From Sphingopyxis microcysteis (GTDB taxonomy: Bacteria > Pseudomonadota > Alphaproteobacteria > Sphingomonadales > Sphingomonadaceae), in the NCBI RefSeq assembly GCF_012274265.1, contig NZ_JAANYY010000003.1:248001-312000 (forward strand): 64,000 nt of DNA, given 5' to 3'. The translations under genes and the position numbers were made by a program. The notes beneath the pieces are model-generated. The model worked only from the letters and a program-made list of their open reading frames with translations. It did no database searches and was not told where the DNA came from. Every line of letters starts with the position of its first letter. The first letter of the stretch is position 1. Shown piece by piece: positions 1 to 64,000 of the stretch.

Positions 1-75
1 CATCCCGGCGAAGGCCGGGATCTCAACGTGGCATCCTGTTGCACCGGCGAGATCCCGGCCTTCGCCGGGATGACG
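1..75. repeat. Palindromic intergenic repeat, family A (edge copy)
   Basis: Two arms built on CATCCCGGCGAAGGCCGGGA and its complement flank a short loop. The left end is cut by the window edge. A second full copy lies at 42551-42628, and the last 8 bases of the window (63993-64000) look like the start of a third. The element can fold into a long hairpin and lies outside genes. Confidence 0.85.
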
Positions 76-230
76 AGATATGGGCATGATCGCTCGCCAT
101 TCGGGTCCGGCGCACTGTTGCCAAATGGCCGCATGACGTCACTTTTCATTGACTTTCCAATCCTTTTGACTAGCGGACGCCCCCGCGCTGGGGCAGACTG
201 GAGTCGAGCGCAGTTGGGGGTCGCTGCAAA
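76..230. other. Upstream region of yfiR
   Basis: No convincing gene. An open frame at 28-252 runs through the palindromic repeat and overlaps yfiR, so it is rejected. A G-rich tract (GGGGG, 216-220) about 10 bases before the GTG at 231 may serve as a weak ribosome binding site for yfiR. Confidence 0.5.
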
Positions 231-776
231 GTGTTGGCATCGCTGTTTCTGATTGGCGCGTCGCTGACGACGCCGCAGATGTCGGTTCAGGCCGCAAGCC
301 AGACGATTGTCGAAGACAGCGACGGCGGCATGAGCCGAGCGGTGAACCGCATGGTCGGCGGCATCGTCAGCTATGCGCGCTGGCCCGAAGGTACGGCGGA
401 CACCCCGCGCGTGATGTGCGTGATCGGAGCCCCGCGGCTGACCAATCGCATGGCGCCCGACGTGCCTGGCGCCGGGTCGGTCACGGTACGCCGGTTGAGC
501 GCCGGGACCGTGGCGGGCCGGTCGGATTGCGACATCCTGTTCCTGGGCCGCATGGCGATCGCCGATCGGCGGCAATTGATCGCCTGGGTCCGGGGCCGCC
601 CGATCCTGACCATCACCGACGACGATGCCGCGTGCATTTATGGCGCGATGTTCTGCCTGAGCAATCGCACGGCGAGCCTCAGCTTTTCAGTCAATCTGGA
701 CGCGATCGCGCGCGGGCCGCTGCGTATCGATCCGCGGGTGCTGAGCATCGGACGCAGCGCCGGAGGCCCGCCATGA
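231..776 (+). CDS. yfiR: YfiR-family periplasmic repressor of a diguanylate cyclase
   Basis: A 181-residue exported protein (DUF4154/YfiR family). It starts at GTG 231 with a short hydrophobic signal ending near residue 22. Four cysteines at 63, 100, 135 and 142 reproduce the spacing of the two disulfides of Pseudomonas YfiR (35 and 7 residues for the last two intervals). The late PILTITD and C-terminal SVNLDAI/LSIG segments match the family. In the known system YfiR in the periplasm represses the membrane cyclase YfiN and is sequestered by the lipoprotein YfiB. The next two genes are exactly those partners. The stop overlaps the yfiN start (ATGA), so the genes are probably co-translated. Confidence 0.88.
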   Translation: MLASLFLIGASLTTPQMSVQAASQTIVEDSDGGMSRAVNRMVGGIVSYARWPEGTADTPRVMCVIGAPRLTNRMAPDVPGAGSVTVRRLSAGTVAGRSDCDILFLGRMAIADRRQLIAWVRGRPILTITDDDAACIYGAMFCLSNRTASLSFSVNLDAIARGPLRIDPRVLSIGRSAGGPP

Positions 777-1990
777 CGGGCCAGACCCCCGAACGGATCG
801 GCGCGCGCACGACGCTGCAAAAGCTGTTGTCGCGCTTCCATTTCGGCATCACCCTGTTCGCGGTCGCGCTGTCGGGGCTGACGATCCTGCTTGCGGGGGT
901 GTCGGCGCTGCGCGGCTATGCCGATCGCAACATGGAGCTGGCGGCGCAGCTTGGCGCCTATGGTGTCGAACCCGCGCTGGTGTTCAACGACCCGCAGGCG
1001 GCGCGCGAAGGGCTGGAGCCGCTGACCCGCATTCCCGGGATCGCCCGGCTGCGCGTGCTGAACGATCGCGGCCAGCCGCTCACCCAATGGTCGTCGCCGA
1101 TGGCCGACCCGGCGCCGCTGCTGACCCGGATGTTTTTCCCGCGCCCCTTTGCGGTGCCCATCGAGCGCAACGGATCGGCGATCGGAACGATCGAGGTCTG
1201 GGGCGATAGCTCCACCTTGATCGACTATGTCCGCATCGGCTTGCTCGCCGGTCTCGGCTGTTTGCTGATTACCGCCTTGGGGACAATCTTTCTGGCGCGG
1301 CGGTTCGAATATGAGCTGGTCAAGCCGCTCAACGAAATTGCGACGGTCGCGCACGATGTCCGGCTGCACCGCCGGTTCGACAAGCGCGTCAAACCGCTGG
1401 GCATTGCCGAACTCGACCGCCTGGGCGGCGATATCAACAATTTGCTCGACGAACTTCAGGGCTGGCAGGGGCATATGGAAAGCGAGCGCGCCATGCTCGC
1501 CCACCGCGCCTCGCACGACACGCTGACCGCCATGCCGAACCGCCACGCGTTCGACGAGCAGCTGGCGCAGCGCATCGCGTCGGCCGATGCGCGCGGCGAC
1601 CGCTTTGCGTTGCTGTTCATCGACGCCGACAATTTCAAGGCGGCGAACGACAGTTTCGGTCATGCCGCGGGCGACGCGGTGCTGGTCGCGCTGTCGGCAT
1701 GCATCAAGGACACGCTGCGCAAGGGCGATTTCGCGGCGCGCATCGGCGGCGACGAGTTCATCGTCATCGTCGACCCGCTCGACGCCGACACCGTCCCCGC
1801 CGACCTCGCCAACAGTATTCGGGCCTGCGTTGCCCAGCCCGTCAAGCTGCCCGGCGGCGAGAGCTACCATGTGTCGGTCAGCGTCGGCGTGGCGGTTTAC
1901 CCTGACGGCGGGCGCGACGCGACCGCGCTGCTCACCACCGCCGATGCCGCAATGTATGCCGACAAATTGCGCAACCGTTCCCGTGTATGA
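773..1990 (+). CDS. yfiN: Membrane diguanylate cyclase, YfiN/TpbB type
   Basis: A 405-residue inner-membrane cyclase making c-di-GMP from two GTP. Helices near residues 24-48 and 153-175 flank a periplasmic sensor loop (CHASE8-like), followed by a HAMP segment (about 176-230) and a GGDEF domain. The active-site GGDEF is at 325-329 and an intact inhibitory I-site RxxD (RKGD, 316-319) sits five residues before it, so product feedback is expected. The chosen ATG overlaps the yfiR stop. The frame stays open upstream to 416, but that would overlap most of yfiR. Domain order and neighbours fit YfiN under YfiR control. Confidence 0.9.
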   Translation: MTGQTPERIGARTTLQKLLSRFHFGITLFAVALSGLTILLAGVSALRGYADRNMELAAQLGAYGVEPALVFNDPQAAREGLEPLTRIPGIARLRVLNDRGQPLTQWSSPMADPAPLLTRMFFPRPFAVPIERNGSAIGTIEVWGDSSTLIDYVRIGLLAGLGCLLITALGTIFLARRFEYELVKPLNEIATVAHDVRLHRRFDKRVKPLGIAELDRLGGDINNLLDELQGWQGHMESERAMLAHRASHDTLTAMPNRHAFDEQLAQRIASADARGDRFALLFIDADNFKAANDSFGHAAGDAVLVALSACIKDTLRKGDFAARIGGDEFIVIVDPLDADTVPADLANSIRACVAQPVKLPGGESYHVSVSVGVAVYPDGGRDATALLTTADAAMYADKLRNRSRV

Positions 1991-2006
1991 CCATCGGAGT
2001 ATCGCC

Positions 2007-2507
2007 GTGACCCAGACTATCCCCCAATCGATCCGAAGCGCGCTTCTCATCGTCTGCGCCGCGCTGCTGGCCGCATGCCAGAGCGTACCGACCCCGACCG
2101 GCTTTACGCCCGAGCAGGTCGCCGTGCTGAAGGCCGAAGGCTTTGTCGACCAGGGCTTCGACTGGTCGCTCAACATGCCCGAACGCCTGTTGTTCCAGAC
2201 CAACGAGAGCGCAATCTCCACCGAGCAGCAGGCGCAGATCGCCCGCATCGCCTCGCGCCTGGTCGGGGTCGGCATTACGACGGCGCGCGTCGAGGGACAT
2301 ACCGATTCGGTGGGGACCGCAGCCTATAACCTGACGCTGTCGCAGGCACGCGCGGCCGCGGTCGCGGCACCGATGCAGGCGGCGGGGATGCAGCTTTCGC
2401 CCGACCAGATCGTCGGACGCGGCGAAGCCGTGCCGATGTCGAGCAACGATACCGACGAGGGTCGCCAGGACAATCGCCGGGTGGTGGTGATCGTGACGCC
2501 GCAATAA
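2007..2507 (+). CDS. yfiB: OmpA-domain outer-membrane lipoprotein, YfiB type
   Basis: A 166-residue lipoprotein. It starts at GTG 2007 behind a GGAGT ribosome site. A hydrophobic leader ends in a lipobox (LLAAC), so mature Cys is near residue 24. The C-terminal half is an OmpA-like peptidoglycan-binding domain with the EGHTDSVG signature and the conserved late DNRRV segment. As third gene of yfiR-yfiN-yfiB it should be the outer-membrane sensor that titrates YfiR from YfiN when the envelope is stressed. The function is inferred from family and gene order. Confidence 0.85.
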   Translation: MTQTIPQSIRSALLIVCAALLAACQSVPTPTGFTPEQVAVLKAEGFVDQGFDWSLNMPERLLFQTNESAISTEQQAQIARIASRLVGVGITTARVEGHTDSVGTAAYNLTLSQARAAAVAAPMQAAGMQLSPDQIVGRGEAVPMSSNDTDEGRQDNRRVVVIVTPQ

Positions 2508-2540
2508 TCGGGCGGACCGTAATCGACCCGCCTTTTCTTG
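2508..2540 (+). terminator. Possible terminator after yfiB
   Basis: GGCGG (2511-2515) can pair with CCGCC (2528-2532), followed by TTTTCTT. The stem is short but all GC, and it lies directly after the yfiB stop. Weak support. Confidence 0.4.
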
Positions 2541-2568
2541 TTCCGCTATCGCCGCTAAGCCCCCGCCC

Positions 2569-3432
2569 ATGAAACCGATCCGCAAAGCCGTTTTTCCCGT
2601 CGCCGGTCTCGGCACGCGCTTTCTGCCCGCGACCAAGGCGATCCCCAAGGAGATGCTGCCGGTCGTCGATCGGCCGCTGATCCAATATGCGGTGGACGAA
2701 GCGCGCGAGGCGGGGATCGAGCAGATGATCTTTGTCACCGGGCGCGGCAAGAGCGCGATCGAGGATCATTTCGACATCGCGTTCGAGCTGGAAAAGACGA
2801 TGTCCGAACGCGGCAAGGACCTGTCGGTGCTGGCGCCGACGCGGCTTGGCCCCGGCAATTGCGCCTATGTCCGCCAGCAGGAGCCGATGGGGCTGGGCCA
2901 TGCGATCTGGTGCGCGCGCGACATCGTCGGCGACGAACCCTTTGCGATCTTCCTGCCCGACGAGTTCATGCACGGATCGCCCGGCTGCATGAAGCAGATG
3001 GTCGATGCCTATCACAAGGTCGGCGGCAATCTGATCTCGGTGCTGGAAGTGCCGCGCGAGCAGGTGGCGAGTTACGGCGTGATCGCCCCCGGCACGCGCG
3101 ACGGGGCGCTGACCGAGGTCAGGGGGTTGGTCGAAAAGCCGAAGGTCGCCGATGCCCCGTCGAACCTGATCATCTCTGGCCGCTATATCCTCCAGCCCGA
3201 AGTGATGCGGGTGCTCGAGGGGCAGGAAAAGGGCGCGGGCGGCGAGATCCAACTGACCGACGCGATGGCATCGATGATCGGCAGCCAGCCGTTCCACGCG
3301 GTGACGTTCGACGGCGCGCGGTACGACTGCGGGTCGAAGGCCGGCTATATCCAGGCCAATCTCGCGGTCGCGCTCGAGCGTCCCGACATGGCCGACGAAG
3401 TGCGCGCCTTTGCGATCGATTTGCTGAAATAA
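2569..3432 (+). CDS. galU: UTP--glucose-1-phosphate uridylyltransferase
   Basis: A 287-residue cytoplasmic nucleotidyltransferase making UDP-glucose for glycans and exopolysaccharide. The N-terminus has the glycine-rich nucleotide-binding loop GLGTRF and the KEMLPV motif, and VEKP lies mid-protein, all diagnostic for GalU. Length is normal. It is transcribed alone, 61 bases after yfiB, and converges with aqpZ. A short GC stem in the 37-base gap (3437-3466) might end both transcripts but lacks a clear U tract. Confidence 0.95.
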   Translation: MKPIRKAVFPVAGLGTRFLPATKAIPKEMLPVVDRPLIQYAVDEAREAGIEQMIFVTGRGKSAIEDHFDIAFELEKTMSERGKDLSVLAPTRLGPGNCAYVRQQEPMGLGHAIWCARDIVGDEPFAIFLPDEFMHGSPGCMKQMVDAYHKVGGNLISVLEVPREQVASYGVIAPGTRDGALTEVRGLVEKPKVADAPSNLIISGRYILQPEVMRVLEGQEKGAGGEIQLTDAMASMIGSQPFHAVTFDGARYDCGSKAGYIQANLAVALERPDMADEVRAFAIDLLK

Positions 3433-3469
3433 GGCCGGCGGAAGCGCCCTGCCCCCGCCGGATCGGTGC

Positions 3470-4195
3470 CTATTCGCCTTCGATATTCGGTTTCGGGAAG
3501 GTGTCGGCGCCCAGCGTCTTGTAGAGCAGGCCGCCCACGGCGCCGCCGATCAAGGGCGCGATCCAGAACAGCCAGAGTTGCTGGATCGCAAGGCCACCGA
3601 CGACGAGCGCCGGGCCGGTGCTGCGCGCCGGGTTGACCGAGGTGTTGGTGACCGGGATCGAGATCAGGTGGATCAGCGTCAGCGCGAGGCCGATGGCAAG
3701 CGGCGCGAAGCCTGCGGGCGCGCGGCCATCGGTCGATCCCATGATGATCCAGAGGAAGAAGGCGGTCAGCACAATTTCGATCAGGAACGCCGACCAGATG
3801 TCGTAGCCGCCCGGCGAACCCGTGTCGAAACCATTGGCGGCGAGCCCGTTGGTCGCAAGGTCATAGGCCGGACTGCCGCTGGCGATGTAGAACAGCAGGA
3901 ACGCCGCGATGACCGCGCCGACTACCTGCGCCCCGACATAGAGCGGGATGTCGCGCGCCTCGAAGCGCCCGCCCGCCCACAGGCCGACGGTGACCGCGGG
4001 GTTGAGATGGCAGCCCGAGATATGGCCGATCGCATAGGCCATGGTGACCACCGTCAGACCGAACGCCAGCGAGACGCCGAGCAGGCCGATGCCGACATCG
4101 GGGAACGCCGCCGCCAGCACCGCGCTGCCGCAGCCGCCGAAGACAAGCCAGAATGTGCCGATCAGCTCGGCCAAGCCCTTTTGCATATTCGTCAT
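3470..4195 (-). CDS. aqpZ: Aquaporin Z water channel
   Basis: A 241-residue six-helix channel with both NPA boxes (65-67 and 188-190). The selectivity residues F45, H176, T185 and R191 follow the water-selective AqpZ pattern rather than the glycerol-facilitator pattern. The frame extends upstream, but the ATG at 4195 is chosen because GGAGGAGGG lies just before it. That tract would otherwise encode residues of the longer version. Role: rapid osmotic water flow across the inner membrane. Confidence 0.93.
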
Positions 4196-4293
4196 GTGAC
4201 CCTCCTCCCCACCGGCGGCCATCGACGCCCCCGGCGCCGCACCATCCTATCAGGGCTGGGCGGGCGAGCAAGTCTTTGCGGGAGCGCCGAATT

Positions 4294-5571
4294 TCAGGCG
4301 GCGGCGACGGTTTCGACAAAATGGCGCGCGCGTTGGTCGAGCGATCGGGCCGCCGCAGTCAGTCCGGCCGACAATTGGCCCAGCGCCTGCGCGCCGTCGC
4401 CGACCGCACGCGCGCCATGGCCGATTTGCTGGACGCGATGGTCGATCTCGCGGCCCGCCGACACCGCCTGTTCGACATAGCTCGCGATCATCAGCGTCGT
4501 CGCGCTTTGCCCGTCGACGGCGCGGTCGATCGCATCGGAGAAGCCGTTGTTGGCGTCGATCGCCCGCTCCACCTCGGTAAAGCCCGCGGCGACCTGGCCG
4601 ACGATATCGCGGATCCGGTCGACATATTGGGCGATGTCGCCCGCCGCCTCGCGGGTCTGGCCGGCGAGCGTTTTCACTTCGGCGGCGACCACGGCAAAGC
4701 CGCGCCCGGCGTCGCCCGCGTGCGCGGCCTCGATCCCCGCGTTGAGCGCGAGCATGTTGGTGCGGCTCGCCATGTCGATGATCAGCGCCAGCATCTGTTC
4801 GATCGACTGGCTGGCCGCCTTGAGCACCGCGGCGCGTTGGCCGGCTTGCTGGACCTTGCGATGCGCTTCGCCGCGAATGGCGCGGGCGCGCGAACCGTCA
4901 TCGACGATCTTTGCCATCGTCGCCGCCAGCGCATGGCCGCGATGGCCGAGTTCATCGAGCCCCGCCAAGGTCTGCGCCGTCGCGCCCGCAACGGTCACCG
5001 CGTCGTGTCCGGTACGGCGCGCGCGATCGGAGAGGCCGTCAGCGACGGTTTCGACCTCGCGCGCCATGTCGGCCAGCGCCGCCGTCAGCGCCGCGATGTC
5101 CTGTTGAAACGCCTGCCCGGCCTCGTCGACGCGCGTCGCCAGTTCGACCCGCTCCTGCGCAAGTTCGACATCGCGCAGCATTGCCAGCCGCGCGAGCTGG
5201 CCGCTGTCGAGCGTTTCGACAAAGCGCCCGCGGTCGACGAGGATCAACTCGCCCTTGCCGCGCCCCGATGCCGCGATACGGAGCAGGTCGGTGGTCGGTT
5301 TCGCAACATCGGCGACCGGGCAAGGATCGATCATCGACGCGATCGAGCCGCCGATCGTCGGGTTCTGCATCAGCGAGAACCAGAAGGGGCAAAATAGCAG
5401 CTCGCGCACCCGCTGTTCGTGAATGACCCCGACCGGGCGCGCGTTGGCGTCGAGAACCGCGACGGCGCGCAGTTCGGAATCGGCGCGAAACAGATCGATC
5501 ACGTCGGACATATGCGCATCGACGGCGACCGCGGCGGCGTGGCCCGATGAGGGTGACAAAATGGTGTCCAT
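4294..5571 (-). CDS. Soluble methyl-accepting chemotaxis-type protein
   Basis: A 425-residue protein with no transmembrane helix. The N-terminal ~110 residues contain a VGVIHE-like sensor/CBS-like fold of uncertain identity. Coiled coil follows, then an MCP signalling domain with the conserved hairpin tip around [20 protein letters not shown] (about residues 290-310) and the downstream [11 protein letters not shown] segment. It should couple to CheA/CheW in the cytoplasm and report an internal signal. No che genes are nearby. A near-consensus CtrA site lies at 5635-5649, upstream. Confidence 0.85.
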
Positions 5572-5634
5572 GACGGGCGTGGTCTCTCTTCGCGCTGTGG
5601 CTATCGTTTCGCGGCTCGACCTAAGGGGCGTTGG

Positions 5635-5649
5635 TAAACACGACTTTAA
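5635..5649 (-). promoter_or_regulatory. Candidate CtrA-type site upstream of the chemoreceptor
   Basis: Read on the minus strand this is TTAA-N7-TTTA, one mismatch from the TTAA-N7-TTAA CtrA box, 64 bases before the chemoreceptor start. CtrA controls motility and chemotaxis genes in related bacteria. A single near-match could be chance. Confidence 0.3.
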
Positions 5650-5775
5650 CCATTTGTTTCAATGGTGTGACACAGGGCCGCACGATGGCGGCGATCCATC
5701 GCAATATCCTGTTCAGATCACGCCCGCTATGCGATGAGGCGGCGAGCGACCGAGTAGCGGGGCGAGGAGAAGACC

Positions 5776-6081
5776 ATGCGTGCCATCATCATCGTCGTTG
5801 CGGCGCTGCCGCTGCTCACCGGCTGTGTCAGCGCCGTAAAGACCGTGGTGACCGCGCCGGTCAAAGCGGTCGGGCAGGTCGCCGATTGGACGACGACCAG
5901 CCAGGACGAGGCCGACCGCAACCGCGGCCGCGAGATGCGCAAGCGCGAGGAACAACTGGGCAAGCTGGCGCGCGAGCGCGACAAGGCGGCGGAGAAATGC
6001 CGCGACGGCAAGGTCGAGCAATGCCAACGCGCCGAAGTGCTGGAGCATGAGATCGAAGCGTTGATGGCGGAGCCTCGTTGA
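5776..6081 (+). CDS. Small lipoprotein of unknown function (DUF6726-like)
   Basis: A 101-residue protein with a short leader and lipobox LLTGC, so mature Cys is about residue 16. A KTVVTAPVKAVGQVADW segment follows, then a highly charged helical tail (RGREMRKREEQLGKLARERDK) likely to be coiled coil in the periplasm. A good ribosome site (GAGGAGAA) precedes the ATG. Similar small lipoproteins are common in alphaproteobacteria. No function is known to me. Confidence 0.75.
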   Translation: MRAIIIVVAALPLLTGCVSAVKTVVTAPVKAVGQVADWTTTSQDEADRNRGREMRKREEQLGKLARERDKAAEKCRDGKVEQCQRAEVLEHEIEALMAEPR

Positions 6082-6118
6082 TTTGAAGGTAGCCGTGGCC
6101 CTCAGCCGTTCCTTAGAT

Positions 6119-6198
6119 TCCGTTCGTGTCAAGCGAAGTCGAGACACGTGAAGGCTGGTGCGAACTCGGCGTGTCTCGACTTCGCTCGACACGAACGG
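6119..6198. repeat. Inverted repeat, family F
   Basis: The left arm is near CCGTTCGTGTCAAGCGAAGT and continues GAGACACG. The complement lies at about 6170-6198, giving a 28-base stem with one mismatch. A second copy, more diverged in one arm, is at 55535-55614. It sits between the small lipoprotein and the convergent S24 repressor and may stop both transcripts. Confidence 0.8.
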
Positions 6199-6225
6199 GA
6201 ATAGGGAGTCCACCCCAACGCGCAC

Positions 6226-6894
6226 CTACCGCACCCGGCGCCCCGTCCACACGACGCGGCCGACCAGCCGGACCGACGCCATCGGCAGATCGTCCCAGCT
6301 GCGGTAATGCGGGTTGTCGCTGATCACCGAAATCCGTCCCGGTCCCGGCGCGCGCGCGACGCGTTTGACCATCAGCACATCGTCCATGCGCAGCACATAG
6401 ATGCCGTCGCGAAGCCGCGCCGCCGCATCGCCGCCATCGACCAATATGTCGTCGCCGTCGTTCAGCGTCGGCGCCATCGAATCGCCCTCGACCCGGATTA
6501 TGCTGAGCGCGCGAGGATCGGCGCCGAGGTCGCGCAGCCATTTGGGATCGAACGCGACCTCGCCCTCGATCGCTTCGCCCTCGACGCTGGCCCCCGCGCC
6601 CGCGGACGCGCCGATCGCCAGTTTGGGGACGAGGATCATGCCGGGACCGCGCATCCGCGCCGGGGTCGCGACGCGCTGCACCGGACCGCCGAGCAACGCT
6701 TCGGACACCCCCAGATAAGCCGCGATCCGCGCCCGGTCCTGTTCGGCGAGCCGCCGCGGCGACCCGCGCTTGATATATTGCTGGATATAGGCGGGGTTGC
6801 GCCCGATCACCTGCGACAGGCGCGCGTAATCGATGCCCTTGTCGGTCAACAGGCGGTCCAGCGCAGCGCGCGGATCGGCAACATGGTCGCTCAT
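6226..6894 (-). CDS. S24-family (CI/LexA-like) repressor with autoprotease domain
   Basis: A 222-residue regulator. The N-terminal ~65 residues form a helix-turn-helix DNA-binding domain (LSQVIGRNPAYIQQYIKRG, 26-44). Residues ~100-220 form an S24 peptidase fold with catalytic Ser139 (EGDSMAPT) and Lys177 (VLMVKRV). LexA and CI self-cleave when RecA filaments form. No clear Ala-Gly cleavage site is certain here, so cleavage is unproven. It is divergent from two small genes across a 127-base gap holding TAGGA/TCCTA palindromes, consistent with autoregulation. No phage genes are nearby. Confidence 0.88.
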   Translation of the reverse strand: MSDHVADPRAALDRLLTDKGIDYARLSQVIGRNPAYIQQYIKRGSPRRLAEQDRARIAAYLGVSEALLGGPVQRVATPARMRGPGMILVPKLAIGASAGAGASVEGEAIEGEVAFDPKWLRDLGADPRALSIIRVEGDSMAPTLNDGDDILVDGGDAAARLRDGIYVLRMDDVLMVKRVARAPGPGRISVISDNPHYRSWDDLPMASVRLVGRVVWTGRRVR

Positions 6895-6931
6895 GGACTA
6901 GTCCTTCCTATTTCGTCTCTAGCAAGCGGAT

Positions 6932-6953
6932 TTTTCCTAGACAAGTAGGAAAA
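6932..6953. promoter_or_regulatory. Operator palindrome 1 in the divergent repressor region
   Basis: TTTTCCTA (6932-6939) and TAGGAAAA (6946-6953) form a perfect 8-base inverted repeat around GACAAG. With the site at 6963-6980 and a lone TCCTA at 6906-6910 it makes a cluster of TAGGA half-sites between the S24 repressor and the Cro-like gene. Confidence 0.65.
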
Positions 6954-6962
6954 CGACATTCA

Positions 6963-6980
6963 GATAGGATTTATCCTATC
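6963..6980. promoter_or_regulatory. Operator palindrome 2 in the divergent repressor region
   Basis: GATAGGATTTATCCTATC is a perfect 8-base inverted repeat with a 2-base centre. It contains the TAGGA half-site of the neighbouring palindrome in converging orientation. It lies 42 bases before the Cro-like ATG, where a bound repressor would block transcription. Confidence 0.65.
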
Positions 6981-7021
6981 GGGTGAGTCGCCCGGTTGTC
7001 GACGCGGTCAGGGAGGAAGCT

Positions 7022-7285
7022 ATGGAGCGCACATTGTTGCAACGGATCGACGCGTTTCTGAAGGAATCGGCGATGCCGCCGACCGTATTCGGCCGCGCCG
7101 CGGTGCGCGATCCGAAACTCGTCAGCGATCTGCGCGGCGGTCGCGAACCCGGTCGCCAACTGATTTGCCGTGTGGAACATTTCATGAACATCTGGCGTGC
7201 TGAACGGCATGCCGGCCGGGTCGCGCCGCAGGGCGACCGGCGGACGCGGGGCTTTCGCGGAGCGGCCAAGGGAGCCGAGGCATGA
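7022..7285 (+). CDS. Small Cro-like/HTH protein divergent from the S24 repressor
   Basis: An 87-residue protein. The open frame reaches 6983, but ATG 7022 follows a strong GGGAGGAAGC ribosome site. The core (PPTVFGRAAVRDPKLVSDLR, residues 18-37) looks like a degenerate XRE-type helix-turn-helix, and the tail is Arg-rich. Small proteins of this type often sit beside LexA/CI-like genes in alphaproteobacteria (recall, not searched). Its ATGA overlap with the next gene implies coupling. Function is unknown. A Cro-like counterpart to the divergent repressor is the simplest reading. Confidence 0.7.
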   Translation: MERTLLQRIDAFLKESAMPPTVFGRAAVRDPKLVSDLRGGREPGRQLICRVEHFMNIWRAERHAGRVAPQGDRRTRGFRGAAKGAEA

Positions 7286-7608
7286 CGCGCTGGTCACCCG
7301 TGCAGGCGCGCCGTCCCGGTTGTCCGCACCGCCGGTTGCGCCACCTGTTGGGCGAAGCGCTGCCACCCGGGCTGACGATCGGTGCGTCGACGTTCCGGCC
7401 ATGGGCGAGCGCAAATTTCGTCGGCGCGCGTCACCTGTTTCCGTGCGATCTGGCAGCGGGTCAAGCGGCGGCGGTCAGCGCCGCATTGCAGGGGGTGTTG
7501 AGCGCGACCGAATGGGCGCTGCCGGGCCATGTCGTCGCCGATGTCGCGGTCGAATGCGGGGTCGCGCCGGAGGCGTTACGGATCGAGATCTTGACGGTGG
7601 AGGATTGA
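7282..7608 (+). CDS. Hypothetical protein coupled to the Cro-like gene
   Basis: A 108-residue protein whose ATG overlaps the previous stop (ATGA). It has no signal peptide, no membrane segment and no motif I recognise. The N-terminal third is basic (MTRWSPVQARRPGCPHRRLR) and the rest is mildly hydrophobic and acidic at the end. Context makes it a second product of the operon controlled by the S24 repressor, so it could be an effector of that switch. Confidence 0.6.
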   Translation: MTRWSPVQARRPGCPHRRLRHLLGEALPPGLTIGASTFRPWASANFVGARHLFPCDLAAGQAAAVSAALQGVLSATEWALPGHVVADVAVECGVAPEALRIEILTVED

Positions 7609-7670
7609 GGGGTGGACGATGGAGCGGCGCGCGACCGGATTTTCTCCAGCTTTGCCCCGACCTTGCCGAA

Positions 7671-7750
7671 GCCTGTCCTGAGCGCCTGCAAGGCGGTCAA
7701 AGGGGGCGTCTTTTCCGAGAAGCGCCCTTCGACAGGCTCGGGGCCACGGT
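7671..7750. repeat. Imperfect inverted repeat, family G
   Basis: A CCTGTCCTGAGCGCC-type left arm and a CGCCCTTCGACAGGCTCGGG right arm. It is related to the perfect copy at 62199-62265. It lies between the 108-aa gene and the convergent membrane protein gene. Confidence 0.55.
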
Positions 7751-7773
7751 TCAACCGGAACGGAGCAATGTCC

Positions 7774-8610
7774 CTAACCCACCGATTGGCGGGTCATTCG
7801 TTGCAGGGTGCTGAGCGCGGCTTCGAGGGCGAAATCGACCTCGGGCTCGACCGCAAGTGCCGGTTCATCGGGCGCATCGACCGCAGCGGCCGCGGTCGGT
7901 TCGCGGCGACGCGCCAGCCCCGCCTCGAGCCGCGCAACCATGGCGCCGAGCGAATTGTCGGTGGGCGCGGGCAGCGGCGGCGCCTTCATATCGGCGGGTT
8001 GCAGCCAGGGCTCGTCACCCGTGGGCTCGTCCTCGGTCGGCGCGAGATCGGCGAGCACCAGCTCGTCGGCATTTTGTTCGGCAAATTCGCCGAGCCACAG
8101 GTCGGCTTCGGCGCTGCGGTCGGCGGCATCGCGGTCGGCGGTCAGCGGTCCCAGCCCGCCCGCAGGCAGATCGCGGCCCGCGCGGATCGGCGGGCGCAGC
8201 GAATCGTCGGGGTGGAGATCGACGCGGCGGCGGCGGGTCCAAAAGGCGTCGCCATCCTCGTCGGCGTCCGCCGCGGGCGCGCGGCGGAAGCGGCCGCGCA
8301 GCGAGGTCAGTCCCGCCGCTTCGGGCTGCGCGATCAGCAGCGCGACCAGCCCCGCGATCAGCGACGCGATCGCCGCCATGCCAAGTGCGAGCACCAGCCG
8401 CCCGGCGTTGCCGATCGGCGGCACGAAATAATCCGACAGCCGGTCGAGATAGAGGTTCCAGCCAATCCCGGCGACCCACGACATCGGCATCACGGCAGCG
8501 AACAGGAAGGTCAGCGCGGCGGCGCCGATCGCCGCCGGAAGCGCGGGACGCAGCGCGCGGAGGAGCACACCTGATTTGCCCGGAACGGGGTTGTCGCTGC
8601 TATCGTCCAT
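7774..8610 (-). CDS. Hypothetical two-helix membrane protein
   Basis: A 278-residue protein beginning at the ATG at 8610. The frame extends only to a TTG further up. Two hydrophobic helices lie near residues 25-45 and 70-95. A long acidic, Pro/Ala-rich cytoplasmic tail follows and ends in a short helical segment. No family is recognised. It lies 57 bases downstream of the XrtA-type glycosyltransferase on the same strand, so the two may be co-transcribed. Confidence 0.65.
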   Translation of the reverse strand: MDDSSDNPVPGKSGVLLRALRPALPAAIGAAALTFLFAAVMPMSWVAGIGWNLYLDRLSDYFVPPIGNAGRLVLALGMAAIASLIAGLVALLIAQPEAAGLTSLRGRFRRAPAADADEDGDAFWTRRRRVDLHPDDSLRPPIRAGRDLPAGGLGPLTADRDAADRSAEADLWLGEFAEQNADELVLADLAPTEDEPTGDEPWLQPADMKAPPLPAPTDNSLGAMVARLEAGLARRREPTAAAAVDAPDEPALAVEPEVDFALEAALSTLQRMTRQSVG

Positions 8611-8667
8611 ATCGTCCAATTCCGTGCGGCCGCTGGGGCCCAAATCTCGTCTTGCCCGGCAACGCGC

Positions 8668-9876
8668 TCAAGCGCCGCCGCGCAGCAATCGCTGGTAAAC
8701 CGGCTCGTAACGTAAAATGTTTGATGACCAGTTACGATGGGTTTCGACAAAAATACGCGCAATCCGTCGGCGTTCCGCCCAAATGGCCTGATTTTCGAGC
8801 AGCTTCGCCAGCGCGTCGGCGATCGCAGTTGGATCATCGGGGGCGAACAGCGTTCCGGTCTGGCCGTCCTCGATCAGTTCGCGGTGACCGCCGACATCGG
8901 ACGCGGCAACCAGCTTGCCCTGCGCCATTGCTTCCAATGGCTTGAGCGGGGTGACGAGGTCGGTGAGCCGCATTTTCTTGCGCGGATAGGCGAGGATGTC
9001 GATGAGCGAATAATAGCGCTCGACCTCATCGTGCGGGACGCGGCCGACGAAATGAATGTGCGCCGTGGCGGGCGACGCCGCGGCCTGCGCCTTCAGTGCC
9101 GCTTCCATCGGACCGCCGCCGACGAGCAGCAAGCGCGCGCGGGGCTGCACCGCAACCAGCGCGGGCATCGCGGCGATCAGGTCGTCGATCCCTTCATAGT
9201 CGTAAAAGCTGCCGATATAGCCGATGACGGCATCGTCGGCGGCGATCCCCAGCGTGTCCGCCAGCACATCGTCGCGCGGCGGCGGGTCGCCGAACAGGTC
9301 CAAATCGACGCCGTTCGGGGACACGGTGATCTTGGCAGGATCGATACCGCGCGCGATCAGGTCGCCGCGCAAGCCTTCGCAGATCACCGCTACGGCATCG
9401 GCGGCCTTCACCGCGCGGGTTTCGAGCATCTTGGTCAGCCGATAGCGCAAGCTGCCCTCGCACCCCGTGCCGTTGCCGACCGAGGCATCCTCCCAAAAGG
9501 CGCGGATTTCATAGATGACGGGGATGCCGAGCCGTTTGCCGACGCGCAGCGCCGCGAGCCCGTCCAGCACCGGCGAATGCGCGTGCAGCACATCGGGTTT
9601 CCATGTCTGCGCCAGCGCCGCGACCCGACGCGCCAGCGCGCCGATTTCGCGCCATTCGTTGATGACTGGCATTCCGGGCGCGATCGCGGGGGTCCGATAG
9701 AAGGTCAGGCCATCGACCGTCTCGCCATCCGGCCCGGGTTCGGGGTGCCGCACCCCGGTCACCCCCGCAACCTCCCACCCTTTTGCCACCTGCGCCTTCA
9801 TCAAGGCGCGGGTGCGAAAGGTGTAGCCGCTGTGCGTGGGCAGGCTATGATCGAGGACGTGCAATATGCGGGTCAT
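8668..9876 (-). CDS. Glycosyltransferase, exosortase-A system type (GT4 fold)
   Basis: A 402-residue GT-B glycosyltransferase. It has the N-terminal acceptor-site loop HSLPTHSGYTFR and the family-typical FWEDASVGNGTGCEGS segment. The donor-site block carries the EX7E-like element near EAMAQGKLVAASDVGGHREL (about 338-357). The whole pattern matches the exosortase-A-associated glycosyltransferase family (TIGR04063) that acts in glycan assembly for sorted surface proteins. It is divergent from the probable O-glycosylation ligase at 10090. No exosortase is in the window. Confidence 0.85.
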   Translation of the reverse strand: MTRILHVLDHSLPTHSGYTFRTRALMKAQVAKGWEVAGVTGVRHPEPGPDGETVDGLTFYRTPAIAPGMPVINEWREIGALARRVAALAQTWKPDVLHAHSPVLDGLAALRVGKRLGIPVIYEIRAFWEDASVGNGTGCEGSLRYRLTKMLETRAVKAADAVAVICEGLRGDLIARGIDPAKITVSPNGVDLDLFGDPPPRDDVLADTLGIAADDAVIGYIGSFYDYEGIDDLIAAMPALVAVQPRARLLLVGGGPMEAALKAQAAASPATAHIHFVGRVPHDEVERYYSLIDILAYPRKKMRLTDLVTPLKPLEAMAQGKLVAASDVGGHRELIEDGQTGTLFAPDDPTAIADALAKLLENQAIWAERRRIARIFVETHRNWSSNILRYEPVYQRLLRGGA

Positions 9877-9941
9877 GGGCTAGCGCTTTGACATACTAGC
9901 CTTAACGCAGCGTCAACCCCGATCGCGTAGCGGGAGCGGAC

Positions 9942-10097
9942 ATGGTCGACAATTTTTCCATTGGCCTGACGCACGTCCTGATGGCGATCGCGTTATGGCG
10001 CCTGCTGCACCGCGACGATCTCGACCGCGAGGTCAGCCCGCGCCTGCAGTGGCAGCAGCGCCGCGACGCCGAAACGGACGACCGCGCCGATGCGTGA
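9942..10097 (+). CDS. Small hydrophobic protein upstream of the O-glycosylation ligase
   Basis: A 51-residue ORF from ATG 9942 behind GGGAGCGGAC. Residues 5-22 (FSIGLTHVLMAIALWRLL) are hydrophobic and the rest is charged with a 2x Arg/Asp tail. The stop lies inside the start of the ligase gene (8-base overlap), which supports translation as a leader to it. Too short for strong coding statistics. No family is recognised. Confidence 0.5.
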   Translation: MVDNFSIGLTHVLMAIALWRLLHRDDLDREVSPRLQWQQRRDAETDDRADA

Positions 10098-11472
10098 CAT
10101 TGCGTTCGTCGCCTTTCTGTTTGCCTTTATCGGGATCGGTTTCCGCAAGCCGTTCCTGTTCGTGCTGTGCTTTTGCTACATCGACATCGTGGCGCCGCAG
10201 CGGCTGAGCTATTTCCTGATCAATTCGATCCCCGTCTCGCTGATCGTGTTCGGGCTGGCGATCGCCGGCTGGCTGGCGATCGACGACAAGCGCGACACGC
10301 GCTGGTCGGGGCGGCAGACATTGCTGGTCGTGCTGCTCGCCTATTGCTGGATGACCACCATCTCGGCCGACTTTCCGGTCGAAGCCGCCGACAAGTGGGA
10401 TTGGGTGTGGAAGGCGCTGGTGTGGGCGATATTCCTGCCGCTGACGCTGCGCACCAAGCTGCGCATCGAATCGCTGGCGCTGATCATGCTGCTTTCAGCC
10501 GCGTCGATCGCGATTGCCGGCGGGCTCAAGACCGCGGCGGGCGGCGGCGGATACGGATCGCTGCAATTGCTGCTCAACGAAAATTTCGGGCTGTACGAAG
10601 GGTCGATCATGTCGACCGTCGGTATCGCGATCATCCCGCTGATCCTGTGGTATCGCCGCCACGGCACGATTTTCCCGCCCGACTGGCGGGTGTCGCTATT
10701 CTGTTTCGCGCTGTGCTTTGCGTGCATGCTGCTGCCAGTCGGGACGCAGGCGCGCACCGGGCTTGTGTGTCTGGCGGTGCTGGCGGTACTGTCGCTGCGC
10801 GCGGTCAAGCATCGCCTGCTCTATATGGCGGGCGCCGGGTTGCTGGCGATCGCGGCGGTGCCCTTCCTGCCGCAAAGCTTTACCGAGCGGATGGAAACGA
10901 TCCAGGGTTACAAGTCCGACCAGTCGGCATCGACGCGCGTCGCGGTGTGGGCGTGGACGTGGGACTATGCCAAGGAAAACCCGTTCGGCGGCGGCTTCAA
11001 CGCCTATATCCAGAACCGCCTGCGCGTCGAGACGGCGGGATCGGATTATGACCCCGACCGCGCGCAACCCGGCGGTCCGATGGTGCACGAAGATGCGGGG
11101 CGCGCTTATCATTCGAGCTATTTCGAGATGCTGGGCGAGCAAGGCTATCCGGGGCTGGCGCTGTGGCTGTTGCTGCACATCGTCGGGATCGCGCAAATGG
11201 AGCGGCTCAGGCGGCGCTATCTGAAGACGCGGCGCGGCGAGGAACAATGGATCGCGCCGCTGGCGACCGCGCTCCAGCACGGCCACATCATCTATATGGT
11301 CGGGTCGCTGTTCGTCGGCATCGCGTTCCAGCCGTTCATTTACATGATGCTGGCGCTGGAAATCGGGCTGTCGACCTATTGCCGCCGCCGCGAGCAGGAG
11401 GCCGGATGGCGCCCACTGATGGCGCGCCCGGCCGAGGTGCCGGCGCGGCATTCGCTCCCCGACGCGCGCTGA
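10090..11472 (+). CDS. Probable O-glycosylation ligase, exosortase-A associated (Wzy/O-antigen ligase fold)
   Basis: A 460-residue polytopic membrane protein with about 10-12 helices. The N-terminal DUF5935-like segment (MRDIAFVAFLFAFIGIGFRK, FCYIDIVAPQRLSY) and a large periplasmic loop (residues ~290-355, with a HEDAGRAYHSSYFEMLGEQG block) match the TIGR03097 family. These enzymes transfer lipid-linked glycans and co-occur with XrtA/PEP-CTERM systems. It is divergent from the matching glycosyltransferase. No PEP-CTERM target protein is seen here. Confidence 0.85.
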   Translation: MRDIAFVAFLFAFIGIGFRKPFLFVLCFCYIDIVAPQRLSYFLINSIPVSLIVFGLAIAGWLAIDDKRDTRWSGRQTLLVVLLAYCWMTTISADFPVEAADKWDWVWKALVWAIFLPLTLRTKLRIESLALIMLLSAASIAIAGGLKTAAGGGGYGSLQLLLNENFGLYEGSIMSTVGIAIIPLILWYRRHGTIFPPDWRVSLFCFALCFACMLLPVGTQARTGLVCLAVLAVLSLRAVKHRLLYMAGAGLLAIAAVPFLPQSFTERMETIQGYKSDQSASTRVAVWAWTWDYAKENPFGGGFNAYIQNRLRVETAGSDYDPDRAQPGGPMVHEDAGRAYHSSYFEMLGEQGYPGLALWLLLHIVGIAQMERLRRRYLKTRRGEEQWIAPLATALQHGHIIYMVGSLFVGIAFQPFIYMMLALEIGLSTYCRRREQEAGWRPLMARPAEVPARHSLPDAR

Positions 11473-11509
11473 AGCGGAACCAAAGGGCAAGGCGGCGCGC
11501 TATTGGGCC

Positions 11510-12520
11510 ATGCCCTTCCCGCGCCTGATCCATGTCGACGACGGCCTGCCCGGCATCAGCCGCGAACGCGTCGGCGACCGCTGGCGATACCGCGACCCGC
11601 AAGGCCGGATCATCCGCGACCGCGATGAGATTGCCCGGCTGAACGCGATCGCCCTGCCCCCGGCGTATGAAGACGCATGGTATTGCCCCGCCGCCAACGG
11701 TCATATCCTGGCGACCGGTTACGATGCGCGCGGGCGCAAGCAATATCGCTATCATCCCGACTTCCGGCTGGCGCAGGAGGCCGACAAATATGACCGCTGT
11801 GCCGCATTCGGGCACGCGCTACCGCTGCTCCGCGCGCGACTGGAAAGCGATCTGGCGCGGCGGACGCTGTGCCAGGAGCGCGTCGTCGGCGCGGTCGTGC
11901 GGCTGCTCGACCTGGCCGCACTGCGCGTCGGCAACGAACAATATGTCGCGGCGAACAAGAGCTTCGGCGCGACGACGCTGCGCCGCCGTCACGCGAGGCT
12001 GACCGGCCAGACGCTGCGCCTCAGCTACCGCGCCAAGGGCGGCGCGCAGCGCGAAGTGACGATCAGCGACCGTAATATCACCACATTGGTCCGTCGGTTG
12101 CAGGATCTGCCGGGGCAGCATCTGTTCCAGTATCAGGATGCGGACGGCGTCTGCGCGGTCGGGTCGGACGACGTCAACGCCTATATCCGCGAGGCGATGG
12201 GCGGCGCGTTCAGCGCCAAGCATTTCCGCACCTGGACCGCGAGCGTCGAAGCCTTTGCCTTTCTGTACGACGCGCCCGATCCGCCGACGTTGAAAGCGAT
12301 GGTCGAGCATGTCGCCGACCGTCTGGGCAATACCCCGGCGATCGCCCGCAAATCCTATGTCCACCCCGCGATGATCGCGGCGGCACAGTCGCGGGACGAT
12401 TTTGCGGGCGCGACGGGCGCGCTGCCCCGTGCGACCAAATATCTTTCGCGTTACGAGCGCGGATTTTTGACCTATCTGGAGCGGGCGCCCGATGCCGCGG
12501 CGCTGCTTCGTTCCGCCTGA
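11510..12520 (+). CDS. DNA topoisomerase IB (eukaryote-like)
   Basis: A 336-residue type IB topoisomerase, which relaxes supercoils through a 3'-phosphotyrosine. The catalytic tyrosine is Y283 in ARKSYVHP. Other expected residues are R139 (LRVGNE), the SYRAKGG lysine region (173-178) and H238 (KHFRTW). The N-terminal RWRYRDPQG segment is typical of bacterial TopIB. It is a compact version without the human linker. Start is the first ATG after the ligase gene, 37 bases on. Confidence 0.93.
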   Translation: MPFPRLIHVDDGLPGISRERVGDRWRYRDPQGRIIRDRDEIARLNAIALPPAYEDAWYCPAANGHILATGYDARGRKQYRYHPDFRLAQEADKYDRCAAFGHALPLLRARLESDLARRTLCQERVVGAVVRLLDLAALRVGNEQYVAANKSFGATTLRRRHARLTGQTLRLSYRAKGGAQREVTISDRNITTLVRRLQDLPGQHLFQYQDADGVCAVGSDDVNAYIREAMGGAFSAKHFRTWTASVEAFAFLYDAPDPPTLKAMVEHVADRLGNTPAIARKSYVHPAMIAAAQSRDDFAGATGALPRATKYLSRYERGFLTYLERAPDAAALLRSA

Positions 12521-12541
12521 TCCACACGCAAGAGGACCGAT

Positions 12542-13747
12542 TTGACCTTTTCCATCCTTGCTGCGGCCACCGCCGCCGCCAAGCCCGCATCGACCCGCCC
12601 CGCCGCCGCGACCAACCCGATCGAGGACATCCGCCTGTGGTGGGACAGCAGCATCGCGTGGGTGAACAGCCACTGGCTGCAGATTGGCATCGCGATCGCG
12701 GCGGGCCTCGCCATCTATTTCCTGCTGTCGATGCTGCGCGGCTTTGCGCTGAAGCGCGCGCAGGCGACGCCGGGCGAATTCACCCTGACCCACATCGTCG
12801 GGCGGGTGATCCACAAGACCAAGTCGTTCGTGCTGGCAATCGTCGCGGTGCGGCTGGTCGCGGGCTATGCGCAGCCGCCCGCGGTGATCATGCAGATCAT
12901 CCAGCTGGTGTTCACCGTCGCCGTCGTGTTGCAGGTCGCGATCTGGGCGCGCGAAGTCATATTGGGGCTGATCCAGCGGCGCGCGTCGGACGGGCATAAT
13001 GAAACGCTGTCGAATGCGATGGGGATCATCCGCTTGTTGATCAGCGTCGCGCTGTTTGCGATCGCCGCAATCGTCATCCTCGACAATATGGGGGTCAATG
13101 TCACCGGGCTGGTCGCCGGGCTTGGCATCGGCGGCATCGCGATCGGCCTGGCCGCGCAGGGGATTTTTTCCGACTTGTTCGCGTCGCTGTCGATCATTTT
13201 CGACCGGCCGTTCCGCGTCGGCGAGACGATCAAATATGACACCAGCACCGCGACGGTCGAACGCATCGGGCTGAAAAGCACGCGGCTGCGTTCGATCAAC
13301 GGCGAGCTGCTCGTCGTGTCGAACACAAATTTGCTGGCGAAGGAAATCACCAACTTTGCCCATCTGCACCGCCGCCGCGTGACCTTTGCGATCGGCGTCA
13401 TCTACCAGACCAGCCCCGCGATGCTGCGCGAGCTGCCCGCGTTGCTGGAGGAACAGGTGCGCGCGGCGGGGCACGAGTTCATCCGGTCGAGCTTTGTCAC
13501 CTTCGGCCCGTCGAGCCTGGATTTCGAACTGTTGTTCGACGTGTACAGCGAGGATTTCGACGTTGTGACCGCGGCGCGGACCGAGGTCGGGATCCGGCTG
13601 TTCGAGGCGATGGCGAAGGCGGGATATGAGTTTGCCTATCCGACCCAGACGACCTTCACCGCCGCGCCCGACGGCACGATGATCATGCCCTTCGCCGAGT
13701 CCCCGAAACCCAAGGCGAGCACGGCGAAGACCCCCAAGGCAAGCTGA
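12542..13747 (+). CDS. MscS-family mechanosensitive channel
   Basis: A 401-residue inner-membrane channel. It starts at TTG 12542 with AAGAGGA six to seven bases before. Four hydrophobic segments end in the glycine/alanine-rich pore helix (GLGIGGIAIGLAAQGIFSD, about residues 197-215), followed by the FDRPFRVGE signature and a cytoplasmic vestibule domain. The Lys/Pro/Ala-rich tail (PKPKASTAKTPKAS) is probably disordered. It would release solutes on hypo-osmotic shock, complementing the aquaporin at 3470. Confidence 0.9.
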   Translation: MTFSILAAATAAAKPASTRPAAATNPIEDIRLWWDSSIAWVNSHWLQIGIAIAAGLAIYFLLSMLRGFALKRAQATPGEFTLTHIVGRVIHKTKSFVLAIVAVRLVAGYAQPPAVIMQIIQLVFTVAVVLQVAIWAREVILGLIQRRASDGHNETLSNAMGIIRLLISVALFAIAAIVILDNMGVNVTGLVAGLGIGGIAIGLAAQGIFSDLFASLSIIFDRPFRVGETIKYDTSTATVERIGLKSTRLRSINGELLVVSNTNLLAKEITNFAHLHRRRVTFAIGVIYQTSPAMLRELPALLEEQVRAAGHEFIRSSFVTFGPSSLDFELLFDVYSEDFDVVTAARTEVGIRLFEAMAKAGYEFAYPTQTTFTAAPDGTMIMPFAESPKPKASTAKTPKAS

Positions 13748-13841
13748 CGCTACGGCGCCGTGGCATGACCGCATGGCCCTTGTGCAACGCGTCCCGACAG
13801 GCCTAGAACGCGCCCCGAACCAATGATCGAGGGGATAAGCC

Positions 13842-14300
13842 ATGGCCACAATCACGCCGCAGGAATTGCAGACCAAGGTCGGCGAGCATCTGGGCACGTC
13901 GGATTGGGTGCTGGTCGATCAGGAGATGATCAACAAGTTCGCCGACGCCACCGGCGACCATCAGTTCATCCATATCGACGAGGAAAAGGCCAGGCTGACG
14001 CCGTTCGGCGGCACGATCGCGCACGGCTTCCTGACGCTGTCGCTGATGCCCATGCTGGGCGCGAGCACCGACGGCCCGAAGGTCGGCGGCGTCAAGATGG
14101 GCGTCAATTACGGCTGCAACAAGGTCCGTTTCCTGTCGCCCGTCCGCTCGGGCAAGCGCGTGCGCAGCCACATCAAGCTGCTCGAGCTGGAAGAAAAACG
14201 CCCCGGCCAATGGCAGCAGACCAATGAAGTGACCGTCGAGATCGAAGGCGAGGAAAAGCCCGCCCTAATCGCCGAATGGATCAGCCAGTTTTTCGTTTGA
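13842..14300 (+). CDS. MaoC-like (R)-specific enoyl-CoA hydratase / dehydratase
   Basis: A 152-residue single hot-dog-fold hydratase. The catalytic pair is D39 and H44 (DATGDHQFIHID), followed by GTIAHGFLTLS, the core of the MaoC/NodN type. It should hydrate trans-2-enoyl-CoA to the (R)-hydroxy form. It heads a group with a thiolase on the same strand, but an intergenic repeat (14308-14436) separates them, so co-transcription is unsure. Confidence 0.88.
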   Translation: MATITPQELQTKVGEHLGTSDWVLVDQEMINKFADATGDHQFIHIDEEKARLTPFGGTIAHGFLTLSLMPMLGASTDGPKVGGVKMGVNYGCNKVRFLSPVRSGKRVRSHIKLLELEEKRPGQWQQTNEVTVEIEGEEKPALIAEWISQFFV

Positions 14301-14307
14301 GGTGACT

Positions 14308-14436
14308 AAGCCCCTCCCCTTCAGGGGAGGGGTTGGGGTGGGGTTTCGCGGCGTAGAGCAAGGCCGATGGCCCCCACCCGCTGCGACTAGGCAGCAAGCT
14401 GCCAAGTCTCGCTGCCCTCCCCTGAAGGGGAGGGAT
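14308..14436. repeat. Intergenic repeat, family C
   Basis: Terminal CCCCTCCCCTTCAGGGGAGG-type palindromes flank a centre that contains CTAGGCAGCAAGCTGCCAAG. The same centre and ends occur at 22439-22598. The element sits between the MaoC gene and the thiolase. Each end can fold as a hairpin on its own. Confidence 0.85.
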
Positions 14437-14459
14437 TTGGGATTGTTAGGAGAAATATC

Positions 14460-15640
<1,181 letters not shown>

Positions 15641-15641
<1 letters not shown>

Positions 15642-16225
15642 TGCGCCTCAGCGCTCCGCGTATCGAGCCGGTCGATCTGGACCGGCTCGATGCCGACCAG
15701 CGCGCCGCGCTCGAACCCTTCCTTTCCACCGAGGGTGGAAAGGTCGGGGGCGGCAAGATCCTCAACATCTTCCGCACCCTGGCCCATGCGCCCAAGGCGC
15801 TCACCGCCTTCCTCGGCTGGGGCAATTATATCCTGTCGAAGCGCAATGCGCTGAGCCCGCGCGATCGCGAGCTCGTGATCCTGCGCACCGGCTATAATTG
15901 CCGTTCGGGCTACGAGTGGACCCAGCACAAGCGGATCGGACTCGACTGCGGGCTGACCGACGCCGAGATCGCGCGGATCAAGGCGGGGCCGGGTGCAGAC
16001 GGCTGGAATGATCTCGACCGCGCTATGCTGTGCGCGACCGACGAGCTGACCGCCGATCATTTCGTCACCGATGCGACTTGGACGGCGCTGGCACCACTTG
16101 GCGACAAGGGCCGCATGGATCTGGTGATGACGGTCGGCCAGTACACGCAGGTTTCGATGATCCTGAACAGCTTCGGTATCCAGGTCGAGGACGGCTGGGA
16201 CGTCGATCCCGAGCTTCGCAAATAG
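15641..16225 (+). CDS. Carboxymuconolactone decarboxylase (AhpD-like fold) family protein
   Basis: A 194-residue all-helical protein. The motif GYNCRSGYEWTQHKRIG (84-100) has C87 and H96, but the second cysteine of the redox CxxC of AhpD is replaced (CRSG). It is therefore unlikely to be a CxxC peroxidase partner and belongs with the EWxxH branch found in catabolic clusters. Overlaps the thiolase stop by one base. Followed 17 bases on by an ABM protein. Confidence 0.83.
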
Positions 16226-16242
16226 AACAAGGAGAGAGAAAC

Positions 16243-16530
16243 ATGGCCATCGGCATCATCGCGACGCTGCGCGTCCAGCCCGGCAAGGAAGCGGAATTCG
16301 AGGGCGTGTTCGCCGAACTGGCGCCCGCGGTCGCCGCGAACGAGCCCGGAAACAGCTATTACCGATTGTTCCGCACGGGCGAGGCGGGCGTGTACAAGGT
16401 ACTGGAATGTTATGACGACGAAGCGGCGGTCGACGCCCACCGCGCGTCGGACCATTTCCGCAGCCTGGGCGCGAAGCTGGGGCCGTGCCTGGCGGGGGCG
16501 CCGGAGATCGAAAAGCTGAGCGGGGTTTGA
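16243..16530 (+). CDS. Antibiotic-biosynthesis-monooxygenase (ABM) domain protein
   Basis: A 95-residue dimeric alpha+beta barrel protein. It has the PGKEAEFEGVFAEL start, the NEPGNSYYRLFR core and the HRASDHFRSLGAKL helix typical of YgiN-like ABM proteins. It starts behind AAGGAGAGAG. As last gene of the thiolase/CMD operon it may act as a small quinol-type oxygenase or just bind an intermediate. Substrate unknown. Confidence 0.8.
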   Translation: MAIGIIATLRVQPGKEAEFEGVFAELAPAVAANEPGNSYYRLFRTGEAGVYKVLECYDDEAAVDAHRASDHFRSLGAKLGPCLAGAPEIEKLSGV

Positions 16531-16575
16531 GTACGGAAACGGCGGCTAACGACCGGAAACCGCGCCATCCATCAT

Positions 16576-16648
16576 CGTCACCCCGGACTTGATCCGGGGT
16601 CAACGACTTCAGCGCCGCAGTGGATCCCGGATCAAGTCCGGGATGACG
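16576..16648. repeat. Palindromic intergenic repeat, A-like variant
   Basis: Arms GTCACCCCGGACTTGATCCG and CGGATCAAGTCCGGGATGAC surround a short loop. It has the same architecture as family A (CGTCATCCCGG... ends) but a different stem core. It can form one long hairpin. Confidence 0.8.
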
Positions 16649-16681
16649 AATGTCCTTAGACGACCGGAAGCGGACGTAGCC

Positions 16682-16872
16682 GATCCTCCCCCAACGGGGG
16701 AGGGGGACCACCCGAAGGGTGGTGGAGGGGCACAGGAGGTTACCGCAGCGCCGGGCTGGAAGAGCCAAGCGTTCCGGGAACGTAGCAATGGAGCACGACT
16801 TCGGCGGCAAGGCAAACCGAAGGTGCCCCTCCACCAGCTTCGCTGGTCCCCCTCCCCGTTCCGGGGAGGATC
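16682..16872. repeat. Intergenic repeat, family B (longest copy)
   Basis: It begins GATCCTCCCCC and ends CGGGGAGGATC, with inner inverted blocks GGTGGAGGGGC and GCCCCTCCACC. Sister copies are at 31601-31737, 51535-51666, 57369-57512 and 63847-63982. This copy is about 50 bases longer, with unique sequence in the centre. Confidence 0.85.
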
Positions 16873-16932
16873 GCTCCGACCGCTTCCCACCCCAAAGCCG
16901 ACGTTGCGTGCGTCGATCTCCGGCGCCGGAAC

Positions 16933-17352
16933 CTAAACCCGCCCCGGTGCCCGCGCGCGGATGAAATTTTCCAGTGCGACAAAGATCATCTCGCGCGCGT
17001 CGCTGCCCAGCATTTCGGCGGTCAGCACGTCGAAGGCGACGCGGTCGCCATGCGCGGCGGCGGTGACCATGTCCGCCAGCAGCGCTTCGTCGAAGCTGGC
17101 GCGGGGGCAGCATGGCGGGGCGACGGCAAAGGGATCGGGCCAGCTGTGGCCGATCGCCTCGACGACCAGCCGGTATCGCCGGGCGGCGAGGACGTTGCCC
17201 CATCGCCGCTCCAGTTCGGGCATCGGGTCGCGATCGTTGCGGCGGCAGACGATGCAATAGCGCAGCGCCAGCACGGCCTGCGCCGCCTCGACCGACAGGT
17301 CGCGGATCAGCGGCTGCGTCGTCAGTTGCCGGATTAGGGTGCTGCTTTGCAT
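16933..17352 (-). CDS. Unknown protein under a Fur-like iron box
   Basis: A 139-residue cytoplasmic protein. The frame is open to 17538, but ATG 17352 is chosen: GGGAG lies 11 bases before, and the longer version would read through a hairpin and a promoter-like palindrome. Features: helical N-terminus (SSTLIRQLTTQPLIRDLSVE), YCIVCRRN (CxxC) and PPCCPR, which could bind metal. No family is recognised. The upstream palindrome TTGCGA-N5-TCGCAA (17459-17475) and a hairpin with a U tract suggest iron control, perhaps with attenuation. Confidence 0.65.
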   Translation of the reverse strand: MQSSTLIRQLTTQPLIRDLSVEAAQAVLALRYCIVCRRNDRDPMPELERRWGNVLAARRYRLVVEAIGHSWPDPFAVAPPCCPRASFDEALLADMVTAAAHGDRVAFDVLTAEMLGSDAREMIFVALENFIRARAPGRV

Positions 17353-17396
17353 GGCTTTATCGTCTCCCGGCGGTTGCCGTCCTCCCTCCCCGCTTT

Positions 17397-17433
17397 TGAA
17401 AAAGATGCCGGTCGCCGCGAGGCAGCGACCGGC
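17397..17433 (-). terminator. Hairpin plus U tract in the leader of the 139-aa gene
   Basis: GCCGGTCGC (17407-17415) pairs with GCGACCGGC (17425-17433). On the minus strand the stem is followed at once by ATCTTTTTC. It has the form of an intrinsic terminator, yet lies between the proposed promoter and the start codon, so it could be an attenuator or the end of a short leader RNA. Confidence 0.55.
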
Positions 17434-17458
17434 AGGAGGGGACTGCCCAACCTTGCTA

Positions 17459-17475
17459 TTGCGAATTAGTCGCAA
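17459..17475. promoter_or_regulatory. Fur-like iron box TTGCGA-N5-TCGCAA
   Basis: A perfect 6-base inverted repeat with 5-base centre (TTGCGAATTAGTCGCAA). On the minus strand it exactly fills the 17-base spacer between TTGCAC (17481-17476) and TAGCAA (17458-17453), a plausible -35/-10 pair. The same TGCGA-N5-TCGCA pattern recurs twice before bfd. Confidence 0.6.
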
Positions 17476-17624
17476 GTGCAAGCGAAAATATTTCCGGATG
17501 CGGCATGCCCGCGCCACGGCGTTTGCACGGCAGTCCACTGCGACTTTTCCGCCTTAGTACATTGGCGCAGCTTGCGCCGGTCGCCGAGCCGGGCTGTGTG
17601 TCTGGCACGCGAGGAGGCAAGTTC

Positions 17625-18173
17625 ATGGGCAAGGTGCGCCGGTTCTTGGCGGTGGCGATCGCGGTGGGCGTTGCGGCGACAGCCGCCCCGGCCGGTGCCG
17701 AAGGCGGTTGCCCGGCGGGTCTTCAGCCATGGCGCGTCCCGATTCAGGGGCCCGGTGATTGCGTGCCGATTCCGGGTTATCACGACGCGCCGGACCGGCA
17801 ACCCGAACCTGCCCCGCGCCCGTTACCGCTCGAATGGTTTTCAACGTCGTCGGCCGTGGCGTTCGGAAGCCGGAAGCGCGACGCCGCGTTCCCGACCGAT
17901 TTCGTTTATTTCAAAACCTCGGTTTCCGACGAGGCGGATGCCAGGAAGCTGGCGGTCGCGAAATGCGCCGAAAAGGCCTTGTTCAACTGTGCGCTGGTCG
18001 GATCGATCACCAACGGGTTCATCGCCGTCTATAGCGACAGGCAGGGTCGGCTTGCCGCGCATGGCGGCCCCGAGCGGGACGAAGTGATCCGTGAAATTCA
18101 CCAAATATGCGCAGCCGCCAATCAGGTCTGCAAAATTCGCCAGCTAATCGATTCGTCGCCGATCCGCATGTGA
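17625..18173 (+). CDS. Secreted DUF4189-like protein
   Basis: A 182-residue exported protein. ATG 17625 follows GAGGAGGCAAG. A signal peptide ends at about residue 26 (APAGAEG). A Pro-rich linker leads to a C-terminal domain with AVAFGS, AVAKCAEKALFNC and CAAANQVCK, the alternating Ala/Cys pattern of DUF4189. The cysteines probably form disulfides in the periplasm. Function unknown. The frame extends upstream to 17505 but without a ribosome site or signal sequence. Confidence 0.72.
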   Translation: MGKVRRFLAVAIAVGVAATAAPAGAEGGCPAGLQPWRVPIQGPGDCVPIPGYHDAPDRQPEPAPRPLPLEWFSTSSAVAFGSRKRDAAFPTDFVYFKTSVSDEADARKLAVAKCAEKALFNCALVGSITNGFIAVYSDRQGRLAAHGGPERDEVIREIHQICAAANQVCKIRQLIDSSPIRM

Positions 18174-18237
18174 CCGGCACACGGAAACCCGCCGCCGCGC
18201 ACCGCGACCGCGAGTTCCTGCGTGCCGGTCGATGAAA

Positions 18238-18720
18238 TCAATCGTCGTGGGCGGGCTTCGACTGCAGCTGGATATAATTGGCGATGCCCATCCGCTCGAT
18301 CATCTCGAACTGCTTTTCCAGCTCGTCGACATGATGCTCCTCGCTTTCGAGGATGTCGGCGAACAGGTCGCGGCTCACATAGTCGCGGACGCTTTCGGCG
18401 TGCGCGATCGCATCTTTGAGCAACGGGATCGCTTCTTCCTCGAGCGCCAGGTCGGCCTTCAATATCTCTTCGACCGTTTCGCCGACGCGCAGGCGGCCCA
18501 GCATCTGGAAATTGGGCAGCCCGCCCAGGAACAGAATACGGTCCGCCAGCTTGTCGGCGTGCTTCATTTCGTCGATCGATTCCTCGCGCTCGAAATGCGC
18601 CAGCTTCGCGACTCCCCAATTGTCGAGCATCCGGTAATGCAGCCAATATTGGTTGATTGCGGTCAGCTCATTCTTCAACGCCTCGTTGAGGAAATCGATG
18701 ACCTTTTCGTCGCCCTTCAT
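18238..18720 (-). CDS. bfr: Bacterioferritin
   Basis: A 160-residue four-helix subunit of the 24-mer iron store. The ferroxidase ligands E18, E51, H54, E94, E127 and H130 are all in place. M52 is the axial haem ligand, so this is a haem-binding bacterioferritin rather than a plain ferritin. The ribosome site is AGGACAG. It lies 100 bases after bfd on the same strand, so the pair is probably one iron-regulated transcript. Confidence 0.95.
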   Translation of the reverse strand: MKGDEKVIDFLNEALKNELTAINQYWLHYRMLDNWGVAKLAHFEREESIDEMKHADKLADRILFLGGLPNFQMLGRLRVGETVEEILKADLALEEEAIPLLKDAIAHAESVRDYVSRDLFADILESEEHHVDELEKQFEMIERMGIANYIQLQSKPAHDD

Positions 18721-18820
18721 GCTGTCTGTCCTGTCATATGTTCTTGGAATGGGATGCGCGCATTATACGCGCCCCGGCCCCATCAGGCCAAGGTCAAAAA
18801 CGGCAGAAAACCAAGAAAAA

Positions 18821-18994
18821 TCAGGCGGTCGCGGCGACGTCGCTGATGATATTGCGAGCGAAAGGCAGGCATTGGCCGCATTTGGGTTTGCGACCCAATT
18901 GCGCATAAGCCGCCTTGGCACAGCGCAACTGGCCATCGCGCGCGACATCGCGCAGCTGGCTTTCCCTTATTGCGTTGCAGACACAGACAACCAT
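18821..18994 (-). CDS. bfd: Bacterioferritin-associated ferredoxin
   Basis: A 57-residue [2Fe-2S] protein with cysteines at 4, 6, 39 and 42 (CxC-x32-CxxC), the Bfd signature. Bfd docks on bacterioferritin and passes electrons to release stored iron. The frame is open further upstream, but the ATG at 18994 gives the normal Bfd length and has AGAAGGA before it. Three TGCGA-N5-TCGCA-like palindromes precede it, which fits Fur-type induction under low iron. Confidence 0.9.
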   Translation of the reverse strand: MVVCVCNAIRESQLRDVARDGQLRCAKAAYAQLGRKPKCGQCLPFARNIISDVAATA

Positions 18995-18995
18995 G

Positions 18996-19071
18996 TGCGA
19001 ATCCTTCTCAACAATGCCGATGTAGGGATAGTGCGAGAGATTCGCAACAGGAAAGATGCGACTGGTTCGCA
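18996..19071. promoter_or_regulatory. Cluster of Fur-like iron boxes upstream of bfd
   Basis: TGCGA-GAGAT-TCGCA (19032-19046) and TGCGA-CTGGT-TCGCA (19057-19071) are perfect 5-base inverted repeats with 5-base centres, 25 bases apart. A third, imperfect one (TGCGA-ATCCT-TCTCA, 18996-19010) overlaps the ribosome site. The motif resembles alphaproteobacterial Fur boxes. Binding is inferred. Confidence 0.6.
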
Positions 19072-19175
19072 ATCCGAACAGCCACTTTTTTCCCGGTTCC
19101 GGCCCTTGCCCGAAAAGTGATTCGCGGGCATAGGCGCGCCCAACTTCCCCGCACTTCTTTGCAAAGGCCCGCCCC

Positions 19176-19406
19176 ATGAAAGTGAATGTCTATGTGACGC
19201 TGAAGCCGGGGGTTCTCGACCCGCAGGGCAAGGCGATCCATCATGCACTCGAAGGGCTGGGATTTGGCGGCGTCGCCGATGTGCGCGCGGGTCGCTTCAT
19301 CGAACTCGACGTCGCCGACGACACGAGCGATGCCGATCTCGACGCGATGTGCGCGAAACTGCTCGCCAATACGGTGATCGAAAACTACCGCATCGAACGC
19401 CCGTAA
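19176..19406 (+). CDS. purS: Phosphoribosylformylglycinamidine synthase subunit PurS
   Basis: A 76-residue subunit of the three-part FGAM synthase (PurS-PurQ-PurL) in purine synthesis. The opening [20 protein letters not shown] and the later [12 protein letters not shown] are diagnostic. It bridges PurQ to PurL so that ammonia can pass. purQ follows 14 bases on. purL is not next in line: the following genes are on the other strand. Confidence 0.93.
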
Positions 19407-19420
19407 CAGGAGCCTGCGCC

Positions 19421-20086
19421 ATGAAGACCGCCGTCATCGTCTTTCCCGGCTCGAACTGCGATCGCGACATGGCGGTCGCGCTGGAGCAGGTGACGGGCCG
19501 TGCCCCCGCGATGGTTTGGCACCGCGACACCGACCTGCCCGACGGCACCGATTTCATCGCGCTGCCCGGCGGTTTCTCTTACGGCGATTACCTTCGCTCG
19601 GGCGCGATGGCGGCGCGGTCGCCGATCCTGCGTAGCGTCGCCGATGCCGCGGGCCGCGGCGTCCCGGTGCTCGGCGTGTGCAACGGGTTCCAGGTGCTGA
19701 CCGAAGCGCAGCTGCTACCCGGCGCCCTGATGCGCAATGCGGGCCTCAACTTCGTGTGCCGCACCGTGCCGCTCAAGGTCGAAAACAGCCAGTCGCTGTT
19801 TACCGCGAGCTATAATGCGGGCGAGGAAATCAATATTCCCGTCGCCCACCATGACGGCAATTATTTTGCCGATGCCGCAACGCTCGACCGGATCGAGGGC
19901 GAAGGGCGCGTCGCGTTCCGTTATGCCGACAGCGTCAACGGGTCGGCGCGCGACATCGCGGGCGTGCTCAATGATGCGGGCAATGTGCTCGGCATGATGC
20001 CGCACCCCGAACGCGCGATCGACCGCGCGCACGGCGGCACCGACGGGCTACGCCTGTTCGAGGCGGCGCTCGGCGTCCTCGCCTGA
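19421..20086 (+). CDS. purQ: Phosphoribosylformylglycinamidine synthase subunit PurQ (glutaminase)
   Basis: A 221-residue class I glutamine amidotransferase supplying ammonia for FGAM synthesis. Catalytic nucleophile is C87 (LGVCNGFQ) with H195 and E197 (PHPERA). The opening [12 protein letters not shown] is the PurQ signature. ATG 19421 follows CAGGAG. Its 3' end overlaps the last 39 bases of the convergent membrane-protein gene. Confidence 0.94.
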
Positions 20087-20443
20087 CATTTCGCTCGCCA
20101 TAACCGCCGCATCCTTCGTGCGCGGTTGCAACCAGCGCCCGACGAGCAGCAGCACCGTCGGCCAGAAGATCGTGTTCCAGATGTCGTGCCAATGCGCTGC
20201 GTCGGGCTGGATGGTCGCATCACCCATCTCGCGCGTCATGTCGAGCCATTCGCCCCCGATCGCCATCACCAGAACCGCCAGCCACGCAACCACCCAGCCG
20301 CCGCGCCAGCGCCAGAACAGGCGAATGATCAGGAACAGCGACAGCCCGAAATAGATGTGCAGCGCGTCCTTATCCAACCCGGTCAATTCGACCAGCGAGG
20401 CCTTCCGCTCGCCAAACAGCGAGGCAATTTCAATCAGCGTCAT
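20048..20443 (-). CDS. Small membrane protein coupled to the queuosine transporter
   Basis: A 131-residue protein with three hydrophobic segments (about 31-45, 49-64 and 88-104) and a charged C-terminus. The [21 protein letters not shown] start and a [10 protein letters not shown] motif look like small VanZ-like membrane proteins, but I cannot name a family. It starts 3 bases after the transporter stop, so it is in the same operon. The last 39 bases overlap purQ on the other strand. Confidence 0.65.
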
Positions 20444-20446
20444 CGA

Positions 20447-21235
20447 TCAAACCTTGGCCGCGAACGGCGTAAAATTGGTGCCTTCGTCGAATACGTCGAC
20501 ACCTTCGCGGCGTTTCAACGCCCCCACCACCACATAGGTTGCGGGGGTCAGCGCGGCTTCCCAGGCGACCTTCATCGCCCAGTTCGTCACCATCACCAGC
20601 AGCACCTGTTCGGTTTCCCAGATGCCGAGGAAGGCGATCGGGTAAAAGATCAGGCTGTCGATCCCCTGGCCGACGATCGTCGACCCGATCGTGCGCATCC
20701 ACAAAAACCGCCCACCGGTCGCGATCTTCATCCGCGCCAGGACATAGGAATTCACAAACTCGCCCGCCCAAAAGGCCGCGATCGACGCCAGCACAATCCG
20801 CCACGCGCTGCCGAACACACTTTCGTACGTTGCCTGGCACACCGCGCCGCTGCCACTCGCCTCACCCGATTTCAAGGTCAGGTTTTCGGTGCCGCTGCAC
20901 CACCAGTCCTGCGCCGGGGGCATCGCCAGCACGACCCAGCTCATCACCGCCATAAAGACAAGCGCCCCGAAACCCGTCCAGATCACGCGCCGCGCGCGCG
21001 CATAGCCATAGACTTCGGTCAGTACGTCGCCGATGACATAACCGATCGGGAAAAACAGGATCCCGGCGCCAAAGGTCAGTCCGCCGAGCGTCGACAGCTT
21101 TGACGCGCCGATGATGTTGGACAGCAGCAACACCGTGACGAACGCCGCCATGACCAGGTCATAATAGCGAAAGTGGCGAACGCTCGACGCGCTGACGGCT
21201 GCGGGTCGGTTGGGGAAAGCGGCGGACTCGGTCAT
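20447..21235 (-). CDS. Queuosine precursor transporter (YhhQ family)
   Basis: A 262-residue inner-membrane protein with about six helices that imports preQ0/preQ1 for tRNA queuosine. Family features: LLSNIIGASK, FFPIGYVIGDVLTEVYGYARARRVIW and the GEFVNSYVLARMKI segment. ATG 21235 is preferred over an upstream TTG (21271), although its ribosome site is weak. A charged ~25-residue lead precedes the first helix. Confidence 0.88.
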   Translation of the reverse strand: MTESAAFPNRPAAVSASSVRHFRYYDLVMAAFVTVLLLSNIIGASKLSTLGGLTFGAGILFFPIGYVIGDVLTEVYGYARARRVIWTGFGALVFMAVMSWVVLAMPPAQDWWCSGTENLTLKSGEASGSGAVCQATYESVFGSAWRIVLASIAAFWAGEFVNSYVLARMKIATGGRFLWMRTIGSTIVGQGIDSLIFYPIAFLGIWETEQVLLVMVTNWAMKVAWEAALTPATYVVVGALKRREGVDVFDEGTNFTPFAAKV

Positions 21236-21294
21236 CGGGACGCTGCTTAACCTGCTTTGCAGCCCGCGCAAACCACGCTATTCGCGCGAGCCAA

Positions 21295-21371
21295 GCGCCC
21301 GTAGCTCAGCTGGATAGAGCACCCGCCTTCTAAGCGGGTGGTCGCAGGTTCGAATCCTGCCGGGCGCGCCA
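21295..21371 (+). tRNA. tRNA-Arg (anticodon TCT)
   Basis: Full cloverleaf: acceptor GCGCCCG pairs with CGGGCGC, the anticodon loop CTTCTAA gives TCT, the T arm is GCAGGTTCGAATCCTGC, and the CCA is encoded. It reads AGA codons. It stands alone with no integrase or att-like repeat at its 3' end. Confidence 0.97.
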
Positions 21372-21392
21372 TTCCAACTTCGCGCCGTGGTC

Positions 21393-21839
21393 CTATTTCA
21401 GAATAAGATGCATATGCGCCAGTCTCTCATAGGCCGCGGCGCTACGCGCGGCTGTTGGTTCGGCATAGCTGACGACTTCATATTCGATGCCGTCGGGGTC
21501 GAAGAAGTAAAAGCGGCGGCCGGGCTCGTAATCGCCGTGGCTAAACGGGATTAGGTTCGCCGCCTTGACCCGCGCCTCGACCGCGTCGAGGTCGTCGACC
21601 TGGATACCGAGATGATTGAGCGGTTCGCCCTTCGGGTAGCGCGCGTCGGCGTGCTGACCGTCGGGGCCGGTGTAGAGCGCGACATAGGCGGTATCGTTGC
21701 CGAGGTGGATCGTCCGCCCACCATCGCGCGCGGGGCCGCGCCAGCGTTCGTGCCAGCCGAAGATGGCGGACAGCAGGGTAGCGGTGCGGTCGGGGTCGCT
21801 GACCGTCACATTGACATGCTCGATAAAGGAATGCGTCAC
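21393..21839 (-). CDS. VOC-family (glyoxalase/dioxygenase fold) protein
   Basis: A 148-residue two-module VOC protein. Likely metal ligands are H8 (IEHVNV), the His of NHLGIQV and the Glu of IEYEVV. The RRFYFFDPDGIEYE C-terminal block is typical of small lyases and resistance proteins of this fold. It is divergent from soxR across an 86-base gap with a MerR-type operator, so redox-inducible expression and a detoxifying role are plausible. Substrate unknown. Confidence 0.82.
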   Translation of the reverse strand: MTHSFIEHVNVTVSDPDRTATLLSAIFGWHERWRGPARDGGRTIHLGNDTAYVALYTGPDGQHADARYPKGEPLNHLGIQVDDLDAVEARVKAANLIPFSHGDYEPGRRFYFFDPDGIEYEVVSYAEPTAARSAAAYERLAHMHLILK

Positions 21840-21871
21840 GCGGTTGCTCCTGATTCGGGTTGACGCGGCAG

Positions 21872-21902
21872 CTATTGCAAGCTCAACTGAGGTTTAGGTC
21901 AA
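21872..21902 (-). promoter_or_regulatory. Candidate SoxR/MerR-type promoter for the VOC gene
   Basis: On the minus strand TTGACC (21902-21897) is followed after 19 bases by CAATAG (21877-21872). Long 19-base spacers are typical of MerR-family targets. The spacer contains CTCAACTGAG, a dyad like the core of SoxR boxes. The -10 is poor, as expected for an activated promoter. Confidence 0.45.
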
Positions 21903-21925
21903 GCCCGTTTGTCCAAGGAGCCACG

Positions 21926-22396
21926 ATGCACCGCACCGACCTGATACCGATCGGCGACCTTGCCGCGCGCACCGGAGTCGCGGTATCGGCGATCCGTTTC
22001 TACGAAGCGAGGGGGCTGCTCGCGGCGCTGCGCACGCGCGGCGGCCAGCGCCGTTTCCTGCGCGCCGACATTCGCCGCGTCTCGTTCATCCTGATCGCGC
22101 AGCAATTGGGATTGAGCCTGGAAGAGATCGCTGCCGAACTGGCGCGGCTACCCGCCGGCCGCACGCCCAACGCCGCTGACTGGGCACGGATCAGCGCCGG
22201 CTTGCACGCGCGTATCGCCGAGCAGATTGCGGCGCTCGAACGCACGCAGGAGCTTTTGGGCAATTGCATCGGTTGCGGCTGCCTGAGCCTCAAGAAATGC
22301 GGGCTGTACAACCGCGCCGACAAGGCCGCGCAGCGCGGGGCGGGGCCGCGTTATGTGCTGGGGGATCGCGCGGGAGAGATTGCCGAGGTCGGGTGA
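21926..22396 (+). CDS. soxR: Redox-sensing transcriptional activator SoxR
   Basis: A 156-residue MerR-family regulator. The N-terminal winged helix is followed by a dimer helix, then a [2Fe-2S] cluster loop with C114, C117, C119 and C125 (CIGCGCLSLKKC), the SoxR signature. ATG follows CCAAGGAG. No soxS is present, as is normal outside enterics. The obvious target is the divergent VOC gene. Confidence 0.95.
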   Translation: MHRTDLIPIGDLAARTGVAVSAIRFYEARGLLAALRTRGGQRRFLRADIRRVSFILIAQQLGLSLEEIAAELARLPAGRTPNAADWARISAGLHARIAEQIAALERTQELLGNCIGCGCLSLKKCGLYNRADKAAQRGAGPRYVLGDRAGEIAEVG

Positions 22397-22438
22397 GGTC
22401 GGCTTGGGGGTGGGGAGCGGGCGTTGGGACAATATCAC

Positions 22439-22598
22439 GCCCTCCCCTTCAGGGGAGGGCAGCGAGACTTACGAACTTGTTCGTTAGTCGCAGCGGGTGG
22501 GGGCCAGCGCCCTTGCCCATGGCCGCTGGCCCCCACCCCACTACGACTAGGCAGCAAGCTGCCAAGTCTTCGTTGCCCCTCCCCTAAAGGGGAGGGGC
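22439..22598. repeat. Intergenic repeat, family C
   Basis: Second copy of the element at 14308-14436. It has the same CCTCCCCTTCAGGGGAGG left end, the shared CTAGGCAGCAAGCTGCCAAG core and a CCCCTCCCCTAAAGGGGAGG right end. The centre differs (a GGGGGCCAGCGCC...GGCGCTGGCCCCC-like stem). It lies between soxR and the convergent M16 gene. Confidence 0.85.
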
Positions 22599-22661
22599 TG
22601 CTTTTTGCGTACGTCCGCAATCGGTCGCTAGCTGCCATACCTCCCCGCCGAAAGCGGTTTG

Positions 22662-25553
22662 CTACTTCCCCGCCTTGTCACTCACTGCCTTGATCACCAG
22701 CGCCTTGTCGTCGACTAGATAGCGGCGCGCCAGCGTCTGCAGGTCGGCGGGGGTTGCGGCTTCGACTTCACCGATGCCCTTGCGGCTGCGGTCGAGGCGG
22801 TCGGCCTGGCTGGTCGCTTCGGCGACATAGTTCAGCCAATAGGAATTTTCGCGGCGCGACTTCGTCATCGCCTCGACCAACGGCTTGCGGGCGCGGTCGA
22901 GCAGGTCTTGGTCGATGGGCGCGTCGCGGAGTTCCCTGGCGATCGCGAAGATCGCGGCACGGGTGGTCGCCAGATCCTTGTGATCAACATTGCTGGCGGC
23001 GAACAGATGGCCATAGCCCGGAAATTCGTCCGACAGGCTGGCGGCGGCGCCAGGGCTGTAGCTTTCGCCAAGCTTTTCGCGCAATTCTTCGGTCAGCTTC
23101 AATTGCATGACGCGCACCAGCAGATTGAGCCGCATCGCTTCGGCAAGGTCGCTGTCGTCGCGCGCGGGCCAATAGACGCGCAGTTCCGCCTGTTCGGTCG
23201 GCCCTTTGTGGATCAGCGTCCGTTCGCTGCGGTCGCTGGCATATTCGCGCACGCGCGCGTCGGCGCGCGGGTCGAACGCGGCGCGGCGTTCGGGCAATGC
23301 GCCGAAGGTCGCGGCGATGGCGTCGATCGCCGCCTGTTCGTCGATGTCGCCGACGACGCCGATTTCGATCGCACCCTTGGCAAAGCTGTCAGCCACCACC
23401 GGTTTCAGCTGCGTCCAGTCGAGCGTCATCAGCTTTTCTAGCGGCGGGGTCTGCGAGCGCGGATCGTCATTGGCAAGGATGCCGCCCGCGTCGCGGCCGA
23501 TCACCGCCGCCGGGGTCGCGTCGTTCGCCGCATATTGTTGCGGCAGCACGCGGCGGATCAGCGCCAGGCCGTCGGCGCGGTAGCCGGGATGGGTCAGGAA
23601 CGCCGCCATCAACTTGGCCTGGAGCGCAAAATCGCCCGGCGAGCTGGTTGCGGTGCCGCCGAAGAAATCGGCCCCGCTGCCAAAATTGGGGCTGACAGTG
23701 CGGCCCGCGAGGATCGATCGCAGATCGTCGACGCTGTGCGCCTCCAGCCCGCCCAGCACCATCGACCCCGCCAGCGCGACACGGGTCGGGTCGTCGCGGG
23801 TCGCGAGCAGATTGCCGCCATCGACGCGCACCGACAGATAGACCGTTTCCTTCTGAAAATCGGTTTTCTTGATGTTGAGCATCACATTGTTGGCAAAGCG
23901 GATGCGGCGAATGCCCAGATCCTCGACGCGGTTGTCGCTGACGATTTTGCCGGGGGTACCGAAATTGTCATAGGCGAAGGCAGCGTTCGCGGCCTGCGTC
24001 GGGGCGGCGACGGCAACCTGCGCCGAAGCGCGGAGCGCGGCGAGGATAGCGTCGGTGCCGCCCTCGATCGGCTTTTTCGCCGAAACCCGCGCGAGCGGAG
24101 CGCTGAGGCCGTCCATCCGTTTGCGGAACGCCGCGGTCACCGCGGCGGCGCTGAGCGATGGCGCGGTCGCCTCGAACAAGGCTTGCGAGGTTTCTGGGCG
24201 CACGAACACAAAATCGCCCTTGGCCGCGGCCACCAGCGTGTCGGCGAGCGCGTCGCTACGCCGCGTTGTCACCCCGGCGACGGCATTCTTGAACGCGGTG
24301 CGGCGGTTCGCGAGCTGCTCGTCGACTTCGGCCTGCGTGAAGCCATGCTGGATGGCACGGCGCTGTTCCTGTTCGATCAGCGCCAGCGCCTCTTTCCACG
24401 CGCCTTCCTTGGCGACAGCGCCGAAGGTGACCTGATCGAAAACTTTCCAGCCCCCGGCTTCGGCGAAATAGCCGGCAAGGATCGGTGAATCTTCGCTCAA
24501 CGCGATCTTGGCCAGTCGGCGGCTCACGATCGCTTCGCCGACATCTTCCGCCAAGGTGCGGGCGCGCTTCGCCTTGGTATCGGCTTCTTCGACCCAGGGT
24601 TTGAACGCAGCGATCGTCACCATGTCCTGGATCGCGGGGTCGATGAAGTCATCGGCCGCTGCGGCGCGGCGATAATCGATGGTACCGATGTCGGGATCGG
24701 GCCCGGCCGGACCGCGTCCGCGCCAGTCGCCAAAGCGCGCCTTGATCTTGGCTTCCACCTTTGCCGGATCGAAGTCGCCGACCATCACCAAGGTCGCGCG
24801 CTCGGGGCGGTAATAGCGGTCGTAGAGATCGCGCAGGCGGGCGGCGGGGGCGGTCTTGATCACCTCCTCGGTACCGACGGGAATGCGGCTTGCGACCTTC
24901 ATGCCCTGCATCTGGAAATCAAGCTGGTCGATCAGATTGCGGAGCTGATAAGTATCGCGCGCGCGCCGTTCGGACAGGATGATGCCGCGCTCGCGGTCGA
25001 CCGCCGCGGGGTCGATCGTAAGCTCGCTGGCGGTTTCGCGCATCAGCATCAGCCCGGTGTCGATCAGATCGTCGGAAGCGTTGGGCAGGTCGAGCTTGTA
25101 CACCGTCTCGTCGAACCCGGTCGAGGCGTTGGTGTCGGCGCCGAACGCCAGCCCCTTGCGCTCGAGCAGCTTGATCATCTCGCCCTCGGGTACGTTGGTC
25201 GAACCGTTGAACGCCATATGCTCAAGGAAATGGGCGAGGCCGCGCTGGTCATCGGCCTCGGCAAAGCTACCGACGTCGAAACGCATGCGCAGGACGACGC
25301 TGTCCTTGGGCGTGCTGTTTTGCAGCAGCGCATATTTCATGCCGTTGGACAGGACGCCGAAGACGATGTTGGGATCGACCGGCACATCGCTGGCGGCGAA
25401 GTTCCACGCCTTGGCTGCGTCGGTTTGCGGGTTGATCGCCGCCGCCGCGGTCGGCGGCGCGGCATCCCGGGCATGGGCCGGTACGGCGGTCGCGATCAAA
25501 AGGACGAGGGGCGAAAGCGCGGTCGAGGCGCGCCGGACAAGCGATTTGGTCAT
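22662..25553 (-). CDS. Periplasmic M16 (insulinase/pitrilysin) zinc peptidase
   Basis: A 963-residue protease. A signal peptide ends near residue 28 (AVPAHA). The inverse zinc motif HxxEH is at 108-112 (HFLEH), with the distal Glu in the ETASELTIDP region, so the N-terminal half is catalytic. The C-terminal half is the inactive second lobe. Two-lobe length fits pitrilysin-type oligopeptidases that clear peptides in the periplasm. ATG 25553 is chosen over a TTG at 25580 because it starts the signal sequence directly. Confidence 0.9.
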   Translation of the reverse strand: MTKSLVRRASTALSPLVLLIATAVPAHARDAAPPTAAAAINPQTDAAKAWNFAASDVPVDPNIVFGVLSNGMKYALLQNSTPKDSVVLRMRFDVGSFAEADDQRGLAHFLEHMAFNGSTNVPEGEMIKLLERKGLAFGADTNASTGFDETVYKLDLPNASDDLIDTGLMLMRETASELTIDPAAVDRERGIILSERRARDTYQLRNLIDQLDFQMQGMKVASRIPVGTEEVIKTAPAARLRDLYDRYYRPERATLVMVGDFDPAKVEAKIKARFGDWRGRGPAGPDPDIGTIDYRRAAAADDFIDPAIQDMVTIAAFKPWVEEADTKAKRARTLAEDVGEAIVSRRLAKIALSEDSPILAGYFAEAGGWKVFDQVTFGAVAKEGAWKEALALIEQEQRRAIQHGFTQAEVDEQLANRRTAFKNAVAGVTTRRSDALADTLVAAAKGDFVFVRPETSQALFEATAPSLSAAAVTAAFRKRMDGLSAPLARVSAKKPIEGGTDAILAALRASAQVAVAAPTQAANAAFAYDNFGTPGKIVSDNRVEDLGIRRIRFANNVMLNIKKTDFQKETVYLSVRVDGGNLLATRDDPTRVALAGSMVLGGLEAHSVDDLRSILAGRTVSPNFGSGADFFGGTATSSPGDFALQAKLMAAFLTHPGYRADGLALIRRVLPQQYAANDATPAAVIGRDAGGILANDDPRSQTPPLEKLMTLDWTQLKPVVADSFAKGAIEIGVVGDIDEQAAIDAIAATFGALPERRAAFDPRADARVREYASDRSERTLIHKGPTEQAELRVYWPARDDSDLAEAMRLNLLVRVMQLKLTEELREKLGESYSPGAAASLSDEFPGYGHLFAASNVDHKDLATTRAAIFAIARELRDAPIDQDLLDRARKPLVEAMTKSRRENSYWLNYVAEATSQADRLDRSRKGIGEVEAATPADLQTLARRYLVDDKALVIKAVSDKAGK

Positions 25554-25650
25554 CGCACCGATGTGGCCACCGCCCCGCAAGCGGTCAAGCGATGGTTATC
25601 CGCCCGGGCGGTGGTTTTCGACCGACGACAGCATCATGGCCAAATATGGT

Positions 25651-26445
25651 TCAAGCCGCGTCCTTGGATTCCCGCTGAAACGGATAGACCATCTGGCGTC
25701 CGTAGCCCGGCGGCACCGGATCCTCGATGCCATAACGGTCCGGCATCGCATCGCGCCGCATCTGCGCGGTACCGAACAATATATCCCATAGCGGGAATTG
25801 CGCCGCGAAATTGCGGTTCCAGTGCGCCGGGTCATTGGCATGGTGCCAATGATGGAAACAAGGCGATGCGACGAGCCAGCTGAACGGCCCGAAGCCGATC
25901 CGCACATTGCTGTGCAACAGCAAGGTATGCCATTGGAAGACGACGAAGAAGATCGCCAGCGCCGCATCGGAAAAACCCAGCGCAAAGGCGGGGATCAGCG
26001 AGGCGCCCTTGGTCAATATCTGGTCGAGCGGATGGATGCGATAGGCGGCGAGCCAGTCGAGGTCCGAGATGCTGTGATGAATGGCGTGAATGCGCCAAAG
26101 TGCCGGAACGGTATGAAACAGCCGGTGCATTGCGTAGAAGATCAGATCGGCGAGCAGCATCAATATGACCGTCTGGAGCCAGAGCGGCTGCGCGGCGACA
26201 CTGGCGCGAAAGGACGCCGGTACGGCGGCATCGCCCAGCCATATCGACAAGGCCGCGACCAGCCCGAGCCCGATTCCGATCGGGATACGATTGACCACAC
26301 AATGAACGGCATCGGTGGTCCATGCCCGTCGCAGCGCTGGCTGTTGCGGGCGGGCCGGCAACATGCGTTCCAGCGGCCCGAAGATCAGGATGACGATCAG
26401 GATCGCCTTGACGTCGATAAAGCCGAGCAGCCAGTCCATATCCAT
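25651..26445 (-). CDS. Sterol desaturase / fatty-acid hydroxylase family membrane protein
   Basis: A 264-residue membrane di-iron enzyme. Histidine boxes are HRLFH (107-111), HAIHH (119-123) and HHWHH (about 198-202), flanked by four or more helices. The family hydroxylates or desaturates membrane lipids such as sterols, hopanoids, carotenoids or fatty acyl chains. Substrate not predictable. It follows an isoprenylcysteine-methyltransferase-like gene by 7 bases, so both likely modify the same lipid. Confidence 0.87.
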   Translation of the reverse strand: MDMDWLLGFIDVKAILIVILIFGPLERMLPARPQQPALRRAWTTDAVHCVVNRIPIGIGLGLVAALSIWLGDAAVPASFRASVAAQPLWLQTVILMLLADLIFYAMHRLFHTVPALWRIHAIHHSISDLDWLAAYRIHPLDQILTKGASLIPAFALGFSDAALAIFFVVFQWHTLLLHSNVRIGFGPFSWLVASPCFHHWHHANDPAHWNRNFAAQFPLWDILFGTAQMRRDAMPDRYGIEDPVPPGYGRQMVYPFQRESKDAA

Positions 26446-26452
26446 TGTCGGG

Positions 26453-27094
26453 TCAGAAGATACCGGGGAACAGCCGATACCGAACCCGCGCCGCCATCTC
26501 GCGATAGGCCGGATCGTCCATCAACACCCGCTCTTCGGCGACCAGCCGCGCGATATTCAGCCCCAGCGCAAGGGCATAAACGGCAAAGTTCCAGACCGTG
26601 GGGCCGCTGAGCAGGAAGCCGATATGCGTCAGCGCATAGCCGGCATACATCGGGTGCCGCACAAAGCGATACGGCCCGCCGATCTTGACGCCGCGATTGG
26701 CAGCAACGACGCCGAAGCTGCGGCGCAGGATGAATTTGGCATAGAGCTGGATAAACAGCCCCGCCAGCATCAGGAACAGACAGATCTGGAGCGGAACCAG
26801 CGGTACATCGCTCGACGGCACCGCGAGCATCGCGGCGAAGGTTCCGCCGAAACCCAGCACCCAATCGCGCGGACGCCGCGTGATCGCCGTCGTGGGCCGC
26901 CGAATGAGCACGAAAAAGGCCACGCAGCCCTCGGCGAGCAGGATGATCCAGTTCTGCCAGGCTCCGCTCTCGACCGCCGCGGGGATCATCCGCGTCGCGA
27001 GCGTACCGAGCAGCAAGGTGACGACAATTTTTTCCAGCAGATCCCAGTTGATCGACCGCGTTTGGTCCGCCGCAGTAACCTTTGAAACATCCAT
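26453..27094 (-). CDS. ICMT/PEMT-like membrane methyltransferase
   Basis: A 213-residue polytopic protein with five or so helices. The C-terminal GGPYRFVRHPMYAGY block and the VAEERVLMDDPAYREMAARV segment form the SAM-binding signature of the isoprenylcysteine carboxyl methyltransferase/phospholipid methyltransferase family. Bacterial members methylate lipids or small molecules. First gene of a two-gene operon with the sterol-desaturase-like protein. Confidence 0.85.
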   Translation of the reverse strand: MDVSKVTAADQTRSINWDLLEKIVVTLLLGTLATRMIPAAVESGAWQNWIILLAEGCVAFFVLIRRPTTAITRRPRDWVLGFGGTFAAMLAVPSSDVPLVPLQICLFLMLAGLFIQLYAKFILRRSFGVVAANRGVKIGGPYRFVRHPMYAGYALTHIGFLLSGPTVWNFAVYALALGLNIARLVAEERVLMDDPAYREMAARVRYRLFPGIF

Positions 27095-27260
27095 GCTGAA
27101 ATCCCCACGCTATTTGACAATGCGTTAGAGAGGGATGGTTACCAAACCGATAAGATCGGGGTCAAAACGCGCCGAAATGCGGGCATTCTGGCGCGGATTT
27201 CATCGATCGTGGCGCGGCGTTCGGACAAGCCTGCGGCAGGGACCGCCCGCGCCTGACGGA

Positions 27261-28442
27261 TCAGGAATAGGCCTGGACGTCGGCGCCCGGATTGGCGCCG
27301 AACCGGCGCCCGCCGGGTTCGCCCGTCGCCGCGTGCCCGCGGCCGGCAGCCTTGGCCGCATAGAGCGCGCCGTCGGCGACTTCGCACAATTTGCGCACCG
27401 TCTGACCATGGTCGGGCCAGCGGGCCGTACCGACACTCGCGCCGACGCGGATCGGGCGACCGTCGATGCGATAGGGCGCCGCCAGCGCCGCGAGGATATG
27501 GTCGGCAAGCGAGGTCGCGAGCAGCGGCGATCCGGCGGGCGCCAATATGGCAAATTCGTCGCCGCCCTGGCGCGCCACCATCGCATGATTGCCGCAGGCG
27601 CGGCGCAGGCGCTCAGCAATTTCGCACAGCAACAGATCGCCGACCGCGTGGCCGTGCTGGTCGTTGACCGGCTTGAACCCGTTGAGATCGAGCAGCGCGA
27701 TCGCGAACGGCCTGCTTTCGTCGGCCTTGGCAATCTCTTCCTCGATCCGCAGGTCGAATTCGCGGCGATTGGCAAGGCCCGTGAGCGGATCGGTGTGCGC
27801 AAGCTCGCGCATCTGCCGCTGGAGTTCGAGCAGGTCGATGACCTGCCCGTGCTGCTGGATCACCATGCGAAGCAGGAACAGCGTCGCGATAACGAGGCTG
27901 GTTCCCGCAGCGATTTCGGGCGGGTTGCCCGACGTCAGCATCAACAGCGCCACCGGCGCGAGGCCGATGCCGAGATTGACGATGGTGGCAAAGCGGATCG
28001 ACGACAGGCAATAGGCGGTCGCAAGCGATCCCATCGCCATGATCATCGCATAATAGCTGTGCGTCGCCGCGGGCGCGGCGAGCCAGTTGGTCACCGTCCA
28101 CACGCTGCACATCAGGCCGGTGGTGCCCGACACCCAGCTCGCCTCGCGGATCATGCGTCTGGCGCGGCGCGGACTCATCCGGCGACCGCGGTTGTGCATC
28201 AGGAACAGGAACCCGAGGACGCCGACGATCGCCAGGGTCACCGGAAAGCCGATACGAATGATCGGGTGGACTGTCGCCACCCCGGCGTAGATTGCGGTCG
28301 GCGTCGTCGCCGCGAGCATCAGGAACAGCATCGGGGTCAGCGTTTCGATGCGATTGGCGCGCAAAATCGCGACATCGTCGCGGATCGCGTCCGGCACCGG
28401 CGGAAAAATCCGCGTGATCAATCTGTTAAAGACCCCCGTCAT
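27261..28442 (-). CDS. Membrane diguanylate cyclase (GGDEF)
   Basis: About 393 residues from ATG 28442. A GTG at 28493 would add 17 residues, and neither start has a convincing ribosome site. The N-terminal half has six hydrophobic helices in a MASE-like sensor. The C-terminal GGDEF domain is intact (RQGGDEFAIL). The I-site position holds GNHA instead of RxxD, so product inhibition is probably absent, unlike YfiN at 773. It is divergent from the lipoxygenase. Confidence 0.88.
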   Translation of the reverse strand: MTGVFNRLITRIFPPVPDAIRDDVAILRANRIETLTPMLFLMLAATTPTAIYAGVATVHPIIRIGFPVTLAIVGVLGFLFLMHNRGRRMSPRRARRMIREASWVSGTTGLMCSVWTVTNWLAAPAATHSYYAMIMAMGSLATAYCLSSIRFATIVNLGIGLAPVALLMLTSGNPPEIAAGTSLVIATLFLLRMVIQQHGQVIDLLELQRQMRELAHTDPLTGLANRREFDLRIEEEIAKADESRPFAIALLDLNGFKPVNDQHGHAVGDLLLCEIAERLRRACGNHAMVARQGGDEFAILAPAGSPLLATSLADHILAALAAPYRIDGRPIRVGASVGTARWPDHGQTVRKLCEVADGALYAAKAAGRGHAATGEPGGRRFGANPGADVQAYS

Positions 28443-28601
28443 CCCCTTCGGATAACAAGCAGGGGTAAAGCATCGGTTAAGGATCGAAACCACGTCTTAT
28501 CACAGGCCTAGGGGGCCGCAGCGGGCCAATGGCTTGCGAAATATTAACCATGTCCGGCGACAAGCGGCGACCGATTTCACGCGCCCGACAGGAGCCACGT
28601 C

Positions 28602-30590
28602 ATGTCCTATCCGATGCCGCCGCTGACCCCCGCCACTACCACGCCGACGACACCGATGCCGCCCGCCGCCCCGACACTGCCGCAACAGGACACCCCTGCC
28701 GAGCAAGCGGCGCGCGCGGCGCAGCTGACCGCGACGCAGGCGGTCTATCAGTGGACGACCGACGTCCCGACGCTGCCCGGCGTGCCGCTCGCCACCGCGG
28801 TGCCGAAGAATGACGAGCCGACGATCGCATGGTTCGTGATCCTGATCGGCGTCGGGCTGGGCATCGTCCGCAACGCGCTGACCGTAAAGCTTGGCGGGGT
28901 CGACAAGGGCGAACTCGACAGCCCGCGCGCGCAATATGAAGCCGCGCTGACCGAATGCGACGCGATCGAGGCGTCGACCGCCAAGATCGCGGCCGACCAT
29001 GGCGTCCACAGCGGCGGCAATATCTTCGAACGGATCGTCGGCGATGTCGAAAATGCCGTCGCAGCCGCCGAACGCGACGCGCATATCGCGCTGCTGACGG
29101 GCTATAAGGAGCGGATCGAGGCGCTGATGAAGATCGATGAGGCGATGGGGCTCGGCAGCCGGACCCCGCGCAGCATCGAAGCGTATCGCGCGCTGTTCGC
29201 GACGCTGCCCGTGCCGGGGATCAGTTACATGTTCCAGAGCGACGGCGAATTCGCCCGCCTGCGCGTGCAAGGTCCGAACTGCATGCTGATTGCCGCGGTG
29301 GACGGCGCCCTGCCCGCCAATTTCGGGTTGAGCGCGGCGCAATATGCCGCGGTCGTCAATGGCGACACGCTGGCCGCGGCGCTCGCCGACGGCCGATTGT
29401 TCATCCTCGACTACAAGCCGCTCGAAGTCCTCGATCCCGGGACCTATGGCAGCCTCGCCAAATATGCCTGGCAGCCGATGGCGCTGTTTGCGGTGCCGCC
29501 GGGTGGATCATCGCTGGTGCCGGTCGCGATCCAGTGCGGGCAGGACCCCGCCGACTGGCCGATCTTCACCCCCTCCCCCGCCGCCGACAAGCTATGGGGC
29601 TGGGAAATGGCGAAGTTCGTCGTGCAGGTTGCCGACGGAAATTATCACGAGCTGTTCGCGCATCTCGCGCGCACCCATCTGGTGATCGAGGCGTTCGCGG
29701 TCGCCACCCACCGCCACCTCGCCGAGGTACACCCCATCTGGGCGCTGCTGGTGCCGCATTTCGAGGGCACCTTGTTCATCAACGATCAGGCCGCAACCTC
29801 GCTGATCGCGCCAGGCGGCCCGATCGACCATATTTTCGCGGGCACCATCACGTCGAGCCAGCTCGCCGCGGTCGATGCCCGGCTGGCGTTCGATTTCTGT
29901 GGCAAGATGCTACCCGCGGACCTCGCCGAACGCGGCGTCGGCGTCGATTCAGCGCTCGCAGAATATCCGTATCGCGACGATGCGCTGCTCGTGTGGAACA
30001 CGATCCACGAATGGGCACGGCAATATGTCGACCTCTATTATGCGAGCGACGCCGATGTCACCGGCGACACCGAACTCGCCGCATGGGCCGCGTGCCTTGC
30101 AGGCGAAGCGAAGATCAAGGGTTTCGGAGCGATCCTCAGCCGCAAGCAGCTCGCCGAAATCTGCACGATGGTGATGTTCACCGCGAGCGCGCAGCACGCC
30201 GCCGTCAACTTCCCGCAAAAGGACATCATGGCGTTTGCGCCCGCGTTCACGGGTGCGGGCTGGCAGGCGGCGCCGAGCGGTCAGCGCGGGCATGACAAGC
30301 CGGGCTGGCTCGCGATGATGCCGCCGATGGCGCTCGCGCTCGAACAATTGAATGTGCTCGAACTGCTGGGGTCGGTGCATTATCGCCCGCTCGGCGATTA
30401 TCGCAGCAACGCTTTTCCCTATCCGACGTGGTTTCAGGATCCGCGGGTAACGGGCGCCGAAGGGCCGCTGGCGTGGTTCCAGGCGGCGCTGACAGGCGTC
30501 GAGGCCGAGATCGTCGCGCGCAATGCCGAACGGATGCAGTCCTACCCGTATCTGCAGCCGAGCCTGATTCCGACGAGCATCAATATTTGA
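28602..30590 (+). CDS. Bacterial lipoxygenase (non-haem iron dioxygenase)
   Basis: A 662-residue lipoxygenase, which adds O2 to polyunsaturated fatty acids. The five iron ligands can all be read: H354 and H359 (HLARTH), H532 and N536 (HAAVN) and the C-terminal I662. Further hallmarks are THRHLAEVHPIW (369-380) and NFPQKD. There is no PLAT domain and no signal peptide. The first ~50 residues are Pro/Thr/Ala-rich. The ribosome site is AGGAG. It stands alone between a diguanylate cyclase and purC. A lipoxygenase has been reported from Sphingopyxis (recall). Native substrate is unclear because such bacteria make few polyunsaturated lipids. Confidence 0.94.
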   Translation: MSYPMPPLTPATTTPTTPMPPAAPTLPQQDTPAEQAARAAQLTATQAVYQWTTDVPTLPGVPLATAVPKNDEPTIAWFVILIGVGLGIVRNALTVKLGGVDKGELDSPRAQYEAALTECDAIEASTAKIAADHGVHSGGNIFERIVGDVENAVAAAERDAHIALLTGYKERIEALMKIDEAMGLGSRTPRSIEAYRALFATLPVPGISYMFQSDGEFARLRVQGPNCMLIAAVDGALPANFGLSAAQYAAVVNGDTLAAALADGRLFILDYKPLEVLDPGTYGSLAKYAWQPMALFAVPPGGSSLVPVAIQCGQDPADWPIFTPSPAADKLWGWEMAKFVVQVADGNYHELFAHLARTHLVIEAFAVATHRHLAEVHPIWALLVPHFEGTLFINDQAATSLIAPGGPIDHIFAGTITSSQLAAVDARLAFDFCGKMLPADLAERGVGVDSALAEYPYRDDALLVWNTIHEWARQYVDLYYASDADVTGDTELAAWAACLAGEAKIKGFGAILSRKQLAEICTMVMFTASAQHAAVNFPQKDIMAFAPAFTGAGWQAAPSGQRGHDKPGWLAMMPPMALALEQLNVLELLGSVHYRPLGDYRSNAFPYPTWFQDPRVTGAEGPLAWFQAALTGVEAEIVARNAERMQSYPYLQPSLIPTSINI

Positions 30591-30597
30591 TCAAACC

Positions 30598-30687
30598 CGT
30601 CGCCCCCGCGAAGGCGGGGGCCGCAGTCGGTCTACGCGGCGCTGCTGCGCTAAGCCGCCAGCGGCCCCCGCCTTCGCGGGGGCGACG
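30598..30687. repeat. Palindromic intergenic repeat, family E
   Basis: CGTCGCCCCCGCGAAGGCGG and the complementary CCGCCTTCGCGGGGGCGACG frame a ~45-base loop. The twin is at 44337-44426. Here it lies between the lipoxygenase stop and the convergent purC stop and may end both transcripts. Confidence 0.85.
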
Positions 30688-30693
30688 CGCTGG

Positions 30694-31473
30694 TCAGCTG
30701 CCCTTTTTCTTCCGGTGGCTTTCGAGGTCGAGCACGGCATTCTCGCCGCCCTCGGGCATCAGGCCGAGCCGACGCGCGACTTCCTGATAGGCTTCGACCT
30801 CGCCGCCGAGGTCGCGGCGGAAGCGATCCTTGTCGAGCTTTTCGTTCGTCGTCATGTCCCACAGACGGCAGCCGTCGGGGCTGATTTCGTCGGCCAGGAT
30901 GATGCGGCTGAAGTCGCCTTCGTAAAGCCGCCCGAACTCGAGCTTGAAGTCGATCAGGCGGATGCCGACCGCGGCGAACATGCCCGACATGAAGTCGTTG
31001 ATGCGGATCGCCATATCCTGAATATCGTGAAGCTCGTCCTGGCTGCACCAGTTGAAGCAGGCGATATGCTCCTCGGCGACCAGCGGGTCGCCGAGCGCGT
31101 CGTCCTTGTAGCAATATTCGATCAGCGTGCGGGGGAGCTGCGTCCCCTCCTCGATCCCGAGGCGCTTCGACAGCGTGCCCGCGGCGACATTGCGCACGAT
31201 CACCTCGATCGGCACGATCTCGACCTGCCGGATCAGCTGCTCGCGCATGTTGAGGCGGCGGATGAAGTGCGTCGGGACGCCGATGTTGCCGAGCAATGTA
31301 AAGACATGCTCCGAAATCCGGTTGTTGAGCACGCCCTTGCCGTTGATCGTCCCGCGTTTCTGCGCGTTGAACGCGGTCGCATCATCCTTGAAATACTGGA
31401 TCAGCGTACCGGGTTCGGGACCTTCATAGAGGATCTTGGCTTTGCCTTCGTAGATCTGGCGGCGACGGGCCAT
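30694..31473 (-). CDS. purC: Phosphoribosylaminoimidazole-succinocarboxamide synthase
   Basis: A 259-residue SAICAR synthetase joining aspartate to CAIR in purine synthesis. The opening [16 protein letters not shown], the KDDATAFN substrate loop and the later DFKLEFGR and LADEISPD motifs are diagnostic. ATG 31473 is preferred to an upstream TTG. It is 11 kb from purS-purQ and not in an operon with them. Confidence 0.95.
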
Positions 31474-31821
31474 GGCGGTCAACTTTCTGTCGGAACCAAA
31501 TGAATGGCCCCGGCAAGCGACTCAGGAAGAGGCGGCGCCGGGGCGGTCGGGCGGCCTATAGCGGCAAAGCAAGGGCGCGTCATCAGTCACGTCGCCGATG
31601 ATCCTCCCTGTCGCGAAGCGATGGGGAGGTGGCAGCGGCAGAGCCGCTGACGGAGGGGCGATCGGCGCCGACGGCGCGGCCCCTCCACCACCGCTTCGCG
31701 GCGGTCCCCCTCCCCATGCCTGCGGCACAGGGAGGATTTGCCCCTTACGTTTACGTCAACTAGAGCTTGCCTTAGTTCCCGGCGCTTGCAACGATGACGT
31801 TAAATCCAAGGAGAGAGATGA
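31474..31821. other. Gene-free stretch between purC and the enoyl-CoA hydratase
   Basis: 348 bases between divergent genes. It holds a family B repeat (31601-31737). An AAGGAGAGAGATG ribosome site for the hydratase gene lies at the right end. No gene is seen. Confidence 0.75.
31601..31737. repeat. Intergenic repeat, family B
   Basis: ATCCTCCCTGTCGCGAAGCG at the left and CACAGGGAGGAT at the right, with the inner inverted GGAGGGGC / GCCCCTCCACCA blocks shared by the family. Found between divergent promoters here, unlike most copies, which follow stop codons. Confidence 0.85.
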
Positions 31822-32745
31822 ATGAGCTTCGACCAGATTCGCCTCGACCGCCAGGAGGGCATCGCGCTGCTGACACTGCACCGGCCCGACCGGATGAACG
31901 CCTTCACCACCGAAATGATGCTCGAGATCGTCGCCGCACTCGATGAATGCGACGCCGACGACGGCGTCCGCGCGGTGATCTTCACCGGATCGGGCGACCG
32001 CGCCTTTTGCGCCGGCGCCGACCTCGGCCAAGGCGCCGCGACCTTCGATTATGACAAGCGCACCGACAAGCAGGCGATCCTGCCCGATGGGATGTCGGCG
32101 AGCCCGGTGGCCGAGGATGGCACGATCGACTGGTCGCACCCGCTGATCCGCGATTCGGGCGGGCGCGTGTCGATGCGCATCTTCGACTGCAAGAAACCCG
32201 TGCTCGGCGCGATCAACGGCGCCGCGGTGGGCATCGGCGCGACGATGACGCTGTCGATGGACGCGCGCCTCGCGAGCGAGACGGCGCGTTACGGCTTCGT
32301 CTTTGCGCGGCGCGGGATCGTCCCCGAGGCTGCATCGAGTTGGTTCCTGCCGCGGCTGGTCGGCATCCAGAACGCGGTCGACTGGTGCTATTCGGGGCGG
32401 CTGATCGACGCCGCCGAAGCGCATGAAAAAGGCCTCGTCCAGTCGGTCCACGCGCCGGGCGAGCTGGTCGACGCCGCTATCGCCAAGGCGCGCGAGCTGA
32501 CCGAGCACAGCGCGCCGGTGTCAGTCGCGCTCACCCGCCATATGCTGTGGCGGATGCTCGGCGCGCCGCACCCGATGAGCGCACACCGCTGGGACAGTCG
32601 TGCGATCTTTGCGCGCGGGCGCAGCGCCGATGCCGCCGAGGGTGTGTCGAGCTTCCTCGAAAAACGCCCCGCCAATTTCACCGTCAGCGTTGCGAACGAC
32701 TATCCCTGGTTCGCCGAATTCGAGGATACGCCGCCCTACAGCTAA
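31822..32745 (+). CDS. Enoyl-CoA hydratase/isomerase (crotonase family)
   Basis: A 307-residue crotonase-fold protein. The oxyanion-hole loops are AFCAGADL (60-67) and the INGAAVGIGATM block. Catalytic Glu is expected in RRGIVPEAASSW. There is an extra ~30-residue loop after the first oxyanion loop. It would hydrate or isomerise enoyl-CoA in fatty-acid breakdown. ATG 31822 follows AAGGAGAGAGATG. Its end overlaps the convergent phoD by 4 bases. Confidence 0.9.
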   Translation: MSFDQIRLDRQEGIALLTLHRPDRMNAFTTEMMLEIVAALDECDADDGVRAVIFTGSGDRAFCAGADLGQGAATFDYDKRTDKQAILPDGMSASPVAEDGTIDWSHPLIRDSGGRVSMRIFDCKKPVLGAINGAAVGIGATMTLSMDARLASETARYGFVFARRGIVPEAASSWFLPRLVGIQNAVDWCYSGRLIDAAEAHEKGLVQSVHAPGELVDAAIAKARELTEHSAPVSVALTRHMLWRMLGAPHPMSAHRWDSRAIFARGRSADAAEGVSSFLEKRPANFTVSVANDYPWFAEFEDTPPYS

Positions 32746-34373
32746 GCCGCGTCATATTTCCGCCGTCCGCGCGCCGCGGTCATGCTGTGGGTGCCTTTCA
32801 GCACCGGGCTATGGGTACGGATCGTTTCGACGCTGTGCCAGTTTGCCGTCACCCGGTCGCGCGTCAGTTGCACCGTCACATAGCCGCGATCCTGGGTGTT
32901 CGCCCATTTGAGCTGCGGCGACGCGGCGCGCAGCGCCGACACCCGCGCGTCGTCGGAAATGCCGCGCGTATAGCCTTCGTAGCCGGGCGAGGTGACGCTC
33001 TGCCCGGCGATCTCGATCCCGGCCGCGCGGCCGCCCTCACTGAGGTCGAACGCCCAGGCGTTGTGCGTATCGCCGGTCAGGGTGACGAGGTCGGCATCGG
33101 CTCGCTGGGCCGCGGCGAGCAACCGCGAACGCGCCGCCGGATAGCCGTCCCACGCGTCGAAGTTGAACGGCAGCCCCGCTTTGGCCGCAAGCTGCGCCGT
33201 TTCGACGCGGCGGCGGACAACGTCGGCCATGGTGGCGCCGAACCAATCCTTTGACTCGGGCGGCGTAAACAGGCTGCCCATCACCACCTGCTGCGCGCAG
33301 ACCTGCCAGCGCGTGCCGGCTTTGGTCGAAGCGGCGAAGCCGTCGAACAGCCACTTTTCCTGCTCGGCGCCCATCATCTGGCGCGCCGGATCGCGATAGG
33401 CGGTTTCGGCGAACTGCCGCAACGTGGCGGCCGTGTCGCCGTCGCCCGCGACGATCTCGTCGATCTCGAACGGCTTGTCGCGGCCGGTCAGGCGCGTTTC
33501 GGGCAGGAAGATCGTCGCGAGGTCGCCGACCTGGTAATCGCGCCAGCGCGTATCGGCGACCGGCATCCATTCGCGATAGGCGCGCTCGGCAGCAGCGACG
33601 CGGTCGGGCCAGCTGCCTTCGCCGTCATTGTGATTTTCTGCCCCGCCCTTCCAGCTGTCGTTCGCGGTTTCATGATCGTCCCATTGCGCGATCATCGGAA
33701 ACAGCGCGTGCAACCGTGCGAGGTCGGGATCGCTGCGATAGGCGGCGTAGCGGAGGCGGTAATCGGCGAGCGCCACCATCTCGTGTGCCGGCTGGATCGT
33801 GCGCCCCGGCACCGCCTGTTTGAGCGAAGGATAATCGCCGACCGGATATTCATAGAGATAGTCGCCCGCATGGACGACCAGATCGATGTCCTGACGCGCC
33901 GCGGCATGGGCATAGGCATTGAACCAGCCGAACGGCAGGTTCGAACAGGAAAAGAGCGCGAGAGTGAAAGCGCTGGTCGGTCCCGCGGGCAGCGTGCGGG
34001 TGCGGCCGGTCAGCGATTTGGTGCCGTCGGGGGCGACGAAGCGGTAGTAATACCAGCGGCCTGGCTGAAGTCCCGTGACGCCGAGCTTGGCGGTATGGTC
34101 GCGGTCGCCCATCGCGGTGACGCTGCCGCCGCCCGAAATCTTGGCGAAATCCGACGTTTCGGACAATTCGGCGGTCAGCATCGTATCGCTGGCGGCAGCG
34201 TAGCGCGTCCATAGCAGCACCGAATTCGCCCCCGGCTCGCCGCTCGCGACGCCGTGGGTAAAGCCCTGCGCCATCATCGCCGCCGCCGCGCCGGGCAGCG
34301 ACAATGCCGCGAGCCCCGCGGTGCCGAGCGCGATCAGCTGGCGCCGATCCATTTCGCCCCATTGATGATGCAT
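32742..34373 (-). CDS. phoD: Alkaline phosphatase D (PhoD), Tat-exported
   Basis: A 543-residue phosphodiesterase/phosphatase. The leader MDRRQLIALGTAGLAALS after seven residues is a twin-arginine signal. The body has the PhoD-like N-domain (FTHGVASGEPGANSVLLWTR) and metal-site motifs HAGDYLYEY, WDDHETAND and LTGDTHNAWAF for the Fe/Ca centre. GAGGAGGAG precedes the ATG. It should free phosphate from organic esters outside the cell membrane. No pho box was identified. Confidence 0.93.
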   Translation of the reverse strand: MHHQWGEMDRRQLIALGTAGLAALSLPGAAAAMMAQGFTHGVASGEPGANSVLLWTRYAAASDTMLTAELSETSDFAKISGGGSVTAMGDRDHTAKLGVTGLQPGRWYYYRFVAPDGTKSLTGRTRTLPAGPTSAFTLALFSCSNLPFGWFNAYAHAAARQDIDLVVHAGDYLYEYPVGDYPSLKQAVPGRTIQPAHEMVALADYRLRYAAYRSDPDLARLHALFPMIAQWDDHETANDSWKGGAENHNDGEGSWPDRVAAAERAYREWMPVADTRWRDYQVGDLATIFLPETRLTGRDKPFEIDEIVAGDGDTAATLRQFAETAYRDPARQMMGAEQEKWLFDGFAASTKAGTRWQVCAQQVVMGSLFTPPESKDWFGATMADVVRRRVETAQLAAKAGLPFNFDAWDGYPAARSRLLAAAQRADADLVTLTGDTHNAWAFDLSEGGRAAGIEIAGQSVTSPGYEGYTRGISDDARVSALRAASPQLKWANTQDRGYVTVQLTRDRVTANWHSVETIRTHSPVLKGTHSMTAARGRRKYDAA

Positions 34374-34445
34374 CGCAAATCTCCTCCTCGATCGGCGGGT
34401 TCTTTGCCCGGCCTTTGTTACGATTCGGCGCCGCCAGCTTTGGGG

Positions 34446-35597
34446 TTACCCCATCACGCCGAGCGCGAGCAGCAGGAACATGAACATCATCACCGAGAAC
34501 AGGCTGAAAAACAGCAGCAAATTTGTGCGAACGAACGCCCCGAACCGCGACGAACGATAGGCGCCGCGCAGCTGGCGATACATGTGGAACGGCACGTAGA
34601 GCAGCGCAAAGAAAGTCGCGAGTTCGCCGAAGATCGTCAGGTTGAGCAGCCGCACCACGACGAACAGCAGCAATATGGACGAGATCGAATAGGTGACGAA
34701 GACGAAATGGTCGTAAGTGTGGAAGCGTCGGCTGAACGGATAGAGCAGCCACATGAAAGGCAGGGACAGCGGGATCAGCGCCCAGGCGAATTTATAGGCG
34801 TTTGCCTGCACCTTGTAGAGCACGAGCGCCGGGTTCGCGAGCGCCTTTTCCAGCCCGCGATCGATGAAGGGCACGCCCGTGTCGACCTTGTTGCGCGAGA
34901 TGAAATCGACGCTTGTCATCACCTGCTTCCCCGGATCGTCGAGCACCGGGGGTCCCGCGGCGCGATCGGCGGACCGCTCGCTCTTGCTGCGCGCCCGCGC
35001 GACGCCGAGATATTCGGCGCTCTTCTGCAATATGTCGCGTTCGCTCTCCAGCTCCTGACGGCTGGCGGCCGCAATGTCCTTTTTCGCCAGCTCGGTGTCG
35101 ATCCGGTCGACCTCGCGCTGAATGCTGTCCTTGATCGCGGTCGTCCGCGTCTGTTCGGCGACGGCCTCGTCAAAGCCCATGCCGTCGTTCAAGCCCCTTC
35201 CGAAATCGCCGCTGCCGACCATCGCAAGCACCGCATAGGTCAGGAACACCGCGAACAGGAACAGCGCGAGCGGCGAGATGAAGCGCGCGCGCTCGCCATG
35301 GATATAGCGGCGCGTCAGGTCGCCGGGACGCCAGGCGAGGAGCGGCAGCGTGTTCCAGATCTTGCCCTCGAAATGGAAGATCGCATGGACCAGATCATGC
35401 CCGATCGCGCCGAAGCTGCGGTGAACGTCGGCGCGCTGGCCGCAATGATGGCAATGCGAACCCGTCAGGCTGGTGCCGCAATTCAGGCAGCGCAGGCTGC
35501 CCGGCGATTCGCCCGTGCCGCCATGCTGCGGTTCGACCGCGCGGCCCGCCAGCCCCGCGGTTACCGCCGCCCCGATGCCTTCGATATCCCCGCTCAT
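34446..35597 (-). CDS. DUF3667-type membrane protein with zinc ribbon
   Basis: A 383-residue protein. The N-terminal CLNCGTSL...CHHCGQ is a two-CxxC zinc ribbon, followed by the FHFEGKIWNTLPLLAWRPGDLTRRYIHGERARFISPLALFLF core of DUF3667. Five hydrophobic helices and a long charged coiled coil (about 150-210, periplasmic or cytosolic) follow. The start at 35597 leaves the zinc ribbon near the N-terminus. The much longer frame upstream is antisense to proA and rejected. Function unknown. Confidence 0.8.
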   Translation of the reverse strand: MSGDIEGIGAAVTAGLAGRAVEPQHGGTGESPGSLRCLNCGTSLTGSHCHHCGQRADVHRSFGAIGHDLVHAIFHFEGKIWNTLPLLAWRPGDLTRRYIHGERARFISPLALFLFAVFLTYAVLAMVGSGDFGRGLNDGMGFDEAVAEQTRTTAIKDSIQREVDRIDTELAKKDIAAASRQELESERDILQKSAEYLGVARARSKSERSADRAAGPPVLDDPGKQVMTSVDFISRNKVDTGVPFIDRGLEKALANPALVLYKVQANAYKFAWALIPLSLPFMWLLYPFSRRFHTYDHFVFVTYSISSILLLFVVVRLLNLTIFGELATFFALLYVPFHMYRQLRGAYRSSRFGAFVRTNLLLFFSLFSVMMFMFLLLALGVMG

Positions 35598-35676
35598 GCC
35601 GTCTTGACTAAAGGTGGGCGAGGCTGGGCGCAACGGGACTTTCGGGCGCCACGCAAAACATGATAGTGGCAGCGCG

Positions 35677-36963
35677 ATGAACGCCGAAGCTCTCTCTGCC
35701 CCGCCCCTGCCCAGCGACGCCGCCGCCCTGATCGCCGACATGGGCGCGCGCGCGCGCGTCGCGGCGAAACGGCTGGCGCTGACTCCGACCGCGGAAAAAG
35801 CCGCGGCGCTGGTCGCCGCAGCGGCGGCGATCCGCGCCCGTTCGCCCGAGATACTCGCCGCCAACGCCGAAGATATGGCCGCGGGACAGGCCAATGGCCT
35901 GTCGGGCGCGATGCTCGACCGGCTGCGCCTCGACGAAGCAAGGCTCGCCGGGATCGCCGACGCGATCGACGCCGTCGCGGCGCTGCCCGATCCTGCGGGC
36001 GCCGAGATCGACCGCGTGACGCGCCCCAACGGGCTGGTGCTCAGCCGCGTGCGAGTGCCGCTGGGCGTCGTCGGCATCATCTACGAAAGCCGCCCCAATG
36101 TGACCGCCGACGCCGCGGCACTCGGGCTGATGTCGGGCAACGCGGTCATCCTGCGCGGCGGCAGCGAGGCGGTGCATTCGAACCGCGCGATTCACGCGGC
36201 CTTCGCCGCGGGGCTGGTTGCGGCGCGACTGCCTGCCGATGCTGTACAGCTCGTGCCGACGCAGGACCGCGCCGCGGTGGGCGCGATGCTGCGGGCGCAG
36301 GGGCTGATCGACATCATCATCCCGCGCGGCGGCAAGGGGCTGGTTGCACGGGTGCAGGATGAGGCGCGCGTGCCCGTGCTCGCGCATCTCGACGGGATCA
36401 ACCATCTCTATATCGACGGCGCCGCCGATCCGGCGAAGGCGGTGGAGCTTGCCGTCAACGCCAAGATGCGCCGCACCGGCGTCTGCGGCGCGACCGAGAC
36501 GATCCTGATCGACCGCGCCTATGTAGCGCCACTCGCCATCGTCGATGCGCTGGTCGAGGCGGGCTGCGAAGTGCGCGGCGACAAGGGAATCGCGGCGCTG
36601 AGCCCGCATGTCGAGCCCGCATCGACCGGCGACTGGGACACCGAATATCTCGACGCGATCGTCTCGGTCGCACTGGTCGACGGGATCGACGGCGCGCTCG
36701 CGCATATCGATGCGCATTCGAGCAAGCATACCGACGCGATCGTCACCGAGCATGCCGCGAACGCCGAGCGTTTCCTAACCGGCGTCGACAGCGCGATCGT
36801 GATGCACAATGCCTCGACGCAATTCGCCGACGGCGGCGAATTCGGCCTCGGCGCCGAAATCGGCATCGCGACGGGGCGGCTCCACGCGCGTGGCCCGGTC
36901 GCGCTCGAAGGGCTGACGACGTACAAATGGCTGGTGCGCGGAACGGGGCAGGTCCGTCCTTGA
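35677..36963 (+). CDS. proA: Gamma-glutamyl phosphate reductase
   Basis: A 428-residue aldehyde-dehydrogenase-fold enzyme, the second step of proline synthesis. Diagnostic blocks are GVVGIIYESRPNVT, IPRGGKGL and MRRTGVCGATET with the catalytic cysteine, and GRLHARGPVALEGLTTYKW at the end. No proB is adjacent. In related genomes proA usually leads straight into nadD (recall). Here about 1.26 kb with an unknown gene and a toxin-antitoxin pair lies between them. Confidence 0.95.
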   Translation: MNAEALSAPPLPSDAAALIADMGARARVAAKRLALTPTAEKAAALVAAAAAIRARSPEILAANAEDMAAGQANGLSGAMLDRLRLDEARLAGIADAIDAVAALPDPAGAEIDRVTRPNGLVLSRVRVPLGVVGIIYESRPNVTADAAALGLMSGNAVILRGGSEAVHSNRAIHAAFAAGLVAARLPADAVQLVPTQDRAAVGAMLRAQGLIDIIIPRGGKGLVARVQDEARVPVLAHLDGINHLYIDGAADPAKAVELAVNAKMRRTGVCGATETILIDRAYVAPLAIVDALVEAGCEVRGDKGIAALSPHVEPASTGDWDTEYLDAIVSVALVDGIDGALAHIDAHSSKHTDAIVTEHAANAERFLTGVDSAIVMHNASTQFADGGEFGLGAEIGIATGRLHARGPVALEGLTTYKWLVRGTGQVRP

Positions 36964-37640
36964 AAAACGGGGAGCGCCGCAGCAGGGCGAAGTGGCTTCG
37001 CTGGGCGGCGCTTGTTCTATTGATCGCCGCGACGCCCTTTGGCTGGCTGGTGGCGCGCGATACGGTCCTGATTTGGCGCGCAAGCGATGGATGGGGCGAA
37101 CAGTTGGCGCGGGGCAATCTGGTTGATCGTCTGGTCCAGACCATCAGGGATTCCAAAATCTCGGTGAATTCGCGGGAGCCTATGAAGCTGACCATGTTCT
37201 TCGATCCCAGCTGCTTCTTGCTGGAAGGTGGCGAGCTACGGCCTAGCGAGACGCCCGCCGCACAATCCGGCTTCCGCGATCGGAGATCGCCATCGCTGAA
37301 AGAAATTTTGGCCGAACACCGTTTTCTCGCCGATCGCGCGATCAAGGACATGGCCGAAAGCAAAGCGGTCAGCGACAGCTTTTCTACTTCCGAATTGATT
37401 TTGTTCAACGCCTGCATCGCCGCCACGCCGTTTTCGGCCGCCTGTGCAGCCCGTGTCGCCAAACGACGCGATGCGGGATATGACAAAGCCTTTGCCGACG
37501 TTACCCGTAACCTCGGAATCAAAGCCCAGCGAGCCGGCGAACCGGGGCAATATTGTTATACGATGCCTGAAGTGATCGACCCGCCTGCTCGACGAGCCCT
37601 GTCGACTGCGTTAGGGGTCAATGATATCGAGGAACCTTGA
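36960..37640 (+). CDS. Hypothetical single-pass membrane protein
   Basis: About 226 residues from TTG 36960, whose bases overlap the proA stop (TTGA). An ATG at 36927 inside proA would add 11 residues. One helix lies near residues 15-33 (WAALVLLIAATPFGWLV). The large outer part has five cysteines, including SCFLLEG and NACIAATPFSAACAARVAKR, that could form disulfides. No family is recognised. GC content and codon use look lower and less biased than in proA, consistent with a later insertion. Confidence 0.65.
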   Translation: MKNGERRSRAKWLRWAALVLLIAATPFGWLVARDTVLIWRASDGWGEQLARGNLVDRLVQTIRDSKISVNSREPMKLTMFFDPSCFLLEGGELRPSETPAAQSGFRDRRSPSLKEILAEHRFLADRAIKDMAESKAVSDSFSTSELILFNACIAATPFSAACAARVAKRRDAGYDKAFADVTRNLGIKAQRAGEPGQYCYTMPEVIDPPARRALSTALGVNDIEEP

Positions 37641-37671
37641 ATCACTTGTATACAAATGATACAATGGACTA
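37637..37671 (+). promoter_or_regulatory. Promoter and operator of the toxin-antitoxin pair
   Basis: TTGAAT (37637-37642), a 17-base spacer and TACAAT (37660-37665) form a good -35/-10 pair. The expected start point falls at 37671-37672, on the antitoxin ATG, so the mRNA may be leaderless. The spacer contains the perfect palindrome TTGTATACAA (37646-37655) and a wider TTGTAT-N7-ATACAA dyad (37646-37664), a natural operator for a ribbon-helix-helix antitoxin. Confidence 0.6.
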
Positions 37672-37943
37672 TGGAACCGACGACTCCCATCACCACTCGC
37701 CTTGACATGGCGACGTTGGAAACGCTCGACAGGCTCGCGGAGCGCTATGACCGGTCGCGATCCTGGTTGGTCGCGCAAGCGGTCAGGCAGTTCGTCGAAC
37801 GCGAAGCGGAGATGCTTGCAATTATAGAAGAAGGCGAACGGTCGGCGCGCGAGGAACCGCTGATCTCGCATGAAGAGATGAAGCAGTTCATCGCCGCGAA
37901 GCGGGGCGAACTCCACGCAAAGCATGACAAAGCCGCGGCGTGA
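37671..37943 (+). CDS. Ribbon-helix-helix (CopG/ParD-like) antitoxin
   Basis: A 90-residue protein. The N-terminal TTRLDMATLETLDRLAERYDRSRSWLVAQAVRQFVERE is a classic RHH DNA-binding unit, and the acidic C-terminal half would wrap the toxin. The frame also has an ATG at 37656, but that lies inside the operator and -10. Neither start has a Shine-Dalgarno, which fits leaderless translation from 37671. The gene overlaps the toxin by GTGA. Confidence 0.85.
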   Translation: MEPTTPITTRLDMATLETLDRLAERYDRSRSWLVAQAVRQFVEREAEMLAIIEEGERSAREEPLISHEEMKQFIAAKRGELHAKHDKAAA

Positions 37944-38227
37944 TCAAGGTCCAATGGTCGCAGGCGGCGAACGACGACCTGCTGAACAATGCGGACAGCC
38001 TTTTTCTCGTCGATTTTGATTTGGCCGACCAATTGCTGACGGCAGCTGATCGCGCGAGCGACTTTCTCGCTTTGACGCCTCATGCCGGATCGCTTGTCGA
38101 TGCGACAGGCCTCCGCAAATGGCGCCTCGGCCAGCTTCCCTTCGCCCTGCTCTATAGCCTTAATGCCGAACGTCTGGTGGTTTTGCGCGTGATCCATCTC
38201 CGCAGCGACTGGCAAACCCTGCTGTGA
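37940..38227 (+). CDS. RelE/ParE-superfamily toxin
   Basis: A 95-residue toxin starting at GTG 37940, overlapping the antitoxin stop. The opening KVQWSQAANDDLLNNADSLF and closing RKWRLGQLPFALLYSLNAERLVVLRVIH match the ParE/RelE fold. ParE types poison gyrase and RelE types cut mRNA, and the sequence alone does not settle which. Its TGA overlaps the GTG start of nadD, so toxin and an essential NAD gene are translationally linked. Confidence 0.83.
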   Translation: MIKVQWSQAANDDLLNNADSLFLVDFDLADQLLTAADRASDFLALTPHAGSLVDATGLRKWRLGQLPFALLYSLNAERLVVLRVIHLRSDWQTLL

Positions 38228-38877
38228 TCCCCACCGGCCTCCTCGGCGGCAGCTTCAATCCCGCGCATGGCGGGCATCGCGCGATCAGTTTGAATGCGAT
38301 CGACGCGCTCGGGCTCGATGAATTGTGGTGGCTGGTGTCGCCGGGCAATCCGCTGAAGCCCAAGGCGGGCATGGCCTCGCTTCCGGCGCGGCTCGCATCG
38401 GCACAGAAAATGGCGCGCCGATCGCCGATCCGCGCGACCTCGATCGAGGCCGAACTTGGCACCCGTTACACGATCGATACGCTGAAAAAGCTCGTGCGGC
38501 GTTACCCGAACCGGCAGTTCATCTGGATCATGGGCGCCGACAATCTGGTCCAGCTGCCCCAATGGCGCGACTGGCGGGAAATAGCCCGTTTGATGCCGAT
38601 TGCGGTAATCGCGCGTCCGGGTTATAACGACCGCGCCCATGCAAGACGTGCGATGGGATGGCTGCGGCGCTTTGTCCGGCCCGCAGACCAGAAAAAGCAT
38701 TGGACAGACTGGAGACCGCCCGCCCTCGTGTTCCTGCGATTTTCGCCCGATGTGCGATCCGCAACTGCGATACGGCAGGCCAACCCCCGCTGGTTCGAAC
38801 GCTATGAAGGCCGCGCGCTGCGCGACCCGATCACGCGTTCATGGCTGGTGGAACCGACCAAGAAAGGACGCATTTGA
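38224..38877 (+). CDS. nadD: Nicotinate-nucleotide adenylyltransferase
   Basis: A 217-residue enzyme making deamido-NAD from nicotinate mononucleotide and ATP. The nucleotidyl-transfer loop LLGGSFNPAHGGH (6-18) and the late VRSATAIR (variant of ISSTxIR) are present, with WIMGADN mid-way. Start GTG 38224 lies in the end of the toxin gene and has no clear own ribosome site, so coupling to toxin translation is likely. The stop overlaps rsfS. Confidence 0.93.
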   Translation: MIPTGLLGGSFNPAHGGHRAISLNAIDALGLDELWWLVSPGNPLKPKAGMASLPARLASAQKMARRSPIRATSIEAELGTRYTIDTLKKLVRRYPNRQFIWIMGADNLVQLPQWRDWREIARLMPIAVIARPGYNDRAHARRAMGWLRRFVRPADQKKHWTDWRPPALVFLRFSPDVRSATAIRQANPRWFERYEGRALRDPITRSWLVEPTKKGRI

Positions 38878-39272
38878 TCTCCGCCACCCAGGGGGCCGCC
38901 TCCGGCGCCGCACCCGCCAATGACAGCGTGGAAGCGCTCCACGCGCTGATCCTCCACCAGCTGGACGAGGACCAGGCCCAGGAAACCATTTCCATCCCGC
39001 TTGCCGGCAAGAGCAGCATCGCCGATCATATGGTGATCGCGAGCGGCCGGTCGACGCGCCATGTCTCGGCGATCGCCGAGAAACTGGCGCAGCGGATCAA
39101 GCAGGAAGCGGGCCGCAGCGTTCGTGTCGAAGGACTGCCCAATGCCGATTGGGTGCTGCTCGATGCGGGCGACGTCATCGTCCACCTGTTTCGTCCCGAG
39201 GTCCGTAGCTTCTACAACCTCGAGCGCATGTGGTCGTTCGGCGACGCGCCGCCCGTCACGCTGGCAAATTGA
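38874..39272 (+). CDS. rsfS: Ribosomal silencing factor RsfS
   Basis: A 132-residue Iojap/RsfS protein that binds ribosomal protein L14 and blocks subunit joining when nutrients fall. Core motifs are SIADHMVIASGRSTRH, WVLLDAGDVIVHLF and YNLERMWSFGD. Start is TTG 38874, overlapping the nadD stop (TTGA) with AAAGGA before it. The position after nadD is conserved in alphaproteobacteria. Confidence 0.92.
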   Translation: MISATQGAASGAAPANDSVEALHALILHQLDEDQAQETISIPLAGKSSIADHMVIASGRSTRHVSAIAEKLAQRIKQEAGRSVRVEGLPNADWVLLDAGDVIVHLFRPEVRSFYNLERMWSFGDAPPVTLAN

Positions 39273-39347
39273 CGTTTTTGATCTGTTCGGCCTAAAGGCC
39301 GACAGAGGCGGCACCAGCCCGCCTTCACCGAAGGTGAACAAAAACCC

Positions 39348-39776
39348 ATGCTGCTGCACATCATCGCGCGCGGGCGCATCGGGCGCTCTCCCGAGGCCGA
39401 GCTGGTCGAGCGCTATATGAAGCGCGTGACCTGGGCTCAGAAGATTTCCGAGCTTCCCGATACCGGCGGGCGGATGCCTGTCGCGGCAGACAACAGCCGC
39501 ACCGTGCTGCTGGACGAGGGCGGCGACCAGATGTCGTCGCTCGAATTTGCGAAACTGCTGGAAAAATGGCGCGACGGCGGGGTGCGCGAGGCGCGCTTCT
39601 GCCTAGGCGCCGCCGATGGGTTTACACCCGACGAGCGCGAGGGCGCCGACAAGGTCATCGCCTTTGGCCGCGCGACCTGGCCGCATCTGATGGCGCGCGC
39701 GATGCTTGCGGAGCAATTGTGGCGCGCGACCAGCATCATCGCGAACCATCCCTATCACCGCGAGGGGCGCCAATGA
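39348..39776 (+). CDS. rlmH: 23S rRNA (pseudouridine1915-N3)-methyltransferase
   Basis: A 142-residue SPOUT methyltransferase acting on helix 69 of 23S rRNA in the 70S ribosome. The trefoil-knot features are FCLGAADGF, IAFGRATWPHLMARAMLAEQLWRA and the terminal HPYHRE. The stop overlaps the next start (ATGA). Fits the nadD-rsfS-rlmH order. Confidence 0.94.
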   Translation: MLLHIIARGRIGRSPEAELVERYMKRVTWAQKISELPDTGGRMPVAADNSRTVLLDEGGDQMSSLEFAKLLEKWRDGGVREARFCLGAADGFTPDEREGADKVIAFGRATWPHLMARAMLAEQLWRATSIIANHPYHREGRQ

Positions 39777-40987
39777 GGCGCATGTTCACCGCGCTGGCGC
39801 TGTTCGCCATCGTGGCGGGCGGCGCGCTGGCGCTGGCGCAAAGCGACATCTTCGATCCCGCCGCGATTGCCGCACGCGAGCGTGAACAATTGCTGGGCGC
39901 CAAGCAGCAGTCCGCCGAGGCCATGGCGCGCAGCACGCGGCTGGAAGCGCAGGCGGCGGCGGCCAGCAACGAGGCCGACCGGCTGAAGAAACGCAGCGCC
40001 GCGCTGGCCGCGCGCATCCAGTCGGCCGAGGCCGACATCAGCGCCGGCGAAGCGCGCGTCGCGCTGGTCAGTCGCCGCCTGGCAGCCCAGCGCGCGGCGC
40101 TGGCAGAGCAGCAACAGCCGCTGCTCGAACTCGCCGCATCGCTCCAGCAGCTCTCCCGCCAGCCCCCGGTCAGCGTGCTGGCGCAGCCGGGATCGCTCAC
40201 CGACATGGTCCACGCGCGCGCCGTGATCGACGCCGCGATGCCGGTGATCGAACAACGCACCGCCGGGGTACGGCAGGAACTGGCGCAGCTGCAGATCACC
40301 CGCCGTCAGCAGGCGGTCGCGCTGAGGGCGCTGGCGGCCAGCAAGGTCCAGCTGTCCGAGCGGCGCAGCGCCTTGACCCGGCTGGAGAATGAAGGGCGGC
40401 TGCGCTCGCGCGAGTTGATGAGCAGCGCCCAACTTGAAGCCGATCGCGCTCTCGGGCTGGGCGAAAAGGCGCGCGATATCGTCGAACTCATGGATTCGCT
40501 GGAGGCCGACAGCGCGGTGCGCGCCGAACTGGCGCAGCTTGCCGGTCCGCTGCCGCGTCCGCGTAACCCCGCCAGCAGCCTGGCCAACGCCGCGCCGCCC
40601 ACTCCGGCCGAAGCCGAGCTCACGCGAGGCGCCTATCGGCTGCCCGTCGTCGGTCGCATCGTCGCCGGGCTGGGCGAGGTCAACGACAGCGGGGTCCGCT
40701 CGCGCGGCGTGACGATTGCGGCGCGGCCCGGCGGACAAGTCGTTGCCCCTGCCCCCGGCCGGGTCAGTTTTGCCGGCGATTATCGCGGCTATGGCAAGAT
40801 CGTGATCATCGACCATGGCGGCGGCTGGGTCTCGCTGCTGACCGGCATGATCGGATTATCGGTTGGGGTCGGCGACACGCTGGACAGCGGCGCCCCGATC
40901 GGCCGCGCCGGGTCGGACGACAGCCGCATCACCGTCGAACTGCGCCGCGGCGGGCGCCCGGTGGATATTGTGGCGATGATCGGGTGA
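39773..40987 (+). CDS. EnvC-like murein hydrolase activator
   Basis: A 404-residue exported protein. A signal ends near residue 22 (ALALAQS), then ~230 residues of coiled coil, then a C-terminal LytM/M23 domain. The metal ligands of active LytM are missing: the H-x3-D position reads RSRGVTI and the HxH position reads ITVEL. It is therefore a non-enzymatic activator of amidases at the division septum, like EnvC. Overlaps the rlmH stop and is followed by ctpA. Confidence 0.88.
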   Translation: MRRMFTALALFAIVAGGALALAQSDIFDPAAIAAREREQLLGAKQQSAEAMARSTRLEAQAAAASNEADRLKKRSAALAARIQSAEADISAGEARVALVSRRLAAQRAALAEQQQPLLELAASLQQLSRQPPVSVLAQPGSLTDMVHARAVIDAAMPVIEQRTAGVRQELAQLQITRRQQAVALRALAASKVQLSERRSALTRLENEGRLRSRELMSSAQLEADRALGLGEKARDIVELMDSLEADSAVRAELAQLAGPLPRPRNPASSLANAAPPTPAEAELTRGAYRLPVVGRIVAGLGEVNDSGVRSRGVTIAARPGGQVVAPAPGRVSFAGDYRGYGKIVIIDHGGGWVSLLTGMIGLSVGVGDTLDSGAPIGRAGSDDSRITVELRRGGRPVDIVAMIG

Positions 40988-41135
40988 CGTCGCTTGCCCG
41001 GATTTGGGCTGATTAATCCCCCGTTCGGGCGCTGTCCCCTATCGGGATGCACCGCTTGACGCCTGCGCAAATGCGTAGGAGGATGGCGAGCCGGGGTATA
41101 TATGGCGGAAGATCCCGCCTGAGTGAAAGACGCAC

Positions 41136-42533
41136 ATGACCGACTCGACCAAGAAGCCCGCATCCTCGAAGCGCCGCTTCGCCTTGTGGCAGGGCGCCGC
41201 CGCGCTCTCGACGCTGGCGCTGGTACCGCTCGCGACCGGCGCGATGGCGAGCGTCGACAGCAAGACGCAGGAAGAAATCTCGCGCTTCATGGACGTCTAT
41301 CTGGAAGTCAAATCCAACTATGTCGAACCGGTCGACGATTCAAAACTGATCGAGGGCGCGATCAACGGTATGCTCGCGAGCCTGGATCCGCATTCGGGCT
41401 ATCTCGACGCGCGCGGCTTTTCGAACCTGCGCACCCAGACCGATGGCGAATATGGCGGGCTGGGCCTGTCGGTGACGATGGAAGACGGCGTCGTGAAGGT
41501 CATCGCGCCGACCGCCGACACGCCCGCCGACAAGGCAGGGATCAAGTCGGGCGACTATATCACCCACATCAACAAGGAACTGATCTTTGGCCTGACGCTC
41601 GACGAGGCGGTCGATCAGATGCGCGGACGTCCGGGAACCAAGATCGACGTCACGATCGTTCGCGAGGGCCAGGACAAGCCGATCGAAATGTCGCTGACGC
41701 GCGAGATCATCGACCTGAAACCCGTCAAATGGGAAGTCAGCGGCGACGTTGGCGTGCTGACCGTAACCAGCTTCTCCGCCGACGCGACCACCGACATGCG
41801 CGCGGCGATGATGGCGGTCGAAAAATCGCTGGGCAAGAAACCGCGCGGCTGGATCGTCGACCTGCGCTCGAACCCCGGCGGGCTGCTCGATGAGGCGGTC
41901 GGCATCAGCGACCTGTTCCTCGAACGCGGCGAAATCGTGTCGCAGCGCGGCCGGCGCAAGGGCGACATCGAACGCTTCTTCGCCGAACCCGGCGACCTGG
42001 CGGGCGGCGCGCCGGTGGTTGTGCTGATCGACTCGGGCTCGGCCTCGGCCTCTGAAATCGTTGCCGGGGCGCTGCAGGATCAGCACCGCGCGATCGTCAT
42101 GGGCGAACGCAGCTTTGGCAAGGGGTCGGTGCAGACGGTGCTGCCGCTGAGCGACACGACCGCACTGCGGCTGACCACCGCGCGCTATTACACCCCATCG
42201 GGGCGCAGCGTGCAGGAGGGCGGCATCGAACCCGACATCCGGGTGCCGCAGATTTCTGACCCCGATTATGCGTCGCGGCCGAAGTTCCGCGAAAGCGATC
42301 TGCGCCGCCACCTGATCAACGAGAAAAAGGTCGACGACGGGCTGATCGAAAAGGACGAAAAGGCCGATCCGCGGTTCACGGCGACCGCCGCCGAGTTGAA
42401 GGCCAAGGGGATCGAGGATTTCCAGCTGCACTATGCGTTGCAGACGATCGGGCGGATCAGCCCGGCCGCGCCGCGCATGGCGCAGAGCAGCAAGCCACCG
42501 GTCAAGCCCGCCAAGCCCACCGCGCGCAACTGA
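41136..42533 (+). CDS. ctpA: Carboxy-terminal processing protease (S41)
   Basis: A 465-residue periplasmic serine protease. A lead helix (about 15-38) serves as signal or anchor. The PDZ domain covers about 105-190. The catalytic part holds GSASASE (301-307, serine) and FGKGS (327-331, general-base K329). It trims or degrades envelope proteins, including hydrolase regulators, which fits its place behind the EnvC-like gene. The Pro/Lys-rich tail is probably disordered. Confidence 0.93.
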   Translation: MTDSTKKPASSKRRFALWQGAAALSTLALVPLATGAMASVDSKTQEEISRFMDVYLEVKSNYVEPVDDSKLIEGAINGMLASLDPHSGYLDARGFSNLRTQTDGEYGGLGLSVTMEDGVVKVIAPTADTPADKAGIKSGDYITHINKELIFGLTLDEAVDQMRGRPGTKIDVTIVREGQDKPIEMSLTREIIDLKPVKWEVSGDVGVLTVTSFSADATTDMRAAMMAVEKSLGKKPRGWIVDLRSNPGGLLDEAVGISDLFLERGEIVSQRGRRKGDIERFFAEPGDLAGGAPVVVLIDSGSASASEIVAGALQDQHRAIVMGERSFGKGSVQTVLPLSDTTALRLTTARYYTPSGRSVQEGGIEPDIRVPQISDPDYASRPKFRESDLRRHLINEKKVDDGLIEKDEKADPRFTATAAELKAKGIEDFQLHYALQTIGRISPAAPRMAQSSKPPVKPAKPTARN

Positions 42534-42550
42534 GCCACGGTTTTTCTCTC

Positions 42551-42628
42551 CGTCATCCCGGCGAAGGCCGGGATCTTACCCTCGCGTCCCATCGCAACGG
42601 CGAGATCCCGGCCTTCGCCGGGATGACG
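42551..42628. repeat. Palindromic intergenic repeat, family A
   Basis: Full copy: CGTCATCCCGGCGAAGGCCG at the left, its complement at the right, and a ~25-base loop. It fills most of the gap between ctpA and dsbB and could reduce read-through. Confidence 0.88.
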
Positions 42629-42651
42629 GTTAAATTGCAGGATAGTTTTTG

Positions 42652-43134
42652 ATGCTTCAATCGCGGATTTCTGCTCCCCTCGTCGCATTTCTCGCGCCGC
42701 TCCTGCTCTATGGCGGCGCGCTGGTGTCGCAGTTCGGCTTTGGCCTGCACCCGTGCGAAATGTGTTACTGGCAGCGTTGGCCGCATCAGGCGGCGATCGT
42801 GCTCGCGCTGCTCGCGCTGTTGCTGCGCGCCAATGACAAGGCGATGCGTAGCCTGACGCTGCTCGCCGCGCTTGCGATCGCGATCAGCGGCGTCATCGGC
42901 ATCTACCACGCGGGGGTCGAATATGGCTTTTGGGAGGGGCTGACCACCTGCGCGACCGGCGGCGGCGGCCCGGTGTCGCTCGATGCGATCATGAACGCGC
43001 CGCTGATCCGCTGCGACACCGCACAATGGACGCTGTTCGGGATTTCGCTCGCGGGGTTCAACGCGATCTTTTCGCTCGGCGCGGCAGCGCTCGTCTTGAC
43101 CTTGCTGCGCCGAGGGATCACATCGGCCGTATGA
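42652..43134 (+). CDS. Disulfide bond formation protein DsbB-like
   Basis: A 160-residue four-helix membrane protein. It has the quinone-side pair C35-C38 (CEMCYWQRWPH) and the periplasmic pair C100 and C121, the DsbB arrangement for re-oxidising DsbA. Ribosome site AGGAT. Its stop overlaps coq7 (ATGA), pairing disulfide oxidation with ubiquinone supply. Confidence 0.9.
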   Translation: MLQSRISAPLVAFLAPLLLYGGALVSQFGFGLHPCEMCYWQRWPHQAAIVLALLALLLRANDKAMRSLTLLAALAIAISGVIGIYHAGVEYGFWEGLTTCATGGGGPVSLDAIMNAPLIRCDTAQWTLFGISLAGFNAIFSLGAAALVLTLLRRGITSAV

Positions 43135-43646
43135 CGAGCAAGCGCACCGCATCGATGATCCGCGTCGATCAGGCCGGCGAATATGGCGCAACGCGCATCT
43201 ATGCCGGACAGCTTGCGGTGATGGGCGACCGCCACCCGATGGCGCGCGAAATCGCGCATATGGCCGAACAGGAAGAGCGGCATCGCAAATTTTTTGATGC
43301 CATGATCGCGCGGCGCGGCGTGCGCCCGACCGCGCTCCAGCCCTTCTGGAACGTCGCGGGGTTCGCACTCGGCGCGGTCACCGCCGCGATGGGTCCGCGC
43401 GCCGCGATGGCCTGCACTGCCGCGGTCGAGACCGAAATCGATCGCCATTACCGCGACCAGCTGGATGAACTGGACGACAGCGACCCCGAACTCAGCGCTG
43501 CGGTGGCCGATTTCCGCGCCGAGGAACTCGAGCATAAGGAGGCCGCGCTGGCCGCGGGCGCCGAAAGCGCGCCGGGTTATCCGGTGCTGAGCCTCGCGAT
43601 CCGCGCCGGATGCCGCGCAGCCATCGCGCTGTCGAAGCGTATCTGA
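43131..43646 (+). CDS. coq7: Demethoxyubiquinone hydroxylase (Coq7/UbiF type)
   Basis: A 171-residue membrane-associated di-iron hydroxylase of ubiquinone synthesis. Metal ligands: E17 (QAGEYGA), E48 and H51 (EERH), E100 and E132 with H135 (EELEH). Overlaps the dsbB-like stop. The protein is a two-fold repeat of paired helices. Length is that of bacterial Coq7. Confidence 0.93.
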   Translation: MTSKRTASMIRVDQAGEYGATRIYAGQLAVMGDRHPMAREIAHMAEQEERHRKFFDAMIARRGVRPTALQPFWNVAGFALGAVTAAMGPRAAMACTAAVETEIDRHYRDQLDELDDSDPELSAAVADFRAEELEHKEAALAAGAESAPGYPVLSLAIRAGCRAAIALSKRI

Positions 43647-43728
43647 TAGATTGGCGGCTCGGCATTCGTTCATGGCGGATGCAGGGTCGCAGTGCCAAGC
43701 CACGCCCGAGCAGACGAAGGAAAATCCG

Positions 43729-44331
43729 ATGAGCCGCCTCCCCCTTTTCGCCCTGGTCATCGCCGGTAGCGCGCTGTCGGTACCCGTCGCAGCGCAGCAG
43801 ACGGTCGACGGTGAGAAGGTCAATCAGGTTGTCGTCTATGGCGACGATCAATGCCCCAAGGGCGCACCCGACGAAATCCTGGTCTGCGCAAAATTGCCCG
43901 AAGGCGAGCGCTACCGCGTTCCCGAGATGCTGCGCGGCAACCCGCTCGACGTGCGCAACGAGGCGTGGGCGAACAAGGTCGTCGCGGTCGAGCGCATCGG
44001 TCGCTTCGGCACCGACAGCTGCTCGCCGACCGGGCTGGGCGGCTTCACCGGCTGTACGCAGGCGCTGGTCGCGGGTGCCAAGGCCGAGCGCCAGGCCGCC
44101 GACAAGACCGACTGGCAGGCGATGATCGCCGACGAACGCGCCAAGCGTCTGGCGGGGATCGATTCGGCAGCCGCCGACGTCGAGGCCGCGGTGGTCGCCG
44201 AGGAACGCGCGCTCGCCGAGCGCCAGAAGGCCGCCGAGGAGCTGGAACGGCAGGCCAGCGGTCAGGCGCCGATGCCGACGGCGCCCGATGAAGCCGACGC
44301 CGAGCCGCTGCCGGTTCCGCCGCAGGGTTGA
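43729..44331 (+). CDS. Hypothetical exported protein with coiled-coil tail
   Basis: A 200-residue protein. A signal peptide ends near residue 22 (PVAAQQ). A middle region has paired cysteines (DDQCPKGAPDEILVCAKLP and DSCSPTGLGGFTGCTQ). A long Ala/Glu-rich helix (about 130-180) and an acidic Pro-rich end follow. CGAAGGAAAATCC precedes the ATG. I recognise no named family, although similar exported proteins are frequent in sphingomonads. Confidence 0.7.
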   Translation: MSRLPLFALVIAGSALSVPVAAQQTVDGEKVNQVVVYGDDQCPKGAPDEILVCAKLPEGERYRVPEMLRGNPLDVRNEAWANKVVAVERIGRFGTDSCSPTGLGGFTGCTQALVAGAKAERQAADKTDWQAMIADERAKRLAGIDSAAADVEAAVVAEERALAERQKAAEELERQASGQAPMPTAPDEADAEPLPVPPQG

Positions 44332-44336
44332 TTAAA

Positions 44337-44426
44337 CGTCGCCCCCGCGAAGGCTGGGGCCGCAGTCGGTTTGCACCGCGACCAACCGCAGGACCGTCAG
44401 CGGCCCCCGCCTTCGCGGGGGCGACG
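44337..44426. repeat. Palindromic intergenic repeat, family E
   Basis: Twin of 30598-30687, with the same GTCGCCCCCGCGAAGG ends and GGGGCCGCAGTCGG inner block. As with the other copy it sits between two convergent genes, which supports a shared role in transcript ends. Confidence 0.85.
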
Positions 44427-44433
44427 GACCAAC

Positions 44434-46371
44434 TCAGTTCAGCAAATATTGCTTCCAGAACAGCAGCGACGTCCAGAAATTATAGTCGGCATTTTCCTTC
44501 TTGGCGAAGCCATGGCCTTCGTTGGTCCCGACGAGATGCCAAGCCGTGCCGCCGTTCTTGCGCACCGCCGCGACGATCTGGTCGGCCTCTGACGCCGGGA
44601 CGCGCGGGTCGTTGGCGCCGGTGACGACGAACAGCGGCTTCTTGATATCGGCAACGCGCGTCAGCGGGGAGATTTCCATCAGCTTCTTGCGCTGCACCGG
44701 ATCGCGTTCGTCGCCATATTCGACGCGGCGGAGGTCGCGGCGGTAATCCTGGGTGTTTTCCAGGAAGGTGACAAAGTTCGAAATCGCGACGACACAGAGG
44801 TTGGCGCGCAGCTTGGCGGCATATTGGGTCGCGGCCGCATAGCACATATAGCCGCCATAGCTGCCGCCGGTCAGGCCGAAGCGCGCCCCGTCGAGCGTCT
44901 TGTCTTTCGCCAGCGCATCGAGGAACGCGCCCATGTCCTTGACGCTGTCCTCGCGCTTGAAGGGGCCGTTGTCGAGGCTGACGAAGGTCTTGCCATAGCC
45001 GGTCGAGCCGCGGACGTTGGGATAGAAAAGCGCGATACCCATTTCATTGAGCAGATAATTGCTGCGCCCCATGAACCCCGGGCGCGACTGGCCCTCGGGC
45101 CCACCGTGGACGTTCATGATCAGCGGCCGCTTGCCGGGGAATTTCGCCGGGTCGGGGCGATAGAGGAAGCCCGATACCTCGAGCCCGTCGAAGCTTTTGA
45201 CCTTCACCAATTCGGGCTCGACATTCTTCGTCACGTCAAGCCCGCCCGTCTCGCTTTCGGTCCAGCGCGTTACCGCCAGCGTTTTGGGATCGACGCTGAA
45301 CGCATCGGCGGCGCTGCGCGCCGAGGTGAAGGTGATGCCGATCTCGCCCCACGGCGCAATCCTGAGGCCGCCGATGATCCCCGCGGGCAGGCCATCGACG
45401 GTGCGCACCGCGCCGGTCCCGGGATCGAGCAGCCGCAGTTTCGACGTACCGGCTTCGTTCACGACATAGGCGATAAAGCTGCCGTCTTCGGCGATGTCGA
45501 ACGTGTCGACATCCCATTTCTCGGCGGGTCCTTTCGGGGTAAATTTGCCCGTCGCGGGATCGAGCGTGCCGAGCCGCTGGAAATCGCTGCCCTCGTCGCT
45601 GGTCATCCAGATCGTGCCGTCCGGCGCAAAACTCGCGCCGCCAAGCGCCACCGTCTTGCCATGGTCACCGATCGCGGTCATCGCGCCGCTGGCGAGGTCG
45701 AGCCGGAACAGGTCCGATTTCTGGACCGAGGTGTATTTGCCGACCAAGGCCCAGCTTTTGTCGGGGGCGAAATCGACCAGCCGCCAGCCGCCGCCTTCAA
45801 CCTGCGCCACCATCCGCCGCGATTTGGGATCGCGCGGATCCATGACATAAATGTCGCTGTCGCGGCCGTTGCGCAACGTCGAGGTAAAGGCGACGAGCTG
45901 GCCGTCCTTGCTCCACGCGTTAAGCCCGTTGCGGCTCTTGCCGTCGGTCAGCAGCTCGAGCCGCCCGTCCTTCATCGCATAGATCTGATAGAATTCATTG
46001 CCGCCGATGTCCTTTTGCACCAGCATCACATCGGCCTTTTGCGGCGCCCAGCTGCCCGACCCGACCGGCTCGGCCTCGAAAGTGATCTGTTTGCGCGCCC
46101 CCATCGGCATCGCGACGCGGTGGAGCTGCGCGGTGTTGCCAAAGCGGGTGGCGATCAGCATCGATTTGTCGACGGGGTTCCAGCCGGCGAAGCCCGCGCC
46201 GCGATTTTCCATGTACGGCCGCGTCGCCGCCGCCAGTTCGGCAGGGACTTCGGGCACCCCGTCGGCGATCAGCGCCGCAGGCTTGGGTTCGACTGCGGGC
46301 TTGTCGCCCTCGGCCGCCGCAGCGGACGCGACCGGCAGGGTCAGGGCGGCGAGTAAGGCCAGATAACGCAT
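44434..46371 (-). CDS. S9-family serine peptidase (acylaminoacyl/dipeptidyl type)
   Basis: A 645-residue exported peptidase. A signal peptide ends near residue 20 (ASAAAAEG). An N-terminal beta-propeller (about 50-390) leads to an alpha/beta-hydrolase domain with catalytic S504 (GGSYGGYM), D588 (GANDPRV) and H620 (NEGHGF). The serine context GGSYGGY points to the S9C branch, which takes dipeptides or acyl amino acids from peptides. Confidence 0.92.
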   Translation of the reverse strand: MRYLALLAALTLPVASAAAAEGDKPAVEPKPAALIADGVPEVPAELAAATRPYMENRGAGFAGWNPVDKSMLIATRFGNTAQLHRVAMPMGARKQITFEAEPVGSGSWAPQKADVMLVQKDIGGNEFYQIYAMKDGRLELLTDGKSRNGLNAWSKDGQLVAFTSTLRNGRDSDIYVMDPRDPKSRRMVAQVEGGGWRLVDFAPDKSWALVGKYTSVQKSDLFRLDLASGAMTAIGDHGKTVALGGASFAPDGTIWMTSDEGSDFQRLGTLDPATGKFTPKGPAEKWDVDTFDIAEDGSFIAYVVNEAGTSKLRLLDPGTGAVRTVDGLPAGIIGGLRIAPWGEIGITFTSARSAADAFSVDPKTLAVTRWTESETGGLDVTKNVEPELVKVKSFDGLEVSGFLYRPDPAKFPGKRPLIMNVHGGPEGQSRPGFMGRSNYLLNEMGIALFYPNVRGSTGYGKTFVSLDNGPFKREDSVKDMGAFLDALAKDKTLDGARFGLTGGSYGGYMCYAAATQYAAKLRANLCVVAISNFVTFLENTQDYRRDLRRVEYGDERDPVQRKKLMEISPLTRVADIKKPLFVVTGANDPRVPASEADQIVAAVRKNGGTAWHLVGTNEGHGFAKKENADYNFWTSLLFWKQYLLN

Positions 46372-46689
46372 GATGATTTTCCCCGTGTTGCAGTACAGCA
46401 GAACGACTGGAACTAGACGCTATCAACGTCGCGGGCGGATGCAAGGCTTCGACCAACCGCCCGCCGCCTTCGACCACCGCCAGTCGTATTTCGCGGTCGG
46501 CTCATCGGTGTCGACACGGCCCATCGCACGAAAATTGCAATATTTTGGGCGATCCGGCGCGATTTGGTTGCGAATCCGGGGTGAAGCGAGCGGAATTGTT
46601 AACGAATCGGTGCCAACCTGTCTTGACTCGGGAATATTGGGCTGAAATCGTGGCGTTTCTGGGAATCGCCAGCCTAAGGGGGCTGAAAA
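46372..46689. other. Gene-free stretch before the small membrane protein
   Basis: 318 bases with lower GC than its surroundings toward the right side. A TTGACT at 46623-46628 might be a -35 for the next gene, but no fair -10 is seen at the right distance. No repeat family member and no supported gene. Confidence 0.55.
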
Positions 46690-47088
46690 ATGGCATCAGC
46701 ATTCGGACCGCGCCTGTGGCGGCGCTCGACACATAGTGTGCCGGCAGCGCGAAGTCTCGGTCGCCGAATGACCTGGCACGCCGCGACCGCGCTGGTCGCA
46801 TTCGCCGCATTGCAGATCTGGCTGGTGTCGAGTGCGATCGCCGCGGGCGCCTCATCGATGCTGATTTTTGCGGCGCTGATCATTTTGCTGGCGCTTGCCG
46901 TTCCCGTCGCGCGTTCGACCGAACGCCGCTGGTATCACCTCAGCCGCCAGGCGCTCGCCAGCTGGGGGCTGCACGCGCGCTTTCGCCGCGACGTCCGCCG
47001 CCTGTGGGTTGCGGCGCTGACGCTGCCCTTTTTGTGGGTCAGCGGCGCGATGGCCGCCACCGACGCAATCGCCGCGATCATCAAGTAA
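46690..47088 (+). CDS. Hypothetical membrane protein
   Basis: A 132-residue protein with three hydrophobic segments (about 29-50, 53-75 and 108-130) and a basic connecting loop (SRQALASWGLHARFRRDVRRLW). AAGGGGG lies seven bases before the ATG, which supports this start over an internal ATG at 46768. No family is recognised. It precedes pmbA by 51 bases on the same strand. Confidence 0.65.
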   Translation: MASAFGPRLWRRSTHSVPAARSLGRRMTWHAATALVAFAALQIWLVSSAIAAGASSMLIFAALIILLALAVPVARSTERRWYHLSRQALASWGLHARFRRDVRRLWVAALTLPFLWVSGAMAATDAIAAIIK

Positions 47089-47139
47089 ACACCGGCAGCC
47101 AGGTTTGACGCCCTGCCGCCCGCCGTATAGGGCGCGGCA

Positions 47140-48483
47140 ATGCTGACCGTTTCCGAAGCCCTCGACCGCGCGCAGATGCTCTGCGACGCCGCCGCCAAGG
47201 CGGGCGCCGATGCCGCCGACGCACTTTATTATTGCAACGCAGCCACCTCGGTGTCGATGCGGCTGGGCGCGCTCGAGGATGTCGAGCGGTCGGAGGGGCA
47301 GGATATTTCGCTGCGCGTCTTCGTCGGCCAGCGCAGCGCCAGCGTGTCGACCGCCGACATGGATGCGGGCGAGCTGACCAAATTGGTCGAACGCTGCGTC
47401 GCGATGGCGCGCGAGGCGCCCGAAGATCCCTATGCGGGGCTCGCACCCGAAGAATTGTTGTTCAAAGGCCCGGTTCCCGACCTCGACCTGGACGACGGCA
47501 GCGAAGCCGATCCCGCTGCGCTGCGCGAAGCCGCGCTCGCGGCCGAGGAAGCCGCGCGCGCGGTCGCGGGGGTGACCAACAGCGAAGGCGGCAGCGCGAG
47601 CCACAGCCGCACCCGCTTCGCGCTCGCGACGAGCCACGGCTTTGCCGGGGGTTACGGGTCGAGCGGCCACAGCCTGTCGGCGAGCGTCATCGCGGGCGAA
47701 GGCGCCGCGATGCAGCGCGATTATGGCTGGCACAGCGCGCATCATCTGTCCGACCTTGAAAGCGCCGCCGAGATCGGCGCGCGCGCCGGAACACGCGCCG
47801 TCGCCCGGCTGAACCCCGGCAAGGCGCCCACCGGAAAACTGCCCGTCATCCTCGATCCGCGCGTCAGCGGCGGCATCGTCGGCCATTTGCTCGGCGCAAT
47901 CGCCGGTCCCGCGATCGCGCGCGGCACGAGTTTCCTGCTCGGCAAGGAAGATCGCGCGCTGTTCGATCGCAGCATCGTGATCCGCGACGAACCGCACCGC
48001 CTGCGCGGGCTGCGCAGCCGCGCCTTTGACGGCGAAGGCCTACCGACCGCGGCGCGCAATCTGGTGGCCGACGGCAAGATCACCGGCTGGCTGCTCGATA
48101 CCGCATCGGCCAAGCAGCTCGGGCTGACCCCGACCGGCCACGCCAGCCGCGGCGGCGGCGCGTCGGGCGTGGGCGCGAGCAACCTGCATCTCGCCGCCGG
48201 CAGCGTGACGCCCGCCGCGCTGATGGAAGGGATCGCCGACGGCGTCTATATTACCGAATTGATCGGACATGGCGTCAATCCGGTGACGGGCGACTACAGC
48301 CGCGGCGCGTCAGGTTTCCTGATCAAGGACGGCGTCATCGCCGGACCGATCGCCGAATTCACCATCGCGGGGAATCTGATCGATATGTTCGCGGCGCTGG
48401 TGCCCGCTAACGACCTCGAGTTCCGCCATGGCATCAACGCGCCGACGCTGCGCATCGACGGCATGACCGTCGCGTCGAGCTGA
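47140..48483 (+). CDS. pmbA: TldE/PmbA-family metalloprotease subunit
   Basis: A 447-residue member of the TldD/PmbA family. The C-terminal ASGVGASNLHLAAGS and ELIGHGVNPVTGDYSRGASGFLIKDG blocks are PmbA-like. The HExxxH zinc motif of TldD is absent, as expected for the TldE/PmbA partner. The TldD/E pair cleaves unfolded peptides and matures some peptide antibiotics. No tldD is in the window. Confidence 0.9.
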   Translation: MLTVSEALDRAQMLCDAAAKAGADAADALYYCNAATSVSMRLGALEDVERSEGQDISLRVFVGQRSASVSTADMDAGELTKLVERCVAMAREAPEDPYAGLAPEELLFKGPVPDLDLDDGSEADPAALREAALAAEEAARAVAGVTNSEGGSASHSRTRFALATSHGFAGGYGSSGHSLSASVIAGEGAAMQRDYGWHSAHHLSDLESAAEIGARAGTRAVARLNPGKAPTGKLPVILDPRVSGGIVGHLLGAIAGPAIARGTSFLLGKEDRALFDRSIVIRDEPHRLRGLRSRAFDGEGLPTAARNLVADGKITGWLLDTASAKQLGLTPTGHASRGGGASGVGASNLHLAAGSVTPAALMEGIADGVYITELIGHGVNPVTGDYSRGASGFLIKDGVIAGPIAEFTIAGNLIDMFAALVPANDLEFRHGINAPTLRIDGMTVASS

Positions 48484-48496
48484 GGTTCCGCAGCCG

Positions 48497-49288
48497 ATGC
48501 CGGGCCGCAACCTTGAAGCCGCGATCGCCGCGACACGCGAGGTCGGCGACATGGCGATGGCGCGGTGGCGCGGCGAAGGCAAAGCGGTCAATGTCTGGCA
48601 CAAATCGCACGACAATCCGGTCAGCGACGTCGATCTGGCGGTCGATGCGCGGCTGAAAGCCGTGCTCGGCGCCATGGTGCCCGAAGCCGGATGGCTGTCC
48701 GAAGAAACCGCCGACAATGCCGACCGGCTGGCGCGCCGCGCAATGTGGTGCGTCGACCCGATCGACGGCACCCGCGATTTCATCCGCGGTCGTCCCGGCT
48801 GGTGCGTGTCGGTCGCGCTGGTGCTCGACGGGACACCGGAGTTCGGCATCCTCTATGCCCCGGCGCTCGACGAATTATGGGTGGCGCAGCGTGGCCAGGG
48901 CGCGCAGCTCAATGGCGAGCCACTGTCCGCCAGTCAGCGCACGGCCTTCGCCGGATCGCGGGTTCCCGCCGATGCGCTGCCCAAGGTCGACAGCGATCTG
49001 GTGATCGTGACCAAGCCGAACAGCATCGCGCTGCGCATGGCGCTGGTCGCGGACGACCGCGCCGATCTGGTCGCCACCTTGCGCTGGGGCTTCGAATGGG
49101 ACGTCGCCGCCGCCGCGCTGATTGCGGCCGAAGCCGGGGCGACGGTGACCGACGCGTTCGGCGCGCCCCTGATCTTCAACACGCCGCGCGCGCAGGCCTT
49201 TGGTGTCATCGCTTGCGCGCCGGGAATTCACGCCGCTGTCGTCGACCGGTTGCACGATCGCGCGGTGGCCCTTACATCGTCGCCATAG
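48497..49288 (+). CDS. Inositol-monophosphatase-family phosphatase (CysQ-like)
   Basis: A 263-residue Mg/Li-sensitive phosphatase. Metal motifs are SEET (68-71), DPIDGTRDF (91-99) and WDVAAAALI near 200. The family includes CysQ (3'-phosphoadenosine-5'-phosphate), inositol and histidinol phosphatases. The DPIDGTRDFIRG form is commonest in CysQ-like enzymes, but the substrate is not settled. Starts 13 bases after pmbA. Confidence 0.85.
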   Translation: MPGRNLEAAIAATREVGDMAMARWRGEGKAVNVWHKSHDNPVSDVDLAVDARLKAVLGAMVPEAGWLSEETADNADRLARRAMWCVDPIDGTRDFIRGRPGWCVSVALVLDGTPEFGILYAPALDELWVAQRGQGAQLNGEPLSASQRTAFAGSRVPADALPKVDSDLVIVTKPNSIALRMALVADDRADLVATLRWGFEWDVAAAALIAAEAGATVTDAFGAPLIFNTPRAQAFGVIACAPGIHAAVVDRLHDRAVALTSSP

Positions 49289-49345
49289 CGATGCTCCCCG
49301 CCGCGCAGCGATGCAGCGGATCAAGCGCAACCCGCCGCAGTTCGC

Positions 49346-49374
49346 TTGACTTTCGGCACGACTCACCCTAACTG
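49346..49374 (+). promoter_or_regulatory. Candidate promoter of the alpha operon
   Basis: TTGACT (49346-49351), a 17-base spacer and TAACTG (49369-49374) lie about 135 bases before rpsM. A leader of that size is normal for ribosomal operons. The -10 is weak, so this is tentative. Confidence 0.4.
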
Positions 49375-49508
49375 CGCCTGCATTCCGACAACATAACCGG
49401 ACGGCGAAGCGCGGCTGCGTATTCGTGGTCCGTTTTTTGTGTTGGAAATCAGACGCTTTGAGATGGGGCCGTTTGCCTGCGGCCCTGTGGAGCAGGAGAA
49501 AGTTACCA

Positions 49509-49877
49509 ATGGCACGTATCGCGGGCGTCAACCTGCCCACCAACAAGCGCGTGATCATCGCGCTCACCTACATCCACGGCATCGGCCGCAAGACCGCCGT
49601 CGACATCGCCAACAAGCTTGGCATCGACCACAGCCGCCGCGTTCAGGATTTGTCGGACGCCGAAGTGCTCCAGATCCGCGAAACGCTCGACGCCGACCAC
49701 ACGGTCGAGGGTGACCTTCGCCGCAACACGGCGATGAACATCAAGCGCCTGATGGACCTCGCCTGCTACCGCGGCCTGCGTCATCGCAAGGGCCTGCCGG
49801 TCCGCGGCCAGCGCACGCACACCAATGCGCGCACCCGCAAGGGCAAGGCCAAGGCGATCGCCGGTAAGAAGAAATAA
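49509..49877 (+). CDS. rpsM: 30S ribosomal protein S13
   Basis: A 122-residue S13 of the small-subunit head. Typical start [14 protein letters not shown], central YIHGIGRK and the basic [17 protein letters not shown] end are present. First gene of rpsM-rpsK-rpoA-rplQ. In most bacteria secY and adk lie just upstream. Here a CysQ-like gene does. Confidence 0.98.
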
Positions 49878-49978
49878 GGTTCGAGCGCGTCCCACCGGGC
49901 GCGCTTCCTTATTTCCCCTGCCGGGGCAGCGGCGCATCGCCCGCCACCGGCCATTCAGGATTAGGTTAGGAATATATC

Positions 49979-50368
49979 ATGGCTCGTGAACCGCAGCGCC
50001 TTCGTCGGCGCGAACGCAAGAACATCTCGTCGGGTGTGGCCCACGTCAACGCGACCTTCAACAACACGATGATCACCATCACCGACGCCCAGGGCAATGC
50101 GATTGCCTGGTCGAGCGCCGGTATGATGGGCTTCAAGGGCAGCCGCAAGTCGACCCCTTACGCCGCGCAGGTGTGCGCCGAAGACGCCGGCAAGAAGGCC
50201 GCCGAACATGGCGTCCGCACGCTGGAAGTCGAAGTCAAGGGTCCGGGCGCCGGTCGTGAGTCGGCGCTGCGCGCGCTGCAGGCGGTCGGTTTCCACATCA
50301 CCTCGATCCGCGACGTGACCCCGATCCCGCACAATGGCGTCCGCCCGGCCAAGCGCCGCCGCGTCTGA
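49979..50368 (+). CDS. rpsK: 30S ribosomal protein S11
   Basis: A 129-residue S11 of the 30S platform. [34 protein letters not shown] and the terminal [13 protein letters not shown] are all canonical. Starts 101 bases after rpsM, with a GGTTAGGAA ribosome site. Confidence 0.98.
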
Positions 50369-50379
50369 TGCCTGCTTCG

Positions 50380-50405
50380 GATGCGCCCCATTCCGGGGCG
50401 GCATC
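50380..50405 (+). other. Hairpin in the rpsK-rpoA gap
   Basis: GATGC-GCCCC pairs with GGGGC-GGCATC around ATTCC. There is no U tract, so it is not a clear terminator. It may be an RNA-processing or stability element within the operon. Confidence 0.4.
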
Positions 50406-50474
50406 CGCTAAACTCCTAACGCCGGACAAATTGGTCGACCCCCAATTCGTCCCGCCAAAAGCAAAGGGAAGACC

Positions 50475-51533
50475 ATGACTGTCAATATCCGGAACTGGCA
50501 GGAATTGAAGAAGCCCAGCAACCTGGAAATCAAGGCTGGCAGCGACGGCAAGCGTAAGGCGACCTTCGTCGCCGAACCGCTCGAGCGCGGTTTCGGCCTG
50601 ACGCTCGGCAACGCGCTGCGCCGCGTGCTGCTCTCGTCGCTTCAGGGTGCGGCTATCACGTCGATCAAGATCGAGAATGTGCTCCACGAATTCTCGAGCC
50701 TGGCCGGCGTGCGCGAAGACGTCACCGACATCGTGCTGAACGTCAAGCAGATCGCGCTCAAGATGGAAGGCGAAGGCCCGAAGCGGCTCCAGCTGTCGGC
50801 GACCGGTCCCGCGACCGTCAAGGCCGGCGACATCATGGTGTCGGGCGACATCAAGGTGATGAACCCGAACCACGTCATCTGCCACCTCGACGATGGCGCG
50901 ACGCTGAACATGGAACTCGTTGCCGACACCGGCAAGGGCTATGTTCCCGCGACCGCCAACCGTCCGGTCGACGCGCCGATCGGCCTCATTCCGGTCGACT
51001 CGCTCTACTCGCCCGTGCGCCAGGTCGCCTATAAGGTCGACAATGCCCGCATCGGTCAGGAACTGGACTATGACAAGCTGAACCTGACCGTCGAAACCGA
51101 CGGCACGGTCACCCCCGAAGACGCCGTCGCCTACGCCGCGCGCATCCTTCAGGACCAGCTGCAGGTCTTCGTCCACTTCGAAGAAGCGATGAACGACAGC
51201 GGCATGATCGGCATGGCGGCACCGTCGACCACCGCCGATGAATCGGACGTCAACCAGCTCAACCGCTTCCTGCTGAAGAAGGTCGACGAGCTGGAACTGT
51301 CGGTCCGTTCGGCCAACTGCCTGAAGAACGACAACATCATCTATATCGGCGACCTGGTTCAGAAGACCGAAGCCGAAATGCTTCGCACGCCGAACTTCGG
51401 CCGCAAATCCTTGAACGAAATCAAGGAAGTGCTGTCGTCGATGGGTCTGCGCCTCGGCATGGACATCCCCGGCTGGCCGCCGGAGAATATCGAGGAAATG
51501 GCCAAGAAGCTCGAACAGGAGCTGCTGGGTTAA
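50475..51533 (+). CDS. rpoA: RNA polymerase subunit alpha
   Basis: A 352-residue alpha subunit. The N-terminal assembly domain is residues ~1-235 ([26 protein letters not shown]). A linker follows, then the C-terminal UP-element/activator domain ([47 protein letters not shown]). Length is normal for alphaproteobacteria. A family B repeat starts two bases after its stop. Confidence 0.99.
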
Positions 51534-51534
51534 A

Positions 51535-51666
51535 ATCCTCCCCGCTTGCGGGGAGGTGGCAGCCCGCAGTGCTGACGGAGGGGGGTGTCGGCATAGCGCC
51601 GCGCTCGAACGAGAGCCCCCTCCACCACCGCTTCGCGGCGGTCCCCCTCCCCGTTCCGGGGAGGAT
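51535..51666. repeat. Intergenic repeat, family B, inside the rpoA-rplQ gap
   Basis: ATCCTCCCCGCTTGCGGGGA at the left and CGTTCCGGGGAGGAT at the right, with inner GGAGGGGG / CCCCCTCCACCACCG blocks. It occupies 132 of the 213 bases between two co-directional essential genes and begins right after the rpoA stop. Confidence 0.87.
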
Positions 51667-51746
51667 CAAACGGGAATGGGTCGGCCCGCAATCGACCTGG
51701 CTTGGGGTACCTAAAACGGCCCCTCTGACAAACGAAGGAAGAAATC

Positions 51747-52169
51747 ATGCGTCATAAATCAGGTGGCCGGAAGCTGCAGCGCACCAGCGCGCATCGTACC
51801 GCAATGTTCCGCAACATGTCGGCCTCGCTCATCAAGCATGAGCAGATCACGACGACCGTCGCCAAGGCGAAGGAACTGCGTCCCTATGTCGAAAAGCTGA
51901 TCACGCTGGCAAAGCGTGGCGGTTTGGCCAATCGTCGCCTCGCGATGAGCCGCCTGATGGACGATACCCAGCTGGTCAAGCTGTTCGACGTGCTGGCCGA
52001 GCGTTACAAGGACCGCAACGGCGGCTATGCGCGCATCATCAAGGCCGGTATCCGCGCCAGCGACGCCGCCCCGATGGCCGTCATCGAACTCGTCGATCGC
52101 GACGTCGACGCCAAGGGCCAGGATTCGGGCCCGGTCGATCAGTATGACGAGGATATGGCGGAAGCCTGA
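51747..52169 (+). CDS. rplQ: 50S ribosomal protein L17
   Basis: A 140-residue L17. The start [20 protein letters not shown] and the [26 protein letters not shown] block are canonical. The acidic C-terminal extension after residue ~120 is usual in alphaproteobacteria. Last gene of the operon, followed by a good terminator. Confidence 0.98.
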
Positions 52170-52194
52170 GCCTCGATCCGAGCGACACAAGATC

Positions 52195-52228
52195 AAGGGC
52201 GGCGTCCGCAAGGATTGCCGCCCTTTTT
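52195..52228 (+). terminator. Intrinsic terminator of the alpha operon
   Basis: AAGGGCGGC (52195-52203) pairs with GCCGCCCTT (52217-52225), followed by TTT within a CTTTTTG run. It lies 26 bases after the rplQ stop. Confidence 0.85.
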
Positions 52229-52323
52229 GCGCGCACCGTCCGCCTTGCCGTCGGCGCGGCGGCCGGTGTACTCGCACATTTTTGCGCCGCCCATCGGCTA
52301 GTCGCTGGTGTATCGTCCGCCAG

Positions 52324-52701
52324 ATGGCCAGGGAAAATGACGTCCGTCCGGCGCCCGGTGCTCGGTCGGCAACCGACGTTCAGCAGGATAGGCGCCCGGG
52401 CAGCGAAAGCTTTGGCGCCCGCCTGCGCCGCCTGCGCGTCACCCGCCGTCTCAGCCAACAGCAGCTCGCCGCCCATCTCGGCGTCAGCGTTCCCGCCATA
52501 TCGGCGTGGGAAAAGGACCGCACCCGGCCGCGGCATGGTCGCATCGAGGCGCTGGGCGCACTGCTCGATGTGTCGACCGCCGAGCTGCTGGGCACCGACG
52601 GCGGCGAATTTTCGCTCGACATGCTCGCCGAAAGCCGCGCCCATATTGCGCGCGTCGTCGGCACCACCCCCGACAAGGTCCGCATCCTGATCGAATTCTG
52701 A
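52324..52701 (+). CDS. XRE-family transcriptional regulator
   Basis: A 125-residue protein. A helix-turn-helix at residues ~30-90 (LRRLRVTRRLSQQQLAAHLGVSVPAISAWEKD) is followed by ALLDVSTAELLG, a complete XRE domain, and a short helical C-terminus. The ribosome site is weak. It stands alone between rplQ and the prolyl oligopeptidase, so targets are unknown. It shows no S24 domain, unlike the repressor at 6226. Confidence 0.85.
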   Translation: MARENDVRPAPGARSATDVQQDRRPGSESFGARLRRLRVTRRLSQQQLAAHLGVSVPAISAWEKDRTRPRHGRIEALGALLDVSTAELLGTDGGEFSLDMLAESRAHIARVVGTTPDKVRILIEF

Positions 52702-52819
52702 ATCCGCCGCGGCAACGGCTGGTGGCTAAAATAGGTCCGGAATCCGCTTGCCCCCGGGTTTCGCATCCTTACATATCGGCGCACGATAATTTCCCCCGGA
52801 TCATGAGGATCGCCTTGCC

Positions 52820-54982
52820 ATGTCCCGTAAAAGCCTGTTCGCGCCGCTGGCGCTGGTTGCCCTGTCGATGACCCCCGCAGCACTTCACGCGGCCGAAGCC
52901 GCCGCGGCATCGGCCACGGTGCCCGCGCTGACCTATCCGGACACAGCCCGCGGCGACACCGTCGATCCGCAGTTCGGGGTCGATGTCGCCGATCCCTATC
53001 GCTGGCTGGAGGATGATGTCCGCGTCAACCCAAAGGTCGCCGACTGGGTCGCGGCGCAGAACAAGGTCACCGACGCCTATCTCGCCACGCTGCCCGGCCG
53101 CGATGCGTTCAAGAAACGCATGACCGAGCTGTATAATTACGAGCGCTTCGGTCTGCCGACCAAGGCCGGAGGCCGCTATTTCTACACGCGCAACGACGGT
53201 TTGCAGCCGCAGTCGGTGCTGTATGTCCGCGAAGGGTTGAGGGGCGAAGGCCGGGTGCTGATCGACCCGAACCTGTGGGCCAAGGACGGCGCGACCGCGC
53301 TCGCCGAGTGGAATCCGTCGGAGGATGGCAAGTATCTGCTCTATTCGGTGCAGGACGGCGGCACCGATTGGCGGATCGTTCGGGTCAAGGACGTCGCGAC
53401 CGGTCAGGATCTGTCGGACGAGGTCCGCTGGGTGAAATTTTCGGCGCTCGATTGGGCCAAGGACGGCAGCGGATTCTATTATTCACGCTTCCCCGAACCC
53501 AAAGAGGGCGAAGCGTTTCAGTCGCTCAACGAGAATCACGCGGTCTATTTCCACAAGCTCGGCACCCCGCAGAGCGCCGATGTGCTGATCCATGCTACGC
53601 CCGCCAAACCCAAGCTCAACAACAGCGCGATCGTCACCGACGACGGCAAATATCTGCTGGTGTTCGGGTCCGAAGGGACCGACGCACGGCTGGGGCTGAC
53701 GCTTTATCCGGTCGGCACAAAGGGAGCGGGCAAGCCGATTACGCTGGTCGATGATTTCGCGAACAACTGGGAATATGTGACCAACGAAGGGCCGCTGTTC
53801 ACATTCGTCACCAACAAGGGCGCGCCGCGCGAGCGGTTGGTGTCGATGGACATCCGGCGGCCCGGCAAGCTGACCGAACTGGTCGCCGAAAGCGAGAATA
53901 CGCTGGTCGGTGCGTCGCGCGTCGGCGATCGCATCATCCTGTCCTATCTGGGCGATGCGAAATCGCAGGCCGAGATGATCGCGCTCGACGGCAAAAGGAT
54001 CGCGGCGATCAAGCTGGCCGACATCGGATCGGCGTCGGGCTTTGGCGGCAAGTCGAGCGATCCCGAGACCTTTTATTCTTTCTCGAGCTATGCACGCCCG
54101 ACGACCATCTACCGGCTCGACACCGCGACCGGCAAAAGCGAGATTTTCGCCGAGCCCAAGCTGACCTTCAAACCCGATGATTTTACCGTCGAACAGCGTT
54201 TCTACAAGTCGAAGGACGGCACCGAAGTGCCGATGTTCGTCGTGATGAAAAAGGGGCTCGACCGCAGCAAGGGGTCGCCGACCCTGCTTTACGGTTATGG
54301 CGGCTTCAACGTATCGATGACCCCCGGCTTTTCGCCAACCCGCCTCGCCTGGGTCGACAAGGGCGGGGTGCTGGCGATCGCCAACCTGCGCGGCGGCGGC
54401 GAATATGGCAAAGCGTGGCACGACGCCGGTCGGCTCGCCAACAAGCAGAATGTGTTCGACGACTTCATTGCGGCGGGCGAATATCTGATCGCCGAAGGGA
54501 TCGCCGGAAAGGGCCAGGTCGCGATCGAAGGCGGGTCGAACGGCGGGCTGCTCGTCGGCACGGTCACCAACCAGCGCCCCGACCTGTTCGCCGCGGCGCT
54601 GCCCGCGGTCGGAGTGATGGACATGCTGCGTTTCGACCGCTTCACCGCCGGGCGTTATTGGGTCGACGATTATGGCTATCCGTCGAAGGAAGCCGATTTC
54701 CGCAATCTGCTGAGCTATTCGCCCTATCACAATATCAAGGCGGGCGCCGCCTATCCCGCGGTGCTGGTGACCACCGCCGACACCGACGACCGCGTCGTGC
54801 CGGGGCACAGCTTCAAATATACCGCGCAGCTCCAGCATGCGAAGGCGGGCGACAAGCCGCACCTGATCCGCGTCGAAACCCGCGCCGGACACGGCAGCGG
54901 CAAGCCGACCGACAAGATCATCGCCGAGGCCGCCGACAAATATGCGTTCGCGGCAAAATGGACCGGGCTGGCCGTCGAGTAA
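52820..54982 (+). CDS. Prolyl oligopeptidase (S9A), periplasmic
   Basis: A 720-residue peptidase cleaving after proline in short peptides. A signal peptide ends near residue 25 (ALHAAEA). The PYRWLEDD entry motif is at about 58-65. A seven-blade propeller precedes the hydrolase domain with S573 (EGGSNGGLL), the DDRV acid loop (656-659) and H691 (RAGHGSGK). The stop overlaps the next start (TAATG), so it is co-translated with the methionine sulfoxide reductase. Confidence 0.94.
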   Translation: MSRKSLFAPLALVALSMTPAALHAAEAAAASATVPALTYPDTARGDTVDPQFGVDVADPYRWLEDDVRVNPKVADWVAAQNKVTDAYLATLPGRDAFKKRMTELYNYERFGLPTKAGGRYFYTRNDGLQPQSVLYVREGLRGEGRVLIDPNLWAKDGATALAEWNPSEDGKYLLYSVQDGGTDWRIVRVKDVATGQDLSDEVRWVKFSALDWAKDGSGFYYSRFPEPKEGEAFQSLNENHAVYFHKLGTPQSADVLIHATPAKPKLNNSAIVTDDGKYLLVFGSEGTDARLGLTLYPVGTKGAGKPITLVDDFANNWEYVTNEGPLFTFVTNKGAPRERLVSMDIRRPGKLTELVAESENTLVGASRVGDRIILSYLGDAKSQAEMIALDGKRIAAIKLADIGSASGFGGKSSDPETFYSFSSYARPTTIYRLDTATGKSEIFAEPKLTFKPDDFTVEQRFYKSKDGTEVPMFVVMKKGLDRSKGSPTLLYGYGGFNVSMTPGFSPTRLAWVDKGGVLAIANLRGGGEYGKAWHDAGRLANKQNVFDDFIAAGEYLIAEGIAGKGQVAIEGGSNGGLLVGTVTNQRPDLFAAALPAVGVMDMLRFDRFTAGRYWVDDYGYPSKEADFRNLLSYSPYHNIKAGAAYPAVLVTTADTDDRVVPGHSFKYTAQLQHAKAGDKPHLIRVETRAGHGSGKPTDKIIAEAADKYAFAAKWTGLAVE

Positions 54983-55470
54983 TGTCCTATGCGCTCGCTT
55001 TTTCCGCCACCGACCCCGCCGAACGCTGGGCGGAGGCGGGCGACGCCGCGGCGGCGCTGGTCGCGGGCGAACCCGATGGTATCGCCAATATGGCCAATGT
55101 CGCGGCGTTGATCTGGCAGGCGATCCCTGACCTCAACTGGGCCGGCTTCTACCGCTTCGACGGAGAGGAGCTGGTCCTCGGCCCGTTTCAGGGCAAGGCG
55201 GCGTGCATTCGCATCCCGCTCGACAAGGGCGTGTGCGGCGCCGCCGCGCGGCTGCGCGCGACGCAGCGCGTCGACGATGTGCACGCCTTTCCGGGCCATA
55301 TCGCGTGCGACGCCGACAGCCGCAGCGAGCTGGTGGTACCCGTGATCGCAAATGATCGGCTGGTCGGGGTACTCGATCTCGACAGCCCGGTGCCGGGGCG
55401 GTTTGCAGCGGCGGATCAGGCCGGGGCCGAAGCACTGGTGGCGCGGATTGCCGGGGCGCTGGCTTCCTGA
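54982..55470 (+). CDS. msrC: Free methionine-(R)-sulfoxide reductase (GAF domain)
   Basis: A 162-residue GAF-fold fRMsr. Cysteines C75, C85 and C109 show the 10 and 24 spacing of the Escherichia coli enzyme (84, 94, 118). The LNWAGFYRF, GPFQGKAACIRIPLDKGVCG and HIACDADSRSELVVPV blocks are diagnostic. It reduces free methionine sulfoxide. ATG 54982 shares a base with the oligopeptidase stop. Confidence 0.93.
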   Translation: MSYALAFSATDPAERWAEAGDAAAALVAGEPDGIANMANVAALIWQAIPDLNWAGFYRFDGEELVLGPFQGKAACIRIPLDKGVCGAAARLRATQRVDDVHAFPGHIACDADSRSELVVPVIANDRLVGVLDLDSPVPGRFAAADQAGAEALVARIAGALAS

Positions 55471-55784
55471 AAAGGCGCATATTGTTGTAACTGCGACTGG
55501 CTGCTTTGGGGTGGATTCCAGACGTTTCGTATTTCCGTTCGTGTCGAGCGAAGTCGAGACACGCCGACCGCTCACGCCAAGCCACGCGTATCTGACTTCG
55601 CTCGATACGAACGGGGACTGGATCGAGCGGCTGCTTCCCGTCGTTTCCGGCCATCTCCCCACCATTCCTCATCTGACCCAAATCGGGACGCAATCGTCAG
55701 GGTTAACGGATTCGCGAAAAGTCGCTGATTTTGCTAACAAGCTGTTAACCAATCGGTTCGGGCCGAGGGAACAGGGAGTTAGTC
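55471..55784. other. Gene-free stretch with a family F inverted repeat
   Basis: 314 bases. It contains the repeat at 55535-55614. Toward the right are two GTTAAC half-sites (55701-55706 and 55744-55749) and an ACAGGGAGTTAGTC ribosome site for the next gene. No gene is seen. Confidence 0.7.
55535..55614. repeat. Inverted repeat, family F
   Basis: CCGTTCGTGTCGAGCGAAGT and CTTCGCTCGATACGAACGG arms. Same element as at 6119-6198, with some decay in the right arm. Confidence 0.78.
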
Positions 55785-56627
55785 ATGCGTACGTTCGTCT
55801 TGTTGGGGGTGGCCGCAGGGTCGTTGTTGCTGGCGGGCCGGGCCCATGCCGAAGCCCCGGCGATCGATGCGACCGCTGCGACCGACCTGGTAAGCGGCGT
55901 ATCCTATAATCACGATCCGCGCCCGGCGCTCGATTATGGCGCGCCCGCCGACGCTGACGTGCGCGTTTACACCGGCCACGCCGACCGGATCCCGAGCGAA
56001 GTCGAATATCGCCGCGTGTCGGGCTACGACGCCGAGGGGCGCTGGACAGGGACGTGGAACGGCACCTACGAAGCGCCCGACGGACGCCGTTACGACGGCA
56101 GCTATGAAGGCACGGTCGAGGGGCATGGCGCGGGCTACCCGCCCCCGCCGCATCACTATTATGGCGGCGCGTACGACCCGCGCCACGACGCAGAAATGGA
56201 ACGCCGCTGTGGCCGGGGGGGCACAGTGGGCGGCGCGGTTGTCGGCGGAGTCGTGGGGGGCGTCGTCGGCAACCGCATCGCCGGCAGGGGCAACCGTACC
56301 GAAGGCACGATCATCGGCGGCGCGCTGGGCGCAGTCGCGGGCGGCGCGATCGGCGATGCCGCGGACAAGAAGAAATGCGAAGCCTGGTGGTCGAGCCGCG
56401 GATCGCATCACAGCAGCACGACCTATCATCATGGCGGCTATGGCTATGGTTACGGCTATTACACCCCCGGTGTGGTGGTCACCACGATCATCACCGGCGG
56501 CGCGCCGGTGGTGACCGAAACGGTCGAGACGACCACCAAGACCTATTATGAAAAGGCGCCCGTGCGGAAACGCTATGTGGCCAAGAAAAAGTGGAAGCCG
56601 CGGCCCAAGCCGCGCTGCGTCTGCTGA
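55785..56627 (+). CDS. Secreted glycine-zipper envelope protein
   Basis: A 280-residue exported protein. A signal ends near residue 22 (GRAHAEA). The middle holds a glycine-zipper 2TM-like block (GGTVGGAVVGGVVGGVVGNR and GTIIGGALGAVAGGAIGD, about 145-192). Around it are Tyr/Gly/His-rich stretches and a very basic Lys/Arg/Pro tail ending CVC. Such zippers insert in or line the outer membrane. Function unknown. First of three small secreted proteins in a row, followed by a strong terminator. Confidence 0.8.
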   Translation: MRTFVLLGVAAGSLLLAGRAHAEAPAIDATAATDLVSGVSYNHDPRPALDYGAPADADVRVYTGHADRIPSEVEYRRVSGYDAEGRWTGTWNGTYEAPDGRRYDGSYEGTVEGHGAGYPPPPHHYYGGAYDPRHDAEMERRCGRGGTVGGAVVGGVVGGVVGNRIAGRGNRTEGTIIGGALGAVAGGAIGDAADKKKCEAWWSSRGSHHSSTTYHHGGYGYGYGYYTPGVVVTTIITGGAPVVTETVETTTKTYYEKAPVRKRYVAKKKWKPRPKPRCVC

Positions 56628-56658
56628 TTACCCGACAGGTCTGGTCACCTGGGGTCAG

Positions 56659-56692
56659 AAGGCCCGCCATCCAAGCGATGGCGGGCCTTTTC
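56659..56692 (+). terminator. Intrinsic terminator after the glycine-zipper gene
   Basis: AAGGCCCGCCAT (56659-56670) pairs with ATGGCGGGCCTT (56678-56689) around CCAAGCG, followed by TTCC. Strong stem 31 bases after the stop. Confidence 0.85.
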
Positions 56693-56814
56693 CATTCCGG
56701 CGCTCGGGCTGTCGTATTAGCACCACGGTTCAGCCGCGCGAAAGCATCGGGGGCGTAGCAAGGCGGCATTGCGGGCCGGACCATCCTTTGCCCGTCCTTG
56801 GGGAGGTTCCCGCG

Positions 56815-57360
56815 ATGCGTAAATTCACCAGCCTTGCCGCTGCGGCCGCCGTCGTCATCACCTCGGTCGGGTTCAGCGCCGTCCCCGCCGAAGCGCGGTC
56901 GCGCCATGGCGGCTGGGGCCATCGCCATCACGACCGGGTCAGCGCGGGTGACGTGCTCGGCGGCCTGCTGATCATCGGCACCATCGCCGCGATCGCCAGC
57001 GCCGCAAGCAAGGACAAGCGCGAACGCGCACCCGACTATCGTTACGATCCGCCGTATCGCGACGATCAGCGTTACGAGCAGCGCGACAGCGATTATGTGC
57101 CGCCGGTCGACGACCGCCGCGGCGAAGATGGCGCGGCCGCCTATGGCAATGGCGATGTCCAGCGCCGCGCCGCCGACGCTTGCAGCTGGGCGGTCGAGGC
57201 CGAGATGGGCGACGACGCCCGCGTCGACCGGATCGACGGCACCGAAGCGAATAACGGCGGCTGGTACGTCACCGGCACCGCGTCGCGGCTGGGCGGCGAA
57301 GTTCGCAGTTTCGGTTGCAGTTACCGCAACGGCCGCGTCGTCGACGTCAGTTTTGGTTGA
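56815..57360 (+). CDS. Secreted protein, upstream copy of a tandem paralog pair
   Basis: A 181-residue exported protein. ATG 56815 follows GGGGAGG. The signal ends near residue 27 (PAEARS). Then VSAGDVLGGLLIIGTIAAI, an Arg/Asp/Tyr-rich linker, and a C-terminal domain with two cysteines (ADACSWAVE and FGCSYRNGRVVDVSF). The downstream gene at 57644 has the same order of parts. Domain function unknown. Likely envelope or surface. Confidence 0.78.
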   Translation: MRKFTSLAAAAAVVITSVGFSAVPAEARSRHGGWGHRHHDRVSAGDVLGGLLIIGTIAAIASAASKDKRERAPDYRYDPPYRDDQRYEQRDSDYVPPVDDRRGEDGAAAYGNGDVQRRAADACSWAVEAEMGDDARVDRIDGTEANNGGWYVTGTASRLGGEVRSFGCSYRNGRVVDVSFG

Positions 57361-57368
57361 GCCAATCA

Positions 57369-57512
57369 ATCCTCCCTGTCGCGTAGCGATGGGGAGGTGG
57401 CAGCGCGAAACGCTGACGGAGGGGCTTTAGCACCACCGTCGCAAAGCCCCTCCACCATTCCCGCTTTCGCGGGGACGGTCCCCCTCCCCATCGCTGCGCG
57501 ACGGGGAGGATT
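57369..57512. repeat. Intergenic repeat, family B, between the tandem paralogs
   Basis: ATCCTCCCTGTCGCGTAGCG at the left, GCGCGACGGGGAGGATT at the right, with GGAGGGGC and GCCCCTCCACCA inside. Starts nine bases after a stop codon. Confidence 0.87.
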
Positions 57513-57643
57513 TTTATGAACGCCAGCAAAACCAAGGCTGAACGCCAGATAAGCGGCGGGTTCAGCACCGTGTCACCCGCGAATCGGTAGAACATCTTCA
57601 ACAGGCTGCAACGCTGCCGCCTGCGCCTGAAGGAGACCGAACC

Positions 57644-58168
57644 ATGGCTATCAAGACCAACCTGACCAAGGCCGCAATTGGTGCGGCCACCGCTGGCGCG
57701 ATGCTGATGAGCGCCGCCCCCGCCGCTGCCCGCGATCGCTACGACCGCGACGGCATCAGCGCGGGCGAAGTGATCGCCGGTGCCGTCGTGCTCGGCGGCC
57801 TCGCCGCGATCCTGTCGAGCGGCAACAACGACCGCTATGATCGTTACGACGATCGCTATCGCGGCCGCTACGACGATCCGCGCTACGGTTATGGCTATGA
57901 CTATAACCGCTATGGCAACAGCCGCAGCGCTGTGAACCAGTGCGTGAACGCGGTCGAACGCGGCAGCCGTCGTTATGGCAACACCGACGTCACCCAGGTG
58001 ACGAGCATCGATCGCAAGCGCGACGGCTATAAGGTGAAGGGCCGCGTCGTCGTCCGCGACGGTTATGGCGGTCGCTGGGGCCGTGGCGGCTATTACGACC
58101 AGGGCAAATTCACCTGCGACATCCGCTATGGCCGCGTGCAGGACATCCGTTTCTCGGGCCTGCGTTAA
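57644..58168 (+). CDS. Secreted protein, downstream copy of a tandem paralog pair
   Basis: A 174-residue exported protein. The signal ends near residue 30 (APAAARD). ISAGEVIAGAVVLGGLAAIL matches the first copy. A highly repetitive Asp/Arg/Tyr linker (DRYDRYDDRYRGRYDD) follows, then the same C-terminal domain (VNQCVNAVERGS, GYKVKGRVVV, FTCDIRYGRVQDIRF). The two copies keep the ends but differ in the linker. GAAGGAGACC precedes the ATG. Confidence 0.8.
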   Translation: MAIKTNLTKAAIGAATAGAMLMSAAPAAARDRYDRDGISAGEVIAGAVVLGGLAAILSSGNNDRYDRYDDRYRGRYDDPRYGYGYDYNRYGNSRSAVNQCVNAVERGSRRYGNTDVTQVTSIDRKRDGYKVKGRVVVRDGYGGRWGRGGYYDQGKFTCDIRYGRVQDIRFSGLR

Positions 58169-58176
58169 GAACCGGC

Positions 58177-58208
58177 AAGCCCCTCCCCTCACCGGGAGGG
58201 GCTTTTCT
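58177..58208 (+). terminator. Intrinsic terminator after the second paralog
   Basis: AAGCCCCTCCC pairs with GGGAGGGGCTT around CTCACC, followed by TTCTTT. It lies nine bases after the stop. Confidence 0.88.
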
Positions 58209-58236
58209 TTGTCGGCGGGGCGCCGCATGATGCGGC

Positions 58237-59562
58237 ATGATCAAACAGAGCCTGCTCGCCGCCCTCCTGCTCATTGCGCCGACCGCTGCGCATGGACAGG
58301 ACCAGACCCCCGCCGCCGATCCCGTGCGCCTGAAGGCCGATGTCGAAAAGCTGGTGTCGTTCGGTACCCGCCACACGCTGTCGTCGGCGACCGATCCGAA
58401 ACGCGGCATCGGCGCGGCGCGCAATTGGGGTGCGGCCGAGTTTACCCGTATTTCAAAGGCCTGTGGCGGCTGTCTGACCGTCGAGCGGATCGCCGACCGG
58501 TTCGACGGGCCGCGCGCGCCGGACGGCGTCATCGTCGAGAATGTCCTCGCGATCCAGAAGGGTAGCGGCGACCCCGCGCATGTCATCATCATCGCAGGTC
58601 ATATCGACAGCCGCGTCAGCGACCCGATGAACTTCACCGCCGACGCGCCGGGCGCCAACGACGATGCATCGGGAACGGCGCTGGTGATCGAGGCGGCGCG
58701 GCTGTTATCGAAGCAAAAGCATCGCGCGACGATCGTCTATGCGCTGCTGTCGGGCGAGGAACAGGGATTGTGGGGCGGGCGCCTGCTTGCGCGGCACGCC
58801 AAGGAACAAAACTGGCCGGTCGCCGCGATGCTGAACAACGACATCGTCGGCGGCATCAAGGGGACCGACGGTACCATCGTCGACAACCGGGTGCGAGTGT
58901 TCAGCGAGGGCATTCGCGCGTCGGAAGATCTGGCGGCACAGCTCGCGCGGCGCGGCATCGGCGGCGAGGATGACGGCCCGTCGCGCGCGCTGGCAAAAGC
59001 GGCGATTCGAGCGGGAAAACAAAGTCCCACGATTGGCCTAGACGTGCTCGCGGTGCGGCGTCCCGACCGTTTCCGCCGCGGCGGCGACCATCTGCCGTCG
59101 CTCGAGCTTGGTTATCCGGCGATCCGGTTCAGCGTCGGGATCGAGGATTACGACCATCAGCATCAGGATTTGCGGACCGAAAACGGCCGCAAATATGGCG
59201 ACACCGTCGACGAGATGGACTTTGCCTATCTGGCCCGCGTCACCGCGCTGAACGTCGTGCTGGCGCGCGAGCTCGCCGCCGCGCCGCCCGCACCCGCCAG
59301 CGTCAGCATCGACGGCGCGGTGAGTTCGGATACCAAAGTGTCGTGGACACCGGTCAAGGATGCCGCCGCCTACCGTTTGTACTGGCGCCGTGCCGACCGC
59401 AACGACTGGACCGACAGCCAGCTCGTCCCGGCGAATGCCGCCGCCGCAGGAAGGACGTTGCCCGGCGTGATCATCGACGATCATTTCTTTGGCGTTTCAG
59501 CACTTTCGGCCGATGGCAGCGAAAGCATCGTCACCTTTGGCGGCTTGCCGCCTGCGCAATAA
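58237..59562 (+). CDS. Secreted M28-family zinc aminopeptidase
   Basis: A 441-residue exported metallopeptidase. The signal ends near residue 20. Zinc-site motifs are AGHIDS (120-125), GANDDASG (138-145) and LSGEEQGLWG (about 170-179), plus later DEMDFAYL. A C-terminal fibronectin-III-like segment (SVSIDGAVSSDTKVSWTPVKDAAAYRLYWR, about 350-380) probably binds a surface or substrate. Together with the S9 and M16 enzymes it fits a peptide-scavenging lifestyle. Confidence 0.9.
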   Translation: MIKQSLLAALLLIAPTAAHGQDQTPAADPVRLKADVEKLVSFGTRHTLSSATDPKRGIGAARNWGAAEFTRISKACGGCLTVERIADRFDGPRAPDGVIVENVLAIQKGSGDPAHVIIIAGHIDSRVSDPMNFTADAPGANDDASGTALVIEAARLLSKQKHRATIVYALLSGEEQGLWGGRLLARHAKEQNWPVAAMLNNDIVGGIKGTDGTIVDNRVRVFSEGIRASEDLAAQLARRGIGGEDDGPSRALAKAAIRAGKQSPTIGLDVLAVRRPDRFRRGGDHLPSLELGYPAIRFSVGIEDYDHQHQDLRTENGRKYGDTVDEMDFAYLARVTALNVVLARELAAAPPAPASVSIDGAVSSDTKVSWTPVKDAAAYRLYWRRADRNDWTDSQLVPANAAAAGRTLPGVIIDDHFFGVSALSADGSESIVTFGGLPPAQ

Positions 59563-59654
59563 TTACCGAACACGCTATACGAATATTTACCTTCCGCTGT
59601 TACCGCGAGAACGGGACCATCATCATCGGTCGACGTGGGGGTCGGGCGACAGCA

Positions 59655-60119
59655 ATGGGTCGCGCCATGTCAATTCCCGAGGCTCCCCCAGCCTCACCGC
59701 CCCCAGACGAAAAGCGCCAGCCGCGGCAATCGCGCCTGGTCAAGGCGGCGCTTGCCTGCGCGCGCCTGGGCAAATTCGACGTCACCATCCGCAACGTGTC
59801 CGAAACGGGCATTGGCGGGCAGGCGCCGGGTGCGCTGCATATCGGTGAACGAATCACGGTTTTCCTGCCCGGTCACGAACCGATGCTGGGCACGGTGCGC
59901 TGGGTCGCGGGTACACGTTTCGGGATCCAGACCGACCACCCGGTCGAGGCCGCGCGCCTGCGCGCCGCACACGGCAGCGGCGCGGCACCTGCCGAAAATA
60001 TCGCGGGGTTCGAGATTATCCCGCCGCCGATGGCCCCAGTGCGCCGCCCGGGGCTGGTGCTGGGGAGTGCACAGCCAGCGCAGTTCGGGCGCAGCCTGTG
60101 GCAGGACAAGCGGTCGTAG
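59655..60119 (+). CDS. PilZ-domain protein
   Basis: A 154-residue cytosolic protein. The N-terminus is Pro-rich, then RQPRQSR and, after ~25 residues, NVSETGIGG, the NxSxxG half of the PilZ c-di-GMP site. The RxxxR half is not exact, so binding is likely but not certain. Start could be ATG 59655 or 59667, both with weak ribosome sites. It may read c-di-GMP from YfiN or the GGDEF protein at 27261. Confidence 0.78.
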   Translation: MGRAMSIPEAPPASPPPDEKRQPRQSRLVKAALACARLGKFDVTIRNVSETGIGGQAPGALHIGERITVFLPGHEPMLGTVRWVAGTRFGIQTDHPVEAARLRAAHGSGAAPAENIAGFEIIPPPMAPVRRPGLVLGSAQPAQFGRSLWQDKRS

Positions 60120-60121
60120 GA

Positions 60122-60237
60122 TTGCCCCTCCCTCTTGGGGAGGGGTTAGGGGTGGGTACAAGCGCAGCGAACCGAGGCAGCGAGCCGCCTTCGGCGGCTT
60201 ACCCAACCCCCGACCCCTCCCTAAAAGGGAGGTGAGA
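60122..60237. repeat. Inverted repeat element related to family C
   Basis: CCCCTCCCTCTTGGGGAGGG at the left, GACCCCTCCCTAAAAGGGAG at the right, plus inner GGGGTGGGTACAAGCG / TTACCCAACCCCC. Fills the PilZ-ctrA convergent gap together with the ctrA terminator. Confidence 0.75.
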
Positions 60238-60274
60238 CAAGGTGACCGCCACCCCGCAACTCCACCCCCAAAAG

Positions 60275-60312
60275 AAAACCGGCGCGGATTTCTCCGCGCC
60301 GGGTTCCCTCGG
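60275..60312 (-). terminator. Intrinsic terminator of ctrA
   Basis: On the minus strand AACCCGGCGCGGA pairs with TCCGCGCCGGTT around GAAA, followed by TTCTTTT. It lies 26 bases after the ctrA stop. Confidence 0.88.
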
Positions 60313-60337
60313 TTAACTCTTGGCGAGGTGTCGTGCG

Positions 60338-61045
60338 TCAGGCGACCCGGCGCACCTCATTGCCCTCATCGTCGATGTCGCGAAGGACATAACCGCGGCC
60401 CCAGACCGTCTCGATGTAATTTTCGCCCTCGCACGCCAGCGCCAGTTTCTTGCGCAGCTTGCAGATGAAGACGTCGATGATTTTGAGTTCGGGTTCGTCC
60501 ATGCCGCCATACAGATGGTTCAGGAACATTTCCTTGGTCAGCGTCGTGCCCTTGCGCAGCGAAAGCAGCTCGAGCATCTGATATTCCTTGCCGGTCAGAT
60601 GCACGCGGGTCGTGTCGACCTCGACCGTCTTGGTGTCCAGATTGACCGCCAGCTTGCCGGTCTTGATCACGCTCTGGCTGTGGCCCTTCGAACGGCGGAC
60701 GACGGCATGGATGCGGGCAACCAGCTCGTCGCGGTGGAAGGGCTTGGTGACATAATCGTCGGCACCGAAGCCGAACGAGCGCACCTTCGAATCCATTTCG
60801 GAAATGCCCGACAGGATCAGCACCGGCGTCTGCACCTTGGCGGTGCGCAGCTTTTTCAGCACGTCATAGCCGTGCATGTCGGGCAGGTTCAGGTCGAGCA
60901 GGATGATGTCGTAATCATAGAGCTTACCCAGGTCCAAGCCTTCTTCACCCAGATCGGTGGTGTAGACGTTGAAGCCTTCGGTCGTGAGCATCGTGTCGAT
61001 CGCCTTGGCGGTCGTCGGCTCGTCCTCGATCAGCAATACGCGCAT
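60338..61045 (-). CDS. ctrA: Cell-cycle response regulator CtrA
   Basis: A 235-residue OmpR-type regulator. The receiver has E7/D8 acidic residues, phospho-acceptor D51 (LLDLNLPD) and K101 (TKPFHRDE). The C-terminal winged helix includes [33 protein letters not shown], near identical to alphaproteobacterial CtrA. It ends in -VA rather than the -AA degron of Caulobacter. AAGGGG precedes ATG 61045. A perfect TTAA-N7-TTAA box and two GANTC sites lie upstream, so self-control and methylation timing are likely. Confidence 0.97.
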
Positions 61046-61242
61046 TGGGCACCCCTTGATTGTTTCCCACGACAGCCCTGCTTTTCCGATCGCCTGGCCA
61101 TCATGCGATGCCACCGACCGACCCCATCTGCGGACTGCCGGAACATTAACCACGAAACTAATGAAGGGAAAAGGTTAATTTTGATTTAACCCGCAGAACT
61201 CCGCGAGTCGCGGCGAATCCGTACCGCCCGATTTGTGTCTTT
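61046..61242. promoter_or_regulatory. ctrA control region
   Basis: TTAA-TTTTGAT-TTAA (61175-61189) is a perfect CtrA box, 130 bases before the start codon. GAGTC (61205-61209) and GAATC (61215-61219) are CcrM-type GANTC sites just upstream of it. This matches the logic of the Caulobacter ctrA promoter, where methylation state and CtrA binding time expression. Confidence 0.75.
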
Positions 61243-62178
61243 CTACGACGTCCCGAGCGCGAGATGATCGGTATGCGCGCCGGTGCACGACCGCTTCAAC
61301 GTATCGACAAGATGGTCGGCGAGCGCCCGCACTCGCGCCGGACGCAGCCGTGACGGCGGCGACAGCAGGTGCAGATACGCCTGCGGCAGCGACCAGTCGG
61401 TCAGGATGCGGACGAGCGCGCCCGACGCCAGCGCTTCCTCTGCAATGAAGTCGGGCAGCGCCGCGATACCGCCGTCCGCGATCAGCAGCGGGATCATGAT
61501 GTCGCCATTGTTGGTGAACAACGGCCCGGTCGGGATCACCGTCGCATCCTCCCCGCCGCGATGAAAACGCAGCGGCGACGTGCGCTCACGGTGGCCGTAG
61601 CCGATCAGCCGATGACCGGCGAGGTCGAGCGGATGACGCGGGGTGCCGTGCTGCGCCAGATAGGCGGGACTGGCAATCAGGGACGCCGCGACCGGCGAAA
61701 TGGTGCGCGCGAGCAGGCTGCTGTCCTCCATCGTCGCGATGCGCAGCCCCAGGTCGATGCCCTCGGCGACCAGATCGTGGCGCGCGTCGCTCAGCATCAC
61801 GTCGATCTCGACCGCCGGGTGCATCGCCAGAAAGGCGGCAATCGGCCCGCCGAGCACCTTGATCCCGAAACTCATCGGCGCGGCGAGGCGGATCGGGCCT
61901 GCCAGGTCGACGCGGTCGCCGCGCGCCGCCTCGGTCGCCGCGGTCGCCGCCGCGACCATCGCCTGCGCCTCGCCGAGCAACCCTGCGCCGGCGGTCGAGA
62001 CGGTGACAGTGCGCGAGCTGCGATGGAGCAGCGCAATGCCGAGCGATGTTTCGAGGCGGGTCACCGCCTTTGATACGCTGGCCTTCGACATCCCCAGCGA
62101 TGCGGCCGCGGCCGTGAAGCTGCCACTGTCGGCGACCGCGGCGAAACAGGCCCAGCCTTCGTAATCGGGTAAGGACAC
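61243..62178 (-). CDS. LysR-family transcriptional regulator
   Basis: About 311 residues from GTG 62178, which has GAGGAG six bases before. A GTG at 62199 would put the start inside a repeat arm. N-terminal helix-turn-helix (FTAAAASLGMSKASVSKAVTRLE) and a periplasmic-binding-protein-like effector domain complete the LysR plan. It is divergent from pirin and azoR, a common arrangement in which the regulator controls both genes. Confidence 0.92.
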   Translation of the reverse strand: MSLPDYEGWACFAAVADSGSFTAAAASLGMSKASVSKAVTRLETSLGIALLHRSSRTVTVSTAGAGLLGEAQAMVAAATAATEAARGDRVDLAGPIRLAAPMSFGIKVLGGPIAAFLAMHPAVEIDVMLSDARHDLVAEGIDLGLRIATMEDSSLLARTISPVAASLIASPAYLAQHGTPRHPLDLAGHRLIGYGHRERTSPLRFHRGGEDATVIPTGPLFTNNGDIMIPLLIADGGIAALPDFIAEEALASGALVRILTDWSLPQAYLHLLSPPSRLRPARVRALADHLVDTLKRSCTGAHTDHLALGTS

Positions 62179-62198
62179 GGATGGCTCCTCGAACTTCA

Positions 62199-62265
62199 CC
62201 GTAGCCCTGAGCTTGTCGAAGGGCGCTTCTCGGATAGGCGCCCTTCGACAAGCTCAGGGCTACGG
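62199..62265. repeat. Perfect inverted repeat, family G
   Basis: CCGTAGCCCTGAGCTTGTCG (continuing AAGGGCGC) and its exact complement form a 28-base stem around TTCTCGGATAG. It lies between the divergent LysR and pirin genes. An imperfect relative is at 7671-7750. Confidence 0.88.
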
Positions 62266-62413
62266 TGCTTGCTGCAACAATTATCACGATTATGGAAACG
62301 ATAGATTTCCATCTACGCTATTTTAGAAACAATCCCAACGACTATCTTGTCCTCAACACCGCAGCGCCGCCGGGCATCCCGCCGAGGCGCAACGCGACAG
62401 AAAGGACAAGGCC

Positions 62414-63112
62414 ATGATCGACATTCGCAAATTCGACACGCTGGGCCACGCCAACCACGGCTGGCTCGACGCCCGCCATCATTTTTCCTTCGCCAACTAT
62501 TATGACGAAGGCCGGATGGGCTGGGGCGCGCTGCGTGTGTGGAACGACGACGCCATTGCGGCGCAGTCGGGTTTCCCGCCGCATCCGCACCGCGACATGG
62601 AAATCATCACCTATGTCCGCACCGGCGCGATCACCCACCGCGACAGCATGGGCAATCAGGGCCGCACCGCGGCGGGCGATGTCCAGGTGATGAGCGCCGG
62701 CACCGGGGTGACGCACAGCGAGTTCAACCTGGAGGATGAGGAAACCACGCTGTTCCAGATCTGGATCATGCCCGATCAGGCTGGCGGAAACCCCGGCTGG
62801 GGGGCGCGCCAGTTCCCGCAGAACGATCGTTCGGGCCAGTTCGTCACGCTGGCGAGCGGCATCGAAGGCGACACCGACGCGTTGCCGATCCGCGCCAATG
62901 CCCGGGTGGCGGCGGCGACGGTAAACGCGGGTGAGAGCGTATCCTACGTTCTCGACGCCGGTCGCCACGCCTATCTGGTGGCTGCCAAGGGCCGCATCCG
63001 TGTCAACGGCACCGACGCCGATCCCCGCGACGGCATTGCGCTCCGCGATGTCGGGACGATCACGGTCGAGGCGCTCGACGACGCCGAGCTGGTGCTCGTC
63101 GACAGCCTCTAA
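62414..63112 (+). CDS. Pirin-family protein (YhhW-like)
   Basis: A 232-residue bicupin. Metal ligands H57, H59, H101 and E103 (FPPHPHRDMEI and GVTHSEFN) match pirin and quercetinase YhhW. Some members open quercetin-type flavonols, others only sense redox. Co-oriented with azoR and divergent from LysR, it may belong to a quinone or flavonoid response. GAAAGGACAAGGCC precedes the ATG. Confidence 0.92.
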   Translation: MIDIRKFDTLGHANHGWLDARHHFSFANYYDEGRMGWGALRVWNDDAIAAQSGFPPHPHRDMEIITYVRTGAITHRDSMGNQGRTAAGDVQVMSAGTGVTHSEFNLEDEETTLFQIWIMPDQAGGNPGWGARQFPQNDRSGQFVTLASGIEGDTDALPIRANARVAAATVNAGESVSYVLDAGRHAYLVAAKGRIRVNGTDADPRDGIALRDVGTITVEALDDAELVLVDSL

Positions 63113-63243
63113 AGCACCCCCCGGGCCGCCGATGTCCCTCCCCGACGGCGGCTCAACCCGTGCCACGAGCTTTCCCCAAGAATAGGGGCGGCTCGCGGCA
63201 CCCCCTCCCCTCCAAGTTCAACGTCCATCAAAGGAGTCTTTAA

Positions 63244-63840
63244 ATGTCGCATATTCTTCGCATCGACGCCTCGGCCCGCCACAGCGGATCGACCACCCGC
63301 CAGCTCGCCGACCAGCTCGTCGCCCGCCTGGTCGAACAGGGTTATGGCAGCGCCGTCACCCGCCGCGACCTCGCGCTCACCCCGCCCGCGCTGCTCACCG
63401 AAGCCTGGGTCGGCGCCAATTTCACCGAAGATGCCGATCGCAGCGACGATCAGCGCGCGGTGCTCGCCAGCTCGGACGAGTTGATCGCCGAACTCGAAGC
63501 CGCCGACACGATCGTCATCGGCGTGCCGGTCTATAACTTCGCCGTCCCCGCCGCACTGAAGGCGTGGATCGACCAGATCGCCCGCGCCCGCCGCACCTTC
63601 CGCTATACCGAAACCGGCCCCGAAGGGCTGCTCAAGGGCAAGAAGGCCTATCTGGTCGTCGCATCGGGCGGCGTGCCGGTCGGCAGCGACTATGATTTCG
63701 CGACCGGCTATCTGCGCCACGTCCTCGGCTTTGTCGGCATCACCGACGTCACCATCATCGAGGCGGGCCAGCAGATGATGGACAGCGAAGCAGTGAACCG
63801 CGCGACCGCCGCCATCGAAGAACTGAAGCAGGCCGCCTGA
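63244..63840 (+). CDS. azoR: FMN-dependent NADH-azoreductase / quinone reductase
   Basis: A 198-residue flavodoxin-fold enzyme. RIDASARHSGSTTRQLAD binds FMN phosphate, VPVYNFAVPAALKAWIDQIARA and VASGGVP complete the flavin site. It reduces quinones by two electrons and azo dyes incidentally. AAAGGAGTC precedes the ATG. Together with LysR and pirin it forms a likely electrophile/quinone response unit. Confidence 0.94.
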   Translation: MSHILRIDASARHSGSTTRQLADQLVARLVEQGYGSAVTRRDLALTPPALLTEAWVGANFTEDADRSDDQRAVLASSDELIAELEAADTIVIGVPVYNFAVPAALKAWIDQIARARRTFRYTETGPEGLLKGKKAYLVVASGGVPVGSDYDFATGYLRHVLGFVGITDVTIIEAGQQMMDSEAVNRATAAIEELKQAA

Positions 63841-63846
63841 TCGAGA

Positions 63847-63982
63847 ATCCTCCCTGTCGCGTAGCGATGGGGAGGTGGCAGCGCGTAGCGCTGACGGAGG
63901 GGCATTGGCACTACCGTAGCGGCCCCTCCACCATCGCCTGCCGCGACGGTTCCCCTCCCCATGGCTTCGCCACAGGGAGGAT
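63847..63982. repeat. Intergenic repeat, family B
   Basis: ATCCTCCCTGTCGCGTAGCG and CCACAGGGAGGATT ends with the shared inner blocks. Begins seven bases after the azoR stop. Confidence 0.87.
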
Positions 63983-64000
63983 TTTTCCTCATCGTCATCC

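Follow-up and report, generated by a model that had tools for sequence, protein, structure and literature searches.

A conserved Fur-like box, promoter and terminator upstream of a 139-aa protein gene in Sphingopyxis: a candidate Fur-controlled short leader RNA

In Sphingopyxis microcysteis the gene for a 139-aa all-helical protein is preceded by a promoter whose spacer is filled by a Fur-like box, and by a short leader that ends in an intrinsic terminator. The box, the promoter spacing, the hairpin and the position of an 18-nt core, GCAGTCCCCTCCTGCCGG, are present in all 73/73 close orthologue loci of the genus. Judged by this conservation, the arrangement of box, promoter and hairpin is real and more than chance. 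We propose that a Fur-repressed promoter would produce an RNA of ~48 nt that acts in trans through its anti-Shine-Dalgarno-like 5' end, and that occasional readthrough would express the gene. We regard this reading as about evenly poised between right and wrong.

Results

The locus lies in a 64,000-nt stretch of contig NZ_JAANYY010000003.1 (positions 248,001 to 312,000), here called the window; all coordinates are window positions unless a contig is given. It was compared with 80 Sphingopyxis genomes, in which orthologues with >55% identity to the 139-aa protein were classified as close. The protein was matched in 77/80 genus genomes and 73/77 matches were close. Among 199 family genomes, genus members included, 49 had a match. 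A distant set of 45 loci was also assembled, with 28–45% identity and with four loci from the same tool-defined genus. The features are listed in Table 1.

Table 1. Features of the leader RNA locus and its neighbours in the window.
Feature	Coordinates	Strand	Remarks
-35 hexamer TTGCAC	17476..17481	-	TTGNNN here in 73/73 genus loci; TTGTAT in 50
Fur-like box TTGCGACTAATTCGCAA	17459..17475	-	fills 17-bp spacer; in 73/73 genus loci
-10 hexamer TAGCAA	17453..17458	-	TAGC in 73/73 loci
Predicted short leader RNA, ~48 nt	17399..17446	-	predicted start to end of U-tract; from coordinates and conservation
18-nt core GCAGTCCCCTCCTGCCGG	17429..17446	-	largely unpaired anti-Shine-Dalgarno-like 5' end plus start of stem; identical in 70/73 loci
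Intrinsic terminator	17399..17434	-	hairpin 17434-17406 plus tail UCUUUUU; stem conservation
GGACGGC, degenerate copy of downstream GGACTGC element	17376..17382	-	6/7 pairing in this genome
Gene for 139-aa all-helical protein	16933..17352	-	directly downstream of leader; ATG 17352-17350
Bacterioferritin gene bfr	18238..18720	-	upstream neighbour; TIGR00754, 219 bits
Bacterioferritin-associated ferredoxin gene bfd	18821..18994	-	Fer2_BFD, matched with longer reading frame of same end

The original prediction held that the box exactly fills the 17-base spacer between TTGCAC and TAGCAA. The sequence confirms this, and the spacing is kept in 73/73 genus loci, where the six bases 5' of the box start with TTG and TAGC follows directly after the box. 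From the first base of the -10 hexamer to the start of the core the distance is 12 nt in 71/73 loci and 13 nt in 2. Because the distance from promoter to core is constant, the conserved stretch should be the 5' end of the RNA, and the predicted transcription start is ~17446 on the minus strand. A simple sigma-70 scan of the window did not list this promoter because TAGCAA is a poor -10 hexamer. The case for the promoter rests on its conservation in 73/73 loci, instead of on the scan. TTGCGA-N5-TCGCAA occurs only once within the 64-kb window, and the box at 17459-17475 is the window's top site for a profile built from the 73 genus loci, its own locus included.

The terminator hairpin has 13 pairs (10 G-C), the longest stem among the nine terminator-like sites found between 15 and 20 kb of the window, where shuffled sequences gave 4.4 sites on average. 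The GC hairpin with CTTTTT that had been predicted ahead of the 139-aa gene was confirmed, with a hairpin in 73/73 close loci. The predicted ~50-nt RNA ending near 17397 needed adjustment: the U-tract ends at 17399 and the start lies near 17446, which gives ~48 nt. Across the genus the RNA would measure 46–64 nt from core to U-tract. Stem cells were paired in 98.9% over 69 distinct sequences, with two-sided changes in 5/11 pairs. The core is identical in 70/73 loci while the stem and the spacer turn over with compensatory changes, and the hairpin varies in length and sequence; the 5' part is the most conserved stretch of the leader RNA. The most divergent carrier, S. yananensis, with 58% protein identity, combines the same core with a quite different stem. 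A terminator-like sequence was also found upstream in 39/73 loci. As it stands behind a separate gene, bfr, the leader and the 139-aa gene look like a transcription unit of their own.

The core appears to be confined to Sphingopyxis. It was not found in any of the 45 distant loci, and one match with four mismatches (L024) was judged to be chance. An RNA model searched against 249 family genomes, with filters that lose weak matches according to the tool's own warning, found Sphingopyxis (3/5 genus members drawn) and one weak match outside it (genus g33, E 0.0074, with a terminator-like hairpin). A scan of contigs for the exact core, in which the gene was not used, returned 55 stretches. Eight of the 55 had no box and were taken as chance matches. 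The other 47 were Sphingopyxis-type loci, of which two (L165 and L169) are cut by an edge, with the gene outside the stretch. In complete loci the leader RNA was always found with the gene, in 73/73 close orthologues (a consequence of how that set was drawn) and in 45/47 loci of the exact-core scan. Seven of the 80 genus genomes had no RNA-model match. In G251 the core sits cut at a contig end, G122, G210, G254 and G270 carry only distant homologues of the 139-aa protein, and G227 and G240 have neither an RNA-model match nor a homologue.

Iron genes lie close by. Of the 45 named core loci, 43 have bfr upstream in the same orientation and 41 have bfd; 39 have purS on the opposite strand. bfr is missing from L154, whose upstream sequence is just 451 bases long, and from L156, where 7.8 kb contain no bfr. 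Within flanks of ~1–1.5 kb, bfr was present in 67/73 close loci versus 0/45 distant loci. At the start of bfd there is a cluster of three Fur-like boxes (18995, 19031 and 19056, spanning 18995-19072), which suggests direct Fur control of bfd-bfr. The genome has a gene for Fur (C1:114863-115222, 132 bits); a further member of the Fur family, with a weaker match, is Zur-like by eye. Between bfr and the leader RNA there is a divergent DUF4189 gene (17625-18173, plus strand); it was matched in the flanks of only 1/73 close loci and so looks like a recent insertion.

Distant homologues of the 139-aa protein mostly stand behind Fur-like boxes as well. With a profile made from Sphingopyxis boxes and a score >8, a box was found ahead of 35/45 distant homologues versus 15/400 random window stretches, controls that include the window's own sites. 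These counts, the box in 73/73 close loci, bfr upstream and the fur gene together give good support to the original assignment of the palindrome as an iron (Fur) box.

The AlphaFold2 model of the protein is all-helical, with a mean pLDDT of 86.5. In 50 aligned sequences W71, C81, D88 and E89 were nearly invariant (≥48/50), as was R31 (49/49). Neither the Pfam nor the NCBIfam copy searched gave a match up to E 1, the PDB gave no sequence match, and PHROGs gave one match with E 0.097. Comparison of the model with known folds revealed nothing clear: the best Foldseek E was 0.52, and the best VIA hit, a cyanophage ejectosome chain (Z 7.5, rmsd 3.2, 110 aligned), falls in the range that the tool warns about.

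Two of the 35 boxed distant loci, L005 (G075) and L013 (G005), show a terminator-like hairpin in the stretch from box to gene, versus 0.4 expected in shuffled leaders; 33/35 have none, and the same detector finds the hairpin in 72/73 close loci. The two loci come from two other genera of the family. Their hairpins are strong (13 and 14 pairs) and stand by eye behind a C-rich stretch, and the letters of their leaders have no resemblance to the Sphingopyxis core. A terminated leader between a Fur-like box and the gene is not unique to Sphingopyxis; this core is. The RNA may have arisen more than once, or may change fast between genera. L101 (G254) and L102 (G270), small-genome members of the same tool-defined genus, have leaders of 108–110 nt with C-rich stretches behind a Fur-like box; the two leaders are alike and have neither a U-tract nor the core.

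The original prediction offered attenuation or a short iron-responsive RNA. When the 73 leaders were folded with the terminator's 3' arm kept unpaired, the cost was at least 11.2 kcal/mol (median 15), and structure prediction found no mutually exclusive antiterminator within 11.2 kcal/mol of the terminator in any of them. RNA-only attenuation is therefore disfavoured; protein-assisted antitermination may occur. The short RNA fits better, given that the 5' part is the most conserved.

Pairing within the leader was examined for two stretches of the conserved 5' end. For CCCCUCC none of the 73 spacers offers a 7-base partner (G-U allowed), while shuffled spacers gave 2–4. GCAGUCC, the first seven bases of the core, has a downstream 7/7 partner (G-U allowed) in 35/73 loci; permuted 7-mers averaged 1.1 and never exceeded 17. 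The figure of 35/73 is inflated by shared ancestry. A fairer count, with one representative per spacer cluster, is 11/27, where permuted 7-mers averaged 0.4 and never exceeded 4. The variants GGACTGC, GGATTGC and GGGCTGC are all able to pair with GCAGUCC. The downstream complement suggests cis pairing in the readthrough mRNA. Two results speak against such pairing: structure prediction uses it in only 17/35 readthrough mRNAs, and the complement in this genome is imperfect (6/7).

Candidate targets in trans were sought among iron genes and ribosome-binding sites. No pairing site was seen in sdhC in the 14 genus loci checked, whose start codons are uncertain, or in bfd in 40 loci. For bfr, CAGUCC finds a 6/6 partner between -30 and +6 in 19/57 distinct start regions, which was judged not conserved. 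GGAGGGG-N-ATG occurs at 118 places in the genome, 100 of them among the matches listed. Of the 19 GGAGGGGA-type starts among the matches listed, 18 were examined by eye and included no obvious iron protein. What weakens the trans reading most is that no convincing target emerged among sdhC, bfr, bfd and the GGAGGGGA starts.

With at most one mismatch, GGAGGGGACTGC occurs at seven places in the genome. The two exact places, the leader RNA locus and the leader of an RcnB-like gene, are same-sense copies and were rejected as targets. The RcnB-like leader carries GTCATCGGGCAG(A)TCCCCTCCCCCTGAC, for which a hairpin is possible by eye (L178, G000:C1 near 622399; L235-L240, L243 and L247-L276), and its GCAG(A)UCCCCUCC is nearly the same as a stretch in the leader RNA. 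A leader of the form GTCATCGGGC...CCTGAC was seen, with variants, in the 30 best RcnB-like orthologues. At another place (L180, G000:C1 near 397442) a same-sense near-copy, GCAATCCCCTCC, stands by eye upstream of a reading frame starting MASN.

Rfam gave no match near a family cut-off in the window's leader region or in the loci of five relatives, and nearly all weak matches fall outside the leader. One weak match that overlaps the leader end in L031 (1430-1491, opposite strand, CRISPR-DR16, 19.2 versus 35 bits) was taken as chance. The leader RNA is not suhB (RF00519), which had no match here or in the five loci; the genome's RF00519 match lies elsewhere (G000:C5:297785-297859). SuhB of Sphingopyxis granuli TFA is a 61-nt sRNA conserved in Sphingopyxis (PMC6563040). 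Both RNAs are short and conserved in the genus, and they occupy separate loci.

Discussion

The observations can be assembled into the following scheme. When iron is sufficient, Fe-Fur would occupy the box inside the promoter and block it, as suggested by the box, by the presence of a fur gene and by the iron genes nearby. When iron is scarce, the promoter would fire at ~17446, and most transcripts would end at the conserved terminator at ~17399, which gives ~48 nt here and 46–64 nt genus-wide. The 5' end, GCAGUCCCCUCC, is predicted to be mostly free of pairing and is similar to the anti-Shine-Dalgarno end of 16S rRNA. Most likely it base-pairs with target mRNAs at their ribosome-binding sites and reduces translation, in the manner of RyhB-type RNAs. 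A minority of polymerases would read through, so that the 139-aa protein is expressed. In about half of the loci a partner of GCAGUCC in the readthrough mRNA (e.g. GGAYUGC or GGGCUGC) could hide the 5' end.

The leader might instead work only in cis. The terminator and the conserved 5' element would then determine what share of the Fur-driven transcript extends into the 139-aa gene, and the pairing of GCAGUCC with its partner, or the anti-Shine-Dalgarno stretch, would control translation of the readthrough mRNA, with no targets in trans. In every complete locus (73/73; 45/45 named) the RNA sits immediately 5' of the gene, which agrees with this, as do the downstream complement in 35/73 loci with its G-U-compatible variants, the lack of trans targets among those examined, and the two distant loci with a terminator between box and gene. 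Since the leaders of those two loci suit the trans and cis readings alike, they leave the odds of the two unchanged. Against an exclusively cis role, no alternative fold competes with the terminator, and strong conservation spans the whole of CCCCUCC, which has no 7-base spacer partner in any of the 73 loci. On balance we think it unlikely that the leader acts in cis alone.

We consider it improbable that the core, instead of seeding base pairing, is where a protein or some other RNA (an RNA chaperone, for example) binds and alters termination. The near-absolute conservation of so short a stretch would suit it, and a similar GGGCAG(A)UCCCCUCC lies in the predicted hairpin of the RcnB-like gene leader; the likeness to an anti-Shine-Dalgarno sequence is the simpler account. 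An ordinary Fur-regulated gene with a chance hairpin in its 5' UTR would match the 33/35 boxed distant homologues that have no such hairpin. It is contradicted by the hairpin and core in 73/73 close loci, with compensatory changes, and we consider it very improbable.

The short RNA that we favour would be of the RyhB-like kind in a new form, judging by a Fur-like box and a terminator that are seen and a short transcript that is predicted. With RyhB, PrrF, NrrF, FsrA and IsrR, the last a further Fur-repressed iron-sparing sRNA, it would share a Fur-like box in the promoter, a short RNA (here predicted) with an intrinsic terminator, and an unpaired stretch prone to pairing. It differs from RyhB-type RNAs in its predicted length of only ~48 nt, in being the leader of a protein gene, in the anti-Shine-Dalgarno-like stretch at the very 5' end, and in that no conserved site was found here in sdhC, bfd or bfr. 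The alphaproteobacterial sRNAs NfeR1, CcsR and GsrN have a CCUCC-type anti-Shine-Dalgarno stretch in common with the leader RNA, a likeness drawn from their descriptions and an Rfam scan; we know of no Fur control of these three.

RyhB, PrrF, NrrF and FsrA are named in PMC3751524, where the Caulobacter operon CC0682-CC0681, considered here as a candidate relative, is speculated to hold Fur-repressed sRNAs. RusT of Caulobacter crescentus is a 118-nt, intergenic, Hfq-bound RNA that is induced by iron starvation and controlled by NtrYX (PMC11005374). Like the leader RNA, for which induction is predicted, RusT is an alphaproteobacterial RNA tied to iron starvation. According to the same paper, no Fur-controlled sRNA had been identified in Caulobacter, an alphaproteobacterium that keeps Fur (PMC11005374). 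Rli51 of Listeria is a prematurely terminated 5' UTR that acts in cis and in trans, and a more stable antiterminator is predicted for it (PMC11394854). Both it and the RNA described here are terminated leaders, but no antiterminator was seen here. Among the matches listed from the open-licence literature, none concerned a Fur-controlled sRNA of Sphingopyxis or sphingomonads, and the excerpted text of a paper on S. granuli TFA (PMC7713065) mentions neither Fur nor such an RNA.

We suggest tentatively, and with more doubt than confidence that the claim will hold in full, that the leader RNA represents a new Sphingopyxis RNA family and would be the first base-pairing sRNA of an alphaproteobacterial Fur regulon. 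It would be made by early termination ahead of a co-regulated gene and would carry an anti-Shine-Dalgarno seed at its extreme 5' end, hidden in the full-length mRNA by pairing with its own leader. Other genera may have unrelated RNAs at the same place.

Fur-controlled sRNAs explain iron sparing in several well-studied bacteria. With a conserved candidate that has defined ends, a clear promoter and a linked gene, the gap of the Caulobacter type can be tested directly in Sphingopyxis, an environmental genus with published mutants. The locus would also add a case in which a regulatory RNA and a protein seem to come from a single promoter.
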